Part shown: in pieces, positions 1 to 64,000 of the stretch | How positions within the stretch are numbered: position 1 is the stretch's first letter | Layout: every line of letters begins with the position of its first letter | DNA from: Bacteroidota bacterium | GTDB lineage: Bacteria; Bacteroidota; Bacteroidia; JACPRZ01 | Reading direction: 5' to 3' | DNA length: 64,000 bases | Assembly: GCA_016193485.1 (NCBI GenBank) | Contig: JACPRZ010000024.1 | Span: 1 to 64,000 of the forward strand | Translations under genes and position numbers: made by a program | The notes under the pieces: model-generated | What the model was told of the DNA's origin: nothing | Seen by the model: only the letters and a program-made list of their open reading frames with translations | Database searches by the model: none

Positions 1-2780
1 ATGGCACAGCAACAGTAACAGCGGCAGGCGGCACACCGGCTTATACCTATCTGTGGAACAACGGACAGACAACTTCTACTGCAACCGGGTTGATTGCCGG
101 AAATAACACAGTAACAATTACCGATGCCAAAGGATGCACAACTACTTCAATCGTTTCTATTACACAACCTGCTGCTGCTCTTTCATACAGTACTTCTCAA
201 ATCAATGTTTTCTGTTTTGGCGGAAGTAATGGCACAGCAACAGTAACAGCAGCGGGAGGCACACCGGCTTATACTTACATCTGGAGCGATGGGCAAACTA
301 CTTCCTCGGCTACGGGATTGCTCGCAGGAAATTATTTTGTAACAATTACCGATGCCAAAGGATGCACGACATCAGCAGGGTTTGCCATTACTGAACCTGT
401 GATTCTCTCATCCGCATCTTCACAAACAAATGTGTCGTGTTTTGGCGGAAACGATGGAACAGCGGCAGTGACAGCGGCAGGAGGCACCCCCCCCTATTCC
501 TATTTGTGGAACAATGGGGAAACGGATTCATCAGCAGGGGCAGTAGGCAGCGGCAGTTACACAGTAACAGTTACCGATGCCAATGGCTGTACTTCCACCG
601 CAAGCGCTTCAATTTCCCAACCCACTCTTCTTTCTTCCTTAATAACTGCTGCTGATGTTTCCTGCCTTGGAGGGAATAATGGTTCTGCTTCGGTAACTGT
701 ATCAGGAGGTACGCCTGCATATACTTACCTGTGGAGCAGCGGACAAACCACTTCCGCCATTTCAGGATTGACGGCAGGAATTTACACTGCAACTGTTACT
801 GACGCCAACGGATGTTCACTAACGCAAACCGACTCCCTTTCGCAGCCATCTTCCGCTTTGGCTTCTTCCGTCAATCAAACAAATGTTTCCTGTTTCGGAG
901 GAAGCGATGGAACAGCAGCAGTGACAGCGGCAGGAGGCACTCCATCCTATACTTACCTGTGGGGCGATGGACAAACAACATCAACTATTTCCGGATTAAC
1001 GGAAGGGAATTACATTGCCGTTGTTACTGATGCGAACGGTTGCACGATTACAAATACTTTTTCCATCACCCAGCCGGCCGCCCCGCTTTCTTCTTCCGCT
1101 TCGCAGAATAATGTTTCCTGTTACGGAGGAAGCGATGGAACAGCGGCAGTGGCAGTGACAGGAGGCAGTCCCCCTTATTTTTATCTGTGGAGCAATGGGG
1201 ATACAGATTCAGTAGCAGTGGCAGTAGCAGTTGGCAGTTACACCGTTACAATTACCGATGCAAACGGCTGCACAATTACCGACACTTTTTCCATCACCCA
1301 GCCGGCTACCCCGCTTTTTTCCTCTGCATTACAAAATAATGTTTCCTGTTTTGGAGGAAGCAACGGGTCTGCAACCGTTTTTGCAGCAGGCGGAACCCCT
1401 TCTTATACTTTTGCATGGAGCAATGGGGAAAATCAGTCGGCAATTGACAGTTTGCAGTCGGCAGTATATACAGTAACCATTACTGATGCGAACGGATGCA
1501 CGATTACAAATACTTATTCCATCACCCAGCCGGCTGCTCCGCTTTCTTCTTCCGCTTCGCAGAATAATGTTTCCTGTTTCGGAGGAAGCGATGGAAGCGC
1601 GACAGTGGCAGCGGCAGGAGGAACCCCCCCCTATTCTTATCTGTGGAGCAATGGAGAAACGGATTCAACAGCAGGGGCAGTAGGCAGCGGCAGTTACACA
1701 GTAACTGTTACCGATGCGAACGGCTGTACCATCACCGGCACTTTTTCCATCACCGAGCCGGCTGCCCAGCTTTCTTCTTCCGCTTCGCAGAATAATGTTT
1801 CCTGTTTCGGAGGAAGCGATGGAAGTGCGACAGTGGCAGCGGCAGGAGGCACCCCCCCCTATTCCTATTTGTGGAACAATGGAGATACCGATTCAGCAGC
1901 AGTGGCAGTAGGCAATGGCAGTTACATCGTTACAATTACCGATGCTAACGGCTGCACGATTACCGACACTTTTTCCATTACGCAGCCGGCTGCCCCGCTT
2001 TTTTCTTCTGCAATACAAAATAATGTTTCCTGTTTTGGCGGAAGCAACGGTTCTGCAACCGTTTTTGCAGCGGGTGGAACGCCTCCTTATGCCTACGCAT
2101 GGAGCAACGGGGAAAACCAGTCGGCAATTGACAGTTTGTCCGCCTCAGGCGGAGGAATATATACAGTAACTGTTACTGATGCGAACGGCTGTACCGATGT
2201 TACAACAATTGTTATTACGCAGCCCGCTGTTCTAACATCCGCCACTACGCAAACGAATGCTTGCAGCGGTTCGAGCAGCGGCTTGGCGAATATTTTTGCC
2301 TCCGGAGGAACTCCTGCTTATTCTTATTCATGGAGTAACGGGCAAAGCGCTTCATCAGCGACAGGATTATCAGCAGGAAATTATTCCGTTACCATCACCG
2401 ATGCAAATGGCTGCACCCTGACGACAACTATTACTATTTTATTTTTTCCTGCTCTCTTCTCCACTACCTTTCAAACAAATGTTTCCTGTTACGGAGGAAG
2501 CGATGGCTCGGCAACGGATTCTGCTTTTGGCGGTACCCCTCCTTTTTCTTACCTGTGGAGTAATGGAGCCAGCCAGTCGGCAATTGGCAATTTGCAGTCG
2601 GCAATATATACAGTTACAGTAACCGATTCCAACGGCTGCACAGTTGCAGACACTGTTACGATTACCGAACCCATGATACTTGTAGCATCCGCCAGCGCAA
2701 CCGCAGCCGGGTGTTCTGCCTGCACAGGAACATCAACGGCAAATGCATCTGGCGGAACTCCTCCATATTATTATTTATAG
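1..2780 (+). CDS. Giant SprB-repeat surface protein, N-terminal part missing at window edge; ends at an in-frame TAG
   Basis: Frame is open from the window start (codons from nt 3: [24 protein letters not shown]...). Tandem SprB-type repeats '[30 protein letters not shown]...[12 protein letters not shown]'. Same frame continues beyond the TAG into 2904..5516. Confidence 0.85.
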   Translation, partial: [925 protein letters not shown]

Positions 2781-5516
2781 AGTAACGGACAGACCACACA
2801 AACTGCAACAGGATTATGCGCGGGTAATTATTTTTACGTTGTCACCGATACGAATGGATGCACCGCATCTCAAACGGTTGCCATTACCGGGCAATTAACG
2901 CTCATGGTCAATTCTCAGACAAATGTTTCGTGTAATGGAGGAAGCGATGGTGCGGCAGCAGTAACAGCCACTGGAGGTATTTCGCCTTATAGTTATTTGT
3001 GGAGCAACGGAGATACAGATTCAGTAGCAGTGGCAGTAGCAGTTGGCAGTTATACGGTAACCGTTACCGATGCAAATGGATGCGACAATACGCAAACAGT
3101 TACCATTACGGAGCCGTCCATTCTTTCCTCCACTGCTGAACAAACCAATGTGTGCAGCGGTGACAGTACCGGCACGGCAGAAGTTTTTGTTTCCGGGGGG
3201 ACTCCTGCATACGCTTACCTCTGGAGCACCGGGCAAACTACTATTTCCATAACAGGATTATCAGCGGGAAGTTATTCCGTTACAACCACCGATGCCAATG
3301 GATGCAGCGATACTGCAACCGTTATAACCATCATTCCATTTCCCGCGGTGTTATCCGCCACTTCTCAGAAAAATGTTTCCTGTTTCGGAGGAAGTGATGG
3401 TTCGGCAGCGGATTCCGCCTTTGGCGGCACGCCTCCCTTTGCTTATCTGTGGAGCAGCGGACAAGATACATCCGTTATAACAGGGTTGCCAGCTGGAAAT
3501 TACATAGTAACCATCACCGATACTAACGGCTGTACCAAAACCGATACTATTGCCATCACGCAACCTTCTCTTATCAATCCTAATCCTTCGCAAACAAATG
3601 TTTCCTGTTTTGGCGATTCTTCCGCCTCCGCCTTCGCCTCTGCCTCAGGTGGCACCCCCCCCTATTCCTATTTGTGGAGCAACGGAGATACAGATTCAGT
3701 AGCAGCGGCAGTAGCAGTTGGCAGTTATACGGTAACCGTTACCGATACTAACGGTTGTACAATTGTAGATTCGGTACTCATAACCCAACCTGCCAAACTT
3801 AATGCATCGTTCTTTGTATCATACGTAAGTTGTTTCGGTGACAGTGATGGCGTAGCCGGGGTTACACCCTCAGGTGGAACTCCTCCCTATTCTTATCTGT
3901 GGAGTAACAGCGCAACAACATCTTCTGTCTCCGGTCTCGTAGCTTCCGGGTACTTTTTTACGGTGACCGATACAAACGGTTGCACAACAATTGATACACT
4001 ATTCATTAATACGCCTCCGATTCTCAGCGCGGTCATAAATTCCGTTCCCGACACTTGCCTGCAGGCGAACGGAACAGCAAGCGCGAATGCTTCAGGCGGA
4101 ACAGGAAATTATACCTATATATGGACTCCTTCAGGGCAAACCGCTTCCACCGCTACCGGATTGTTAACGGGTAATTATTCCTTTACCATCACGGATGCGA
4201 ACGGCTGCACTTTTTCAGACAGCGTAACAGTTAATTACACGGGTAGCGCCAGTGCAGATGCAGGAGCAGATACGAACATCTGCCTGGGTGGTTCAGTTCC
4301 TTTGAATGCAAACGGAGGAATTATTTACACGTGGTCTCCTGTTAATGGCTTGAGTGATCCGAACATTGATAATCCGATTGCAAATCCAACGATGACTACC
4401 ACTTTTACGGTTACCGTTACCGCTGCAAACGGATGCTCCGCATGGGATAGTGTTGTTGTAACCGTGAACCCGCTGCCTGCAGCAAATGCCGGACAGGATG
4501 TTGCCATTTGTTTTTCCGATAGCGCTACGCTTAACGCAAGCGGTGGCAACCTCTACTCGTGGTCACCGGCAACCGGACTGAATGATACAACCGTTTCTGA
4601 CCCGGGTGCATCTCCTTCAGCCACTACAAACTACACGCTCAAGGTTACGGACGCCAACGGATGCACCGGCACGGATGATATTACGGTCACCGTATATCCA
4701 CTCGCAGTTGTTTCTATGAATTTCTCCGCTGTAAACGGTTGCGTGATTCCTTTCACAGTATCTTTCACAGCGTCCAGCGACATTGGCATTTCTTACCATT
4801 GGAATTTTGGCGACAGCGCCAGCGGTCCGGAAGATACGGCATCAGGCGATAGTGCCGCTCACATATACACGGCTAATGGAACTTACCCGGCATCCGTTAT
4901 GGTCATCACGGCAGAGGGCTGCTCAACTGTTGTATTTGTAAACCCTCCCGTTACAATATACCCGCAGCCGGAGGCATATTTTACAACAAGCCCTTCGGTT
5001 AATCCGATGACAATTTTTCATAACACCATCAACTTCAATAACGAATCATCCGGAGCCGTCACTTATTCCTGGGATTTCGGAGAGGGGGGGGCTTCCGGTG
5101 ATGTGAATCCACAATATACTTATGAGAACATCGGAGATTATCTGATTACGCTCATCGCCACCACCCAATACGGCTGTATGGATACCTTCCGGCATCAGAC
5201 AACTGCGGAAGGCGCCATCATCTTTCCCAATGCATTTACCCCGGATCCCACCGGTTCCAATGGAGGAATTTATAAACCGTTTAATCTTGATAACCAAGTA
5301 TTTTTCCCCTATGCCGCGTATGTGGAGGATTTTCACATGGAGATTTTTAACCGCTGGGGGCAACTCATCTTTAAGACCTCCGATCTTAAAACCGGATGGG
5401 ACGGATACTATCATGGAAAACTCTGCCAGCAGGATGTTTATGTGTGGAAGGCATGGGTGAAGTTCGTTGGCGGAAACACCTTTATCAAAGCGGGCGATGT
5501 TACATTGCTTCGTTAA
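2781..5516 (+). CDS. Continuation of the same giant SprB/PKD-repeat protein, with gliding-motility-associated C-terminal (CHU_C-like) domain
   Basis: Same frame as the upstream ORF (listed ORF starts 2904). SprB repeats, PKD-like domains ('[11 protein letters not shown]', '[12 protein letters not shown]'), C-terminus '[20 protein letters not shown]...[45 protein letters not shown]' typical of T9SS type-B cargo. Confidence 0.85.
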   Translation, partial: [911 protein letters not shown]

Positions 5517-5528
5517 AATAATATTCAG

Positions 5529-7100
5529 ATGGACATAGAGAAAAAATATATGATTCCTTGTTTTCTTGCCTTGTTGGCGGCAGGCACAATGACTTTTGCC
5601 CAGAGCATTAAAGGAAAAGCAGGAAAACATGTTCGTATTGCCGACATTGAAATGTACGATAATAATTTTCAGAAAGCGCTTGAATTGTACCAGCGGGCGT
5701 ACAGGATAGACACAAGCAATGCCCGCGCATCATTTAAGTTAGGAGCATGTATGTACCAAATCAGGAAATACAAAAGGGAATCGCTTTCTTATTTTGAAAA
5801 GGCGCACCGGGGTGGAGTTGAGGAAGCATGCTATTATCTTGCGAATCTTTATCATCTGTCAGGAAAATACGAAGATGCCTTACAGGCGTTTCAGGACTAT
5901 AAAAACAGTACCGGGAAAAAAGAATTCTCAAATAAAGAAATTGATTTTCTGATGAACAAGTGCAGAACAGCCATTGAATTAGTGCAGGTGCCTGTGAATG
6001 TAACACTTGAAAACATTGGCGGCACCATCAACACGGAATATTCCGATTATGTACCGGTTATTTCTGCCGATGAATCAAAACTTATTTTTACTTCACGCAG
6101 AACAGGCAGCACGGGAGGATTGTTTGACCCGTTGGGAGAATATTTTGAGGATGTTTATATTTCAACTAAGCAAGACGGGGACTGGATTTCTCCCAAAAGC
6201 ATCAGCAGCCATGTCAACACCTCTACTCACGATGCCTGCGTGGGTCTTTCTCCCGATGGAGAACTCCTCTTCCTCTACCGCACCAGTGAGGACTTGCTGT
6301 CGGGTGACTTGTATTATTCCGTTTTTAACGGATCAGATTGGATTGTTCCCGTAAAATTCCCCGAACCCATCAATACCAAAGAATACACGGAACCCAGCGC
6401 CTCGCTGACAGCAGAGGGACAGACGCTATATTTTTCAAGCGACCGCCCAGGCGGCTACGGCAAAAAAGATATTTACAAAGTGGTCAAACTTCCCGATGGA
6501 AAATGGAGCCGGGCATTGAATATGGGTCCTCTCATCAATACTCCCGAAGAAGAAGACGCTCCGTATATTCACCCTGATGGAAAAACACTTTACTTCAGTT
6601 CCAAAGGACATAAGAACATGGGCGGCTACGATATTTTCAAAACCACATTCAGCAGCGAAGGTATTTGGTCAGTGCCGGAAAATATCGGTTATCCGATCAA
6701 CACACCGGATGATGATATTTATTTCGTGCTTTCTACAAATGGCAAAACAGGTTATTATTCTTCATTGCGAACTGGCGGATACGGTGGTGCAGATATTTAT
6801 CTCATTCATTTTCCGGATGAGGATTTTGGATTAAGTGTTTTCAAGGGTATGGTGACTTCAGGCGATTCTGATTATAATCCTCTTCCTGCCACGATTACTC
6901 TTTTTGATGCAGTTACAAATAAAGTGGAAGGAATCTACAACACAAACAAACTGACCGGCAAGTTCATCATGATTGTTTCACAAAACAATAAGTACACCAT
7001 GAAAGTAGAATCGGAAGGATATGTTTCTTATACCGGCAAAATCAACCAGCCGGTTGATGAAGAAGTTCATGAGATAAAATTATCTGATGCTGAAAAATAA
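5529..7100 (+). CDS. TPR plus PD40 (WD40-like beta-propeller) exported protein linked to T9SS surface proteins
   Basis: Signal peptide, TPR-like N-terminus (ALELYQRAYRIDTSNARASFKLG), PD40 motifs ('LTAEGQTLYFSSDRPGGYGKKDIYKV', 'IHPDGKTLYFSSKGHKNMGGYDIFKT'). Start may be 5550. Confidence 0.75.
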   Translation: MDIEKKYMIPCFLALLAAGTMTFAQSIKGKAGKHVRIADIEMYDNNFQKALELYQRAYRIDTSNARASFKLGACMYQIRKYKRESLSYFEKAHRGGVEEACYYLANLYHLSGKYEDALQAFQDYKNSTGKKEFSNKEIDFLMNKCRTAIELVQVPVNVTLENIGGTINTEYSDYVPVISADESKLIFTSRRTGSTGGLFDPLGEYFEDVYISTKQDGDWISPKSISSHVNTSTHDACVGLSPDGELLFLYRTSEDLLSGDLYYSVFNGSDWIVPVKFPEPINTKEYTEPSASLTAEGQTLYFSSDRPGGYGKKDIYKVVKLPDGKWSRALNMGPLINTPEEEDAPYIHPDGKTLYFSSKGHKNMGGYDIFKTTFSSEGIWSVPENIGYPINTPDDDIYFVLSTNGKTGYYSSLRTGGYGGADIYLIHFPDEDFGLSVFKGMVTSGDSDYNPLPATITLFDAVTNKVEGIYNTNKLTGKFIMIVSQNNKYTMKVESEGYVSYTGKINQPVDEEVHEIKLSDAEK

Positions 7101-7108
7101 ATTTTCAG

Positions 7109-8128
7109 ATGAGAAAAATTATTAATACCCTTTTTCTTTTTTTTGCAACCTGTCTTCCGATAGTTATCGGGACCTACTGCTTCGCCCAAACATACCAAAT
7201 CACACAGTATTATGCAGCGCCTACATTTATCAATCCCGCTTTTGCGGGTTCCGGTGTTTGTGCGCGGCTCACTACAAACTACCGCGTCCAGTGGCCCTCT
7301 ATTCCCGGTGCGTTCAGCACTTACCTCTTTTCATTTGATCACAGCATCGTAAAAAAGAACAGCGGTATCGGATTCCTTTTTGTGAATGACAGGGCGGGAG
7401 CCGGTAATCTGCGCACCACCGGTTTTAATGCGCAATATTCCTATCAACTTAAGTTATCCCGCAAATGGGCGTTCAATGCCGGTTTTGAGGCAGGATTTAC
7501 ACAGCGCAATTACGATTTCAATAAATACATTTTTGGCGACCAGATCGCTTTCGGCACCTCCACTTCCGTTACACAGCCAGCCCATGACAAGGTACAATAT
7601 CCTGATTTGTCTGCGGGCATGTTGCTCTATTCAGAAAAAATATGGATTGGTTTTTCGGGCAGGCATCTCAACATGCCCAACCAGGGTCTCACCAGCAATG
7701 AAAGCCGGCTGCCCATACTCTATTCCGTGCATGGAGGATGGGTATTCCGGGTCAGCCATAAAGAAGAAGTAGGAAGGGCTTTCACCAAACAAACTATCAC
7801 TCCTGCATTTAACTACCGCTTTGAGAAAAAATTTGTCCAACTTGACATCGGATGCTATTACAATTATCATCTGTTCGTAATTGGTGTTTGGTACCGAGGT
7901 CTACCGGTTGTAAAAACATACAAGCAGCCCGCTTATAAAAATAATGATGCGCTGGCAATTCTTGCAGGCATTGTTTTTAACCAGGTCAAATTTGCATATA
8001 GTTATGATTTAACCGTTTCCCGGCTTGCCGGCTCCACAGCGGGCGCGCACGAAATATCTATCTCCTACCAGTTTTGCGATCCCACGAATAAAAGATGGAA
8101 AGCGGTGGTCCCCTGCGCGAAGTTCTGA
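7109..8128 (+). CDS. PorP/SprF family type IX secretion system membrane protein
   Basis: Signal peptide then 'AQTYQITQYYAAPTFINPAFAGSGVCARLTTNYRVQWPSI...' typical of PorP/SprF. Confidence 0.85.
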   Translation: MRKIINTLFLFFATCLPIVIGTYCFAQTYQITQYYAAPTFINPAFAGSGVCARLTTNYRVQWPSIPGAFSTYLFSFDHSIVKKNSGIGFLFVNDRAGAGNLRTTGFNAQYSYQLKLSRKWAFNAGFEAGFTQRNYDFNKYIFGDQIAFGTSTSVTQPAHDKVQYPDLSAGMLLYSEKIWIGFSGRHLNMPNQGLTSNESRLPILYSVHGGWVFRVSHKEEVGRAFTKQTITPAFNYRFEKKFVQLDIGCYYNYHLFVIGVWYRGLPVVKTYKQPAYKNNDALAILAGIVFNQVKFAYSYDLTVSRLAGSTAGAHEISISYQFCDPTNKRWKAVVPCAKF

Positions 8129-8302
8129 AATGCAAATTATTTATGCATTGCGCTGTTTTTACCGCGTACTTCATAACACATTCCTTTGTATGAATCCGCA
8201 CTTCCGGACAAATTACCATCAATCAACCGACAGCAAAAAGTAACATTCAGCAAAAATGATTCATCCGCTTTTTACCGTATCCCTGGATAACCGTATTTTA
8301 TG

Positions 8303-8310
8303 TAAGTTTG
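8303..8310 (+). promoter_or_regulatory. Candidate Bacteroidetes -7 element TAnnTTTG
   Basis: TAAGTTTG located 21 nt upstream of ATG 8332. No convincing -33 element was seen. Confidence 0.3.
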
Positions 8311-8331
8311 GCTTTTAATTGCCAAATTTTT

Positions 8332-9699
8332 ATGCAAACCATAATTTCCTACATTGCGTCAAACAAAGACCGTTTTTTAAACGAACTCTTTGACCTGCTT
8401 CGCATTCCATCCGTCAGCGCAGACCCGAAATATAAAGATGAGGTAAAGCGTGCAGCGGAAAAAGTTAAATCGCAACTGGAAGATGCAGGCGCAGTAAACG
8501 GACGCCTGTTTACAACCCAAGGGCATCCGGTTGTTTATGCCGAGAAAATCATTGACCCTGCAAAACCTACAGTTTTAGTTTATGGTCATTATGATGTTCA
8601 GCCGGCAGATCCGGTTTCGCTATGGAAAACCCCGCCATTTGAACCGACTGTTGTTGGCGAAAAAATATTTGCCAGGGGTTCCTGTGACGATAAAGGACAG
8701 GTTTTCATGCATGTAAAGGCGCTTGAATATATGGTCAGAACTAATACCCTTCCGTGCAACATTAAATTTATGATTGAAGGCGAAGAAGAAGTCGGCTCGG
8801 CTCACCTTGGGGATTTCATCCGTGAAAATAAGGAGACCCTTAAAGCGGATGTGGTTTTATTAAGTGATACAAGCATCATTGCCAACGATATTCCTTCTCT
8901 GACCGTAGGATTGCGCGGGTTGAGTTACATGGAAGTTGAAGTTACCGGACCCGACCGCGATCTTCATTCAGGTGTTTACGGAGGTGCAGTAGGAAATCCG
9001 GTAAATATTCTTTGTGAGATGATCGCTTCACTCAAAGATAAAAACGGCAGAATAACTATACCGGGTTTTTATAAGGATGTACTCAAAGCAGGCAAGGAAG
9101 AGAGGAAAATGCTCAATAAGGCGCCTTTCAGCATAAGCAACTACAAAAAAGATCTCGGCATTGCCGATGTAACCGGTGAAAAAGGATATACCACTATTGA
9201 ACGTACCGCCATTCGTCCGTCTCTTGATGTCAATGGGATATGGGGGGGGTATCAGGGGGAAGGCGCCAAAACCGTGCTCCCGTCAAAGGCCTATGCAAAA
9301 ATTTCGATGCGCCTTGTTCCAAACCAGAAATCGGATAAGATCACGCTTTTGTTTACCCGCCACTTCAAAAAAATCGCCCCTAAATACGTAAAGGTGAAGG
9401 TAACCCCTTTGCATGGCGGTGAAGCGGCCGTGACGCCAACCGATTCAGCCGCCTACCGCGCTGCCGAAAAAGCCATGGAAGTTTCTTTCGGAAAAAAACC
9501 GATACCGGTCCGTGGCGGGGGCAGCATACCTATTGTCGCCCTCTTTGAAAAGGAACTCGGACTCAAATCGGTGATGATGGGCTTCGGGCTTGATTCCGAT
9601 AATATCCATTCACCCAATGAGTGTTACGGGCTATTCAACCTCTTTAAAGGAATTGAAACAATACCTTTGTTTTATAAATTTTTTTCAGAAGGGCAATAG
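8332..9699 (+). CDS. M20 family dipeptidase/metallopeptidase
   Basis: 'PTVLVYGHYDVQPADP', 'ARGSCDDKGQVFMHVKALE', 'FMIEGEEEVGSAHL', 'MMGFGLDSDNIHSPNE'. Listed ORF 8308; ATG at 8332 preferred. Confidence 0.9.
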   Translation: MQTIISYIASNKDRFLNELFDLLRIPSVSADPKYKDEVKRAAEKVKSQLEDAGAVNGRLFTTQGHPVVYAEKIIDPAKPTVLVYGHYDVQPADPVSLWKTPPFEPTVVGEKIFARGSCDDKGQVFMHVKALEYMVRTNTLPCNIKFMIEGEEEVGSAHLGDFIRENKETLKADVVLLSDTSIIANDIPSLTVGLRGLSYMEVEVTGPDRDLHSGVYGGAVGNPVNILCEMIASLKDKNGRITIPGFYKDVLKAGKEERKMLNKAPFSISNYKKDLGIADVTGEKGYTTIERTAIRPSLDVNGIWGGYQGEGAKTVLPSKAYAKISMRLVPNQKSDKITLLFTRHFKKIAPKYVKVKVTPLHGGEAAVTPTDSAAYRAAEKAMEVSFGKKPIPVRGGGSIPIVALFEKELGLKSVMMGFGLDSDNIHSPNECYGLFNLFKGIETIPLFYKFFSEGQ

Positions 9700-9786
9700 A
9701 TAGCGGATTTGATATAAACAAAGGGAGTGTTTAAAACTTTCGACTATAAAAGCAAAACTTTTGGGAAATTAAATTAAATTTGCAGT

Positions 9787-10584
9787 ATGGAACTGAATGA
9801 AATATACCAAGGTGACACGCTTGAACTGTGCAAGCAACTTGACCGCAACAGCGTTGATTTGATTGTTTGCGATGGACCTTACGGTGTTACGACAAATGCG
9901 TGGGACAAAGTAGCCGACATTCAAACATTCAATCTTGATCTTATTAAACTTTTTTCAAGAGTTCTCAAACCCGGTGGAGCGTTTTACCTTTTTGGCAAAG
10001 ACGACTGCGTTGACTATATTGATTACAGACCATATCTCACACTCAACAGAAAAATAATCTGGTATCAACCAAGCCGTCTTGCACAAGGACGATTGAATTA
10101 CACGAACAATTATGATTTGATTTGCTACTTCTCCAAAGGAAAAGCAAAGACATTTAATCTTGATGATATTCGTGTTCCGCAACTTGTGGAATTGGAACAC
10201 CGGCTGAGATGTGAAAAAGTTCCTTCGGTAACAAATGGACAATACGGAAAAACGAAATTCAATGATGACGGAAAAAATCCCGGTGATGTTTGGGGAGACA
10301 TTAAACAACTTACCTACAAATCAAAGGAACTCATAAGCAGAGAATTATTGAACACAATTCAAAAACCCGAAAAACTCATTAAACGAATTGTAAAAGCCAG
10401 TTCAAATGAAGGTGATTTGGTTTTAGACCCATTTTCCGGAGTAGGGACGACTTTTGCCGTTTGTAAAAAATTATTAAGAAACTTCATCGGGTTTGAATTG
10501 AATCCCGATTTTGTTGCAATCACAAAAGAGAGAATTGAGAAAATAAATTGGCAAAAGAATTCAGTTTGTTTAAAGGAAGAATGA
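9787..10584 (+). CDS. DNA methyltransferase, N4/N6-type (beta-class order: catalytic motif before SAM motif)
   Basis: 'LIVCDGPYGVTTNAWDK' (motif IV variant), 'LVLDPFSGVGTTFAVCKKLLRNFIGFELNPDFVAITKERI'. Confidence 0.85.
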   Translation: MELNEIYQGDTLELCKQLDRNSVDLIVCDGPYGVTTNAWDKVADIQTFNLDLIKLFSRVLKPGGAFYLFGKDDCVDYIDYRPYLTLNRKIIWYQPSRLAQGRLNYTNNYDLICYFSKGKAKTFNLDDIRVPQLVELEHRLRCEKVPSVTNGQYGKTKFNDDGKNPGDVWGDIKQLTYKSKELISRELLNTIQKPEKLIKRIVKASSNEGDLVLDPFSGVGTTFAVCKKLLRNFIGFELNPDFVAITKERIEKINWQKNSVCLKEE

Positions 10585-10616
10585 AATTGTTCGTAGGATA
10601 ATCAAGTTAAAGTAAA

Positions 10617-10760
10617 GTGATTTACGAAATCAGACCGAGTGTGTTAGTTGCAGAAACTGAAAGACAACTTGACCGTAGCAGGAATGCAATTTCTCATATA
10701 GGAATAAACGAGCATTGGGCGAAGGAAAACGGAAAAATTGTATACCAAGACAAGAAATAA
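10617..10760 (+). pseudogene. Short open run (about 47 aa, GTG start), possible remnant downstream of the methyltransferase
   Basis: Reads VIYEIRPSVLVAETERQLDRSRNAISHIGINEHWAKENGKIVYQDKK*. No family recognised. Confidence 0.25.
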
Positions 10761-10882
10761 ACACCCTCACTGCGTGGACTTGGCAAAAGACAGGCAGATC
10801 CGGGGTACTCGGGATAAAGTAATACACGCTTTCACCAAACCCAAAGCAGATATCCCACAAATGTCACCACACATTACCCCTT

Positions 10883-12979
10883 ATGCAACTCTCAATATGG
10901 TTTAAGGTTGTTTTATTCGGATGTTTCTATATTCCGCTGAACGGCTGCCAAAACCAGAAATCGCAAGTTATGATGACATATAAAGAGATTCCTTTGCTTC
11001 GGGGAACTAATGAAATAGTCCGTTTTGATTCCCTTACACCGGATAATGTTCTCCGTGCGGCAGAAATTTCGATACGCAATGCCGATTCGGTCGTAAAGGA
11101 TATTGTTGAATATGGGGGGGGTACATTTAATGAAATCCTGCTTCCGCTCGACAGGGTTTTTAACATCATAAAGCGTCTTTATTTTCCGCTTGACCTGCTG
11201 GTAGAGGTTCACCCTGATTCTGCCGTGCGGGAGGCGCTGGTAAAAGCGAAGCAGCAGGTTAAAACGTGCCAGAACGAATTATTTACCCGCGAAGAACTTT
11301 ACGGTTCGGTAAAAAAATATTCGGTGTCACCGGACGGACAATCGCTCACCGGGTACAAAAAGAAATTTCTTGAGGATATTCTCCTCCAGTTCCGCAGAAG
11401 CGGTATGGAGTTAACTGCAGAAAAGAGAAACCGGTATAAAGAACTTAAAGCGAAAATTGAGGAGTTGGGCACTCAGTATTCCCTGAATTCCGCCAAAGTG
11501 GATACGTTCCTTGAAATATCTGCAAGCGATACTGACGGATTGGATGCTTCATACCTTGAAAGCCGGAAAACCGGTAAGGGAACTTATAAAATCGGATTGG
11601 ATTATCCATCCTTCAGGCCCTTCATGCGGTACTGCAAAAATGAAAACCTGCGCAGGGAGATCTGGCGGCTTTTTGTAAACAGGGCTTATCCCAAAAACGA
11701 AACTTTATTGGACAGCGTTTTATTTTTCAGGGATGAATTGGCCAAATTACTCGGATATAATTCTTATGCGGAGTACAGTTTCGCTGCTAATATGGCCGGT
11801 ACGACAATTGCCGTTTGGGAGTTTGAAAATTCCCTCAGAGAAATGGTATATCCGAAAGGGGAACTTGATGTGAAAAAGTTATCTGAAATAAAATCTGCAT
11901 TTGGTAAAAATAGCGAACTGCTTCAGGAATGGGAAATTTCATTCTTTGAAAATATCCTGAAGGAAAAGGAGTATAATCTTGATGACAGGATTTTACGGGA
12001 ATATTTTGAATTGAATTCAGTTATTAACGGACTCTTCCGGATCACGCAAAAACTGCTCGGTTTGCGTTATGAGGAAATTATCAATCCGAAAGTATGGCAC
12101 CCGGAAGTGAGGGTATTCAATTGCTTTGACGTGGCAACGGGTAAACTGAAAGGACGTTTTTACCTTGACCTTTTTCCAAGAAAGGACAAGTATTCCCATG
12201 CAGCGATGTTTACAATTACCCCGGGAAGAAAGATGGAAAACAATGATTGGGAAATTCCCGAAGCAGCCCTTGTTTGTAACTTTTCGAAACCCGAAGGCGA
12301 TAAACCGTCATTGCTGTATCATGGGGAAGTGGAGACGTTTTTTCATGAATTCGGGCATCTCCTGCACGGCATTGCATCAACTGCAGAACTTGCTTACCAG
12401 AGCGGTCCTGAAGCGTGCATGCTTGATTTTGTTGAGGCGCCTTCGCAGATATGGGAAAACTGGTCCTATCATAAAGAATCACTTGATCTTTTTGCAAAAC
12501 ATTACAAAACCGGTGAGCCGATACCTGCCGGACTGGTACAGAAACTGATCTCCCAAAAACATCTTAACTCAGGTATTGACGCACTTCGCCAGATCTATTA
12601 CGGAACCTTTGCATTGACGCTCCATGACAAATATGTACCCTACGCCAGCGAATCAATCATCGCTATTTCCCACCGCCTCCGCAGGGAAATTACCGGGTTT
12701 ACCCCTCTTCCGGATGACCACTTTGAATGTTCTTTCGGACACCTGATCGGTTATGATGCCGGCTATTATTCCTATATGTGGTCAAAAGTTTATGCGCAGG
12801 ATATGTGGTCGGTATTTGAGGAGAAGGGTCCACTGAATCCTGCGACAGGTGAATTATACCGCGAAAAAATTCTTGCCCCGGGGGGGAGCGCTCATCCGCT
12901 TGAACTGGTAAAGACCTTCCTCGGACGTAAACCGGATAATAAAGCGCTTTTAAAAGAACTCGGACTTGAGGTGGAGTGA
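10883..12979 (+). CDS. M3 family zinc metallopeptidase (oligopeptidase/Dcp-like), predicted lipoprotein
   Basis: 'VETFFHEFGHLLHGIAS' zinc motif, 'ILAPGGSAHPLELVKTFLGRKPD', lipobox-like 'IPLNGC'. Confidence 0.9.
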   Translation: MQLSIWFKVVLFGCFYIPLNGCQNQKSQVMMTYKEIPLLRGTNEIVRFDSLTPDNVLRAAEISIRNADSVVKDIVEYGGGTFNEILLPLDRVFNIIKRLYFPLDLLVEVHPDSAVREALVKAKQQVKTCQNELFTREELYGSVKKYSVSPDGQSLTGYKKKFLEDILLQFRRSGMELTAEKRNRYKELKAKIEELGTQYSLNSAKVDTFLEISASDTDGLDASYLESRKTGKGTYKIGLDYPSFRPFMRYCKNENLRREIWRLFVNRAYPKNETLLDSVLFFRDELAKLLGYNSYAEYSFAANMAGTTIAVWEFENSLREMVYPKGELDVKKLSEIKSAFGKNSELLQEWEISFFENILKEKEYNLDDRILREYFELNSVINGLFRITQKLLGLRYEEIINPKVWHPEVRVFNCFDVATGKLKGRFYLDLFPRKDKYSHAAMFTITPGRKMENNDWEIPEAALVCNFSKPEGDKPSLLYHGEVETFFHEFGHLLHGIASTAELAYQSGPEACMLDFVEAPSQIWENWSYHKESLDLFAKHYKTGEPIPAGLVQKLISQKHLNSGIDALRQIYYGTFALTLHDKYVPYASESIIAISHRLRREITGFTPLPDDHFECSFGHLIGYDAGYYSYMWSKVYAQDMWSVFEEKGPLNPATGELYREKILAPGGSAHPLELVKTFLGRKPDNKALLKELGLEVE

Positions 12980-12980
12980 A

Positions 12981-15278
12981 ATGAAATTTTTTAGCATTTA
13001 CCGTTCATTGTTTCTTCTCATTTTATTCATCTTCTTTTTTCTTCGTTCTTCCGGAAACCCAAACGGGACAGAAGATGTTTTTAACCGGCAGACAGATTCC
13101 CTTGAAAAACTCATCCCTGTTATCCTTGTTGATACTCAGAAATTTGAATTACTCGATAAACTGAGCAGGTTATTTAAGCAGAGGGATCCCTCCAAAGCAC
13201 TTCATTATGCAACATTATCCATGGAAGTCGCACAGAAAACGGGGTTTAAAAATTACATCGCGACAAGTTACCTGAGAATAGGGGTGCTCCTGCATAACAA
13301 AGGTGAATTCAATAAAGCTCTTTCATACCACCGGAAGGCAGCCCTGCTATACAAGGATTACTGGCCTTTACCAGGGTTTGCAAATTCCATCCACAATATC
13401 GGTCTGGTTTACGATTATATGGGTAATTACAACCAGGCAATCCGGTTTTACCTGCTCGCATTAAAATTAAAGGAGGCATCAGATCATCATGACAAAAATG
13501 ATTTAGCCCTGACAATGAATAATCTCGGACTTGTTTTCTTTTATGTGAACAGTTTTGATAAAGCCCTTGAATACCACAATAAAACATTACAGATCAGGAT
13601 CGAAAAAGGTGACAGCAACGGAATGGGTTCAGCGCATTGCAATATCGGAATTGTCTATGGTGCCAGGGGAGATTATGATAATGCGTTGGAGCATTTTACC
13701 AAAGCGTTATCCTGCCTGGAAAAAAAAGGAGACAGAAAATTCCTGGCTAATATTCTTGCCAACATATCAAAAGTATATACGGCTAAAAAAGATTTTTCTA
13801 ACAGCATTGACTTTATTACACGGGCATTTTACCTGTATAAGTCAATGGATGACCCGTACGGTATGGCAGGTGCGTTGAACACACTCGGTGGGCTGTATGT
13901 ACGGTCAGGTAATTTAGACCTGGCTGATAGTTCGTATTCCGATGCATTGATTATGGGACAGAAAATCGGTGCGAAGGAAAAAATAAAAGATAGTTATGAG
14001 GGGCTAACAGAAATTTTCAAACTGAAAAAAAATTATTTCCGTGCATACGAAATGATCTGCAGGTTATCAGAAATAAAAGACACCATTCTGAATGAACAAA
14101 TGTCAAAACAAATTACCGAGATGCAGACAAAATATGAAACTGAAAAGAAGAAAAAAGAGATAGCACTGCAGAAGGCCGAGATAGGAAAAAAGGAAGCAGT
14201 CATAAATCAGCAAAATATTCAAAGGATGGCATTGGGTGCAGGTATTCTCCTGATGGTAATATTAGCAACAGTAATTTACAAGGCCTACCACAGCAAAAAG
14301 AAAACGAATGTAATCATAACGGCACAGAAACAGGAAGTTGAATCCCAGAAGAAACTTATTGAGGAGAAAAACAATAATATCACGGAAAGTATTGAATACG
14401 CGGGATACATTCAAAAAGCTGTTTTACCGGAAGATGAGGAGTTCAGGTCGTTTTTTCCGGATTCTTTCATTTTGTACCGGCCAAGAGATATAGTGAGCGG
14501 AGATTTTTATTGGATAGCACAGCCCCCCCAACCCCCCGAAGGGGGGATTTATTATTCTCAAACCCCTTCTGTCAAAGGTCATTTGGGCTTTGCTTCTCAG
14601 AACCCCCCTTCGGGGGGCAGGGGGGCCGTGCTTCTTGCCGTTTGCGACTGCACTGGTCATGGCGTACCGGGCGCTTTCATGAGCATGCTTTGCACGGCAC
14701 TCCTCAATGAAACGGTGAACGACAAGGGCATTACGGAACCCGATAAAATATTGGAGAATGTGCGATCGGGGATCATTGCCGCATTAAAACAGAAAGGCAG
14801 AAGGGGAGAGGCAAAAGACGGAATGGATGCCGTATTGATTAAAATGGCAAGACCAAATTCAGAAGGAGGATTGCCGGTATTGGAAATTGCTGCGGCAAAT
14901 AATCCGTGTTATATCGTGAGTAACGGAGTACTGAGTGAATACAAACCTGACAGGTTTCCTGTTGGTGTTTACGAAGGGGAGATGAGCCCGTTCACATTGC
15001 AGAAAACAACCCTCAATCCGGGTGATATGCTATACGCCATCTCCGATGGCTTAGAAGACCAGTTAGGCGGAAGCCCCCCTCTATCCCCCCAAAGGGGGGA
15101 AATGAAAACCCCATTTTATGGTAAAAAGTTCAAGTCATCCCGTTTGAAGGAACTTCTTCAATCAATTTCATCCAGGCAAGTAGCGGAACAAAAACAAATT
15201 CTTGAAAAAACACTGGAAGAATGGAAAGGTGCCGGTGAACAGACCGATGATATTAGCGTCATTGGCATACGTATATGA
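12981..15278 (+). CDS. TPR-repeat membrane protein with C-terminal SpoIIE/PP2C-type serine phosphatase domain
   Basis: TPRs, TM segment, coiled coil, 'YRPRDIVSGDFYWIAQ', 'VLLAVCDCTGHGVPGAFMSML', 'AISDGLEDQLGG', 'QTDDISVIGIRI'. Start 12981 preferred over 12966. Confidence 0.9.
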   Translation: MKFFSIYRSLFLLILFIFFFLRSSGNPNGTEDVFNRQTDSLEKLIPVILVDTQKFELLDKLSRLFKQRDPSKALHYATLSMEVAQKTGFKNYIATSYLRIGVLLHNKGEFNKALSYHRKAALLYKDYWPLPGFANSIHNIGLVYDYMGNYNQAIRFYLLALKLKEASDHHDKNDLALTMNNLGLVFFYVNSFDKALEYHNKTLQIRIEKGDSNGMGSAHCNIGIVYGARGDYDNALEHFTKALSCLEKKGDRKFLANILANISKVYTAKKDFSNSIDFITRAFYLYKSMDDPYGMAGALNTLGGLYVRSGNLDLADSSYSDALIMGQKIGAKEKIKDSYEGLTEIFKLKKNYFRAYEMICRLSEIKDTILNEQMSKQITEMQTKYETEKKKKEIALQKAEIGKKEAVINQQNIQRMALGAGILLMVILATVIYKAYHSKKKTNVIITAQKQEVESQKKLIEEKNNNITESIEYAGYIQKAVLPEDEEFRSFFPDSFILYRPRDIVSGDFYWIAQPPQPPEGGIYYSQTPSVKGHLGFASQNPPSGGRGAVLLAVCDCTGHGVPGAFMSMLCTALLNETVNDKGITEPDKILENVRSGIIAALKQKGRRGEAKDGMDAVLIKMARPNSEGGLPVLEIAAANNPCYIVSNGVLSEYKPDRFPVGVYEGEMSPFTLQKTTLNPGDMLYAISDGLEDQLGGSPPLSPQRGEMKTPFYGKKFKSSRLKELLQSISSRQVAEQKQILEKTLEEWKGAGEQTDDISVIGIRI
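14522..14627. repeat. ~106-bp element with G/C-rich terminal inverted repeats inside the SpoIIE domain
   Basis: GCCCCCCCAACCCCCCGAAGGGGGG ... CCCCCCTTCGGGGGGCAGGGGGGC. Encodes PPQPPEGGIYYSQTPSVKGHLGFASQNPPSGGRG between DFYWIAQ and AVLLAVCDCTGHG. Confidence 0.85.
15085..15099. repeat. CCCCCCAAAGGGGGG palindrome inside the SpoIIE domain
   Basis: Encodes part of 'SPPLSPQRGEMKTPFYG' between DQLGG and KKFKSSRLKELL. Confidence 0.75.
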
Positions 15279-15319
15279 ATTAATATATTTCATGTTTTGA
15301 GCAATGAATAGGATAAAAA

Positions 15320-15351
15320 CATCCTGACTGACCGAAGGGAGCGTCAGGATG
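15320..15351. repeat. Inverted repeat, 9-bp perfect arms
   Basis: CATCCTGAC tgaccgaagggagc GTCAGGATG. Confidence 0.8.
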
Positions 15352-15380
15352 ATGTAACGGTTATTGGAATTAGAGTATAA
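15339..15380 (+). pseudogene. Vestigial second SpoIIE-phosphatase 3' end
   Basis: In-frame ERQDDVTVIGIRV* 60-100 nt after the intact gene's own ...EQTDDISVIGIRI*. Confidence 0.5.
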
Positions 15381-15443
15381 AATTTTCCCGACACGTCTCT
15401 TGTCGTTGCACTTTTCGTATTTTCGTAAATAATTTATTTTTCG

Positions 15444-16280
15444 TTGATTATAATAAAATCTTCTGGTGAAAATGTCCCTTTTGATCCCGGCAAATTCCGG
15501 AGGTCGTTGGAAAGGGTGGGTGCCGCTTCAGGAACCGTTGAGGAAATTTTTGTCCGCCTGGAACCCGAATTACGTGAAGGAATTACTACAAAAAGGTTAT
15601 ACCAGAAAGCGTTTAACCTGCTCAAAACACTCGCTACCCCCCCGCTTGCCGCCAAATATAAAATCAAAAACGCAATAATGGAACTCGGTCCCTCCGGTTA
15701 TTCTTTTGAAAAATACATCTCCCGGCTCTTATCGCAGCAGGGTTATGAATGTGCAGTTGGAATGATAATGAAGGGAAAATGCGTTCAGCATGAAGTGGAT
15801 GTTGTGGCGAAGAAAGAGAACCGCGTGATAATTGCGGAATGTAAATTTCATAACCACCAGGGTAAAAAATGCGATGTTAAAATTCCGTTGTATGTTTACG
15901 CTCGATTTAAAGATCTGGAAGCACGGTGGAATGACGATCCCTCCTTTTCAGGAAAGGAGATTAGTTGCTGGATAATCACCAATACCCGTTTTTCTGAAGA
16001 CGCTATTGAATACGGAAATTGTATGGGAATACACCTGATCGGATGGGACTATCCTTCACAGGGCAATTTGCGTGAAAGGATTCATCTTGCCGGGTTATAT
16101 CCGGTTACCTCAATGACCTGCCTGACCAGGAAAGAGAAAAAAATCCTTCTTGAAAAAGAGGCGGTGTTATGCAGGGATATTGTTGAACAAACCAATATCC
16201 TTGCTGTAACGGGATTCCGCCAGAACAGGATTAATAATATTATTGCTGAAGCAAAAGAGTTGTGCGGAATAAAAGATTAA
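15444..16280 (+). CDS. ATP-cone domain fused to Mrr/RecB-like restriction endonuclease domain
   Basis: N-terminal ATP-cone-like 'IIKSSGENVPFDPGKFRRSLERVGAASGTVEEIF...ITTKRLYQKAFNLLK'; C-terminal 'HEVDVVAKKENRVIIAECKFHNHQGKKCDVKIPLYVYARF' (D...ExK). TTG start. Confidence 0.75.
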   Translation: MIIIKSSGENVPFDPGKFRRSLERVGAASGTVEEIFVRLEPELREGITTKRLYQKAFNLLKTLATPPLAAKYKIKNAIMELGPSGYSFEKYISRLLSQQGYECAVGMIMKGKCVQHEVDVVAKKENRVIIAECKFHNHQGKKCDVKIPLYVYARFKDLEARWNDDPSFSGKEISCWIITNTRFSEDAIEYGNCMGIHLIGWDYPSQGNLRERIHLAGLYPVTSMTCLTRKEKKILLEKEAVLCRDIVEQTNILAVTGFRQNRINNIIAEAKELCGIKD

Positions 16281-16303
16281 TAAACCTTCAAATCCGGATT
16301 ATT

Positions 16304-16843
16304 ATGAAAACATATTTTATTTTATTCTTTTTACTTGCGGGTAATTTTTTATCCGTTGCCCAGAATAAAAATATTTATGACTTTACCGTTAAGGACATAG
16401 ACGGAAACGATTTCAATTTCGGACAATTGAAGGGCAGGAAAATTATGATAGTCAATACCGCTTCGGAATGTGGTTTTACACCGCAATACAAAGACCTGGA
16501 AAAACTGTACCGGACCTACCGCGACAGCGGGTTCGTGATTGTAGGGTTCCCGGCAAATAATTTTGGCGGACAGGAGCCGGGCACTGATGCCCAGATTAAG
16601 GAATTTTGCACAAAGCAGTTCAATGTCACTTTTCCGATGATGGCAAAAATTTCAGTCAAAGGAGATGATATGCATCCTTTGTACCGCTGGCTGACTGATA
16701 AAAAAGAAAATGGCGTATCGGATGCGGATGTGAAATGGAACTTTCACAAATTTTTTATTGATGAAAAGGGTATATGGTACAAATCGGTTTCGACTATGAC
16801 TTCACCGCTTAATAATGAAATTACCGAATGGATTATTAAGTGA
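16304..16843 (+). CDS. Glutathione peroxidase family protein, exported
   Basis: 'IMIVNTASECGFTPQYKDLEKLYRTYRDSGFVIVGFPANNFGGQEPGTDAQIKEFC', 'VKWNFHKFFIDEKG'. Signal peptide after ATG 16304. Confidence 0.9.
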   Translation: MKTYFILFFLLAGNFLSVAQNKNIYDFTVKDIDGNDFNFGQLKGRKIMIVNTASECGFTPQYKDLEKLYRTYRDSGFVIVGFPANNFGGQEPGTDAQIKEFCTKQFNVTFPMMAKISVKGDDMHPLYRWLTDKKENGVSDADVKWNFHKFFIDEKGIWYKSVSTMTSPLNNEITEWIIK

Positions 16844-16861
16844 TGTGAAACGATAATTTTC

Positions 16862-17434
16862 ATGGAACAATATCCCCACGTTCTTGACCCAGGTCAATGG
16901 ATTGACCGGTATGCCGGTACACTGTTCAAATTTGCTGTAACCAGGGTAAGTAACTCCGAATTATCAAAAGACCTGGTTCAGGAAACTTTTTTGTCCGCAC
17001 TGAAAAATGCAGGTAGTTTCAGGGGTGAAGTGACCGAACTTAACTGGCTTTACGCTATTCTTAAAAACAAAATAATTGATTACTATAGGAGTAAGGCCAA
17101 GTTGGTCGTCAGGGAAATTCAGGAAGCGGAAAAAGAGATCAATTCATATTTTGATGAAGAGGGCAACTGGCAGTCACCGGCAAGACCTGCGGACTGGAAA
17201 TTGAGTTATTCGGATAGCGCTGAAGCAAGCGAGTTTTATGAAGTGATTGAAAGATGCAAAAGAAAATTAGCCGAACTGCAGAATGTTGTTTTCACAATGA
17301 AATATCTGGATGAAAAATCATCGGAAGAAATCTGTAAGGAACTTGAAATATCATCGTCTAACTTCTGGGTACTGGTTCACCGTGCGCGGTTGCAGATGAG
17401 GCAGTGCCTTGAAAAAAACTGGTTTATAAAATAA
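16862..17434 (+). CDS. ECF-type RNA polymerase sigma factor
   Basis: 'SKDLVQETFLSALKN', 'ELNWLYAILKNKIIDYYRSK', 'EICKELEISSSNFWVLVHRARLQMRQCLEKNW'. Confidence 0.9.
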   Translation: MEQYPHVLDPGQWIDRYAGTLFKFAVTRVSNSELSKDLVQETFLSALKNAGSFRGEVTELNWLYAILKNKIIDYYRSKAKLVVREIQEAEKEINSYFDEEGNWQSPARPADWKLSYSDSAEASEFYEVIERCKRKLAELQNVVFTMKYLDEKSSEEICKELEISSSNFWVLVHRARLQMRQCLEKNWFIK

Positions 17435-17447
17435 TAATTCACTATCC

Positions 17448-17687
17448 GTGAAAATATTATTTATCAATTGCAAAGAAGCCACTCTATTTGTTCTCAGAAA
17501 AGAAGAGGGTAAGACCACAGCGGGTGATAATTTCCGCCTTGCACTGCATCTATTACTTTGTAAATTTTGTGCTATTTTCAGCAGGCAATCCGCTTTTATT
17601 GCAAAACAAGTAAAGCGCCTGCATTCCTCTGCCACCTTATCAGGGGATGACTTATTGAAGATGAAAAGATCGCTTGGAATTGGGTAA
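17448..17687 (+). CDS. Small Cys-containing protein next to the ECF sigma gene (candidate zinc-binding/anti-sigma-like)
   Basis: 79 aa, 'INCKEATLFVLRKEEGKTTAGDNFRLALHLLLCKFCAIFSRQSAFI'; 13 nt after the sigma stop. Confidence 0.6.
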   Translation: MKILFINCKEATLFVLRKEEGKTTAGDNFRLALHLLLCKFCAIFSRQSAFIAKQVKRLHSSATLSGDDLLKMKRSLGIG

Positions 17688-17720
17688 TCCGGGTAATTCT
17701 TGCCTAAAAACCACTACCTC

Positions 17721-17750
17721 TGTAAGGTTTCCAACCTCCCTTCCGTCTTA
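17721..17750 (+). promoter_or_regulatory. Candidate ECF-sigma promoter upstream of the Cys-rich protein
   Basis: TGTAAGG (17721-17727), 16-nt spacer, CGTCTTA (17744-17750), 43 nt before ATG 17794; CGTC-type -10 as in ECF promoters. Confidence 0.5.
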
Positions 17751-17793
17751 CCATGCAAATAATCTCATTTATTAACTCTAAAAAAAATCAATC

Positions 17794-18102
17794 ATGAAAC
17801 ATTTCCTGATTATCCTTATGCTTGCGGGGTTTTCGGCAAATCTCCGGGCGCAAAACGCGAAAACAACGGACGACAAAGCAGTCGTTACAACCGAATCTGC
17901 AAAGAAACATGTATGTACAGCCGCATGTTCGAACAGCAAACACCTTTTTGCCTGCGGTGAAGAAGGGCATAAATGCGGGAAAACCTGCAAAAAATCCGGG
18001 AAGGAGCATGTTTGCACTTCCGCCTGTAGTGACGGTAAACATGCTCTCGCCTGCGGTGAAAAAGGACATGTGTGCGGGAAGGAATGTAGTGCGAAGAAAT
18101 AA
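17794..18102 (+). CDS. Secreted small protein with two Cys/His-rich 27-aa repeats (putative metal-binding)
   Basis: Signal peptide MKHFLIILMLAGFSANLRAQ; repeats HVCTAACSNSKHLFACGEEGHKCGKTC and HVCTSACSDGKHALACGEKGHVCGKEC. Competing frame ORFs on both strands lack signal or domain logic. Confidence 0.75.
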   Translation: MKHFLIILMLAGFSANLRAQNAKTTDDKAVVTTESAKKHVCTAACSNSKHLFACGEEGHKCGKTCKKSGKEHVCTSACSDGKHALACGEKGHVCGKECSAKK

Positions 18103-18133
18103 TTTTTAAATGCCAGGCAACCCAGGTTTCCAA

Positions 18134-19087
18134 ATGTTTAATAAGTCAAAAGTCCAAAATTCCAGGAAAATAACCGTTACCGGCTGTTTCCTGGGACTTG
18201 GAATTTGGGGCTTGATGCTTGGGACTTCCTATCCCCAGGGCTGCAACGATGCCGGCTTCTGCACCGTAGGAGATATGAAACCGGTTCAGAGGACCGATAG
18301 CGGACGGCTTAATTTAATCATATCTGAAATAATTGGTCTGGGTGAAAAGCAAACATGGTGGTTTACTTCGGAAGCCGAAATCAATGTCAAATTATTTGAG
18401 TTGGGGAAAGCGGGCCTGAAAATTCCTTACCATCTCATTTCAGGAAAAATTGATAACCGGAATGGGCCAGGTGATATCACTCTTTTTTATATACAAACTC
18501 TCCTTCATAAAAGTCGGTGGCGTGCGGGTATTACAGCGGCTTTAAAAATTCCTGTAAATGACGGTGGTGAAGAACGGAACGGAGAACCACTGCCCATGCC
18601 TTACCAGACAAGCCAGGGAACATGGGATATGATTGCCGGATTCAGTTTCTTTTTAAAAACATGGCATTTCTCAACTGCCTTTCAGCATAATTTCAATGAG
18701 AATGGGAACGGATATCTTGATACGGTCGCAGTGGCCCCTTCCTGGACCGGTTACTTTCCTTCCCGCAAGATTGACAGGGGTGATGATGTGATGATACGAG
18801 TTGAAAAAAATGTCGGAAAAGACAAAAAGGTCAATTATCATCTGGGATTACTGCCCATTTACCGTATGCAGAGGGCATCAATCCTGAATTTACGAAATGA
18901 GCGAATTGAACTGGAAAATTCATCGGGTCTGACTTTAAATGTAAACATGGGATTGAGTTTGCGCCTGTCCAAAGGAGGGTTGATGAAATTTTATGCAGGA
19001 TTTCCTGCGCTGACCCGGAAAGTACGTCCGGATGGGTTGACACGGTCCTTTTCGGCAACCGTGTTACTTGAATTACCAGTAGAATAA
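18134..19087 (+). CDS. Hypothetical outer-membrane beta-barrel-like protein with N-terminal CNDAGFCT motif
   Basis: Hydrophobic leader then 'QGCNDAGFCTVGDMKP'; alternating amphipathic strands; ends 'SFSATVLLELPVE'. Confidence 0.5.
   Translation: MFNKSKVQNSRKITVTGCFLGLGIWGLMLGTSYPQGCNDAGFCTVGDMKPVQRTDSGRLNLIISEIIGLGEKQTWWFTSEAEINVKLFELGKAGLKIPYHLISGKIDNRNGPGDITLFYIQTLLHKSRWRAGITAALKIPVNDGGEERNGEPLPMPYQTSQGTWDMIAGFSFFLKTWHFSTAFQHNFNENGNGYLDTVAVAPSWTGYFPSRKIDRGDDVMIRVEKNVGKDKKVNYHLGLLPIYRMQRASILNLRNERIELENSSGLTLNVNMGLSLRLSKGGLMKFYAGFPALTRKVRPDGLTRSFSATVLLELPVE
18143..18232. repeat. Inverted heptamer-type repeat arrays spanning the 5' end of the preceding gene
   Basis: AAGTCAAAAGTCCAAAATTCCAGG ... 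CCTGGGACTTGGAATTTGGGGCTTGATGCTTGGGACTTCC. Confidence 0.7.
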
Positions 19088-19164
19088 ATAAAAACGGATT
19101 CCCCATCAATGCCTACACACTTTATTTTGGAATTAGGCAATTTTAATCCGCAATTTTGACAATC

Positions 19165-19220
19165 CCTGCCTGCTCTGACGGAGTCCGATACTCGTCAGAG
19201 TCATCGGACCGGCAGGCAGG
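19165..19220. repeat. Nested and interleaved inverted repeats in intergenic DNA
   Basis: CCTGCCTGC [CTCTGACG ga GTCCGAT act CGTCAGAG tc ATCGGAC cg] GCAGGCAGG. Confidence 0.8.
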
Positions 19221-19292
19221 CGAAATCCGAAATTTATCATTTGCCTGTCAATGCCCATAAATGCCAATTAATGCCTGTTGAATAACCACTGA

Positions 19293-21449
19293 ATGTCTCC
19301 CTATATCCCTCATATCTCCTCTTTTTGGTTTCTTTGCATTCTCATTTTTTCCTGCAGTTCGGGGCAACCCGGATTTCAGGTAAAAAATCCTATTGTGAAT
19401 ATGGACACCCTTGCACATACCAACCGGTTGATTAACGAGACCAGTCCATATCTCGTCCAGCACGCTCATAATCCGGTTGACTGGTATCCATGGGGGGGGG
19501 AGGCGTTGGCAAAAGCCGAAAAAGAAAATAAACCGATCATTATCAGCATTGGTTATTCCGCATGCCACTGGTGCCATGTGATGGCGCATGAGTCATTTGA
19601 AGACGAAGAGGTTGCAAAAATCATGAATAATAATTTTGTATGTATAAAGGTTGATCGTGAAGAACGTCCCGATATTGACCAGATTTACATGTCTGCCGTG
19701 CAACTGATTACCGGCAGTGGTGGATGGCCCCTGAATTGTTTTGCGCTTCCCGATGGCAGGCCATTTACGGGGGGTACCTATTTCCCTAAGGAGCACTGGA
19801 AGGAAACCCTCCTGAAGATTTCTTCCGAATACCAAAAGAATCCGGTCGCTTTTTTACGCTATGCCGAAGCGCTTACGCAAGGTGTTAAGACAAGCGAAAT
19901 CATTGACCTTAACCCGGATGAGACCGGTTTTACCATTGAGGAGTTGAAGGATGGAGTAGAAGAATGGAAAAAACAGTTTGACAATCAGGAAGGTGGCTCT
20001 GACCGCGCACCCAAATTCCCTTTACCGAATAATTATCTTTTTCTGCTGCGGTACGCTCATCTGGCAAAAGATGATAATATCCAGAAGCATGTTCATCTCA
20101 CATTGCAGAAGATGGCTTATGGGGGTATTTATGACCATATAGGGGGGGGATTTGCAAGGTACTCCACGGATAAATTCTGGAAAGTTCCCCATTTTGAAAA
20201 AATGCTCTACGACAATGCGCTACTCGTCTCCCTTTATTCCGAAGCATACCGGGCGACAAAGAATACATTTTATAAGCAGGCGGTTTACGAAACCCTTGAT
20301 TTCATCAAACGTGAAATGACCTCACCGGAGGGAATGTTCTTTTCCGGATTAGATGCCGACAGCGAGGGAGAGGAAGGGAAATATTATATCTGGACATTGG
20401 AAGAATTGCAGCATCTTCTTGGCGAACGGTATGAATTGTTTGCCGCATATTTTAATGTAAATGAACATGGTCTGTGGGAAGATGGCAAATATATTTTACT
20501 CAGAAAAGATGATGAGGAGAAAATTGCCGGTAAATTCAACATTACAGAAGAGAAATTACAGGTAGAAATTGGCGGCTGTAAAAAAATCATATTGGAGGAA
20601 CGCGGTAAGAGGGTGCATCCTGCACTTGACGATAAATCGCTCACTTCATGGAATGCACTGATGGCGAAGGGATATTTAGATGCGTACACTGCGTTCAATG
20701 AAGAATCGTTTTTACAGAGTGCGGAAAAGAATATCCGTTTCATTTTGTCCAACCTCCGTTTGCCTGACGGTGGCTTGTTCCATTCATGGAAGAACGGCAA
20801 TTCAAAAATTCCCGGTTTTCTTGAGGACTACGCTTTTACGATAGAAGCGCTTATTTCGCTTTATGAAGCGACTTTTGACCCATCATGGCTGAAAGAAGCG
20901 AAGAAACTTGCTGATTATGTCATCCTGAATTTTTATGATGAATCATCAGGAATGTTTTTCTTTACACCGGTTAATGCTGAAACGGTCATTACCCGGAAAA
21001 CGGAGGTTTATGATAATGTTATTCCATCATCCAATTCTTCATTAGCAAAGGGGTTGTTTTACCTTGGAACCCTGTTTGATAATGTGGAATACATTGAAAA
21101 ATCAAAGCAGATGTTAAACAATATGCGCAACCACATCGGAAGTTATACTTCGGGGTATTCCAACTGGGCTATCTTGATGCTTCACCATCTGTTTCCGTTT
21201 TATGAAATTGCGATTGCCGGTAAGGAAGCACATCAAAGGAGGGAGGAATTGAACCGGTTTTATATACCCAACAGGATTATTCTTGGTGAAGTTGTGGAAA
21301 CAATTCAAACTGAAAATGAAATTAAGGTACCGTTGCTGGAAAATAAGTTTGTTACCGGTGAAACGCTGATTTATGCGTGCTTCAATAAAACCTGTAAACT
21401 GCCTGTGAAGGAAGCCAGTAAAGCAATAAAGCAAATGGAACCACGATAA
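19293..21449 (+). CDS. Thioredoxin-domain protein of the YyaL/SSP411 (DUF255) family
   Basis: '[25 protein letters not shown]', '[31 protein letters not shown]', '[13 protein letters not shown]', '[35 protein letters not shown]'. Confidence 0.93.
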
Positions 21450-21460
21450 CTTTCGGCTGC

Positions 21461-22705
21461 CTACTGATTTATCATCCCCGCCCCCACCGTTTCATTCGTA
21501 AATTCATCCACGAGGATAAAACTTCCGGTGATGCGGTTGCGCCTGTAAGGGTCATAGAAGAGAGGAATTGCGCTTTTCAGGCGGATGCGGGCTATATCGT
21601 TCATCGCTATCTCCTTGTCGTCAGTGTTCCTATGCAGCGTGTTAATATCAATTTTGTAAACAATTTCCTTTAAAAAGCATTTCGCTTCCCTTGTGGTGTG
21701 CCGGATGATATACCTGCCGTTCACCAGTAATTTTTTCGGATTCAGCCAGCAGATCATTGCATCAATCTCCTGGCTGATTTTTGGAACATTGTTTTCCCTC
21801 ACAATCATATCCCCGCGGCTGATATCAATATCATCCCCAAGTTGCATGGTGACCGACATGGGCGGAAATGCCTCCTTTACCGTTGTTCCCGACCAGTTTA
21901 TTTCTTTTATGGTGGTGAAAAATTCCGTGGGTAAGATTATAACCCTGTCTCCGGTTCTGAATACCCCCCCTCTGATGCGGCCCGCATATCCCCTGAAATC
22001 ATGCTCTTTTTCGGAGTGAGGCCGGACAATGTACTGCACCGGGAAACGGCAATCGGTAAGGTTCTGATCGCTGCCGATATGAATGTTCTCAAGCAGGTAC
22101 ATCAATGTCGGTCCTTTATACCAAGGCATATTAGCGCTCCGGTCAACAATATTATCTCCGTTGCGTGCGCTTATGGGAATAAAATGAATGTCAACAATTT
22201 CAAATTTTGCAGCAAATGTTTCATATTCTTCAACAATCCGGTTAAAAATATCTTCGGAATAATTGACAAGATCCATTTTATTGATGCAAAGAACAAGATG
22301 AGGGATATGGAGGAGGGACGCAATAAAAGAGTGCCGCTTTGTTTGTTCAACAACTCCGTTGCGGGCGTCAATAAGAACCAAAGCCAGGTTGGCAGTTGAT
22401 GCACCGGTAACCATATTGCGGGTATACTGGACATGTCCCGGTGTATCGGCAATGATGAATTTCCGTTTCGGTGTATTGAAATAACGGTAAGCGACATCAA
22501 TGGTAATACCCTGTTCGCGTTCGGCTTTGAGTCCGTCAGTGATAAGAGCAAGGTCTAAGTGGCTGAGCCCTTTCTGTTTACTGATCCTTTCAACGGTTTC
22601 AATGGTATCGTCAAAGAGTTGCTTTGTATCATAAAGCAACCGACCTATGAGGGTGCTTTTGCCATCGTCAACGCTGCCGGCTGTGGTAAAACGTAATAGT
22701 TCCAT
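21461..22705 (-). CDS. cysN: Sulfate adenylyltransferase subunit 1 (GTPase)
   Basis: 'FTTAGSVDDGKSTLIGRLLYDTK', 'DTPGHVQYTRNMVTGAS', 'LCINKMDLV'. Confidence 0.93.
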   Translation of the reverse strand: MELLRFTTAGSVDDGKSTLIGRLLYDTKQLFDDTIETVERISKQKGLSHLDLALITDGLKAEREQGITIDVAYRYFNTPKRKFIIADTPGHVQYTRNMVTGASTANLALVLIDARNGVVEQTKRHSFIASLLHIPHLVLCINKMDLVNYSEDIFNRIVEEYETFAAKFEIVDIHFIPISARNGDNIVDRSANMPWYKGPTLMYLLENIHIGSDQNLTDCRFPVQYIVRPHSEKEHDFRGYAGRIRGGVFRTGDRVIILPTEFFTTIKEINWSGTTVKEAFPPMSVTMQLGDDIDISRGDMIVRENNVPKISQEIDAMICWLNPKKLLVNGRYIIRHTTREAKCFLKEIVYKIDINTLHRNTDDKEIAMNDIARIRLKSAIPLFYDPYRRNRITGSFILVDEFTNETVGAGMINQ

Positions 22706-22882
22706 AAATCAACGAAAAACGAATTTGATGCGAATAAAAGAATTACGAATTAATACAGGGTTTATATTAACTTATTTAGCATCAAAATTGATAATCCTTT
22801 TATACTGATGCTGAATGATTTTGTGCTGACGCTTTGGTACAGCATTCTGACATTTTCGTCAGAACAAATCATCAGATCAGCA

Positions 22883-22935
22883 TATACTGATGAATTTGAT
22901 TTTGCATACTTGCAAAATCAAATTCCGTCAGTATA
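22883..22935. repeat. Long near-perfect hairpin in the cysD-cysN intergenic region
   Basis: TATACTGATGAATTTGATTTTGCA tact TGCAAAATCAAATTCCGTCAGTATA. Confidence 0.8.
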
Positions 22936-23034
22936 AAAGAAACTCCTTCATGACCAAAATTAAATAAAGTATCAGGTTTTGTCATAGTTGACTTTATTGA
23001 TTCGTAGATTCTAATGGATTCGTTTTTCGCAGAT

Positions 23035-23940
23035 TTAAAAATACCCTTCCTTCTTTCTGTCCTCCATTGCCGTATCCGACCGCTTGTCGTCAAACCGGGT
23101 ACCGCGTTCAGTGGTTCTTGAAAGAGCAATTTCTTTAATAACGTCTTCAAGCGCTGTGGCATTTGAAATGGTCACACCGGTGCACGTCATATCGCCAACG
23201 GTGCGGCACCGCACGCGCATCATTTCGGGTTTTTCACCTTCTTTCAGCGTCATAAATTCCGACCATGCAAGAAGGGTTCCATCGCGGTAAAAACATTTAC
23301 GATAATGAGAAAAATATAGAGACGGCAATTCAATTTTCTCGTGGAGAATATAATTCCATACATCCATCTCGGTCCAGTTGCTCAGAGGGAAAACCCTGAA
23401 ATGTTCTCCCTGCGCCTTTTTGCCATTGAAAATGTTCCAAAGTTCAGGCCGTTGATTTTTCGGATCCCACTGGCCGAATCCGTCACGGTGCGAAAAAAAT
23501 CTCTCCTTTGCCCGCGCTTTTTCTTCATCGCGCCTCGCCCCCCCTATGCACGCATCAAATTTGTGTTTTTCAATGGTATCAAGAAGTGTAACGGTCTGCA
23601 ATACATTTCTGCTTGCATAAGGTCCTTTTTCTTCTACGACCCTCCCGGTATCAATTGACTCCTGAACAGAACCTACAATTAACCTTACACCAAGTAGCCT
23701 TATAAGATTATCGCGGAATTCAATCGCTTCCGGAAAATTATGCCCTGTATCAATATGTACAAGAGGGTAGGGGATAGGTGCCGGTGCAAACGCTTTTTTT
23801 GACATCCAGGCAAGGACCGTTGAATCTTTTCCCCCTGAAAATAAGAGCATAGGCCGTTCAAACTGTGACGCCACTTCACGTAAGACGAAAATGGATTCGG
23901 ATTCAAGTTCTTCCAGGTAAGAGAGTTGATAGGATGACAT
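23035..23940 (-). CDS. cysD: Sulfate adenylyltransferase subunit 2
   Basis: 'LFSGGKDSTVLAWMSKKAF', 'RDEEKARAKERFFSHRDGFGQWDPKNQRPELWNIFNG'. Confidence 0.93.
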   Translation of the reverse strand: MSSYQLSYLEELESESIFVLREVASQFERPMLLFSGGKDSTVLAWMSKKAFAPAPIPYPLVHIDTGHNFPEAIEFRDNLIRLLGVRLIVGSVQESIDTGRVVEEKGPYASRNVLQTVTLLDTIEKHKFDACIGGARRDEEKARAKERFFSHRDGFGQWDPKNQRPELWNIFNGKKAQGEHFRVFPLSNWTEMDVWNYILHEKIELPSLYFSHYRKCFYRDGTLLAWSEFMTLKEGEKPEMMRVRCRTVGDMTCTGVTISNATALEDVIKEIALSRTTERGTRFDDKRSDTAMEDRKKEGYF

Positions 23941-23946
23941 CTGATT

Positions 23947-24549
23947 TCACTGTAGTTTTAAATACCGGTTGACGAACATACAAATTTTATTAACGCATTG
24001 ATTTAGCGATTCACGATCCGTATCAATCATAATTTCCACCTTATCCGGCTCTTCATAAGGAGCATTCACGCCTGTAAAATCCTTAATTTCCCCTTTTCGC
24101 GCTTTTTTATAAAGTCCTTTGGTATCGCGTTGCTCGCATATTTCCAAAGGGCATTTTACATAAACCTCAATAAATTCTCCTTTCCCAAGAAGGTTTCTTA
24201 CAAAATCCCTTTCTTTCCTGTATGGCGAAATAAAAGCGGTTAACACTACTATTCCCGCATCCACAAAAAGTTTTGCAACCTCTCCGATACGCCTGATGTT
24301 TTCAGCGCGGTTTCTTCCAGAAAATCCAAGATCGCTGTTCAGGCCGGTACGGATGTTATCCCCGTCAAGTAGGTAAGTTTTTATTCCTTTTTGATGCAAT
24401 TCTTCTTCCACCCTGTTTGCGAGGGTTGACTTGCCGGAACCCGATAATCCCGTAAACCAAATCACAAACGACTTATGACCGTTGGCTTTTTGCCTCACAG
24501 CCTTGGTGATTTTATGTCTGAATGGAACGATATTTTTTTGTTCAGCCAC
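23947..24549 (-). CDS. cysC: Adenylylsulfate kinase
   Basis: '[22 protein letters not shown]', '[31 protein letters not shown]'. Confidence 0.93.
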
Positions 24550-24663
24550 TCTAATAAGTTTTCCTGTTATATATCACATCCTTTTATTCGGATATGAATT
24601 CAATGGTAAATCCAATCCAACCTCTTTTTCCATTACGTTTGCATTTTTTACAACCGTTTTCTG

Positions 24664-25305
24664 ATGATCAGGGTTCATATATTCACTTTTAATCCCTTTG
24701 CAGAAAATACATTGATACTCTATGACAATTCCGGTGAATGCGTTATTATTGATGCCGGCTGTTATGAATTACCGGAAAATAACGAAATAAGGAATTTTAT
24801 TACAAACCATAAATTGAATCCTGTCCGGCTTCTGAATACCCACTGCCATATAGACCACGTACTCGGTAACCGGTTCATTTCAAAAGAATACGGTCTCATT
24901 TCGGAAATACATAAAAATGACCTGCCGGTTCTGAACAGTACGGTTTCTGTCGCACTCATGTGGAACATACCGCATGTTGATGAACCACCGCCTCCGGGTA
25001 AATATTTTTCGAATGGGGATATTATCAATTTCGGAACATCGGAACTTGAAGTTCGTTTTTCACCGGGACATTCTCCGGGTCATGTGGTATTTGTTTCTCA
25101 TGAGGGTAAATTTGTTATTGCAGGCGATGTGCTTTTCAACATGAGCATAGGCCGGACCGACCTGCCGGGGGGGGATTATGATACGCTTATCCGGTCCATT
25201 AAAGAAAAAATTTTCCCATTAAGTGACGATTTTACCGTATATCCGGGTCACGGTCCTGCCACAACAATCGGTTTTGAAAAAAAACATAACCCGTTCCTGC
25301 AATGA
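24664..25305 (+). CDS. MBL-fold metallohydrolase (glyoxalase II-like)
   Basis: 'LLNTHCHIDHVLGNRF', 'SPGHSPGHVVFVSHEGKFVIAGDVLF', 'VYPGHGPATTIGFEK'. Confidence 0.9.
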   Translation: MIRVHIFTFNPFAENTLILYDNSGECVIIDAGCYELPENNEIRNFITNHKLNPVRLLNTHCHIDHVLGNRFISKEYGLISEIHKNDLPVLNSTVSVALMWNIPHVDEPPPPGKYFSNGDIINFGTSELEVRFSPGHSPGHVVFVSHEGKFVIAGDVLFNMSIGRTDLPGGDYDTLIRSIKEKIFPLSDDFTVYPGHGPATTIGFEKKHNPFLQ

Positions 25306-27065
25306 ACCTTGAAACGGTCATCGTGCTTGCCGGACTTGTTATCCTGGTCTTTTTACTTGCGCGGGAATTCCTCCGGCCCGCAATTGGTTTTTTTCTTCTT
25401 GCAGCCATCTTTACAATTACCGGAATTATCACTCCTGCCGAAGCATTATCGGGTTTTGCCAATGAACAGATTGCGGTGGTTATTATCCTGATGTTTGTTG
25501 CGGATGTTATCAAGAGGCGGGAAATTCTGGACACTGTTTTTAATGCGGTTTTTTCAGGCGCTAAAACCTACCGGAGTTTTTTGGCAAGGATGATGGTTTA
25601 CACATCCGGCATTTCCGCTTTTATCAATAACACTCCGCTTGTCGCCATCATGATACCTCAGGTAAGCGACTGGTCGCGCAGGCACCGTATCGCTCCCTCG
25701 CGGCTTTTTATTCCGCTGTCATACGCGACTGTTCTTGGCGGTCTGATAACCCTTGTCGGCACATCAACTAATCTTGTCGTCAACGGCCTCGCGATGGAAG
25801 CAGGTTATCCCTCACTCAGAATTTTTGATTTTGCCTACGTGGGCATTCCTGCAGCAGTGGCGGGTTTAATCTATATTTTCTTTATAGGCAGCCGATTATT
25901 ACCGGTCAAGAAACCCGTTTCTGAACGTTTCTATGAACAAACGAGGGAATATCTTGTAGAAACACTTGTGCAACCCGGTTCTTCGCTTGAAGGTAAAACA
26001 ATCAGTGATGCAGGATTACGAAACCTGCCGGGACTCTACTTAGTTGAAATTTTAAGACACGAACAGAAAATCACACCTGTCTCTCCTGATGAAAACATTT
26101 TACCCGGTGATATTCTCTTTTTTGCTGGCGAAATACGCACCATTGCCGACCTGATTAAAAAATTTCCGGGACTTTCACTGCCGAAGACCGGTCATCTTCC
26201 TTTTACAGGTAAAACGGAATTAATTGAAACGGTTGTTTCCACAAATTCAGATCTTACCGGGAAAAAAATCCGTGAGACCGGATTCCGTGATAAATTTGAT
26301 GCCTCTGTAGTCGCAGTTCACCGCAATGGCGAGAGAATTTCAGGAAAAATAGGTGAAGTGGTATTGAAAGCAGGTGACCTTTTACTTGTAATGACCGGTA
26401 AAAATTTTCACCGCCTCGCTGCCGGAAAACCGGATTTTTACCTCTTATCCAAAGTTGGTGAAATCAATACGGAGAAGTCAGCAAGTAAATGGTTGCTGGT
26501 AATTTCACTCGTAACTGCACTAATTCTCTCTTCCACGGGATTACTTTCATTGTTTAAGGCGTTATTGATATTGGTTGGCATCATTGCCCTTCTTAAACTT
26601 GTAACCTTGAATGAAATCAGGCAGGGTATTGATTTGAACTTAGTGGCTGTACTTGCTTTTTCCTTTGCTCTCAGCAAAGCAATGGCCCATTCGGGCGCTG
26701 CTGCTTTTATTTCCGGAACTGTAATGGATGTTGCAAAAATGTGGGGACCCGTTGGAATGTTGGCAGGTATTTATATTGTTACCAATCTTCTCACTGCTTT
26801 TATTACAAATGCTGCCGCTGCGGCTATTACATTACCCATTGCCATGTCCATAGTGGCAACAACAGGATTACCTCCCATGCCTTTTATTCTTGCTGTTGCC
26901 TATGCCGCTACTGCTGATTTCAGCACACCCTTCGGATATCAGACCAACCTGATGGTTTACGGACCCGGTGGCTACCGGTTCACTGATTACGTAAAAATTG
27001 GCGTGCCTCTGAATATTATTTATATGATTATTTGCCTGGCCATTCTTGGATTTATGTACTTTTAG
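25302..27065 (+). CDS. SLC13-family permease with two TrkA-C (RCK_C) domains, probable sulfate/anion transporter
   Basis: 12-TM-like; 'GGLITLVGTSTNLVVNGL', 'TAFITNAAAAAITLPIA', central TrkA-C-like repeats. Divergent from cysCDN. Confidence 0.85.
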   Translation: MNLETVIVLAGLVILVFLLAREFLRPAIGFFLLAAIFTITGIITPAEALSGFANEQIAVVIILMFVADVIKRREILDTVFNAVFSGAKTYRSFLARMMVYTSGISAFINNTPLVAIMIPQVSDWSRRHRIAPSRLFIPLSYATVLGGLITLVGTSTNLVVNGLAMEAGYPSLRIFDFAYVGIPAAVAGLIYIFFIGSRLLPVKKPVSERFYEQTREYLVETLVQPGSSLEGKTISDAGLRNLPGLYLVEILRHEQKITPVSPDENILPGDILFFAGEIRTIADLIKKFPGLSLPKTGHLPFTGKTELIETVVSTNSDLTGKKIRETGFRDKFDASVVAVHRNGERISGKIGEVVLKAGDLLLVMTGKNFHRLAAGKPDFYLLSKVGEINTEKSASKWLLVISLVTALILSSTGLLSLFKALLILVGIIALLKLVTLNEIRQGIDLNLVAVLAFSFALSKAMAHSGAAAFISGTVMDVAKMWGPVGMLAGIYIVTNLLTAFITNAAAAAITLPIAMSIVATTGLPPMPFILAVAYAATADFSTPFGYQTNLMVYGPGGYRFTDYVKIGVPLNIIYMIICLAILGFMYF

Positions 27066-27088
27066 TTTTGCAATTTGAAAAAATTATT

Positions 27089-27805
27089 ATGCACATTCAC
27101 ATTTTCATCCCCTGCTTCATTGACCAGATCTATCCGCAAACGGGAATGAACATGGTGCATGTGCTTGAAAAAGCCGGTTGCAAGGTGCATTACAATCCAA
27201 ATCAAACCTGTTGCGGACAAGTTGCTTTTAATTCAGGTTTTTGGGATGAGGCGAGAGTAGTTGCAAAAAAATTTATTGATGATTTCAGAGATGCCGAATA
27301 TATTGTATGCCCTTCGGCTTCCTGCACAGGCATGGTCAGAAATTATTACCGGGATTTATTTGAGGATACCCAACCCAAAAATCCGGCAGATGGCCTGACA
27401 AAAAGAATATATGAATTCACAGAGTTTCTTGTAAAGATTGTAAAAGTCATAGATTATGGCGCTGAACTGAATGGAATTGCCACATACCACGATTCCTGCA
27501 GTGCATTAAGGGAATGTCAAATTAAAGTTGAGCCCCGGCTCCTTCTTGAAAAAGTAAAAGGGCTTCAACTTGTTGAAATGAAGAACAACGATGAGTGCTG
27601 CGGTTTCGGGGGAACATTTTCAATCAAGTTTGAACCCATATCGGTCGTAATGGCAAAGCAGAAAGTTGAAAACGCCCTCGCGGCTAATGCCAACTACATT
27701 ATTTCCACCGATGCTTCCTGCCTGATGAACCTTGAAGGGTACATTCGAAAACAAAAACTTCCCATCAAAGCACTGCATATTGCCGATGTGTTGGCCGGAT
27801 GTTGA
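27089..27805 (+). CDS. (Fe-S)-binding CCG-domain protein, LutA/YkgE family
   Basis: 'FIPCFIDQIYPQTGMNMVHVLEKAGCKVHYNPNQTCCGQVAFNSGF', 'YHDSCSALRECQI', 'NDECCGFGGTFSIKF'. Confidence 0.9.
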   Translation: MHIHIFIPCFIDQIYPQTGMNMVHVLEKAGCKVHYNPNQTCCGQVAFNSGFWDEARVVAKKFIDDFRDAEYIVCPSASCTGMVRNYYRDLFEDTQPKNPADGLTKRIYEFTEFLVKIVKVIDYGAELNGIATYHDSCSALRECQIKVEPRLLLEKVKGLQLVEMKNNDECCGFGGTFSIKFEPISVVMAKQKVENALAANANYIISTDASCLMNLEGYIRKQKLPIKALHIADVLAGC

Positions 27806-27849
27806 TTTTTTCCGGATATTTGCATATAACCAATTATACCCCTTATTTT

Positions 27850-28269
27850 ATGGAAAACAAATTAAACTATACCCGGATAATCCTCGGAGGATTAGCCGGT
27901 GGCGTTATCATGCTCGTTATCGGGATGGTGATACATGGATTTATCCTTGAAAAACATTATGCCTTCCAGATGGGTAAAGGATGTTTGCTTGATGAACCAA
28001 GGTTTGGCGGGGTCATTCACCATATTGTTGTTTTACTGTCAGGAATCGTCCTTGCAGGATTGTATGCCATGAGCAGAAAGCAATGCGGTGCAGGACCTAA
28101 AACCGCTTTATGTGTCGGTTTTCTGGTTGGATGTATGTCACTTCCCGGTATGGCTGCAATGCTGAGTTTTTATGACCAGGGATTCAGGATCCCAATCATG
28201 ACAGGAGTAGATAGTATGCTGGAATGTATGGCAGGAACTCTCGTTGCAGGTTGGTTGTATAAGGAGTAA
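27850..28269 (+). CDS. Hypothetical small multi-pass membrane protein
   Basis: About 139 aa with several hydrophobic segments; ATG 27850. Confidence 0.6.
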   Translation: MENKLNYTRIILGGLAGGVIMLVIGMVIHGFILEKHYAFQMGKGCLLDEPRFGGVIHHIVVLLSGIVLAGLYAMSRKQCGAGPKTALCVGFLVGCMSLPGMAAMLSFYDQGFRIPIMTGVDSMLECMAGTLVAGWLYKE

Positions 28270-28281
28270 TAAAGAAGAATA

Positions 28282-28313
28282 GACCTGACAGGTTTCTAAA
28301 AACCTGTCAGGTC
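28282..28313. terminator. Bidirectional terminator-like perfect inverted repeat between convergent genes
   Basis: GACCTGACAGGTTT ctaa AAACCTGTCAGGTC (14-bp perfect stem) between + gene ending 28269 and - gene ending 28324; T-rich flank. Confidence 0.85.
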
Positions 28314-28323
28314 TTTATTTAGA

Positions 28324-30915
28324 TCAATTCACTACGCTGAATCTCCGTATGATTTTCTCACTGCCGGTATTCACTTCAATGAAGTAGACACCTCTTGGGA
28401 GATATGTAAAATCAATAGTAAGAACACCTCTTTTGAAATTGGTCCTTTCGTTTTTTAATACAGGTTTACCCAGCACATTGTAAACGGTGATATTCACCAA
28501 AGATGACGGTTTAACCAATGCTAATTCTATCGTGATTTTTCCGGATGTCGGATTAGGATGAAGATTCAAAAATGAATCACCTGCCTGTTCACCCAGGAAA
28601 GTAGGATATGATACCGTTCCCGTTGAAGTCGCAGTGCACCCGTTGGCATCAGTGACCGTTACCGTATGATTACCCGCACAGAGACCTGTTTTTGTTGATG
28701 TTGTACCCCCCCCGCTCCATAAATAAGTGTAGGGCGAAGTTCCTCCTGCAACATTGGCTGTTGCTGAACCATCGCAGGCGGTGGAACTGCTCGCATTGGT
28801 AAGGGATAAAGTTACTGCAGGTGCATTGCTTGCCACCAGCGCCTGGCTGGATGATCCGGAGCATCCGTTGGCATCAGTCACCGTTACCAGGAATGTACCT
28901 GAACCCAACCCGGTAATAGTAGAGGTTGTACCACCTGTTGACCAATTGTAGGTATAAGGCGATGTTCCGCCTGAACCTGCAGCAGAAATCGTTCCGTTAT
29001 TGGTACCACAGGTAGGATTGGTTGAAGATATGGAAATATTTATAGCGGGACAAACAGTACCGGGACAAGTACCCCGGACGACCCAAATAGCATGTGACAG
29101 GTTAATTCCCCATGAATTTGCATCGCTGTAGGCATACCATGATCCGTCATTCCATCTCTCCCACGCAGTATTTGCAGTTGATTCACCGTCAGCATTCGTA
29201 ATTATTGCTATTGTATCCTGAGGAGTGCCGTTAGCGGAAAATTCAACTCCAAGGAAAAAATTTCCTGTTACAACAACTGGCGGTGAGAAGGTAATGAAGT
29301 TTGGCTGTGATGTTGAAATCTGGGTTATCAAAATATTTTCAGTACCCAATACTGCTCCGGGTGTGCCGGTCGTGCCGTTCCATATCCTTACATTAACGCT
29401 TGAACTTCCGCTGCCCGGATAGGCCATACCGAAATAGATGATTGCCTGTGTGATCGTATCACCGTTACTGGCAGTATAAAAATCGGCTTTAGCCCGGTCA
29501 TCATAACAATTATGCCCGGATGCAAAACCCCATCCGTTATTACTACAGGCGCTTGCCGGTATCCCATATAATGAGGGTGTGTGGGTAGATAAAAAATTTG
29601 AAAAAGTATCGCAGATCAGTGATCCTGCAGGAACTACATTTATGTAGCATGTTTTTGTTTCACTGTCGTTGCCTTGCGCATTGGTTACGGTAAGCGTAAC
29701 ATCATAGCATCCGGCACTATTGAAACAAATTGAAGAGGGGCTTTGGTTGGTTGAAGCAGATGGAGTACCTCCGCTGAATGTCCACGACCAGGAAGTGGGG
29801 GGGCCAGATGATAAATCGGTAAAATTGACACATGACCCTTCAACAATTGTTGTTGAACTTGCCGAAAAATCGGCAACCGGTGCAACCGGTCCGCTGGGTG
29901 CGCATCCCGGTGAGGTTTTCAGAGAAGCCCGGGTTCCGTTCAGGGCAGACCACATTCTTGTCTTCTGACCGGATGTAAACATGTTCATGCAGCCGTCATC
30001 CGAATAATCCTGATAATTCATAAACATAATTCCGGGTGATCCCATGGTGCAGTTATCGGTCTGTGGGTAAGATGGACAAAAATAAGTGGCATCGGCTTGG
30101 TTGGGTGTGTCTGAAACATTATCCGAGCCGGAGCAAGAGCCGCCATCATCACCCCAGATGTGAGTCAGGTTAAACCAATGGCTCACCTCATGAGTTGTGG
30201 TTCTTCCGAGGTTAAAAGGAGCAGAAGCGCCTGTCTTGCCGAAATACTGAAAACCAATGACAATACCGTCATACTGTGCAGGTGCACCGGGAAGATAAGC
30301 AAAACCAAGAGTTCCCCCCCCTATTTCGCAAACCCAGATATTCATGTAATAATTCCGGTTCCAGATATCCAGTCCGCCCTGCGAATACTGGTAATATGCG
30401 TTTGTAGATCCGATATTTGATTGAGTCACCTGTCTTCTTTCAATCCCTGTTGTGGTGTTGCCGCTTGGGTCCTCCGTAGCAAGACAAAATTCAATTTCGC
30501 AGTCGGCAGCGGTCGTCTGCCATGCAGAAGGGGTCTGGGAAGCATCGGAATTTAACCTGCGGTAATCCTCGTTCAGGACATCAATCTGTTCCTGTATCCT
30601 TGCATCCGAAAGGTTACCTCCTGATGTGCGCCACAACACATGGATAACAGTGGGTATGGTTACCACAACATTTTGTTTCATACTCCCGAAATCAGGATTT
30701 TTTGCTATCCATTCTTCGGTTTGTTTTTCAATCAGCGCCCTGCGCTTGTCGTAATCCGGATCATTCTTCCGGAGTTCTTCAATTTTTTGTGGAGTTCCGC
30801 AACGGATTACTTTTGTATTATCCGTGTTAGATAATTTAACGGCAGACCTCTGACCGAAAACGAGCACGGTCAAACAGGTCAATAACCCGGTAATCAGGCA
30901 ATGATTGATTTTCAT
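28324..30915 (-). CDS. M43 (pappalysin-like) metalloprotease with PKD, SprB-like repeats and T9SS type-A C-terminal sorting domain
   Basis: 'TTTHEVSHWFNLTHIWGDDGG', PKD 'PTSWSWTFSGGTPSAS', C-term 'LHPNPTSGKITIEL...NVLGKPVLK...YLPRGVYFIEVNTGSEKIIRRFSVV'. Confidence 0.85.
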   Translation of the reverse strand: MKINHCLITGLLTCLTVLVFGQRSAVKLSNTDNTKVIRCGTPQKIEELRKNDPDYDKRRALIEKQTEEWIAKNPDFGSMKQNVVVTIPTVIHVLWRTSGGNLSDARIQEQIDVLNEDYRRLNSDASQTPSAWQTTAADCEIEFCLATEDPSGNTTTGIERRQVTQSNIGSTNAYYQYSQGGLDIWNRNYYMNIWVCEIGGGTLGFAYLPGAPAQYDGIVIGFQYFGKTGASAPFNLGRTTTHEVSHWFNLTHIWGDDGGSCSGSDNVSDTPNQADATYFCPSYPQTDNCTMGSPGIMFMNYQDYSDDGCMNMFTSGQKTRMWSALNGTRASLKTSPGCAPSGPVAPVADFSASSTTIVEGSCVNFTDLSSGPPTSWSWTFSGGTPSASTNQSPSSICFNSAGCYDVTLTVTNAQGNDSETKTCYINVVPAGSLICDTFSNFLSTHTPSLYGIPASACSNNGWGFASGHNCYDDRAKADFYTASNGDTITQAIIYFGMAYPGSGSSSVNVRIWNGTTGTPGAVLGTENILITQISTSQPNFITFSPPVVVTGNFFLGVEFSANGTPQDTIAIITNADGESTANTAWERWNDGSWYAYSDANSWGINLSHAIWVVRGTCPGTVCPAINISISSTNPTCGTNNGTISAAGSGGTSPYTYNWSTGGTTSTITGLGSGTFLVTVTDANGCSGSSSQALVASNAPAVTLSLTNASSSTACDGSATANVAGGTSPYTYLWSGGGTTSTKTGLCAGNHTVTVTDANGCTATSTGTVSYPTFLGEQAGDSFLNLHPNPTSGKITIELALVKPSSLVNITVYNVLGKPVLKNERTNFKRGVLTIDFTYLPRGVYFIEVNTGSEKIIRRFSVVN

Positions 30916-31034
30916 AATAATGAAATTAAATTATTGAATCATGACTGAATTTATCGCAACGAATTAAAGTTGGAAAATCGCGACAGGTTTTTTGTAAAAG
31001 CAAAGGTAAAAAAATAATATGTCACTATTCATTA

Positions 31035-33179
31035 TTACTTCATCAGGAAAATTTTCTGCGTTACGGTTTTTTCTTCTGATATGATCTTAACCAGGTATGA
31101 ACCTGAAGGAAATGGCGATAAATCAAAATCAAATTTTCTTTCTGCAGCGTTTAAAAAGTCTGCCGCCATAATTTCTTTTCCGGGAAGATTAAAAAATTTT
31201 ATGCTGAAATTTTTCCAATCCGTCAGAAGTGTCACCATCCCGTTTGAAGGATTCGGGAATACGAATACATATCCGGGTACAGCAGAAATTTTTTGGATTC
31301 CCTGCGGGTTACAGAATTCCGGCCATACGGCTAAAGCCACATTGATTCCCCAATTAACAGAACTGTTACTGAATGGATACCATGTGTCATCGCTGAATAA
31401 CGACCATGCTGTACCGGGAACCGTATTCCCGTCTTCAGTGGTCAGGCAACCTACAGTATCCCCCGGTGAATAAACCACCTCATATCCTAAATAAAACGGG
31501 TTGTTCATAATTGCCGGAGTGGTAAAAGAAATAACCGTTACCGCCTGGCTGTCTACATCCGCTGCAAAAGAACTAATCGGCACATTTTGCGATAACAGAA
31601 TCGTGCCTGGTGAACCGCCAGTGCCGTTGTTGCTCCATGCTTTTACGGTAATACTGCGGTTTGTATCGGCATAGGCCGCTTTGCCAAATAAAAATATTGC
31701 GCTGGTGAGATTATATCCATTTGGAAAAACCGAAATAAAATCAGCAAATCCTTTATCGCCCCAGTTGTTCTGCCCGGTTACAAAACCCCATTGATCTGAA
31801 GCGTAAAGAGTCAGGTTATCGCTGATTTTGATATTTGTGGCAGTATCGCAGGTAGCGTTCCATCCCTGCACTTCAATGTAGGAGATTTTGGTTGTAGCGG
31901 AACATGTTCCGAAAGAGTTTGTGGCGGTAAGAGTGACATCATACAGTCCGGTCGTATTGTAAACAATTTCCGGATTTTGCAGCGCAGAGGTATCCGGTGT
32001 CCCACCTTGGAATGTCCATGACCATGATGCAGGACTATTTGTAGAAAGGTCGGTAAATTGGACGGTATCCCCGGTAAATACCGATGTCGGAAGGGCGCTG
32101 AAATTGCATACGGGGGGAGCGTTCTGATTAACCGGAACGCAACCCTGCGAAGATTGTAAACCGGGCCGCGATCCGTTGATAGCGGACCACATTTTTGTTT
32201 TCTGGCCGTTAGTGAACATGTTCATACAATCGTCATCAGTATAATCCTCATAGTTCATAAATATGACTCCGGGCGAAGTAGCAGTACAGGCATCAGTGCG
32301 GGGAAAGGCCGGGCATCCGTAGTTGGCATCTGCCTGGTTTGGAGTATCGCTTACATTATCCGAACCTGAGCATGAACCGCCATCATCACCCCAGGTATGG
32401 TAGAGGCCCAGCCAGTGCCCTACTTCGTGGGTCGTTGTCCTGCCGAGGTTAAAGGGGGCGCTGGCACCCGTTTTTCCGAAGTAACGGTAGTCAATGACAA
32501 TACCGTCCCTGTTGGCTGGCGCTAAACTGGGTGGAATGCCGTTGGTATATCCGAGTGTACCCCCCCCTATCTCGCACACCCATATATTGAGATAGTAGTT
32601 CCGGTCCCATACATTCAGCCCTCCGGATGAATACTGGTAATAACTGCTGGTTGAACCAATATTGCTCGTGGTAACCTGCCTTCTCTCAATCCCGGTTGTG
32701 GAAAGATCATTTGGATCCCGGACCGCAAGGCAAAAATCGACTTCTATGTCGGCTGCAATGGATTTCCAGGGTGCCGGGGTATTCCCGGTATCTGAATTTG
32801 TCCTCCGGTAGTCGGCATTCAACACATCAATCTGTTCCTGTATTCGGGTATCGGAAAGATTTTGCGAAGCCGTTCTCCATAAAACATGAACTACTACCGG
32901 AATGGTTACAACTATTTTATTTTTCTTCCCCTGTGGATTATTCTTTATCCATTCATTCATCCTTTTTTCGAAAAAATCTTTCTTTTTATCGAAATCAGGA
33001 TCTTCATGCCTCATCTCTTCAAGTTTCTGCATTGTTCCGCACCTGATAATGGGTTCGCTGTTTCCCCCCCGCATTATTACGGGTTGATTCCTTGCCGGTA
33101 AATAACCTATACCAGCCATAATAAATATTGCCAATGTAATTTTGTTAACCATAAACGGAAATTTTAAATAAAACCCCAC
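31035..33179 (-). CDS. M43 (pappalysin-like) metalloprotease with PKD and T9SS C-terminal sorting domain, paralogue of the preceding gene
   Basis: 'TTTHEVGHWLGLYHTWGDDGG', PKD domain, 'VFPNPSNGMVTLLTDWK...FPSGSYLVKIISEEKTVTQKIFLMK'. Confidence 0.88.
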   Translation of the reverse strand: MGFYLKFPFMVNKITLAIFIMAGIGYLPARNQPVIMRGGNSEPIIRCGTMQKLEEMRHEDPDFDKKKDFFEKRMNEWIKNNPQGKKNKIVVTIPVVVHVLWRTASQNLSDTRIQEQIDVLNADYRRTNSDTGNTPAPWKSIAADIEVDFCLAVRDPNDLSTTGIERRQVTTSNIGSTSSYYQYSSGGLNVWDRNYYLNIWVCEIGGGTLGYTNGIPPSLAPANRDGIVIDYRYFGKTGASAPFNLGRTTTHEVGHWLGLYHTWGDDGGSCSGSDNVSDTPNQADANYGCPAFPRTDACTATSPGVIFMNYEDYTDDDCMNMFTNGQKTKMWSAINGSRPGLQSSQGCVPVNQNAPPVCNFSALPTSVFTGDTVQFTDLSTNSPASWSWTFQGGTPDTSALQNPEIVYNTTGLYDVTLTATNSFGTCSATTKISYIEVQGWNATCDTATNIKISDNLTLYASDQWGFVTGQNNWGDKGFADFISVFPNGYNLTSAIFLFGKAAYADTNRSITVKAWSNNGTGGSPGTILLSQNVPISSFAADVDSQAVTVISFTTPAIMNNPFYLGYEVVYSPGDTVGCLTTEDGNTVPGTAWSLFSDDTWYPFSNSSVNWGINVALAVWPEFCNPQGIQKISAVPGYVFVFPNPSNGMVTLLTDWKNFSIKFFNLPGKEIMAADFLNAAERKFDFDLSPFPSGSYLVKIISEEKTVTQKIFLMK

Positions 33180-33264
33180 AAAGGTAAGGTAAAAAAATTA
33201 AAACCGCAAGAAAGAAGATAGTATGTCTTTTCTGAAACCTGTGATGGTATTGTAATAATATCAA

Positions 33265-35700
33265 CTAAGCGGTATTTCCGGATTTAGATTCATCCCCAAG
33301 GGATAAAGAGGTCACCTCAATCATATTTTTCACATAGGTAAATGCAAGTTCCTTGAGGAATTCTTTATTAATTTCATCCACATCTTTTTTATTTTCTTCA
33401 GGAAGAATAACCTCGTGAATACCGGCACGTTTAGCAGCGAGTATTTTTTCCTTGATGCCGCCAACAGGTAATATTTTACCCCTCAGGGTTATTTCACCGG
33501 TCATGGCGAGGTAGGGTTTCACTTTTCTTCTTGTGAAAGCGGACGCAAGAGCCGTATACATAGTAATACCGGCCGATGGTCCGTCTTTGGGAGTAGCGCC
33601 TTCCGGAATGTGTATATGGATATTCCAGTTCTCGAAGTCCTTTGGTTTAAGGGCAAGGTCTTTTGCATGCGCTTTAAGGTATTGCAGTGCGAGCGTGGCT
33701 GACTCTTTCATTATCTCTCCCATACTTCCGGTAAGGGTAAGTTTGCCTTTACCGCGGCTTAAACTTACTTCAACAAAGAGGATATCGCCTCCGGCCGGTG
33801 TCCATGCAAGCCCGGGAACCACACCGGGCATATCGGTAACCTGGAATCTTTCGTGACTATGCGGTACCCTGAGAATGGATATAAGATTGTCCTTTTGCAC
33901 AGGAAGGATAAATTCTTCTTTACCTGCTTTTTTCCGTGCAACATACCGGATCACTTTTGCGAGGTTTTTTTCAAGACCCCTGACTCCCGATTCAAAGGTG
34001 TAATCGTTGATAATGTAAACCAACGCTTCGTCAGTGATGAGTTGTGTTGATTTTTTTAAACCATGGTCGCGCAGAAGGCGGGGCAGAAGGTGTCGTTTGG
34101 CGATTTCAACTTTTTCTTCAACAACATAACCCGAAATATCTATTACTTCCATGCGGTCTCGAAGTGCTGGAATTACGGTAGTCAGTGTATTTGCCGTTGC
34201 AATGAACATAACTTTTGAGAGATCATAATCAATGTCAAGGTAATTGTCATGAAATGCATTGTTCTGTTCAGGATCCAGAACTTCAAGCAGCGCTGCAGAA
34301 GGATCCCCATGGTAATCGGCTCCCACTTTGTCAATTTCATCAAGCACAAATACCGGGTTGGATGATTTTGCCTTTTTTAACCCCTGGATAATCCTGCCGG
34401 GCATGGCACCGATATATGTTTTCCTGTGACCCCTGATCTCGGCCTCGTCATGGAGACCGCCCAGCGAGACGCGGATATATTTTCTGCCCAGGGATCTTGC
34501 TATAGATTGTCCAAGCGATGTCTTACCGGTTCCGGGAGGTCCCACAAAGCAAAGGATGGGCGATTTCATGTCGCCTTTAAGTTTCAGCACAGCGAGATGT
34601 TCCAGTATCCGTTCTTTAACTTTTTCAAGGCCATAGTGGTCTTTGTTCAATATTTTTTCGGCTCTTTTCAGATCAAAAACATCATCTGTGAATTCATTCC
34701 AAGGAAGTTCAACCAGAATATCCACATAGTTCATCTGGAGACCGTACTCAGCGGCATTGGGATGTATCCTGCGCAATTTGGAAATTTCTTTTTCAACCGT
34801 CTTTGCTACCTGTTCGTTCCATTTTTTCTTTTTTGCTTTTTCTTCAAGTTCCTTCAGGTCATGTTCTGCCGGACTCACACCGAGTTCATCCTGTATCTGT
34901 TTCATTTGCTGCTGCAGGATATATTCCCGTTGCTGCTTATCAATATCGCTCTTCACTTTTGTCTGTATCTGGGTTCTCAGTTCCAGTGACTGCAATTCGC
35001 GCGTGAGAAATTTTAATGCAAGAACTGCCCGCTCCTTAATATCCACTGCTTCAAGCATCTGCTGCTTTTCATTGACCTCGGCATTCATATTGTTGCAGAT
35101 GAAGTTGACCAGGAAAGTAGTATTCTCGATATTTTTAATGGCGAACCCCGCTTCGTTCGGTATGTTGGGAGACAATTTAATAATTTGCAGTGAAAGATCT
35201 TTCAGCGAGTCAAGCAATGCTTTCATTTCGGGAACTTTATCATCGGCAGGCACTTCTTCAAGAGTAGTAAAGGTCGCTTTGAAAAATGGTTCGCTCTGGA
35301 TTATTTCCTTTATCTGGAATCTCTTTTTTCCCTGGATGATTGCCGTAGTGGTTCCATCAGGCATCTGAAGCACGCGTAAAATATGCGCTACCGTACCAAG
35401 GGTGTAAATGTCCTGCTGTACAGGATCTTCCGTATTTACATTTTTCTGCGCAAGTACACCGATGGTTTTGGATTTTTCGTAGACATCCTGTATCAAACTG
35501 ATAGATTTTTTTCTTCCCACCGTAATGGGTATCACAACACCCGGAAATAAAACGGTATTACGAAGCGGAAGAATAGGAAGGTCATCGGGCAGCGGAGTAT
35601 CCTGCTTGCCGTTCCCATCATGCTCCTCAATAAGTGGAATGATCTCGGCACGTTCGTCAATTTCTCCTGAAAAGATGAATTCGCTTTCCTGGTTGAACAT
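33265..35700 (-). CDS. lon: ATP-dependent protease La
   Basis: '[55 protein letters not shown]', '[25 protein letters not shown]' (catalytic Ser). Confidence 0.96.
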
Positions 35701-35703
35701 ATT

Positions 35704-35750
35704 AGAATTTAGGGATTTAGGATTTTAGGATTTTAGGATTTAGGATTTGA
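35704..35750. repeat. 7/8-bp periodic array directly upstream of lon
   Basis: GAATTTAG GGATTTAG GATTTTAG GATTTTAG GATTTAG GATTTGA. Confidence 0.8.
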
Positions 35751-35936
35751 AAAATGTTAACTTTTTTAAGCGGACTCAATATTCATGCCATCTAAGGAAA
35801 ACCTGACGATTAGTCAGAATTATTATTTTTTGTCTACTGTTCACCCCCGTAATAAATCTCCCGCAGATTACGCAGATAAGCGCAGAAAAAAATATTTAAA
35901 AAACATCATAACTGAATAGTAACCTTTTTTACATGA

Positions 35937-37160
35937 TTACCTGAAATTTGACCTGTATTGCTTCGTAATTTCAAAAACCCTTATCAGAATTTCTTTTTCA
36001 GTATCATCAAATCCTTTATCTCTTCTTTTATATACTTCCTGCGCAACTTCAAACGCTTTGTCAGGTTCATATACCTGGAACCCATGAGCGCCTCCCCAAG
36101 AGAAATCGGGGATGAATTTGCGCGGGAAACCGCTGCCGAAAATATTTGCGCATACACCGACCACTGTTCCCGTGTTGAACATCGTATTTATTCCGCATTT
36201 GGAATGATCTCCCATGAAAAGACCGCAAAACTGCAGTCCGCTCGGCAGGAATTTATTCTCACCGTAATTCCAGACCTCAACATCAGCATACGTGTTTTTT
36301 AAGTTGGAAGTATTGGTGTCTGCGCCAATATTGCACCATTCGCCAATGACCGAGTTTCCCATGAAACCGTCATGCGCTTTATTGGAATAACCGGAAATAA
36401 CGCTGTTGTTAATTTCACCGCCTGCTTTTGAAAAGGGACCTATGGTGGTTGGTCCGTAAATTTTGGATGAAAGTTTCAGAACGGCATGGTTGCATAGGGC
36501 AAAAGGACCGCGAATAATGCTTCCTTCCATCACTTCGCTGTTTTTGCCCAGGTAAACCGGGCCGGTTTGACTATTCAGAGCCGCGCACTGAATTTTTACG
36601 CCTTCTTCTATGAAAATGTCTTTACCCAAAAGGCAATTTATTCTGCCTGCTTTTTTTGATTTCCGCCCTTGAGTAATCAATTTATAATCGCTGATGATGG
36701 TTTCTCCGTTCTTATGAAAAATATCATAAGGGAATTTCATCTGAAGTATGTTTTTGGTTTTACTTAAAACAGATGAAAATTTATCCATTGTTTCAAAAAT
36801 CATAGTTTCCTTGTCAGCGCTGCTGCCTGAAAGGATGCGGTTAACTTCTTCGCCTGATATTACTGCACCAATAAGAACATTATTATAAATAAGTTTTTCT
36901 CCCTTCCTGAGTTTTGAAATTTCTTTCACGAGAATATCATCCGGGCAGATAGAACCGTTAATGAGGATATTTTTTTCCCGGATAATGGCAGGAAATTTTT
37001 TCTGAAGATAATTTTCCGTAAGAAATGAGGTCTTTTGGTTAAGAAATTTTTCCCATTTTTCACGGATGGTCAATATGCCGAAACGGATTTCCGCAACCGG
37101 CCGTGTAAAGGTAAAGGGGAGGAGGGTAGTGCGGTTTTGATCGAATAGGAGGAAACTCAT
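35937..37160 (-). CDS. GlmU-like putative sugar nucleotidyltransferase (Bacteroidetes type)
   Basis: 'LFDQNRTTLLPFTFTRPVAEIRFGILTIREKWEKFL', left-handed beta-helix 'SIIRGPFALCNHAVLKLSSKIYGPTTIGPFSKAGGEINNSVISGYSNKAHDGFMGNSVIGEWCNIGADT'. Confidence 0.88.
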   Translation of the reverse strand: MSFLLFDQNRTTLLPFTFTRPVAEIRFGILTIREKWEKFLNQKTSFLTENYLQKKFPAIIREKNILINGSICPDDILVKEISKLRKGEKLIYNNVLIGAVISGEEVNRILSGSSADKETMIFETMDKFSSVLSKTKNILQMKFPYDIFHKNGETIISDYKLITQGRKSKKAGRINCLLGKDIFIEEGVKIQCAALNSQTGPVYLGKNSEVMEGSIIRGPFALCNHAVLKLSSKIYGPTTIGPFSKAGGEINNSVISGYSNKAHDGFMGNSVIGEWCNIGADTNTSNLKNTYADVEVWNYGENKFLPSGLQFCGLFMGDHSKCGINTMFNTGTVVGVCANIFGSGFPRKFIPDFSWGGAHGFQVYEPDKAFEVAQEVYKRRDKGFDDTEKEILIRVFEITKQYRSNFR

Positions 37161-37170
37161 TTAATATAAA

Positions 37171-37317
37171 TTATTTTTCATGTGCTAAAAAGAGAGCAGA
37201 TGATACCAATGCATCCGACAACCTGAATCCGTTATTATTCAATGTTGCCAGTAAAGGTCGGATGAGAGTAATATATCCAATCAGGCAACTTGTGTCAACG
37301 ACTGTGTTTCCTTGCAT
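37171..37317 (-). pseudogene. Internally deleted PIN-type (DUF3368-like) toxin remnant
   Basis: Reads MQGNTVVDTSCLIGYITLIRPLLATLNNNGFRLSDALVSSALFLAHEK*: PIN N-terminus (VVDTSCLIG) joined to DUF3368-like C-terminus (IRPLLATLNNNGFRLSDAL). Overlaps the antitoxin stop by 23 nt. Confidence 0.65.
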
Positions 37318-37537
37318 TTTCAAAATCCGTTTTCAAATCGGATGAGGAATAATTGAAGTAGGGCATCATAAATTTATCAAGAATCTCAGCAAAAGTTCTT
37401 ATTGAAATTCCGGCAATTTTTGCTGCCTGTCCTAGCGAAAGTTTACCTGCTTCGTAAAGTTTTGCCGCTAAAAACATTTTTACTTCATAACCCGGCATAT
37501 CAACGGAATCCGGAAGTGATAGTTGAATTGTTTTCAT
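37295..37537 (-). CDS. UPF0175-family antitoxin
   Basis: 'AAKLYEAGKLSLGQAAKIAGISIRTFAEILDKFMMPYFNY'. Confidence 0.85.
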   Translation of the reverse strand: MKTIQLSLPDSVDMPGYEVKMFLAAKLYEAGKLSLGQAAKIAGISIRTFAEILDKFMMPYFNYSSSDLKTDFENARKHSR

Positions 37538-37641
37538 ATATCAATTTTTTGCAGGGTATTGATTACCCCGGTAATGCAGAATTAAAAAATAACTCATTCT
37601 TTTCCGGGTTTTCCAGTTTTATTTTTCCAAAAATAGTTATT

Positions 37642-38784
37642 TTATTGTTGCAATGACATTGCAATATCCTCAACTAGATCATCTCCGTCCTCCACCCCGA
37701 CACTGAGTCGTATCAGCGAATCGGAAATTCCGGTTTTCATGCGCACTTCTTTCGGAATAGAAGCGTGCGTCATTGAAGCAGGATGGCTTATTAGCGATTC
37801 AACCCCCCCCAGCGATTCGGCAAGGGAAAAAACTTTTGTCCTGGTAACTACATTGTAAGCATCCTCAAGTTTATCGCCCTTCAATGTGAACGACATCATG
37901 CCTCCGAAACCGCTCATCTGTTTTTTTGCAATCGCATGATTGGTATGATCAGGAAAACCAGGCCAGAATACTTTATCAACGTTGGGATGTTTCCTTAGAA
38001 AATAAGCTATTTTTTTTCCGTTTTCGCAGTGCTTCTCCATCCGCAGATGAAGCGTTTTAATGCCGCGCAAAACAAGATAACTGTCCATCGGTCCGGGCGT
38101 GGCTCCGCATGAGTTCTGGATAAAAGCGAGTTTTTCGCGCAAATCATCATTATTAATGCACAGCGCACCCATTACTACATCTGAATGTCCACCGAGATAT
38201 TTTGTAACTGAGTGAGCGACAATATCGGCTCCGAAATCAGCGGGATTCTGCAGATATGGTGATGCAAAAGTGTTATCAACAGCAAGGATAAGGTTATTTT
38301 TTTTTGCAATTTTTGAACAGACAGTGAGATCAATAATGTTCATCATCGGGTTAGTGGGCGTTTCAACCCAAAGGAGTTTTGTGTTTTTTGTCAGGAATTT
38401 TGTGATGTTGCGCGCATCCACCATGTCAACAAAGTGAAATTTGATGCCATAATTGGAAAACACCCGCACGAACATCCTGTAAGAACCGCCATAAAGGTCG
38501 TGTGTGGCGATTACCTCATCACCGGGTTTAAGGAGTTTTATTACGGTATCGGCAGCGCCCATGCCGCTGGAAAAACAAAGGCAGTATTTGGTTTTTTCAA
38601 GCGAGGCAATGCATTTTTCCAGTGCTGTCCGCGTAGGATTTTTGCCGCGCGCATAAACATATCCTTTGTGTTTACCTGGCGCTTCCTGAACATAGGTTGA
38701 GGTCTGAAAAATAGGAGTCATGATCGCACCGGTTGAAGGATCGGGTTCCTGGCCGGCATGTATCGCTTTTGTACCGAATTTCAT
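37642..38784 (-). CDS. Cystathionine gamma-synthase/lyase-type PLP enzyme
   Basis: 'MKFGTKAIHAGQEPDPSTGAIMTPIFQTSTYVQ', 'YVYARGKNPTRTALEKCIASLE', 'AHSVTKYLGGHSDVVMG'. Start 38784 preferred over 38874. Confidence 0.92.
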   Translation of the reverse strand: MKFGTKAIHAGQEPDPSTGAIMTPIFQTSTYVQEAPGKHKGYVYARGKNPTRTALEKCIASLEKTKYCLCFSSGMGAADTVIKLLKPGDEVIATHDLYGGSYRMFVRVFSNYGIKFHFVDMVDARNITKFLTKNTKLLWVETPTNPMMNIIDLTVCSKIAKKNNLILAVDNTFASPYLQNPADFGADIVAHSVTKYLGGHSDVVMGALCINNDDLREKLAFIQNSCGATPGPMDSYLVLRGIKTLHLRMEKHCENGKKIAYFLRKHPNVDKVFWPGFPDHTNHAIAKKQMSGFGGMMSFTLKGDKLEDAYNVVTRTKVFSLAESLGGVESLISHPASMTHASIPKEVRMKTGISDSLIRLSVGVEDGDDLVEDIAMSLQQ

Positions 38785-38913
38785 TGGGGATGTTATTCTA
38801 TCGGTAACAAAGGTAAGAAATTGAAGTGTTTCGGATTGGAATGGGAAAATTACCTTTGCAAGATTAATTACCAATTACCCTATCCCTTATTCCTTGAATT
38901 TTCCTATACCGCC

Positions 38914-39984
38914 ATGAAAGTCATTTATTACTGGTTACTCTCCGGTTTAATCCTCGTCTTTGCCATGGTCGTTGTGGGCGGCATCACCCGCCTTACCCAC
39001 TCCGGATTATCCATAACTGAATGGGATGTGATAATGGGTGCGATACCCCCCCTCAGCGAAAATGAATGGGCTGAATTGTTTGAAAAATACCAGCAGTCAC
39101 CGGAATACGAAAAAGTAAATTTCAGTTTTACCCTTCCTGATTTTAAAGAAATCTTCTGGTGGGAATATGTTCACCGGCTTCTCGGGCGCATCATCGGAAT
39201 TGTTTTTATCATTCCTTTTATATGGTTTATTGGTACAAAAAAACTTTCCGGAAGATTATTATGGCAGGTAATAGGCATTTTTCTGCTTGGCGCCTTCCAG
39301 GGATTGCTCGGCTGGCTGATGGTGGAAAGCGGGCTTGTTGACATTCCCCGTGTGAGCCATTACCGCCTTGCCGCTCACCTGGTAACGGCTATGGCTACTA
39401 TGGGGTATATACTTTGGGTGGCAATGGAAGTTTCAAGTTCCAAGTCCCAAGTTCCAAGTCCCAAGTCCCAAATCCCAAGTCCCAAGTTCCAAGTCCCGAA
39501 ATACATTACTTCACATCTATTATATATCAAACGATTGACGTTTTTCCTTTTTTGCATTACCATACTTCAAATTATTTACGGTGTTTTTGTTGCTGGACTC
39601 CGGGCAGGACTGATATATAATACTTTTCCGATGATGGGTGATGAATGGATATCTTCATGGGTTATTGAAGGATTCCGCCATCGCGGATTTGTGAGTTTGT
39701 TTGAAAACCTGGCAACCGTGCAGTTTATTCACAGGTGGTTGGCATTTGTGGTTTTCTTTCTTGTGGCGTGGCAGTTTTTATTATCCGTTAAAATTCCTCC
39801 GCTGAAAAAAGGCGCACTGTTCCTGCTGATTGCCGTATCGCTTCAACTCCTGCTTGGAGTTCTTGCGCTTCTTTTTGCCGTTCCGTTATGGATTGGCGTT
39901 GCGCATCAGGCGGTGGCGATGCTGATTTTTTGCAGTATTATTTATCATTTTTTTATACTGTACCAAATTTTACAGGATAAATGA
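38914..39984 (+). CDS. ctaA: Heme A synthase, CtaA/COX15 family, carrying an in-frame heptamer-repeat insertion
   Basis: 'VVGGITRLTHSGLSITEWDVIMGAIPPLSENEW', 'WWEYVHRLLGRIIG', 'FVAGLRAGLIYNTFPMMGDEWI', 'QFIHRWLAF', 'VAHQAVAM'. Start 38914. Confidence 0.92.
   Translation: MKVIYYWLLSGLILVFAMVVVGGITRLTHSGLSITEWDVIMGAIPPLSENEWAELFEKYQQSPEYEKVNFSFTLPDFKEIFWWEYVHRLLGRIIGIVFIIPFIWFIGTKKLSGRLLWQVIGIFLLGAFQGLLGWLMVESGLVDIPRVSHYRLAAHLVTAMATMGYILWVAMEVSSSKSQVPSPKSQIPSPKFQVPKYITSHLLYIKRLTFFLFCITILQIIYGVFVAGLRAGLIYNTFPMMGDEWISSWVIEGFRHRGFVSLFENLATVQFIHRWLAFVVFFLVAWQFLLSVKIPPLKKGALFLLIAVSLQLLLGVLALLFAVPLWIGVAHQAVAMLIFCSIIYHFFILYQILQDK
39434..39496. repeat. Nine tandem heptamers (CAAGTYC-type) inside ctaA
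   Basis: CAAGTTC CAAGTCC CAAGTTC CAAGTCC CAAGTCC CAAATCC CAAGTCC CAAGTTC CAAGTCC = 63 bp, encoding about 21 aa (SSKSQVPSPKSQIPSPKFQVP). Confidence 0.92.
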
Positions 39985-40101
39985 TAAGGAAATTTTAGAA
40001 TTCATCAATGCTGATCGCTGAACATTAACCACAAACCGGCATATCTCGTGGTTTTTCTAACCTGGTACTTTTTTTTCCTACCTTGCACTCCCGTTCATCT
40101 T

Positions 40102-40212
40102 GGGTGTATCCCAAAACTCATATTTATCGTCCTAAAGGGGGGTAAGTAGTGTAGTTCACTATCTGGTGGTATTCTCCAAACGGGTGGGGGATGTGAGTTT
40201 TGTGGTACACCC
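40102..40212. mobile_element. Possible ~111-bp MITE/IS-remnant with imperfect 22-bp terminal inverted repeats
   Basis: Left GGGTGTATCCCAAAACTCATAT; right arm reverse complement GGGTGTACCACAAAACTCACAT (4 mismatches). No ORF inside. Confidence 0.5.
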
Positions 40213-40261
40213 TTCAACCTTCTTACCTTGTTTTGCGTCTGATTAAAGAACAACTAACTCC

Positions 40262-43200
40262 ATGATTTACCCCATGCGCTTTTTTGCCCTTTTGTTATTA
40301 TTTTTCTCTTTTGCCGGAACCACTTCCGCCTTAACCATTACTTCCGTCTCCAGCGGCAACTGGAACACCAGTTCCACGTGGGATTGCAATTGTATCCCCG
40401 GTTCTGCCGATGATGTAATAGTCGGCCATTCAGTAGGTATATCCAATACCGCAACTGCCGGCTCAATGACCATTAATTCAGTTGCCTCACTCAATGTCGG
40501 TAATGCATTTATGGTGAATGGCTCTGTGACCATCAATGGCACCCTGACCATTACCTCAACTACCGGTTCCAAAAATTTCGGTGACATTCTTATCAACTCA
40601 ATCGGCACATGGAACAATTCATCCAACGCAAATGTTACCGTTAACGGTAATCTGACCAATAATGGCTCTTTTACCAGCGGAACCGGCACTTGCACTTTTA
40701 CGGGGTCTGGGAAATTCTTTGACGGGAGTTCATCAATTACAATCCAAATGGCTCAGATCAACGGGAGTTATACAAACAATAATAATTTATTGATCACTTT
40801 CAGTTTATCAGGCAACGGATCACTTACGCAGTCAACAAATACACTACTTCAACTCGGGGGCACTGTCACCATTTCAACCCTTACGGCATCTGCGTCAGGT
40901 AATACTGTTATTTATAACGCCAATGGTTCCCAGACAATCTTCTGCACCACATATTACAATCTTACATTGACGGGCAGCGGTACGAAAACATTTTCGTGCA
41001 ACACTTTCATAAACGGGCAACTTACAAATAACAGCAGTACAACGCTTGATGCAACTACTTTTACAATTACCCTTAGCGGAAATTTTATCAATGACGGGAA
41101 TTTTTTCCCGAGTTCCAGCACTTTTTTTCTTGCCGGCAGCGCGGTACAATCTCTTTCAGGATTTTCAACCATTACATTTAATAATCTTACCATAAACAAT
41201 GTCTCTTCAACCGGAATCACGCTGAATCAGGATGTTACTGTCATGGGAACATTGATGCTGAATGACGGAATTATTTATTCAAGCAGCGCAAACCTTCTTA
41301 TCCTGAGCGCGGGTTCAACCGTGTCCCCTCAGGGCGGAACACAGACAAGTTTTGTGGATGGGCCCGTCAGGAAAACCGGCAGCACCGCTTTTGTATTTCC
41401 CACCGGAGATAATGGCCGTTGGCGCAGAATAGCCATGTCCGCGCTTGCTTCAGCAACCGACCAGTTTGATGCCGAATATTTTTTTCAGGGTTATGGCAAT
41501 TACAACCTTGAGACGGATCCTTCCCCGTCAGAACAATTAACCGATGTGAGCCAGGGTGAGTACTGGACACTCGACCGCACCGCAGGAACAGCAACCCCGC
41601 AAATAACTTTGGCATGGGAAGATGCTTCCGCCAGCGGCATTGATGATTGCGGTGATCTGAGAATAGCGCGTTTCAATAGTGTCTCTTCCTGGTGGGAAAA
41701 TAATAATGATAATGTAATTACTAACGGCTCCTGCACCGGAACTAATCCCGGAACAATCACTACCGGCTCCGCGGTCTTTACTTTCAGCCCTTTTACTTTC
41801 GGATCAAAAAATGCACTGGTAAATCCTCTTTTTGTCTTCGCATGCACGCCTGCAACTTTTTGGGTTACCGACACCACCGACAGCGGTGCCGGCTCCCTGC
41901 GCCAGGCGATTACAGATGCCAATGCAAATTGCGGCCACGATACCATTAAATTCAATCTTGGTATGGCAAGCGCCTACAAAATCGCAGTCCTGACACCACT
42001 CCCCCCCCTTACGGATACTTCTGGCGTAACCATTGACGGATGGAGCAACATGAATAATTCCGGAATACCGAATACTGTTTCTATTTTCAATACTTCAGCC
42101 GGTAATCCGCTCAATCCGGTCTATAAAATTATTCTTACGAATTCCGGCAGTGTTCCCGTTGGACTGCAACTGGCAAGCGATAATAATGTAATCCAGGGGA
42201 TGGTGCTGCAGGATTTTGGTGACGGAACGGTATCCAACAATGATATTGCGATTATTGTCACCGGCAACAATAATAAAATCCTCGGCTGTTTTATCGGAAT
42301 GGCTCCGGATGGAATCACAAAGGGTACACGCACATGGGCAGGCATCGAAATAAGCGGGCAGAATAATATCATTGGTGACGGTACTGCTGCAGGAACCAAC
42401 CTGATTTCCGGAATGAACAATGGTGGTTATGGCATATCCATAACAGGATCAAATGCTGCCACAAATTCCGTCATGGGGAATATTATCGGCTTGCAAAAGA
42501 ATGGCGTTTCAATGGTATTTGCTTCACAGACATCTGGAATTTATATTTCGGGGGGGGCATCCGGAAACAAAATCGGGGACATTTCAGGGGAAGGCAATGT
42601 AATTTCAGGAAACGCAGGTTATGGAATTGAGATTTCCAATTCGGAAAACAATAAAATTATCGGCAACATTATCGGACCCCAGTCCAACGGCACTTTCGTT
42701 GTTGCTTCCAATACGCAACTGATAGGAGTCAGGGTAGTTGATGCAGGCGGTAATATTATCGGTGGCGCTACATCATTGGAAAGGAACATAATTTCAGCGA
42801 ATGGAACTTCGGGTATTGCCATAACCGGTATGAATGCAACGCTCAATGAAATTATTGGAAATTATATCGGCACTTCTGCCAGCGGCTCATCAATTATCTC
42901 ATCCGGTTCCCAGGATTATGGAGTACAGATTGCTTCGGGCGCATCTTCAAATATCATTGGCGGAACCGGTCTTGGTGAAGGCAACCTGATTTCAGGGAAT
43001 ACGAATTACGGTATTTATTTCAGCAGTTCCGGTACAGGAGGCAATACCGTACTCGGCAACATAATAGGACCCCAGGCAAATGGCACTTCCTATTTAACAG
43101 GGAATCTGCAAAGTTACGGCATTTATATTTTCCAGTCGCCTGCCAATATCATTGGCGGAACCACAACGGCTGAACGGAATGTTATTTCGGCAAATGAAAT

Positions 43201-46200
43201 TGGCGGGCTCTATTTATTCGGTGCATCAACAACCGGAAATTATGTCAAAGGAAATTATATAGGTATTGACAGGAATGGAACTTCATTCATTACATCATCC
43301 ACACAGGATTATGGAATGTTCATCGGTTCATCTGCGGTCTCAAACATCATTGGCGGAAGCAATGCGGGCGAAGGCAACCTGATTTCAGGTAATTCCAATT
43401 ATGGCATTTATATAGCCCCCGCTTCTACCGTTGGAAATACGGTCAAAGGAAATATTATCGGACCTCAATTTAACGGTTCATCTTTTATAAACGGGAATCT
43501 CCAGAACTACGGTGTTTTTATCGACCTTTCCGGGGGTAACATCATTGGCGGAAATAATGCTGGTGAGCGAAATATCATTTCCGGGAATCAAACTGCCGGT
43601 GTGATGATTTCTTCTTCCGATTCAAATTCAATTAAGGGTAATTATATAGGAATTGACAGTTCCGGAACAACCTTTATCGCTTCAAGCAGTCAGGACTATG
43701 GTGTATCTATTACCGGAAGTTCATCGGGAAATTTAATTGGCGGTGCAAATGCCGGAGACGGAAATGTGATCAGCGGAAACACATCTTCCGGGATACTTAC
43801 AACCTCATTTTCCCTTGGAGGGAATACAGTTAAAGGGAATATTATTGGTCCGCAGGCAGATGGAGCGACATATCTCGTTTCCAATACGCAATCCATCGGT
43901 ATTGCTATTAATAATTCTGCAAATAACATTATCGGGAATAATTCAACCGCAGAAAGAAATATTATTTCTGCAAACACTATTTATGGAATTTATATTTCCG
44001 GTTCCGGGTCTTTCGGAAATTTTATCAGGGGAAATTATATCGGTCCGGATATTTCTGGTACACTGATTATTTCCGGATCCAACCAGGATTACGGGATACA
44101 GATTACTTCAGGTTCGGAACTCAATACCATCGGTGGAGATGCTTTTGCAGGGTATGGCAATCTTATATCAGGTAATACAAACAACGGGATTTTTATTAAT
44201 TCTACTGTAACAAACGGAAATATTATCTGGGGAAATATTATTGGTCCGCAAATGGACGGCAATACATTTCTGGCATCCAACACGCAGGTAGCGGGAATTG
44301 CCCTGTACGGTTCGGCCGGTAATATTATCGGGGGAAATTCCGATACGACACGAAATATTATTTCCGGCAATTTTAATTACGGCATTTATATACAGGATAC
44401 AACGGCAACCGGAAATATTATTACGGGGAATTATATCGGACCCGGGAAAAACAGCGCTTCCATTGCTTCCAGCAGTCAGAATCGCGGTGTTTATATCCTC
44501 TCATCTGCTTCGTCTGATTTTATTGGAGGAAGCGGTCCGGGCGAAGGAAATATTATTGCCTATAATACCGCAAATGGCGTTGAGATTTTTTCAGCAGGTT
44601 CTATCAATAACCTCATATCACGCAATTCCATTTACAGTAATCCCACAACCGCCATTAAACTTAACTATGGCGCCAGTCAGGGCAATAACGGTAAACCCGT
44701 GCCGGTTGTCTCTGGTGCAAATACCGCATTGGTAACCGGTACTTCTGAACCGGGTGATGTGGTTGAAATTTTTAAAAACACATCCGGTAATTGCCAGGAT
44801 GCTGTTACCTATCTCGGTACTGTTGTTACGGACACTGCGGGCAGGTGGGCTTTTCCGGTAACGCTTACCACAAGCGAATATGTCCTTGCCACGGCAACCG
44901 ATACAGCAAACAATACATCCGAATTTTCCGCCTGCCGCGTTGCTGTTTCCTGCTCAGGGTTTGCAGCGACAATTGTTAAAACAGATGTTTCCTGCGGTGG
45001 CTCCATTGACGGCTCCGCAACAGTTTTTATTGCCGGAGGTACAATTCCATATTCTTATGCATGGAGCAATGGCGAAACGCTTTCAACAATAACCGGACTA
45101 TCAGCCGGGTCGTATACTGTAACCGTTTCCGATTTGAATGCCTGCGGTGATACGCTCACTGTTACCATTACAGAACCGCTGGCAATTTCCATCACTGAAT
45201 CTGAAAATGACATCTCATGTAATGGCGCGATGGACGGTTCCATAAATATTACCGTTTCCGGAGGCGCTCCATCCTATTCTTTTCAATGGTCAAATCTTGA
45301 AACAACAGAGGATATTACGGGCCTTTCAGCGGGAATCTATACGGTTACCGTAACCGACCTGTCCGGATGCACGGCTGATTCATCTTTTACTCTCACCCAG
45401 CCAGCACAATTATCCGCTTCAACCGTAGTCCTGCCGGTAAGTTGCTATGGCGACAGCACCGGTTCAATTGACATGACGGTAACCGGTGGCACCCCCCCCT
45501 ATGTATATTCTTGGAGCAGCGGTGATTCTACCGAAGACCTCTCAAACCTTGCAGCCGGAACATATCTGGTGACCATAACCGATTCCAATAATTGTATTCT
45601 GGCAACCGGAACAATTATCACCCAACCGTCTGTCCTGTCAGTAATAACTACCTCAACTTTTAATTACGATACCTGCAACGGTACAGTGTTCGCAAACGTC
45701 ACCGGTGGCGCTCTCCCCTATAATTATCTTTGGGATGACACTTCCGGTGCAACAACTGATACAGTTACCGGTCTTTGCGGTGGCGCTTACCATGTGACGG
45801 TAACTGATAATAACGGATGCACCGCCACAGATTCGGCAACGGTAATTACGGCAATGGTCAGTTTTACCATTGATACATCGGGCGGCTGCCCTCCGGTTAC
45901 AGTGAATTTCACCAATACAAGTAATCTTGGAGTATCTGGAGTAGCATACCTCTGGTACTTCGGTACCGATGGTCCTTATTTTGTCTATGATACTTCCTAT
46001 ACATTTAATTCCGGGGGAATTTTTCCGGTTTATCTTTTCGCTATTGATACGGATTTGAACGTTCTCGGAAACGATTCTATGAATCTCGCTTTTTCCGGCT
46101 CATCGGGATTTTTTGTGATGACCGATGATACTGTCTGCCCCGGTGATAATATAATATTTGTTGATGATGTAAATAGTTCCCCCTATTATGACTGGAATTT

Positions 46201-49200
46201 CGGGGACGGGTTTTACCAGAACGGACCGAATAATCTTGTTATCCATTCATGGTATTCACCCGGAACTTATTACGTTTCTCTTGCCGTTAATACGGTATGC
46301 GGTGCCGATACGATTAACCAACCTGTTGTTGTCTCCAATATTTCAGCATTAGCCGGTCCGATACAGGCGGGTCCGCAACCCGTTTGCCCGGGTGATCAAC
46401 TGCAAATCGCCTCTTTTGGCTCGGCAGGGAATTTTACATGGGATTTCGGTGACGGAACGGTTGGATATTCCGGTCTTCCCTATACGGTTCATACGTACGA
46501 CAGCGCTGGATCATATATAATTTCCATGACCGTAACCAACGGTTGCAATTTTGTTTTCAGCGCAGCAGATACTTTCATCGTCTCAGGCGGTCTGCCGGTA
46601 ACCGGGAATTTTGAAATTACCGCCAACCCCGATCCGGTTTGCCCTGGCGACCTGGTGAAATTCAAATTCGAGGAAGGTGAAAATTTTTCGGGTTACCAAT
46701 GGGATTTCGGTGACGGAAATACATTTTCCGGATATTCAACTGTTTTTCATTCCTATTCTTCAACCGGAAATTATAATATCTCCGTAACCGTCACCAACGG
46801 TTGCGGCTCATCAACACTCATAACTACGACCGTTTCGGTGCAGAACGGTGTAACGGCAGAAGCAGGTGAATACTCTTACGGTGTCATTCCCTCGGCAGCA
46901 TGCCCAAACGACTCAATTATTTTCTATATTGACGGGCTGACAGAGGGGGGGTATGTATGGAATTTCGGTGACGGAAACAGCGACTCGGTTTTCACTCCTT
47001 TTGACAGTTCGGCAATAATTGCGCATGCTTATTCCGCAACGGGTACCTATCAGGCGACTATAACCATCACTAACGGCTGCGGCAGCAGTGTAACCGATAC
47101 GATTGCGGTCTGGGTGAGCGATTCTTTTTCTGTGATTCCTTCCTGGTGGGGTGAAGGTTTTACATGGGAGGGTCGTAATGAAGGTCCTTTATCCGTCTGT
47201 CAGCCGGTGGATTTTTTTGCATTTGGCGGCTCTCTTTTTACATGGGATTTTGGCGATGGCGACACGCTTTCAACTTTTTCTCTTGGCGTAAGCCATACCT
47301 ATAATTCTGCCGGATTTTATACGGTAACATTAGATGTACAGAACTCCTGCGGCAACAGCCGGCAATACAGTAATTTGATCCGGATTACCGGCTCATGCAC
47401 CCCGCCTTCAGTTTCGTTTACTGCTGCCAACCCATCCTGTTCCGGCAGCAATGACGGATGGATAGAAGCGACTGCAGCCGGTGGCACCCCCCCTTATACT
47501 TTTCAATGGAGTACGGGTGAAATCACTACCGATACTTTGCTTTCCCTGGTTGACAGTTTGGCTGGAGGAACTTATTACCTGACGCTGACCGATGCAATCA
47601 ATGCCCAGGCAACCGACACCATTATACTGACACCTCCTTCCTCCCTGTCTATGGTTTTTGCCTTCACCGATGTCACCTGCAACGATACATGTGACGGAAC
47701 TGCCGCATTATCGGTTTCCGGTGGCACCCCCCCCTATACTTTTTCCTGGAGTAATGGCGCCAACTCGCCATCCCTTTCCTCCCTCTGTATCGGTATTTAT
47801 CCCGTGACCGTTACTGACTCACTTTCCTGTATTGCAACCGATAGCGCTGCCATTGGCGGTATTCCCGGCTTTTTTGCCGACTTGGCCGGAAATCCCGATA
47901 CCAACTGGATAAGCCCGGCAACGGTAAGAGACGGTTTGTGCTGTACAGCCGGAGCCCCGGACCGCTGCGTTCATTTTATTGTCAATACCGACTCGCTGGC
48001 CGACCGTATATATATCAATATAAATTCCGGTGCAGTTCCTCCCGGTTCAAATTATTATATTGACAATTGCGACCCGGCTTCTACCACATTGCTCGGTGAT
48101 ACCCTTTGTCTTACTGCAAGCGGCCAGCACAATATCACTTTTTGCAAACCTGGCACCAATGTCAATGATTATATAATCGGAACCAGGAAAAGGCCTTCAG
48201 TTAATGCGGGTAGTGATATTATGGTATGCCCGGAAACTGATTCCATACCGCTCAATTCATCCGGCTCAGGAGCGGTTTCATATTTATGGACATCTTCAGG
48301 TAGCGGCTCTTTTTATCCTAACGCTTCTGCGATCAATCCGGTTTATATTCCCTCTGCAACGGATAGTGCATCCGGGGGGCTGGTGGAATTGGTTTTCTGG
48401 GGCGTGGGAACCTGCACCAATGTTCGGGATACAGTACTTATTCAATTTGTACAACCGATATCATTGTCTGTTACTTCAACGCCAGAATGTGAACCCAATA
48501 CCGGTGTCGCGTCAGTATCTGCGACCGGTGGCGCTCCCCCCTATGCCTTCCTGTGGAGCAATGGCGACACTGATTCATGGGCAGCGGCACTTACCAGCGG
48601 CACCTATACTGTTACTGTGACTGATGCTGCGGGATGCGGTAACTCGGTTACCGCTTCTGTCGGATCAGGTGTAGCATTTACCGCAGCCATTAGCGCTTTG
48701 ATAAATCCTTTCTGCAATGGCGGTTCTGACGGGACTGCAACGGCAATCGGTTCAAACATGCCATCGCAGTCATTTTCTGTTGCACCTAACGCAGCTATTC
48801 CGGATACCGGGTGCAGTTCATTCAACGGTGTCAACAGTATGATTAATGTAAGCGGTTATTCTGTTGCCGTCAACAGTTCCGGAATTAAAGCCACTCTGAA
48901 CATCATCCACACTTTTGACAGCGACCTTCAAATATTCCTGACTGCACCCAATGGCAATACATTGATGCTCTCAACAGGAAATGGCGGAAATGACAGTAAT
49001 TATATCAATACTGTTTTTACTGATGGCGCCCTGATTAGCATCACCATGGGATCTCCTCCATTTACCGGCATATTCAAACCCGAAGGCGGTTTAACTGCCT
49101 CGTGCGGTGTGACACCAACTATCGCAACTTTCGGTGCAATCGGGGGGGGGAGTATTAATCCGAATGGAAATTGGACATTGAAGGTTTTCGATAATATGGT

Positions 49201-51814
49201 TATTGACACCGGCCGGGTTGTCAACTGGTCCATAACCATTCCTCCTGGGCCGGTTGCGGGAGCATCCTTTTCCTATCAGTGGAATGATCCTTTTTCCCAA
49301 ACCGATTCATTGGCTACCGGACTTGCAGCCGGAACTTACGATGTGATTATTACCGATTCTGCGGGCTGTGATGATACCGCTTCGGTATTCTTAACTGATC
49401 CCCCTGTCGTTACATCTGGTCAGACCCTGGCGATTTGCTCCGGTGACAGCGCTCAGTTGCCTGATGGGACGTGGGTTGATTCTGCAGGAACCTACACCTC
49501 GGTTCTGACTACCATAGCCGGCTGCGACAGTGTAATTACCATAACCATCCAGATGTCCCCTGTTTGCTGTGTTCCTGTTATTTCGGTTGACTGCTCCCAG
49601 GACTTCATTGATGATTTTGTTTTTTCCGGCATCATAAACCTCTCAACGGGATGTAACGGAAATCCGAATAATTACATCTATTACCCTGCCGATACGGCAA
49701 AAATAATTAAAGGTAATTCGTACCTTATTCAGGCGACACCATCAACCTTTTATCCGGAAGGAATTGGTGTATGGATTGATTTCAATAAGAACGGAAGTTT
49801 CGGTGATGCGGGTGAATTTGTTTTTTCTGCTCCTCCCGGCACAACACCGGTCAGCGGCAACATTATTGTACCCCCGTCTGCGCAGTTGGGTCTTACTTTT
49901 ATGCGGGTAATGGCGAAATATAATCTTACTCCATTGCCCGGTGATTATTGCGATTCACTCTCTTGGGGTGAGACGGAAGATTATCCGGTTATGATTTTGC
50001 CTACAACCATCGGTTCCGATGTGGGGGTGATTGAAATTTTCAATCCCGGATCATCCTGTTCCCTCTCTGCAACTGAAACTGTTTCGGTTAAGATTAAAAA
50101 TTTCGGCACTGACACTGTAAACACAATACCGGTACGTTATAGTGTGAACGGAGGAATTCCTGTCGCGGAAACCATTTTTACAACAATTGATCCCGGAGAC
50201 ACACTGCTATATGATTTCTCCACACCTTATGACTTTTCTTCTGACGGCATTTACACTATTGATGCATGGACAAAGAAACTCAATGATACAATTGAATCAA
50301 ATGACAGTACTTTAAATTATTTGGTTGAAAATTATACCGACCTGAATGTTACCTCACTGGTTAAAAATGCTTCCTGCGGTGATGTAAAGGACGGTGCCAT
50401 TTTCCTTAATTTTACCGATGGTACCCCCCCCTATGTCGGTTCGTGGACATCTTCCACCGGCAGCGGCAGCGATACTTTGTACTCAAGTGATACACTGATT
50501 AAAAATGTCGCTCCTGACCAGTACGATATAATACTCACCGATTCAAATTCCTGCAGCGATTCTCTTACGGTTGTTATCACAGCGCCCCCTGCCATTATTT
50601 CTTCGTTTGTTTCAGTCAGCAATGTTACTTGCGGTGGGGGTAGCGATGGCGCTATTGATCTTTCGGTAAACGGTGGAACCGGAAGTTATACATATTTATG
50701 GATTAGGTATTCAGACACCTCTTTAGTTGGACTGACCCAGGATATAAATAATCTGCTTGCTGATATTTATGTTGTTTTTATTTATGATGCCAATAATTGT
50801 GATGATACAAATTTTACCCAGGTTGCTGAACCTCCTGCTCTTACGGTTTTTTTTACTACTACACCTGATTCATGTTCTCTATCTTGTGAAGGCGCTGCAA
50901 CAGCATCTGTAGTTAACGGAACCCCCCCTCTTACGTATGTATGGAGCAATGGTTTCTCCGGGACTTCGGTAACCGGACTTTGCGGAGGCAACATAATTTT
51001 ATCTGTTACCGATTCGACCAACTGCAAGGTTACCGATTCGGTGAAGGTGATAACCCTGAATTTGCCTTCTCCTGTAATAACATCTCCGGGAAATTACTGC
51101 GAAGGTCAGAAAGTTGACACGATTTTTGCAACACCTCAATCGGGTGGTAAAATATTATGGTACGGTACACCGTCTTTGTCTGCACCTATTGATTCAGGAC
51201 TGATTTTCTTTCCCGTTCTTACATTGGGAACCAATTATTTTTATGTCACAGAACGTGACTCAGAGTGCGAAAGTCCTGCAACCCTGCTCGAAATTTCGCT
51301 TTTCTCTCTTCCACCTGCCGATGCCGGCCCTGATGTAACTGTTTGTCTCGGTGAAAGCGCCCAACTGATCGCTTCGGGCGGGATTTCCTATCTTTGGAAA
51401 CCATCTGCCGGATTAAACGATACAACCGTTTTTAATCCGGTCGCAAGACCTGTAGATACGACCGAATATTTTGTTATTGTAACCGATGGCAACAATTGCA
51501 GCGCACGCGATTCGGTTACGGTTGCGGTTGATAAATCGGATAACTGCTGGCACATATTTAACATGTTCAGCCCGAACGGTGACGGGGTTAATGACAAGTG
51601 GTTTATTGACGGGATTGTACGATTCCCTCAGAATAATATCACAATATATAACCGCTTTGAAAATAAGGTGGCGGAATTTGTAAACTATGATAACAATAAT
51701 GTGGTTTGGAAAGGTGAAAACAACCACAACGACCCCCTGCCCGGTGGAACTTATTTTTATGTTGTGGATGTGGTTGAAAAAAAATTCACCGGGTGGGTGC
51801 AGGTGATAAGATAA
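40262..51814 (+). CDS. Giant (3850 aa) mosaic surface protein: beta-helix repeats, SprB repeats, PKD domains, P-domain-like and GEVED-like modules, CHU_C-type C-terminal domain
   Basis: Signal peptide; '[31 protein letters not shown]'; tandem '[15 protein letters not shown]...GNIIGPQ'; SprB '[51 protein letters not shown]'; PKD 'FTWDFGDG'; '[34 protein letters not shown]'; '[18 protein letters not shown]...[10 protein letters not shown]'; C-term '[37 protein letters not shown]'. Confidence 0.93.
   Translation: [3850 protein letters not shown]
42580..44560 (+). repeat. Higher-order tandem repeat in the giant protein: about 131-aa dyads of two beta-helix units
   Basis: Alternating '(G/A)EGN(L/V)ISGN...GNIIGPQxxG' and 'ERN(I/V)ISxN...GNYIGxxxxG' units, about five dyads. 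Confidence 0.8.
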
Positions 51815-51968
51815 GTACAAAGTTTAATTTTAATGTTCAAAAAATAATAATTGTCGTGGGTACTGTGATTCGTCAAAAATTTTTCTGATTTATTAACCCC
51901 TTAAAATAAATACCATGAAAACTAAAACATTTAAAATGGAATTTGTTAGAAAATTCCGGGAGTTGGAT

Positions 51969-52706
51969 ATGAAGAATATTGCTTTCTTTTTATCCTTCGG
52001 TATCTTATTATCATCCGCTTGTAAAAAAAACAGTGAGGCGGGATTCACTGCGGACAAATCGTCCGCATATATTGGGGAACCTGTTCATTTTACCGATAAC
52101 GCTGAATACAGGAAAAATGTGCAGTTCTTTTACGATTATGGCGATGGCTCCACCAGTGATAATGATCAAACCGCTTATCTTTTGACAACTTACTGGTATT
52201 CTTATCCTTATTATTCTTCTTCCACATCAACAACTGTTATTCAAAATGAAAACAGTGAGAACAACAGAAATCCCACACATATCTACATGACCCCGGGAAT
52301 ATTTACTGTGACGCAAAATTTAATCTTTGCTCAAAACCCGGAAAAAGGAAAAAATAAGATTAAAAGCAAAACCATGCAGGTTACGATTTTACCTATTGAG
52401 GCGGACTTTTCCTCCGACAAGCAAAACGGAACCCTCAATGAAACATTCTATTTTACAAACACCACAAAAAATATAGAGAAATCAATTCTTTATTTCATGA
52501 ATAGTTTTTATTGGCAGGTAAATAATCTGGATAGTTTAAATTGGGGACCGAATTATTACAACTCAAAGATTGTACCTCAAAGCGGAACAAATATGTTGTC
52601 CGATGCAATCATAAGTTTTGAAGCAAAGGGAACATGGAGAATTTCATTGACACTTTCGGTAGGTACATTTACAAGCACTAAAACAATGGATGTAGAAATT
52701 CAATAA
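51969..52706 (+). CDS. PKD-domain-like lipoprotein
   Basis: ATG 51969: MKNIAFFLSFGILLSSACKKNSEAGFTADKSSAYIGEPVHFTDNAEYRKNVQFFYDYGDGSTSDND; lipobox LSSAC. Confidence 0.65.
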   Translation: MKNIAFFLSFGILLSSACKKNSEAGFTADKSSAYIGEPVHFTDNAEYRKNVQFFYDYGDGSTSDNDQTAYLLTTYWYSYPYYSSSTSTTVIQNENSENNRNPTHIYMTPGIFTVTQNLIFAQNPEKGKNKIKSKTMQVTILPIEADFSSDKQNGTLNETFYFTNTTKNIEKSILYFMNSFYWQVNNLDSLNWGPNYYNSKIVPQSGTNMLSDAIISFEAKGTWRISLTLSVGTFTSTKTMDVEIQ

Positions 52707-52748
52707 TATTGTTTTAAGAATCAGTAAATCATATTATACCTATAAGCC

Positions 52749-53699
52749 ATGAAAACAAATGTTAACTATTCGCTATTCGCTATTTTCTTTTTGTATTTCC
52801 TTATTCCCCCCTTCGGGGGGATAATAGGGGGACTGTTTGCGCAGCAGAACACCCTCTACAGCCAGTACATGTTCAACCTATTTGCCATTAATCCCGGTTA
52901 TGCCGGCAGCAGGCAGTCAACCTGCGGGGTGCTGCTCTACCGCAACCAGTGGGTTGGGATGGACGGTGCGCCACAGGTGGAGACCTTCAGTTTGCACACT
53001 CCTTTTCAGGGGAAAAGGGTTGCGCTCGGATTAAATGCCTTTAATGACAATATCGGTCCGTCAAATAAAATGGGATTCTTCGGCACCTATGCGTACCACC
53101 TTCCTCTGCCGCTCGGAAAACTTTCCATGGCGCTGAGAGCCGGTATATACCGGTATAAATTTTACAACCAAAAACTTGATTACAAGGATAAATCCGATCC
53201 TGCCGGAAATGTAGAAGATAATTTTTTAATACCCGGCTTTGATTTCGGTTTGTATTACTACAACAAAACCCTTTATGCAGGAGTGGCAGTGATGCACATT
53301 TCAAATAACCAGATAGGGTTTAAAAATGATGACTACCTTTATTCAGGCCTTACACGCCAGTTTATCGCTATTGCCGGCAAGGCGTTTGTGGTCAATGAAA
53401 AAGTAGTGCTGAAACCGTCCGCCAATCTGAAATTCGTTGACGGATTGCCTCTCAATGGCGATCTGAACATGAGTTGCCTTTTCCGGAAAATGTATTGGAT
53501 TGGCGTTTCTTACCGGTCATCAAAAGATGTGATTATTATTGCTGAAGTCAATTTCACTGATTTTCTAAGGGCAGGGTATGCCTATGATGTGGGTTTGAGC
53601 GGACTAAAAAAATATAATAACGGTTCCCATGAAATCTTTATCGGGTTTGATTTCGGTATTCCACGGGAAAAAACCGTTGCCTCGCCAAGGTATTTATAA
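52749..53699 (+). CDS. PorP/SprF family type IX secretion system membrane protein
   Basis: 'QQNTLYSQYMFNLFAINPGYAGSRQSTCGVLLYRNQWVGMDGAPQVETFSLHTPFQGKRVALGLNAFND'. Confidence 0.92.
   Translation: MKTNVNYSLFAIFFLYFLIPPFGGIIGGLFAQQNTLYSQYMFNLFAINPGYAGSRQSTCGVLLYRNQWVGMDGAPQVETFSLHTPFQGKRVALGLNAFNDNIGPSNKMGFFGTYAYHLPLPLGKLSMALRAGIYRYKFYNQKLDYKDKSDPAGNVEDNFLIPGFDFGLYYYNKTLYAGVAVMHISNNQIGFKNDDYLYSGLTRQFIAIAGKAFVVNEKVVLKPSANLKFVDGLPLNGDLNMSCLFRKMYWIGVSYRSSKDVIIIAEVNFTDFLRAGYAYDVGLSGLKKYNNGSHEIFIGFDFGIPREKTVASPRYL
52806..52820. repeat. CCCCCCTTCGGGGGG palindrome inside the signal-peptide region of the PorP/SprF gene
   Basis: Encodes IPPFGG; preceded by tandem CTATTCG heptamers (about 52765-52785). 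Confidence 0.8.
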
Positions 53700-53721
53700 A
53701 ATGAATACTCTTTGAAAAGCA

Positions 53722-53823
53722 ATTATGCCACAAAAACACAAAGGCACAAAAATTCACAAAATTTTAATTAATTTTAAATCAATTTTTAGTGGGATTTGGT
53801 GTTTTTGTGTTTTCGTGGCAATT
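53722..53823. repeat. Intergenic inverted repeat with CACAAA-periodic arms
   Basis: ATTATGCCACAAAAACACAAAGGCAC ... GGTGTTTTTGTGTTTTCGTGGCAAT. Confidence 0.75.
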
Positions 53824-53878
53824 GAAATATTTTATTCTTTTTAGAATGAAATCTAAATTGAAACATTAATCTTGTCTT

Positions 53879-56800
53879 ATGCAGAGAACTGTTTTTGTGT
53901 TGAGGATTCTTTTGATCTCCTTTACTGCTGTTTACGGTCAGGAAGAACCTGCTGGCAGGCAAGAGGTACAACTGAAACCTGTCTTTAAGGTATCCCAGGT
54001 TAAAACCATTAACAGCAACCGCAATGATTTTTGTCCTGTTGTCTCGGGGAACAGGATTATTTTTGTGTCGGAGAGGGAATCCGATTTTCTAAATTACGGT
54101 GAAGACCGTTCAAAACGCGAATTAAATTTAACCATTCAGTCCTCTGGATTCAGCGGGAGTGTTGACAGCGCCACATTCACCAGGCCGCGCCTCTTTTCCG
54201 AACCCCTCAGCGCTTTCCACCATAGCGGACCAATCACGTTTACAAAAGATGGAAATTATGCCATCCTTACCGGAGTTGAATTTTATAAAGACAAAGACGA
54301 CTCGGTTTACCGGCCGCGGCTCTATGCAATTACCCGTGCAAAAAATTCCTGGAGCAAACCCGCACTGCTGAATTTTATCAGGAAAGGATATTCTTATTCC
54401 CATCCGTACCTGTCGGCTGACGGACAATCTCTTTATTTTATATCGGATATTCCGGGCGGATACGGACAAAAGGATATTTATTCGAGCAAACGGAACGGTG
54501 ACGGGTGGAGTGACCCGGTGAATCTTGGCCCGGTGATTAACAATACCGGAAACCAGTTGTTCCCTTTTCTGAATGGCGACAGCACATTGTTTTTTACTTC
54601 GGACGGACACCGGGGACTCGGAGGACTTGATCTCTTTTACTCTAAAAATGCAGACGGAAAATGGAACAAGGTGACTAATGCCGGTTCTACCATAAATTCC
54701 GTTTCAGATGATTTCGGGATTTTCTTCAATGATGACAACCGCACCGGTTATTTTTCATCCTCCCGCGCGGGCGGTGCCGGTGGCGATGACATTTACCGGT
54801 TTGCAATGCAGTTGATCCCCCCCCCTCAGCCCGCACAGTTGTATTTGATAGGACCTCAGGGCGATACACTGATGACTGCCGTCAAAAACGATGAGGGTTT
54901 TTTTTCCTTCCGCAAAATTCCCTTTGACAGGAAATATTCCTTTTACCTGAAAGGGGACAGTTCATTTGCCGATGATGAGATTAAACTGATCCTTGCCGAT
55001 TTCAGGGATAAGATTCTTTTTACTACTGCCGTACGCGATTCGGGTAATTTTTTCAGGTATGAATACCTGCCGGATGAGAAAATCCGCCTTTATCTCGTAA
55101 ACAGGAAGGGCGACACTCTTTTTGTTTCCACCAGGACCCGCGATGAATTTTTTGTTTTCAGCAAACTTCCCGTAAGCGTAAACCGCATATTCCTCCTCGA
55201 TGAAAAAGCCGGTGACCCTGCTGCCGAAATCAAACTGGTCATCCACGATGAGAAGGGTAATATTTTCTTCACTACCGCAGCACAGGAAAAGGATAACCGC
55301 TACAGGTACCAGTTTCTTCCGGACGAAAAGTTGAAAATCTATTTGCTGAATGAACTTGGTGATACAATAGCCATTTCAACAAAGGACAAAGACGGTTATT
55401 TTCTTTTCAGGAAACTGCCTCCCGAAATTTCCTGCATTTTCACGCTTGATGAAAATGATACAACAACGGCTTTGATTAAATTAATTGAATACGATGAAAA
55501 AGGTGTAGGCAGAATAATTGTAATTAACCGCAGTAAAGACGGTAAATTCCGTTTCGTGAAACTGCCCTATAAGGATGCCGTTTTGTGCATGTTGAGTTTG
55601 CAGGGCGATACGCTTATGATTGCTTTTCCGGACAAACTGGGTAATTTCGTTTTCAATAAATTCCCGGTCACTGCCGATGGCGTTTTTAAAATTTCCGGTG
55701 GCGATCCCGGCCTGCTTGATTATTCGCAGGTGATTTTCCGTAGCGGAAATGTTGAAGCGGTAACCAACCTTGTCAAAGATGAAAAAGGAAATTACCGGAC
55801 CAACCGGCTACCCTTTTCCGGTGCACGGTTGTATGTGGTAAGTCCGGCAGGCGATACTCTTCTGGTTGCCCGGAGGGATGAAAAAGGAAACTTCATATTT
55901 GAAAAACTGCCGTCTTCTCCGAATTACATCTTTACATTTACCAATGTTGACCCTTCACTGGTAAACAGCGCCAATATTTTATTTGCAAAAAAAGATGCCG
56001 ATGATGTATCCCTGCTTCTTGAAAAAGAAAAAACAGGTGATTTCAGGCATGTAAAACTTCCCTTTGCCGAATCAAAACTTTACCTCATCAGCACAGATGG
56101 TGATACCCTGATGGTAGCCATTATGAATGAGAGGGGCAAGTATGTTTTTAAACGGCTTCCGCCCAACCCGCACTATGTTTTTGCCTATAGCGGGGATGAA
56201 CCGGGACTGATGAAGGATGCTGATGTTGTATTCAGGAAATCCAGCGGTGAAGAAATAAATATTCTTGTTTCACGCGGTAAAGATGGATTATACCGGCACG
56301 AAAAACTCCCATTCGCTTCAGCCAAACTTTATCTGCTCAGTTTGCAGGGAGACACCCTGATGATCGCCAGCCAGGATGAATACGGCAATTTTATTTTTGA
56401 TAAACTGCCGCCACAGCAGCATTATATTTTCGCCATTGAATCATCCGATCCTGAAGCATTTAAAAATGCCGAGATCATTTTCGTTTCTAAGAGTGGCGAA
56501 CGGGTTAAAGTTACTGCGGTCAGGGGGGGTGATAATCTGTTCCGGCATGAAAAGTTGCCTTTTTCCGATGCAAAACTTTATATCATCAGCGAAAAGGGCG
56601 ATACCCTGATGATCGCCACTCCGAATGAACTTGGCTTTTTTGTCTTTGAGAAACTTCCCGAGAACGTAAAATATTATTTTGCTGCCGATCCCCGCGCACT
56701 TGAAATGCTTGAGGACATCAAAATAATCTATATGGATGCCAGCGGCAAAAAAACCACCGCGCAGATTTCACGCGACCCGAAGCACCAGTTCAGGTACCAA

Positions 56801-57241
56801 TCCCTTCCCACTCTTAAATCAGCAACTAAAACCGAAAAAACCGCGGAGCCGAAATTGCACAAGGAAACTACATCCGAACCGGCAGTCCCGGTGGAAAGCG
56901 CAATCATCTATTACGAATACCGGAAGGCGATTGTCCCTAAGGAATTTTACGAAGCATTGAAAGGCATTGCTGAGAAAGCGAAAGAAAATCCGAAATATAA
57001 AGTAAGGGTAAAGGGGTATACTGATGATGTCGGATCCCTGGAGGATAACCTGGGTCTTTCGCGAAAGCGCGCATATAATGTTGGCAGAAAACTGATGCAA
57101 TACGGTGTTACTGCAACCAAAATCAGAACCAATTACTACGGAGAGAAAAAACCCGTTGCTCCTAACCGTAACCCCGATGGCAGCGATAATCCTGATGGAA
57201 GGGCGAAGAACAGGAGGGTGGAGGTGATAGTCATTCAGTAG
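53879..57241 (+). CDS. PD40-OmpA family protein with a long tandem-repeat central region
   Basis: PD40 'YLSADGQSLYFISDIPGGYGQKDIYSSKRNGDGWSDPVNLGPVINN'; repeats '(A/S)KLYLLSLQGDTLMIASQDEYGNFIFDKLPP'; OmpA C-terminus 'KYKVRVKGYTDDVGSLEDNLGLSRKRAYNVGRKLMQYGV...RAKNRRVEVIVIQ'. Confidence 0.92.
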   Translation: MQRTVFVLRILLISFTAVYGQEEPAGRQEVQLKPVFKVSQVKTINSNRNDFCPVVSGNRIIFVSERESDFLNYGEDRSKRELNLTIQSSGFSGSVDSATFTRPRLFSEPLSAFHHSGPITFTKDGNYAILTGVEFYKDKDDSVYRPRLYAITRAKNSWSKPALLNFIRKGYSYSHPYLSADGQSLYFISDIPGGYGQKDIYSSKRNGDGWSDPVNLGPVINNTGNQLFPFLNGDSTLFFTSDGHRGLGGLDLFYSKNADGKWNKVTNAGSTINSVSDDFGIFFNDDNRTGYFSSSRAGGAGGDDIYRFAMQLIPPPQPAQLYLIGPQGDTLMTAVKNDEGFFSFRKIPFDRKYSFYLKGDSSFADDEIKLILADFRDKILFTTAVRDSGNFFRYEYLPDEKIRLYLVNRKGDTLFVSTRTRDEFFVFSKLPVSVNRIFLLDEKAGDPAAEIKLVIHDEKGNIFFTTAAQEKDNRYRYQFLPDEKLKIYLLNELGDTIAISTKDKDGYFLFRKLPPEISCIFTLDENDTTTALIKLIEYDEKGVGRIIVINRSKDGKFRFVKLPYKDAVLCMLSLQGDTLMIAFPDKLGNFVFNKFPVTADGVFKISGGDPGLLDYSQVIFRSGNVEAVTNLVKDEKGNYRTNRLPFSGARLYVVSPAGDTLLVARRDEKGNFIFEKLPSSPNYIFTFTNVDPSLVNSANILFAKKDADDVSLLLEKEKTGDFRHVKLPFAESKLYLISTDGDTLMVAIMNERGKYVFKRLPPNPHYVFAYSGDEPGLMKDADVVFRKSSGEEINILVSRGKDGLYRHEKLPFASAKLYLLSLQGDTLMIASQDEYGNFIFDKLPPQQHYIFAIESSDPEAFKNAEIIFVSKSGERVKVTAVRGGDNLFRHEKLPFSDAKLYIISEKGDTLMIATPNELGFFVFEKLPENVKYYFAADPRALEMLEDIKIIYMDASGKKTTAQISRDPKHQFRYQSLPTLKSATKTEKTAEPKLHKETTSEPAVPVESAIIYYEYRKAIVPKEFYEALKGIAEKAKENPKYKVRVKGYTDDVGSLEDNLGLSRKRAYNVGRKLMQYGVTATKIRTNYYGEKKPVAPNRNPDGSDNPDGRAKNRRVEVIVIQ

Positions 57242-57360
57242 TCATTCAATTTCCATTCGTAGTAAATAGTAGTAAGGTGTTCAGAAACATTAAGCCGGCA
57301 TTAGGTGGGCATTAATGGGCATTCACAGGTATTGAATCAAACGTCATTGCGAATTGGAAA

Positions 57361-58107
57361 TTAGAAATTGGTAATTTGTTGATTCAGGAAGTTCTCCAAT
57401 GCTTTCCATACCTTTTTATGATCTCCATTATCGCTCCACAATGCGCTTGAACCATGGCGGCTTTTAACATCAGGAATATATTGAACTGCTTTTCCTTCTT
57501 TCACTGATTTGAGGAGGGTGGCTACCCCAGGCGCTTCTGATTTTGATGATGCGGTAAACACCGGCTTATCCAATCCAAGAATGGTTTTAGCAAGATGGAG
57601 TACATTATCGAAATATTCACCGGGACTGAAGGCAATCACAGCCATTACCCTATCATTCTCTTTTGCAATTTTAAGCGCCAGTGATGCGGAATAGGAACTC
57701 CCGAAAAGAATAACTTTTTTATTATAGATTTTGAAAATATATTCAATCGCGGCTACAATATCCTGCTCCGCATCAAGGTAACCGACCGGTTTTTTGTGTC
57801 CAATGGCCTTGGCAGCGGTTTCATTTTTTATCCCATTAACTTCCCCCCCCGAACGCTGGTCAATGGCTACACAGTTGAATCCGAGCGTATTCAGTTTTTT
57901 TGCCGTTTCAATGTATTCACCCCGGCTGTAGCGCGCCTGGTGGCAGAGGAGGATGAAGGGCTTGGTTTTGTCAATAATGTATTCATCCGCAGTAATGAGC
58001 AAACCATCTGATGAAGGAAAAGCGATGGTTTTCTGCGATATGGACTGTGAAGTTTGCATGATGGTTGCAGAAATCAGGAATATATAATAGAGATTTTTGT
58101 TTTTCAT
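57361..58107 (-). CDS. Alpha/beta hydrolase (dienelactone hydrolase-like), exported
   Basis: 'KPFILLCHQARYSRGEYIETAKKLNTLGFNCVAIDQRSGG', 'VILFGSSYSASLALKIA', 'KSRHGSSALWSDNGDHKKVWKALENFL'. Start likely 58107. Confidence 0.82.
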   Translation of the reverse strand: MKNKNLYYIFLISATIMQTSQSISQKTIAFPSSDGLLITADEYIIDKTKPFILLCHQARYSRGEYIETAKKLNTLGFNCVAIDQRSGGEVNGIKNETAAKAIGHKKPVGYLDAEQDIVAAIEYIFKIYNKKVILFGSSYSASLALKIAKENDRVMAVIAFSPGEYFDNVLHLAKTILGLDKPVFTASSKSEAPGVATLLKSVKEGKAVQYIPDVKSRHGSSALWSDNGDHKKVWKALENFLNQQITNF

Positions 58108-58239
58108 TAGCAGGTAATAAATAAGCAAATTTAGATATTTCAATAGCATCTTTTCGTAATTGTTTTTTTCCTTATATTAGGGGCGTTTTAGATAATTCTT
58201 TTTTTAATCGTATTTTCCACATCCCCAAAAAATATTTCA

Positions 58240-58536
58240 ATGGTCAAATATAAATACAAACCCCAAATTTCAAAAAAGGCATTCTGGGATACCGAATTTG
58301 AGAAATTGGATTACGAAAAAAATGCAGAGGCGATTATTGAGGCGGTATTTAATTACGGAACACTGGATGATGTTTTGGAAGTGATGGTTTGCTATGGCGA
58401 TGATGTCGTAAAGCAAACTCTTGTTAATGCCTACTATTTAGATGGAGGTGCAAGAAATCTTGCTCACGTTTTTTTTAACCTTAAGCCAACTGATTTGAAA
58501 TGCAATCCGAGGAAACCGCTTCACTTCACATATTAA
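58240..58536 (+). CDS. DUF6922-like small protein, putative antitoxin partner of the downstream NTase
   Basis: 'KPQISKKAFWDTEFEKLDYEKNAEAIIEAVFNYGTLDDVLEVMVCYGDDVVKQTLVNAYYLDGGARNLAHVFF'; overlaps the next ORF by 37 nt. Confidence 0.65.
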   Translation: MVKYKYKPQISKKAFWDTEFEKLDYEKNAEAIIEAVFNYGTLDDVLEVMVCYGDDVVKQTLVNAYYLDGGARNLAHVFFNLKPTDLKCNPRKPLHFTY

Positions 58537-59207
58537 AACTCGTCAGGGAAATCCAGGCGATAAAAGGATTTGAAAATTTCCGACTCGTTGGTGGAAGCGC
58601 ACTTGCCCTGCAATTAAAGCACCGGGTAAGCGTAGATGTTGCTTTATTTTCTGAAAAAACAATAGATAAAAGCCGACTATTCGCTATTTTGCCTGAAAAT
58701 TTTAAGGATTTAAGCGGATTGATTGACCGAGGAATCGGAGTGGTTTGCAATATCAAAAACATTAAAGTTGACTTTTTTTATGATGGCGGTAAATTTATTC
58801 GGCCTCCGGTTGAAAAGCAGGGAATTATCATGGCTTCGCTTGAAGATGTTACTGCTATGAAACTAAATGCAATAACTAACCGCGCGGCACAAAAAGATTT
58901 TTATGACATTGCGGTTTTAACCGAAAAGTTTTCTGTCCGTGAAATGATCCGGTTTTATATGGAGAAATATCCGTATATGGATGTGAGGGGACCCTTGGAA
59001 CATCTGAAAAAGCATGATGCTGCGGATAATGACAATAATAGGATTCAGACGCTGATTCCGCTCACATGGCAGCAGGCAAAAGAAAAAATAAACAATGCCC
59101 ATGAAATTTTTATTTCAGAAATGAAAGCGGAAAAACAAAAACAAATTGAAGAACGGCTCAAAAAAGCCGGTGAATTGGTAGAGAAAAAGAAAAAGAAAAA
59201 AACTTGA
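58500..59207 (+). CDS. AbiEii/AbiGii-type nucleotidyltransferase (putative toxin)
   Basis: 'FRLVGGSALALQLKHRVSVDVALFSEKTIDKSRLF', 'SLEDVTAMKLNAITNRAAQKDFYDIAVLTEKFSVREMIRFY'. Confidence 0.8.
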   Translation: MQSEETASLHILKLVREIQAIKGFENFRLVGGSALALQLKHRVSVDVALFSEKTIDKSRLFAILPENFKDLSGLIDRGIGVVCNIKNIKVDFFYDGGKFIRPPVEKQGIIMASLEDVTAMKLNAITNRAAQKDFYDIAVLTEKFSVREMIRFYMEKYPYMDVRGPLEHLKKHDAADNDNNRIQTLIPLTWQQAKEKINNAHEIFISEMKAEKQKQIEERLKKAGELVEKKKKKKT

Positions 59208-59315
59208 CCGGATGGAAAATTAATAGTATTTTTTTTCAAACCTTTCACAACCTGTTTTCGTCTTAAATTATTGAATTCGTTATCTGTGATACGACTTACT
59301 GATTATTATTTTACC

Positions 59316-62300
59316 ATGTCTGCATTTAAGAAGATTTCTGTACAATTTATTTTACTACTGATTTTGTTTTTTGTCCATTCAATGTCTGTTTCCACAGCAC
59401 AGACCATCCTATGGCAATCAGGCTTTGAAACCGGTGACCCGTCTTTTATCTACGATGGCGTGCAGGTGCCCTTCAATTCAACTTCTTCGCCTTACGCGGG
59501 AACAAACCACGGGCAAATTAACGGAGGATGCTCGGGAGGTACTGCCGGCTGCTATGACGGTTCAATTATTACCCCCCTGTTAACTTTTTATCCGGGTTGT
59601 AACTATTCAGTAAAGGTCTATGCGAAAAGGGTGACTGGAGCCGGAAATATGACTATTGCCAAAGCAATAACGGCAACCAATACCGCCATTAAAGGCGCAA
59701 CCGGCTCCGATGTAATCATGGCATCCACTGCCGTTTCTACTGCGTACACATTGTATTCAGGAACATTTTCTGTTACGACTACCGAATCAAAATATATCGG
59801 TTTCCAGATGTTTTTTGCAGGCGGTGGCGGCCAGTCCGGCTCCCAAATGCAGATTGATAATGTAGTAATAACAAAAGAATGTCCTTCGTGCTTCAACGGC
59901 ATACAGGACGGAGATGAAACAGGTATTGATTGCGGAGGCACTCTTTGCGCAGGCGCTGCGCCTGTTGGCGGCACGGTTTCCCCCCCTACGCAAACACTTT
60001 CCTGCGGCTTGGGTAATTTCACTCTTACCCTTGCCGGGCATACCGGTAACCCGCAATGGCAGGCATCCCGCGATGGCGGTTCAATATGGTACGACCTGCC
60101 AAGTGAAACAGGCACAACTTTTACCGGTTCCGTAAGAAATACAACTCTATTCAGAGTGAACGTTTCTAATGACGGCTGTACCCCAACCCCCGCCTACTCA
60201 TCAATTGCTACGGTTACTATCACGGGTGTTGGCAACAAAACCTGGCTTACTTCAGGAACTAGCGACTGGGGCAACGGTGCCAACTGGAACCCTTCCGGTT
60301 TTCCCGGTGCCTGCGACAATGTTACCATACCCGCAGGAGGAATCCAGCCGGTAATTACTGCAAATGCCGGCTGCAATAACATTTTCATAAATGCGAGCGC
60401 TACACTTACAATAAACGGGGGGGGTACACAATTCTTTACTGTGTATGGCGACTTTATCAATAACGGCACTCTTAATGACGCTTCTTCCACCCAGCCAACC
60501 CTCCTTGCGGGCAGGAGCCCATGCTTCTTTGGCGGTTCCGGGACTTTTTGGGACGGAAGTAATTATGTAGGCAAATTCACGATAGCGGCAAATGCTGCCT
60601 ATACGCTTACTTCAAATATAAATCCGCTATATGGCTTTGAAATTCAAAGTAACGGCTCCCTTTCCCTCTCTTACTATAAGATGATTGTGACCAATACATG
60701 GAATCAAATCGGATATTTTTTCGGCAATGCGGGCATACTTGAAGCGCGGGGTTCAGCAGGAACAATAACATCCTCCACTTCAACATGGGGAAAAGGAACC
60801 TTACACATGAATTTCAATCCGCCTGTGCCTTCCCAGACGTTTTTTACTCCTGATGATTATTATAATATCATCTTTGAAAACCTTGGCAACTCTGTTTCCA
60901 TTGACGTTACTCCATTTGATGTTACCAATGATTTTACCATTAAACCCTCAACAACCGTAACATTCGGCACAAACGGCACTGTTCTCAATATCGGTGGAAC
61001 ATTAGGAGGCGATTTTACCAATGATGGTACTTTCACTCCTGCCGGTTCCTTTGTGGTTTTAAAAGGACTTTCTGAACAGGAAATAAAAGGTACAAGTTCA
61101 ACTGTATTTGATAATCTTACAATCAATAACGCATCTTCAACAGGGGTTATCGTTGCAAAAGAATGTACCGTTAATACTACTCTTACCCTCACCGATGCAA
61201 TTCTCAATACTGACCAGTACGGGAAATACATTTACCTTTCTTCTACCGCTTCGGTTTCACCTGCAGGTGGCTCTTCTGCAAGTTATATTGACGGCTTTAT
61301 TCAGAAAGCCGGCAACACCGCCTTTATTTTTCCTACCGGTGACGGAACAAAATGGAGAAGAATTGCTATTGGGGCGCCTTCCATTTCCTCCACGTACAGG
61401 GCAAAATATTGGAATTCCGGGTTCTCTAATTATACCATAACCCCCCCCCTTACAGATGTAAGCCAGATTGAATATTGGATTCTTGACCGCATGATTGGCA
61501 CAGGCAATACAACTGTGGCTTTTAACTGGGAAGATGCTTCTGCAAGCGGCATTGACGATTGCCCGGACCTTACTATTGCAAAGTGGAATGGAACTTCATG
61601 GGTTGAACAGTCGGCTACTGCCACCGGCTCCTGCACAGGAACAGGCACGGGTTCCGTGGTTACCAATAGCGCAGTTTTATCCTTCAGCCCCTTCACCTTT
61701 GGTTCAAAGTCACTTGCGGTAAACCCTTTGGGAATGATTCTCGGTTGCTTTGCGACAATCAGTTCAACATTTACAAATGTTACTTGTCCTAATGCCGGAG
61801 ACGGTACAATAGATATTACTGTGACGGGCGCTACTCCGCCTAAGACCTATTTATGGAATGATGGCGCGATAACCGAAGACAGAACAGCTCTTGCCGCAGG
61901 AACCTTTACTGTAACTATCACAGATGCAGAACCCTGCACATACACCGAAACCGTTACCATTACCCAGCCGGCTGATACGGTTGTAACCGGTACTATTGCG
62001 CCTACTACTTATTGCGCTGGGAATTCCGTTTCAGTGCCATATACCTTATTTTGCAACGTTAATGCGGGTAATGTTTTTACCGCCCAACTCTCCGATGCTG
62101 CCGGGAGTTTTGCAGCGCCAACCAATATCGGCATCATATCTTCAACAACATCCGGGACAATTGCCGCAACTATTCCCGTTGCGCAACCCTCCGGTAGCGG
62201 TTATCGCATTCGGGTTGTTTCTTCCGACCCAATAACTACAGGTTCTGATAATGGAACTGACCTTACAGTCAATTCCAATCCAACGCCAACCATCACCGCA

Positions 62301-62900
62301 GGAGGTCCGACAACATTCTGTGCGGGGGGGAGTGTAACGCTGACATCGTCCGCAGCGAGTTCATATTCCTGGAGTACAACCGAAACAACCGCAAGCATCA
62401 ACGTAACTGCAAGTGGAAATTATACGGTCACCGTCACTGACGGGAATGGCTGCACCGGAGCATCAGCGCCAACAACGGTAACAGTTAATTCCAATCCCAC
62501 ACCAACGATTACAGCAGGTGGTCCAACAACGTTCTGCGCAGGGGGGAGTGTAACGCTGACTTCGTCCGCAGCGAGTTCATATTCCTGGAGTACAACCGAA
62601 ACAACCGCAAGCATCAACGTAACTGCAAGCGGGAATTATAGGGAATGGCTGTACGGGAGTATCAGCGCCAACAACGGTAACCGTCAATTCCAATCCTACG
62701 CCAACGATTACCGCGGGAGGTCCGACAACATTCTGTGCGGGGGGGAGTGTAACGCTGACTTCAAGTATAGCAAGTTCCTATTCATGGAGTACGACAGAAA
62801 CAACCGCAAGCATCAATGTAACTGCAGGCGGAAGTTATACTGTCACTGTTACAGACGGCAACGGTTGCACAGGAACGGCAAATCAGGCAATAACCGTTAA
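59316..62900 (+). CDS. Large surface protein with Ig/SprB-like repeats, frameshifted near 62640
   Basis: Signal peptide MSAFKKISVQFILLLILFFVHSMSVSTAQ; module shared with 40262..51814; tandem 'NPTPTITAGGPTTFCAGGSVTLTSSAASSYSWSTTETTASINVTASGNYTVTVTDGNGCTGASAPTTVTVNS'; after about 62640 the listed translation becomes non-repeat (REWLYGSISANNGNR...). Confidence 0.85.
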   Translation: MSAFKKISVQFILLLILFFVHSMSVSTAQTILWQSGFETGDPSFIYDGVQVPFNSTSSPYAGTNHGQINGGCSGGTAGCYDGSIITPLLTFYPGCNYSVKVYAKRVTGAGNMTIAKAITATNTAIKGATGSDVIMASTAVSTAYTLYSGTFSVTTTESKYIGFQMFFAGGGGQSGSQMQIDNVVITKECPSCFNGIQDGDETGIDCGGTLCAGAAPVGGTVSPPTQTLSCGLGNFTLTLAGHTGNPQWQASRDGGSIWYDLPSETGTTFTGSVRNTTLFRVNVSNDGCTPTPAYSSIATVTITGVGNKTWLTSGTSDWGNGANWNPSGFPGACDNVTIPAGGIQPVITANAGCNNIFINASATLTINGGGTQFFTVYGDFINNGTLNDASSTQPTLLAGRSPCFFGGSGTFWDGSNYVGKFTIAANAAYTLTSNINPLYGFEIQSNGSLSLSYYKMIVTNTWNQIGYFFGNAGILEARGSAGTITSSTSTWGKGTLHMNFNPPVPSQTFFTPDDYYNIIFENLGNSVSIDVTPFDVTNDFTIKPSTTVTFGTNGTVLNIGGTLGGDFTNDGTFTPAGSFVVLKGLSEQEIKGTSSTVFDNLTINNASSTGVIVAKECTVNTTLTLTDAILNTDQYGKYIYLSSTASVSPAGGSSASYIDGFIQKAGNTAFIFPTGDGTKWRRIAIGAPSISSTYRAKYWNSGFSNYTITPPLTDVSQIEYWILDRMIGTGNTTVAFNWEDASASGIDDCPDLTIAKWNGTSWVEQSATATGSCTGTGTGSVVTNSAVLSFSPFTFGSKSLAVNPLGMILGCFATISSTFTNVTCPNAGDGTIDITVTGATPPKTYLWNDGAITEDRTALAAGTFTVTITDAEPCTYTETVTITQPADTVVTGTIAPTTYCAGNSVSVPYTLFCNVNAGNVFTAQLSDAAGSFAAPTNIGIISSTTSGTIAATIPVAQPSGSGYRIRVVSSDPITTGSDNGTDLTVNSNPTPTITAGGPTTFCAGGSVTLTSSAASSYSWSTTETTASINVTASGNYTVTVTDGNGCTGASAPTTVTVNSNPTPTITAGGPTTFCAGGSVTLTSSAASSYSWSTTETTASINVTASGNYREWLYGSISANNGNRQFQSYANDYRGRSDNILCGGECNADFKYSKFLFMEYDRNNRKHQCNCRRKLYCHCYRRQRLHRNGKSGNNR

Positions 62901-64000
62901 TTCCAATCCTACGCCAACCATCACCGCAGGAGGACCGACAACATTCTGTACAGGAGGGAGTGTAACACTTTCATCCAGCGCAGCAAGTTCATATTCCTGG
63001 AGTACACTGGAAACAACGCAGAACATTACAGTTTCAGCAAGCGGAACATATACGGTAACAGTAACCGATGGCAACGGCTGCACCGGAACAGATGATCAAA
63101 TTGTAACTGTCAATGCTAATCCAACGCCAACCATTACACCAGGGGGTCCGACAACCTTCTGTGCAGGTGGGAGTGTAACGCTTTCATCCAGCGCAGCAAG
63201 TTCTTATTCCTGGAGCACATTGGAGACAACGCAGAACATTACAGTATCAGCAGGCGGAACTTATACGGTAACAGTAACTGATGGGAATGGTTGCACCGGA
63301 ACAGCGAGTCAGGCAGTAACAGTTAATTCCAATCCCACACCGACAATTACCGCAGGCGGTACTACAACATTCTGCGCAGGGGGTTCTGTACTGCTTACTG
63401 CCACTGCCGCTGCCACTTATTCCTGGAGCACAACAGAAACCACACAGGCAATCACTGTTTCCGTAAGCGGAACATATACGGTTACAGTTACTGATGGAAG
63501 CGGTTGCACCGGGACAGCGAGTCAGGCAGTAACAGTTAATTCCAACCCCACACCAACGATTACCGCAGGCGGACCGACAACATTCTGTGCAGGGGGGAGT
63601 GTAACTCTTACTTCCAGCGCAGCAAGTTCCTATTCATGGAGCACAGCAGAAACAACACAGGCAATCACCGCTTCTGCAGGAGGAACATATACAGTAACAG
63701 TAACTGACGGCAATGGTTGCACCGGAACAGCGAGTCAGGCAGTAACCGTCAATTCCAATCCTACGCCAACCATTACCGCAGGCGGACCAACAACATTCTG
63801 TGCGGGGGGGAGTGTAACGCTGACTTCAAGTTTGGCAAGTTCCTATTCCTGGAGCACCACTGAAACAACACAGGCAATTACTGTTTCCGCAACCGGAACT
63901 TACACAGTTACAGTAACTGATGGCAACGGCTGCACGGGTACAGCAAGTCAGGCAGTAACCGTCAATTCCAATCCCACACCAACAATAACCGCAGGCGGAC
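62271..64000 (+). repeat. Tandem 213-216 bp repeats (71-72 aa), about eight copies plus window edge
   Basis: Unit boundary 'aattccaatcc' at 62271, 62487, 62686, 62899 and onwards; the third interval is 199 bp (216-17). Confidence 0.9.
62644..64000 (+). pseudogene. Continuation of the repeat array in a different frame, running off the window
   Basis: Frame 1 mod 3 (e.g. codons from 62881: NQAITVNSNPTPTITAGGPTTFCTGGSVTLSSSAASSYSWS...) remains open in the parts read to 64000. Confidence 0.75.

Follow-up and report, generated by a model that had tools for sequence, protein, structure and literature searches.

An in-frame palindromic insertion in a SpoIIE phosphatase gene, probably a nuclease-less member of a DUF559 element family

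The palindromic block and its SpoIIE loop

The window, by which we mean the whole 64,000-nt stretch of DNA analysed here, contains a gene whose SpoIIE phosphatase domain (PF07228, E 9.5e-17) is interrupted by two palindromes, inverted relative to one another, around a short core (Table 1). The block remains open in the frame of the gene, lies between GDFYWIA and AVLLAVCDCTGHG, and adds about 35 residues to the protein. A first-pass annotation of this DNA had described two inverted C6-GAA/TTC-G6 palindromes flanking a core, in frame within the SpoIIE domain, and this anatomy is indeed present, although the segment between the repeats measures 53-56 bp and not the 57 bp given at that time. A single strand of the block folds with z = -4.4. 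The repeat family is strongly enriched, with eight occurrences of CCCCCNNNNGGGGG in the window against 0.08 expected, and 51 of CCCCCNAAGGGGG in the 4.0-Mb genome against one for the reversed control. An Rfam search of positions 12900-15400 returned no intron RNA structure and only a sub-threshold MIR9486 match caused by the inverted repeat, which rules out a self-splicing (group I or II) intron or a known RNA. The phosphatase of the window is likely to be still functional with the insert in place.

Table 1. Features of the insertion, its host gene and two single palindromes in the window
Feature	Positions	Strand	Sequence, peptide or basis
Host gene, encoding a 765-aa TPR-repeat protein that ends in a SpoIIE/PP2C phosphatase domain	12981..15278	+	ORF and domain search
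5' target side, directly before the insert	14499..14519	+	phosphatase codons GDFYWIA
Left element end	14522..14547	+	reads GCCCCCCCAACCCCCCGAAGGGGGGA; outer tag GCCCCCCCAA, then hairpin CCCCCCGAAGGGGGG; peptide Q-PPQPPEGG
Core type A, 53 bp, without nuclease	14548..14600	+	
Right element end, inverted copy	14601..14626	-	reads AACCCCCCTTCGGGGGGCAGGGGGGC; GCCCCCCTGCCCCCCGAAGGGGGGTT on minus strand; plus-strand peptide QNPPSGGRG
3' target side, where the phosphatase domain resumes	14625..14663	+	codons for A-VLLAVCDCTGHG
Further single palindrome of this family, also in frame in the host gene	15073..15101	+	GGSPPLSPQRGEM
Single palindrome of this family, in frame, within the signal peptide encoded by ORF 52746-53696	52804..52834	-	MKTNVNYSLFAIFFLYFLI-PPFGGIIGGLFAQQ

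The genome (G000; 4.0 Mb in 72 contigs, an incomplete assembly with no close relatives in the sets searched) encodes around 40 SpoIIE-type phosphatase paralogues, an unusual expansion for a single 4-Mb Bacteroidota-like genome. The spacing from GDFYW to DCTGHG is canonical (24-25 residues) in 21 of the 40, while the remainder are longer at the same point; the clean empty site for which the earlier annotation had called is thus available in 21 paralogues of the same genome. The loop inserts are of several unrelated kinds, at least five. A C6 element with the 53-bp core is found in the window gene, L022, L039 and L040, C6 ends enclose a different core in L020 and L036, and almost no core is left between them in L038. 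Further inserts consist of other palindromes (PPSPEREGG; PPLLDKERGAGG), a KIENGK..FSSS element and the insert of L031, described below. With at least five unrelated types of insert in one loop, insertion must have recurred. The 105-nt mini-element is present in four full copies in the genome, every one of them in the SpoIIE loop, and its type A core is confined to the window gene and three other SpoIIE paralogues. The search for inverse-paired palindromes that had been proposed for the genome yielded nine paired C6 elements, and all nine (9/9) lie in the SpoIIE loop.

These inserts are far more alike than the genes that carry them. The insert DNA of the window is 90-94% identical to that of L039, L022 and L040, whereas the flanks on either side are only 63-71% identical; taken over all 105 nt, identity to these three copies is 89-93%. 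In a tree of 39 phosphatase domains from which the inserts had been removed, the type of insert must have changed 12 times or more, and sister genes differ in their inserts (the window gene and L048, as well as two genes in L038). This contrast in identity, the number of changes and the discordant sisters together indicate that insertion, or an exchange of inserts, followed the divergence of the paralogues, i.e., that the inserts spread recently between diverged paralogues. It had been proposed that the same peptide encoded by unrelated DNA would betray an ancient protein loop; no such case was found, the DNA being the conserved part (90-94% against 63-71% in the flanks), and the ancient loop is ruled out by this comparison and by the empty paralogues. 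The exact C6 palindrome is absent from 29 class-level relatives, all of which are genomes of other families. The description of the window block as a mobile palindromic element, lying in frame within a protein-coding gene, is right.

DUF559 nucleases between hairpin ends

A complete DUF559 domain (PF04480, E 3e-35) is inserted in the host frame between the same two palindromes, and at the same point of the loop, in L031 (C56:42043-42479). A second full copy on contig C59 is identical to it at 388 of 406 DNA positions (95.6%), compared with 181 of 276 in the 3' flank; contigs C24 and C59 both terminate within the repeated DUF559 element. The DUF559 profile matches the solved DUF559 protein 3hrl with E 1.6e-29 and the homing endonuclease I-Bth0305I (3r3p) with E 1.6e-4. 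In an AlphaFold2 model of the L031 domain pair, the nuclease is predicted with confidence (pLDDT mostly >90) and is connected through disordered linkers encoded by the palindromes, and a Foldseek search with the nuclease gave TM scores of 0.90 to 3hrl and 0.69 to 3r3p; no insertion geometry is claimed from this model because the N-terminal strand of the phosphatase is poorly predicted. D..ExDG..H is invariant among the DUF559 copies of the genome. The EDxHD/Vsr-like fold and its active-site residues are properties of the full parent element and do not apply to the window copy. Likewise, a DUF559 ORF between inverted GC-rich palindromic ends is found in the full paralogous copies, while only the ends and the site are present in the window copy.

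Given the full DUF559 element between the same palindromes and its second, near-identical copy, the window element is best read as a nuclease-less derivative, a putative non-autonomous member of the DUF559 element family. The mini core has in common with the nuclease element only its first and last few bases, and its probable origin by internal deletion is deduced from the ends and the site; no intermediate was seen. The parallel to Rickettsia palindromic elements drawn in the first-pass annotation holds for the palindrome in frame at a tolerated site of a coding gene, but it missed the nuclease parent, a full DUF559 paralogue at the same site. No relative of this DUF559 was found in the viral contigs searched, on which ground a phage origin was rejected.

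The same arrangement recurs elsewhere. There are eleven DUF559 matches in the genome, including the two SpoIIE copies and a few fragments, and inverted palindromes flank the majority of them. An HsdR and a CaiB/BaiF CoA transferase also contain in-frame copies. In the phylum sample, DUF559 is present in 78 of 148 genomes. Across 79 distinct loci, GC-rich hairpins were located within 100 nt on the upstream side at 38/76 and on the downstream side at 45/77, whereas 2.9% of 200-nt windows 500-1500 nt away contain one; these figures are underestimates as the 7-bp stem threshold misses the 6-bp C6 hairpins. The left end of an element resembles its right end (similarity score 17.1, compared with 9.2 for shuffled partners), and in 15 of 17 cases an end is more similar to its own partner than to other ends in the same genome. 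Terminators could account for some of the downstream hairpins, however, they leave both the upstream hairpins and the mutual likeness of the two ends unexplained and are thus insufficient. The C6 ends can be aligned with the element ends of RecG, LeuRS, MetH, HsdR and CaiB, each with an outer C-rich tag followed by a C-rich/G-rich hairpin. A single-protein scan of genome contigs gave 11 DUF559 loci from several phyla, and hairpins also flank loci of Cloacimonadota and Geobacter on both sides and of Nomurabacteria, where they are clear on one side. The palindrome-bounded kind of DUF559 is widespread. In a stand-alone DUF559 gene of this genome (L098, G000:C15:19441-19758), the palindromic ends are bordered on either side by TGTRACCCTTGTGAA, possibly a target duplication at the end of a gene. 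No such repeat was found at L101 or in the RecG and LeuRS cases, so that target-site duplication was left unused as a criterion.

In-frame DUF559 domains in recognisable hosts were read at around 24 loci, some of which do not contain the whole gene, and the identities of ten hosts were checked with NCBIfam and Pfam. The hosts comprise LeuRS (in the editing domain, with a second site before STMPGWAGSSWYW), RecG, PheT, MetH, HsdR, HsdM, CaiB and a peptidase, together with other methylases named from reading alone. The MetH insertion site is identical in three genera, and in Bacteroidota genomes the host gene carrying DUF559 is often the sole copy. Within one family of 14 genomes, RecG is empty in 12 (about 704 aa) and filled in two (853 and 869 aa) with no second RecG; two codons are replaced at the junction. 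Three genomes, including one that is a single complete contig, have a LeuRS filled at site a, again with no second LeuRS match, and empty orthologues were found for both RecG and LeuRS. The filled proteins are presumably functional despite the additional domain. The embedded DUF559 domains are under purifying selection (dN/dS 0.06-0.15). A Pfam search of the in-frame carriers found only DUF559 and split host domains, with no Hint or protein-splicing domain; an intein is ruled out by this absence, and the window insert has only about 35 residues. In a DUF559 tree of 111 columns, in which the deep forks are weak, the in-frame copies cluster, with the stand-alone label requiring 5 changes as opposed to 21.8 when shuffled. 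Inserts from SpoIIE, MetH and a peptidase group together, those from LeuRS, RecG and CaiB fall in a neighbouring clade, and one clade is concentrated in restriction-modification proteins.

A second LeuRS site, site b, holds the full element in G106, G164 and G013 and is unsplit in other genomes, while in G125, a member of the family of G106 and G164, it contains AGCCTCACCTAAATCCTCTCCAAAGGAGAGGAC..CTCCCTCTCCTTTGGAGAGGGTCGGGGTGAGGC in frame without a nuclease. This compound palindrome is an independent parallel that repeats the full, gutted and empty pattern of the window gene. The LeuRS of G148 (L268) has at site b an insert of about 110 aa that is not DUF559, lacks palindromes and shows a weak, sub-cutoff match to REase_MTES_1575. 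Within one family, LeuRS genes without DUF559 (L197, L198, L200, L201 and L207) carry other short, repeat-derived insertions in the same loop of the editing domain.

Spread of the elements and competing explanations

We consider it probable (roughly 0.65) that the window block is a nuclease-less member of a mobile DUF559 family with hairpin ends, placed in the host frame and spreading by homing. Each element of this family consists of a DUF559 nuclease gene (Vsr-like PD-(D/E)XK fold) between inverted, REP-like, GC-rich hairpin ends, and in specialised intragenic lineages the whole element is open in the host frame. The product is then one polypeptide of host protein, palindrome-encoded Pro/Gly-rich linkers and nuclease, with no sign of splicing. 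The nuclease would cut host-gene sequence that lacks the insert, and repair templated by a filled copy would write the element in, i.e., homing, with short co-conversion of the flanking codons. Copies without a nuclease, such as that of the window, may spread by the same repair using the nuclease of the full copies at L031 or C59, and the host would survive because the element sits in a surface loop.

We infer that homing is the best supported mechanism from the fidelity to one site, the spread among homologous sites, the relation to a homing enzyme and the raised synonymous identity of the flanks. Over the first five codons beside the insert, synonymous identity is 0.82 among C6 carriers against 0.58 between a carrier and another paralogue, and it fades beyond 10 codons. 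This co-conversion signal (22/500 in a permutation over all inserts) is suggestive only, as shared ancestry was not removed from the comparison. For the inserts of LeuRS, MetH and RecG, the long-term divergence of which is host-like, vertical inheritance with rare gain and loss also fits.

An ordinary REP or REPIN moved by a RAYT (TnpA-REP, an HUH tyrosine transposase) would make the window block a REPIN that landed in frame by chance and DUF559 a passenger between two REPs. Two inverted palindromes around a short core, at about 106 bp, are the anatomy of a REP dimer, dimers within ORFs are known (PMC3733652), there are seven Y1_Tnp matches in the genome, and single copies are scattered over unrelated sites. 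The resemblance to REPIN/RAYT systems extends to non-autonomous copies and a palindrome-flanked gene as the likely mover (PMC3116915), however, here that gene encodes a DUF559/Vsr-like nuclease instead of an HUH tyrosine transposase and insertion is into conserved coding loops. Moreover, the palindromes beside the Y1_Tnp genes, the RAYT-type genes of this genome, differ from C6, and no Y1_Tnp match was found in several carriers, namely G057 (a single contig with the LeuRS insert), G110, G164, G156 and G032. RAYT mobilisation was rejected on these two grounds. Matching ends around DUF559 across many genes and phyla would not be expected of a passenger, and neither would purifying selection; we regard this explanation as unlikely.

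Improbable, too, is a single ancient insertion in the SpoIIE loop that was later reshuffled by ordinary ectopic gene conversion, with the nuclease uninvolved. All paired copies are in one loop of one gene family, ectopic recombination among some 40 paralogues of one genome is plausible, and similarity beside the insert is raised, but the conversion tracts would need to end almost exactly at the limits of the insert. Neither the presence of at least five unrelated types in the same loop nor the recurrence of the full, mini and empty pattern in LeuRS across genomes would be expected from it. Very improbable is a spread by selection of inserts domesticated for the benefit of the host (for instance DUF559 as a defence or regulatory domain joined to restriction-modification, repair and synthetase proteins, palindromes as mRNA structure), for although the embedded nucleases are under purifying selection, persist for long in some lineages and include a clade concentrated in restriction-modification proteins, presence within families is patchy (RecG in 2 of 14 genomes), the hosts are unrelated, gutted copies exist, and one DUF559 lineage hopped among MetH, SpoIIE and a peptidase.

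Known systems and single palindromes

Rickettsia elements and intragenic REP dimers (CGTC/GTAG) are palindromic, dispersed and in frame in genes that include repair genes and tRNA synthetases, and the dimers encode 20-30 residues (PMC3733652). No association of CGTC repeats with transposase genes was found in a survey of 2013, and no nuclease parent was described for these elements (PMC3733652), whereas the C6 element has a parent in which the same ends enclose DUF559; paired C6 copies also keep to one site, unlike the Rickettsia and CGTC repeats. A DUF559 gene has been placed in the EDxHD homing family (PMC9403480). I-Bth0305I, of the EDxHD/Vsr-like family, resembles DUF559 in profile and structure but carries the label of a mobile-intron protein in the PDB (3r3p). 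ShiLan, a homing insertion that does not splice, lies in a phage methylase, leaves the host gene open and hides an out-of-frame HNH enzyme (PMC11855218). The elements described here differ from both in the nuclease being in the host frame, the palindromic ends, the bacterial housekeeping genes and the nuclease-less derivatives. Like inteins, they are in-frame insertions that carry a nuclease and occupy conserved positions in conserved proteins, but they lack the protein-splicing domain. In the titles and passages of the open-access literature that were examined, DUF559 was not linked to palindromic repeats or to in-frame insertion in housekeeping genes.

Tentatively, these elements may form an undescribed class of mobile element, with REP-like ends and a DUF559 homing nuclease, lying in frame and unspliced in conserved or essential genes and decaying to short palindrome pairs, which could explain the origin and spread of intragenic palindromes without a transposase such as the CGTC REPs and the Rickettsia elements. 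How palindromic repeats without a transposase spread, and why they are found in frame in working genes, has been a question since the Rickettsia elements. A nuclease parent with full, gutted and empty versions of one site makes this spread testable by cleavage and conversion assays. If true, a homing nuclease could persist unspliced in essential proteins by means of tolerated loops and palindrome-encoded linkers. It would also give a biological role to DUF559, a very common 'domain of unknown function', and explain why databases contain many oddly long versions of LeuRS, RecG, MetH and HsdR.

Single palindromes at unrelated sites, many of them in signal peptides, mean that something besides homing occurs, and a second, non-homing route is needed for them. 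About 12 single C6 palindromes are in frame in signal peptides, after the hydrophobic region and before the cleavage site or lipobox (the window copy in Table 1, L001, L005, L014, L015, L016, L025, L027, L029, L030, L032, L033 and L034), as in MKKTKLLLVTAIVAVFFF-PPFGGMKGGCQ. Single palindromes seem to favour signal peptides as a tolerated place to land. A small GIY-YIG nuclease gene (L242, G000:C2:46497-46706) is also located between inverted palindromes (CCTGCCTGCCGGCAGGCAGG), hinting that other nuclease families may share the palindrome-flanked arrangement.
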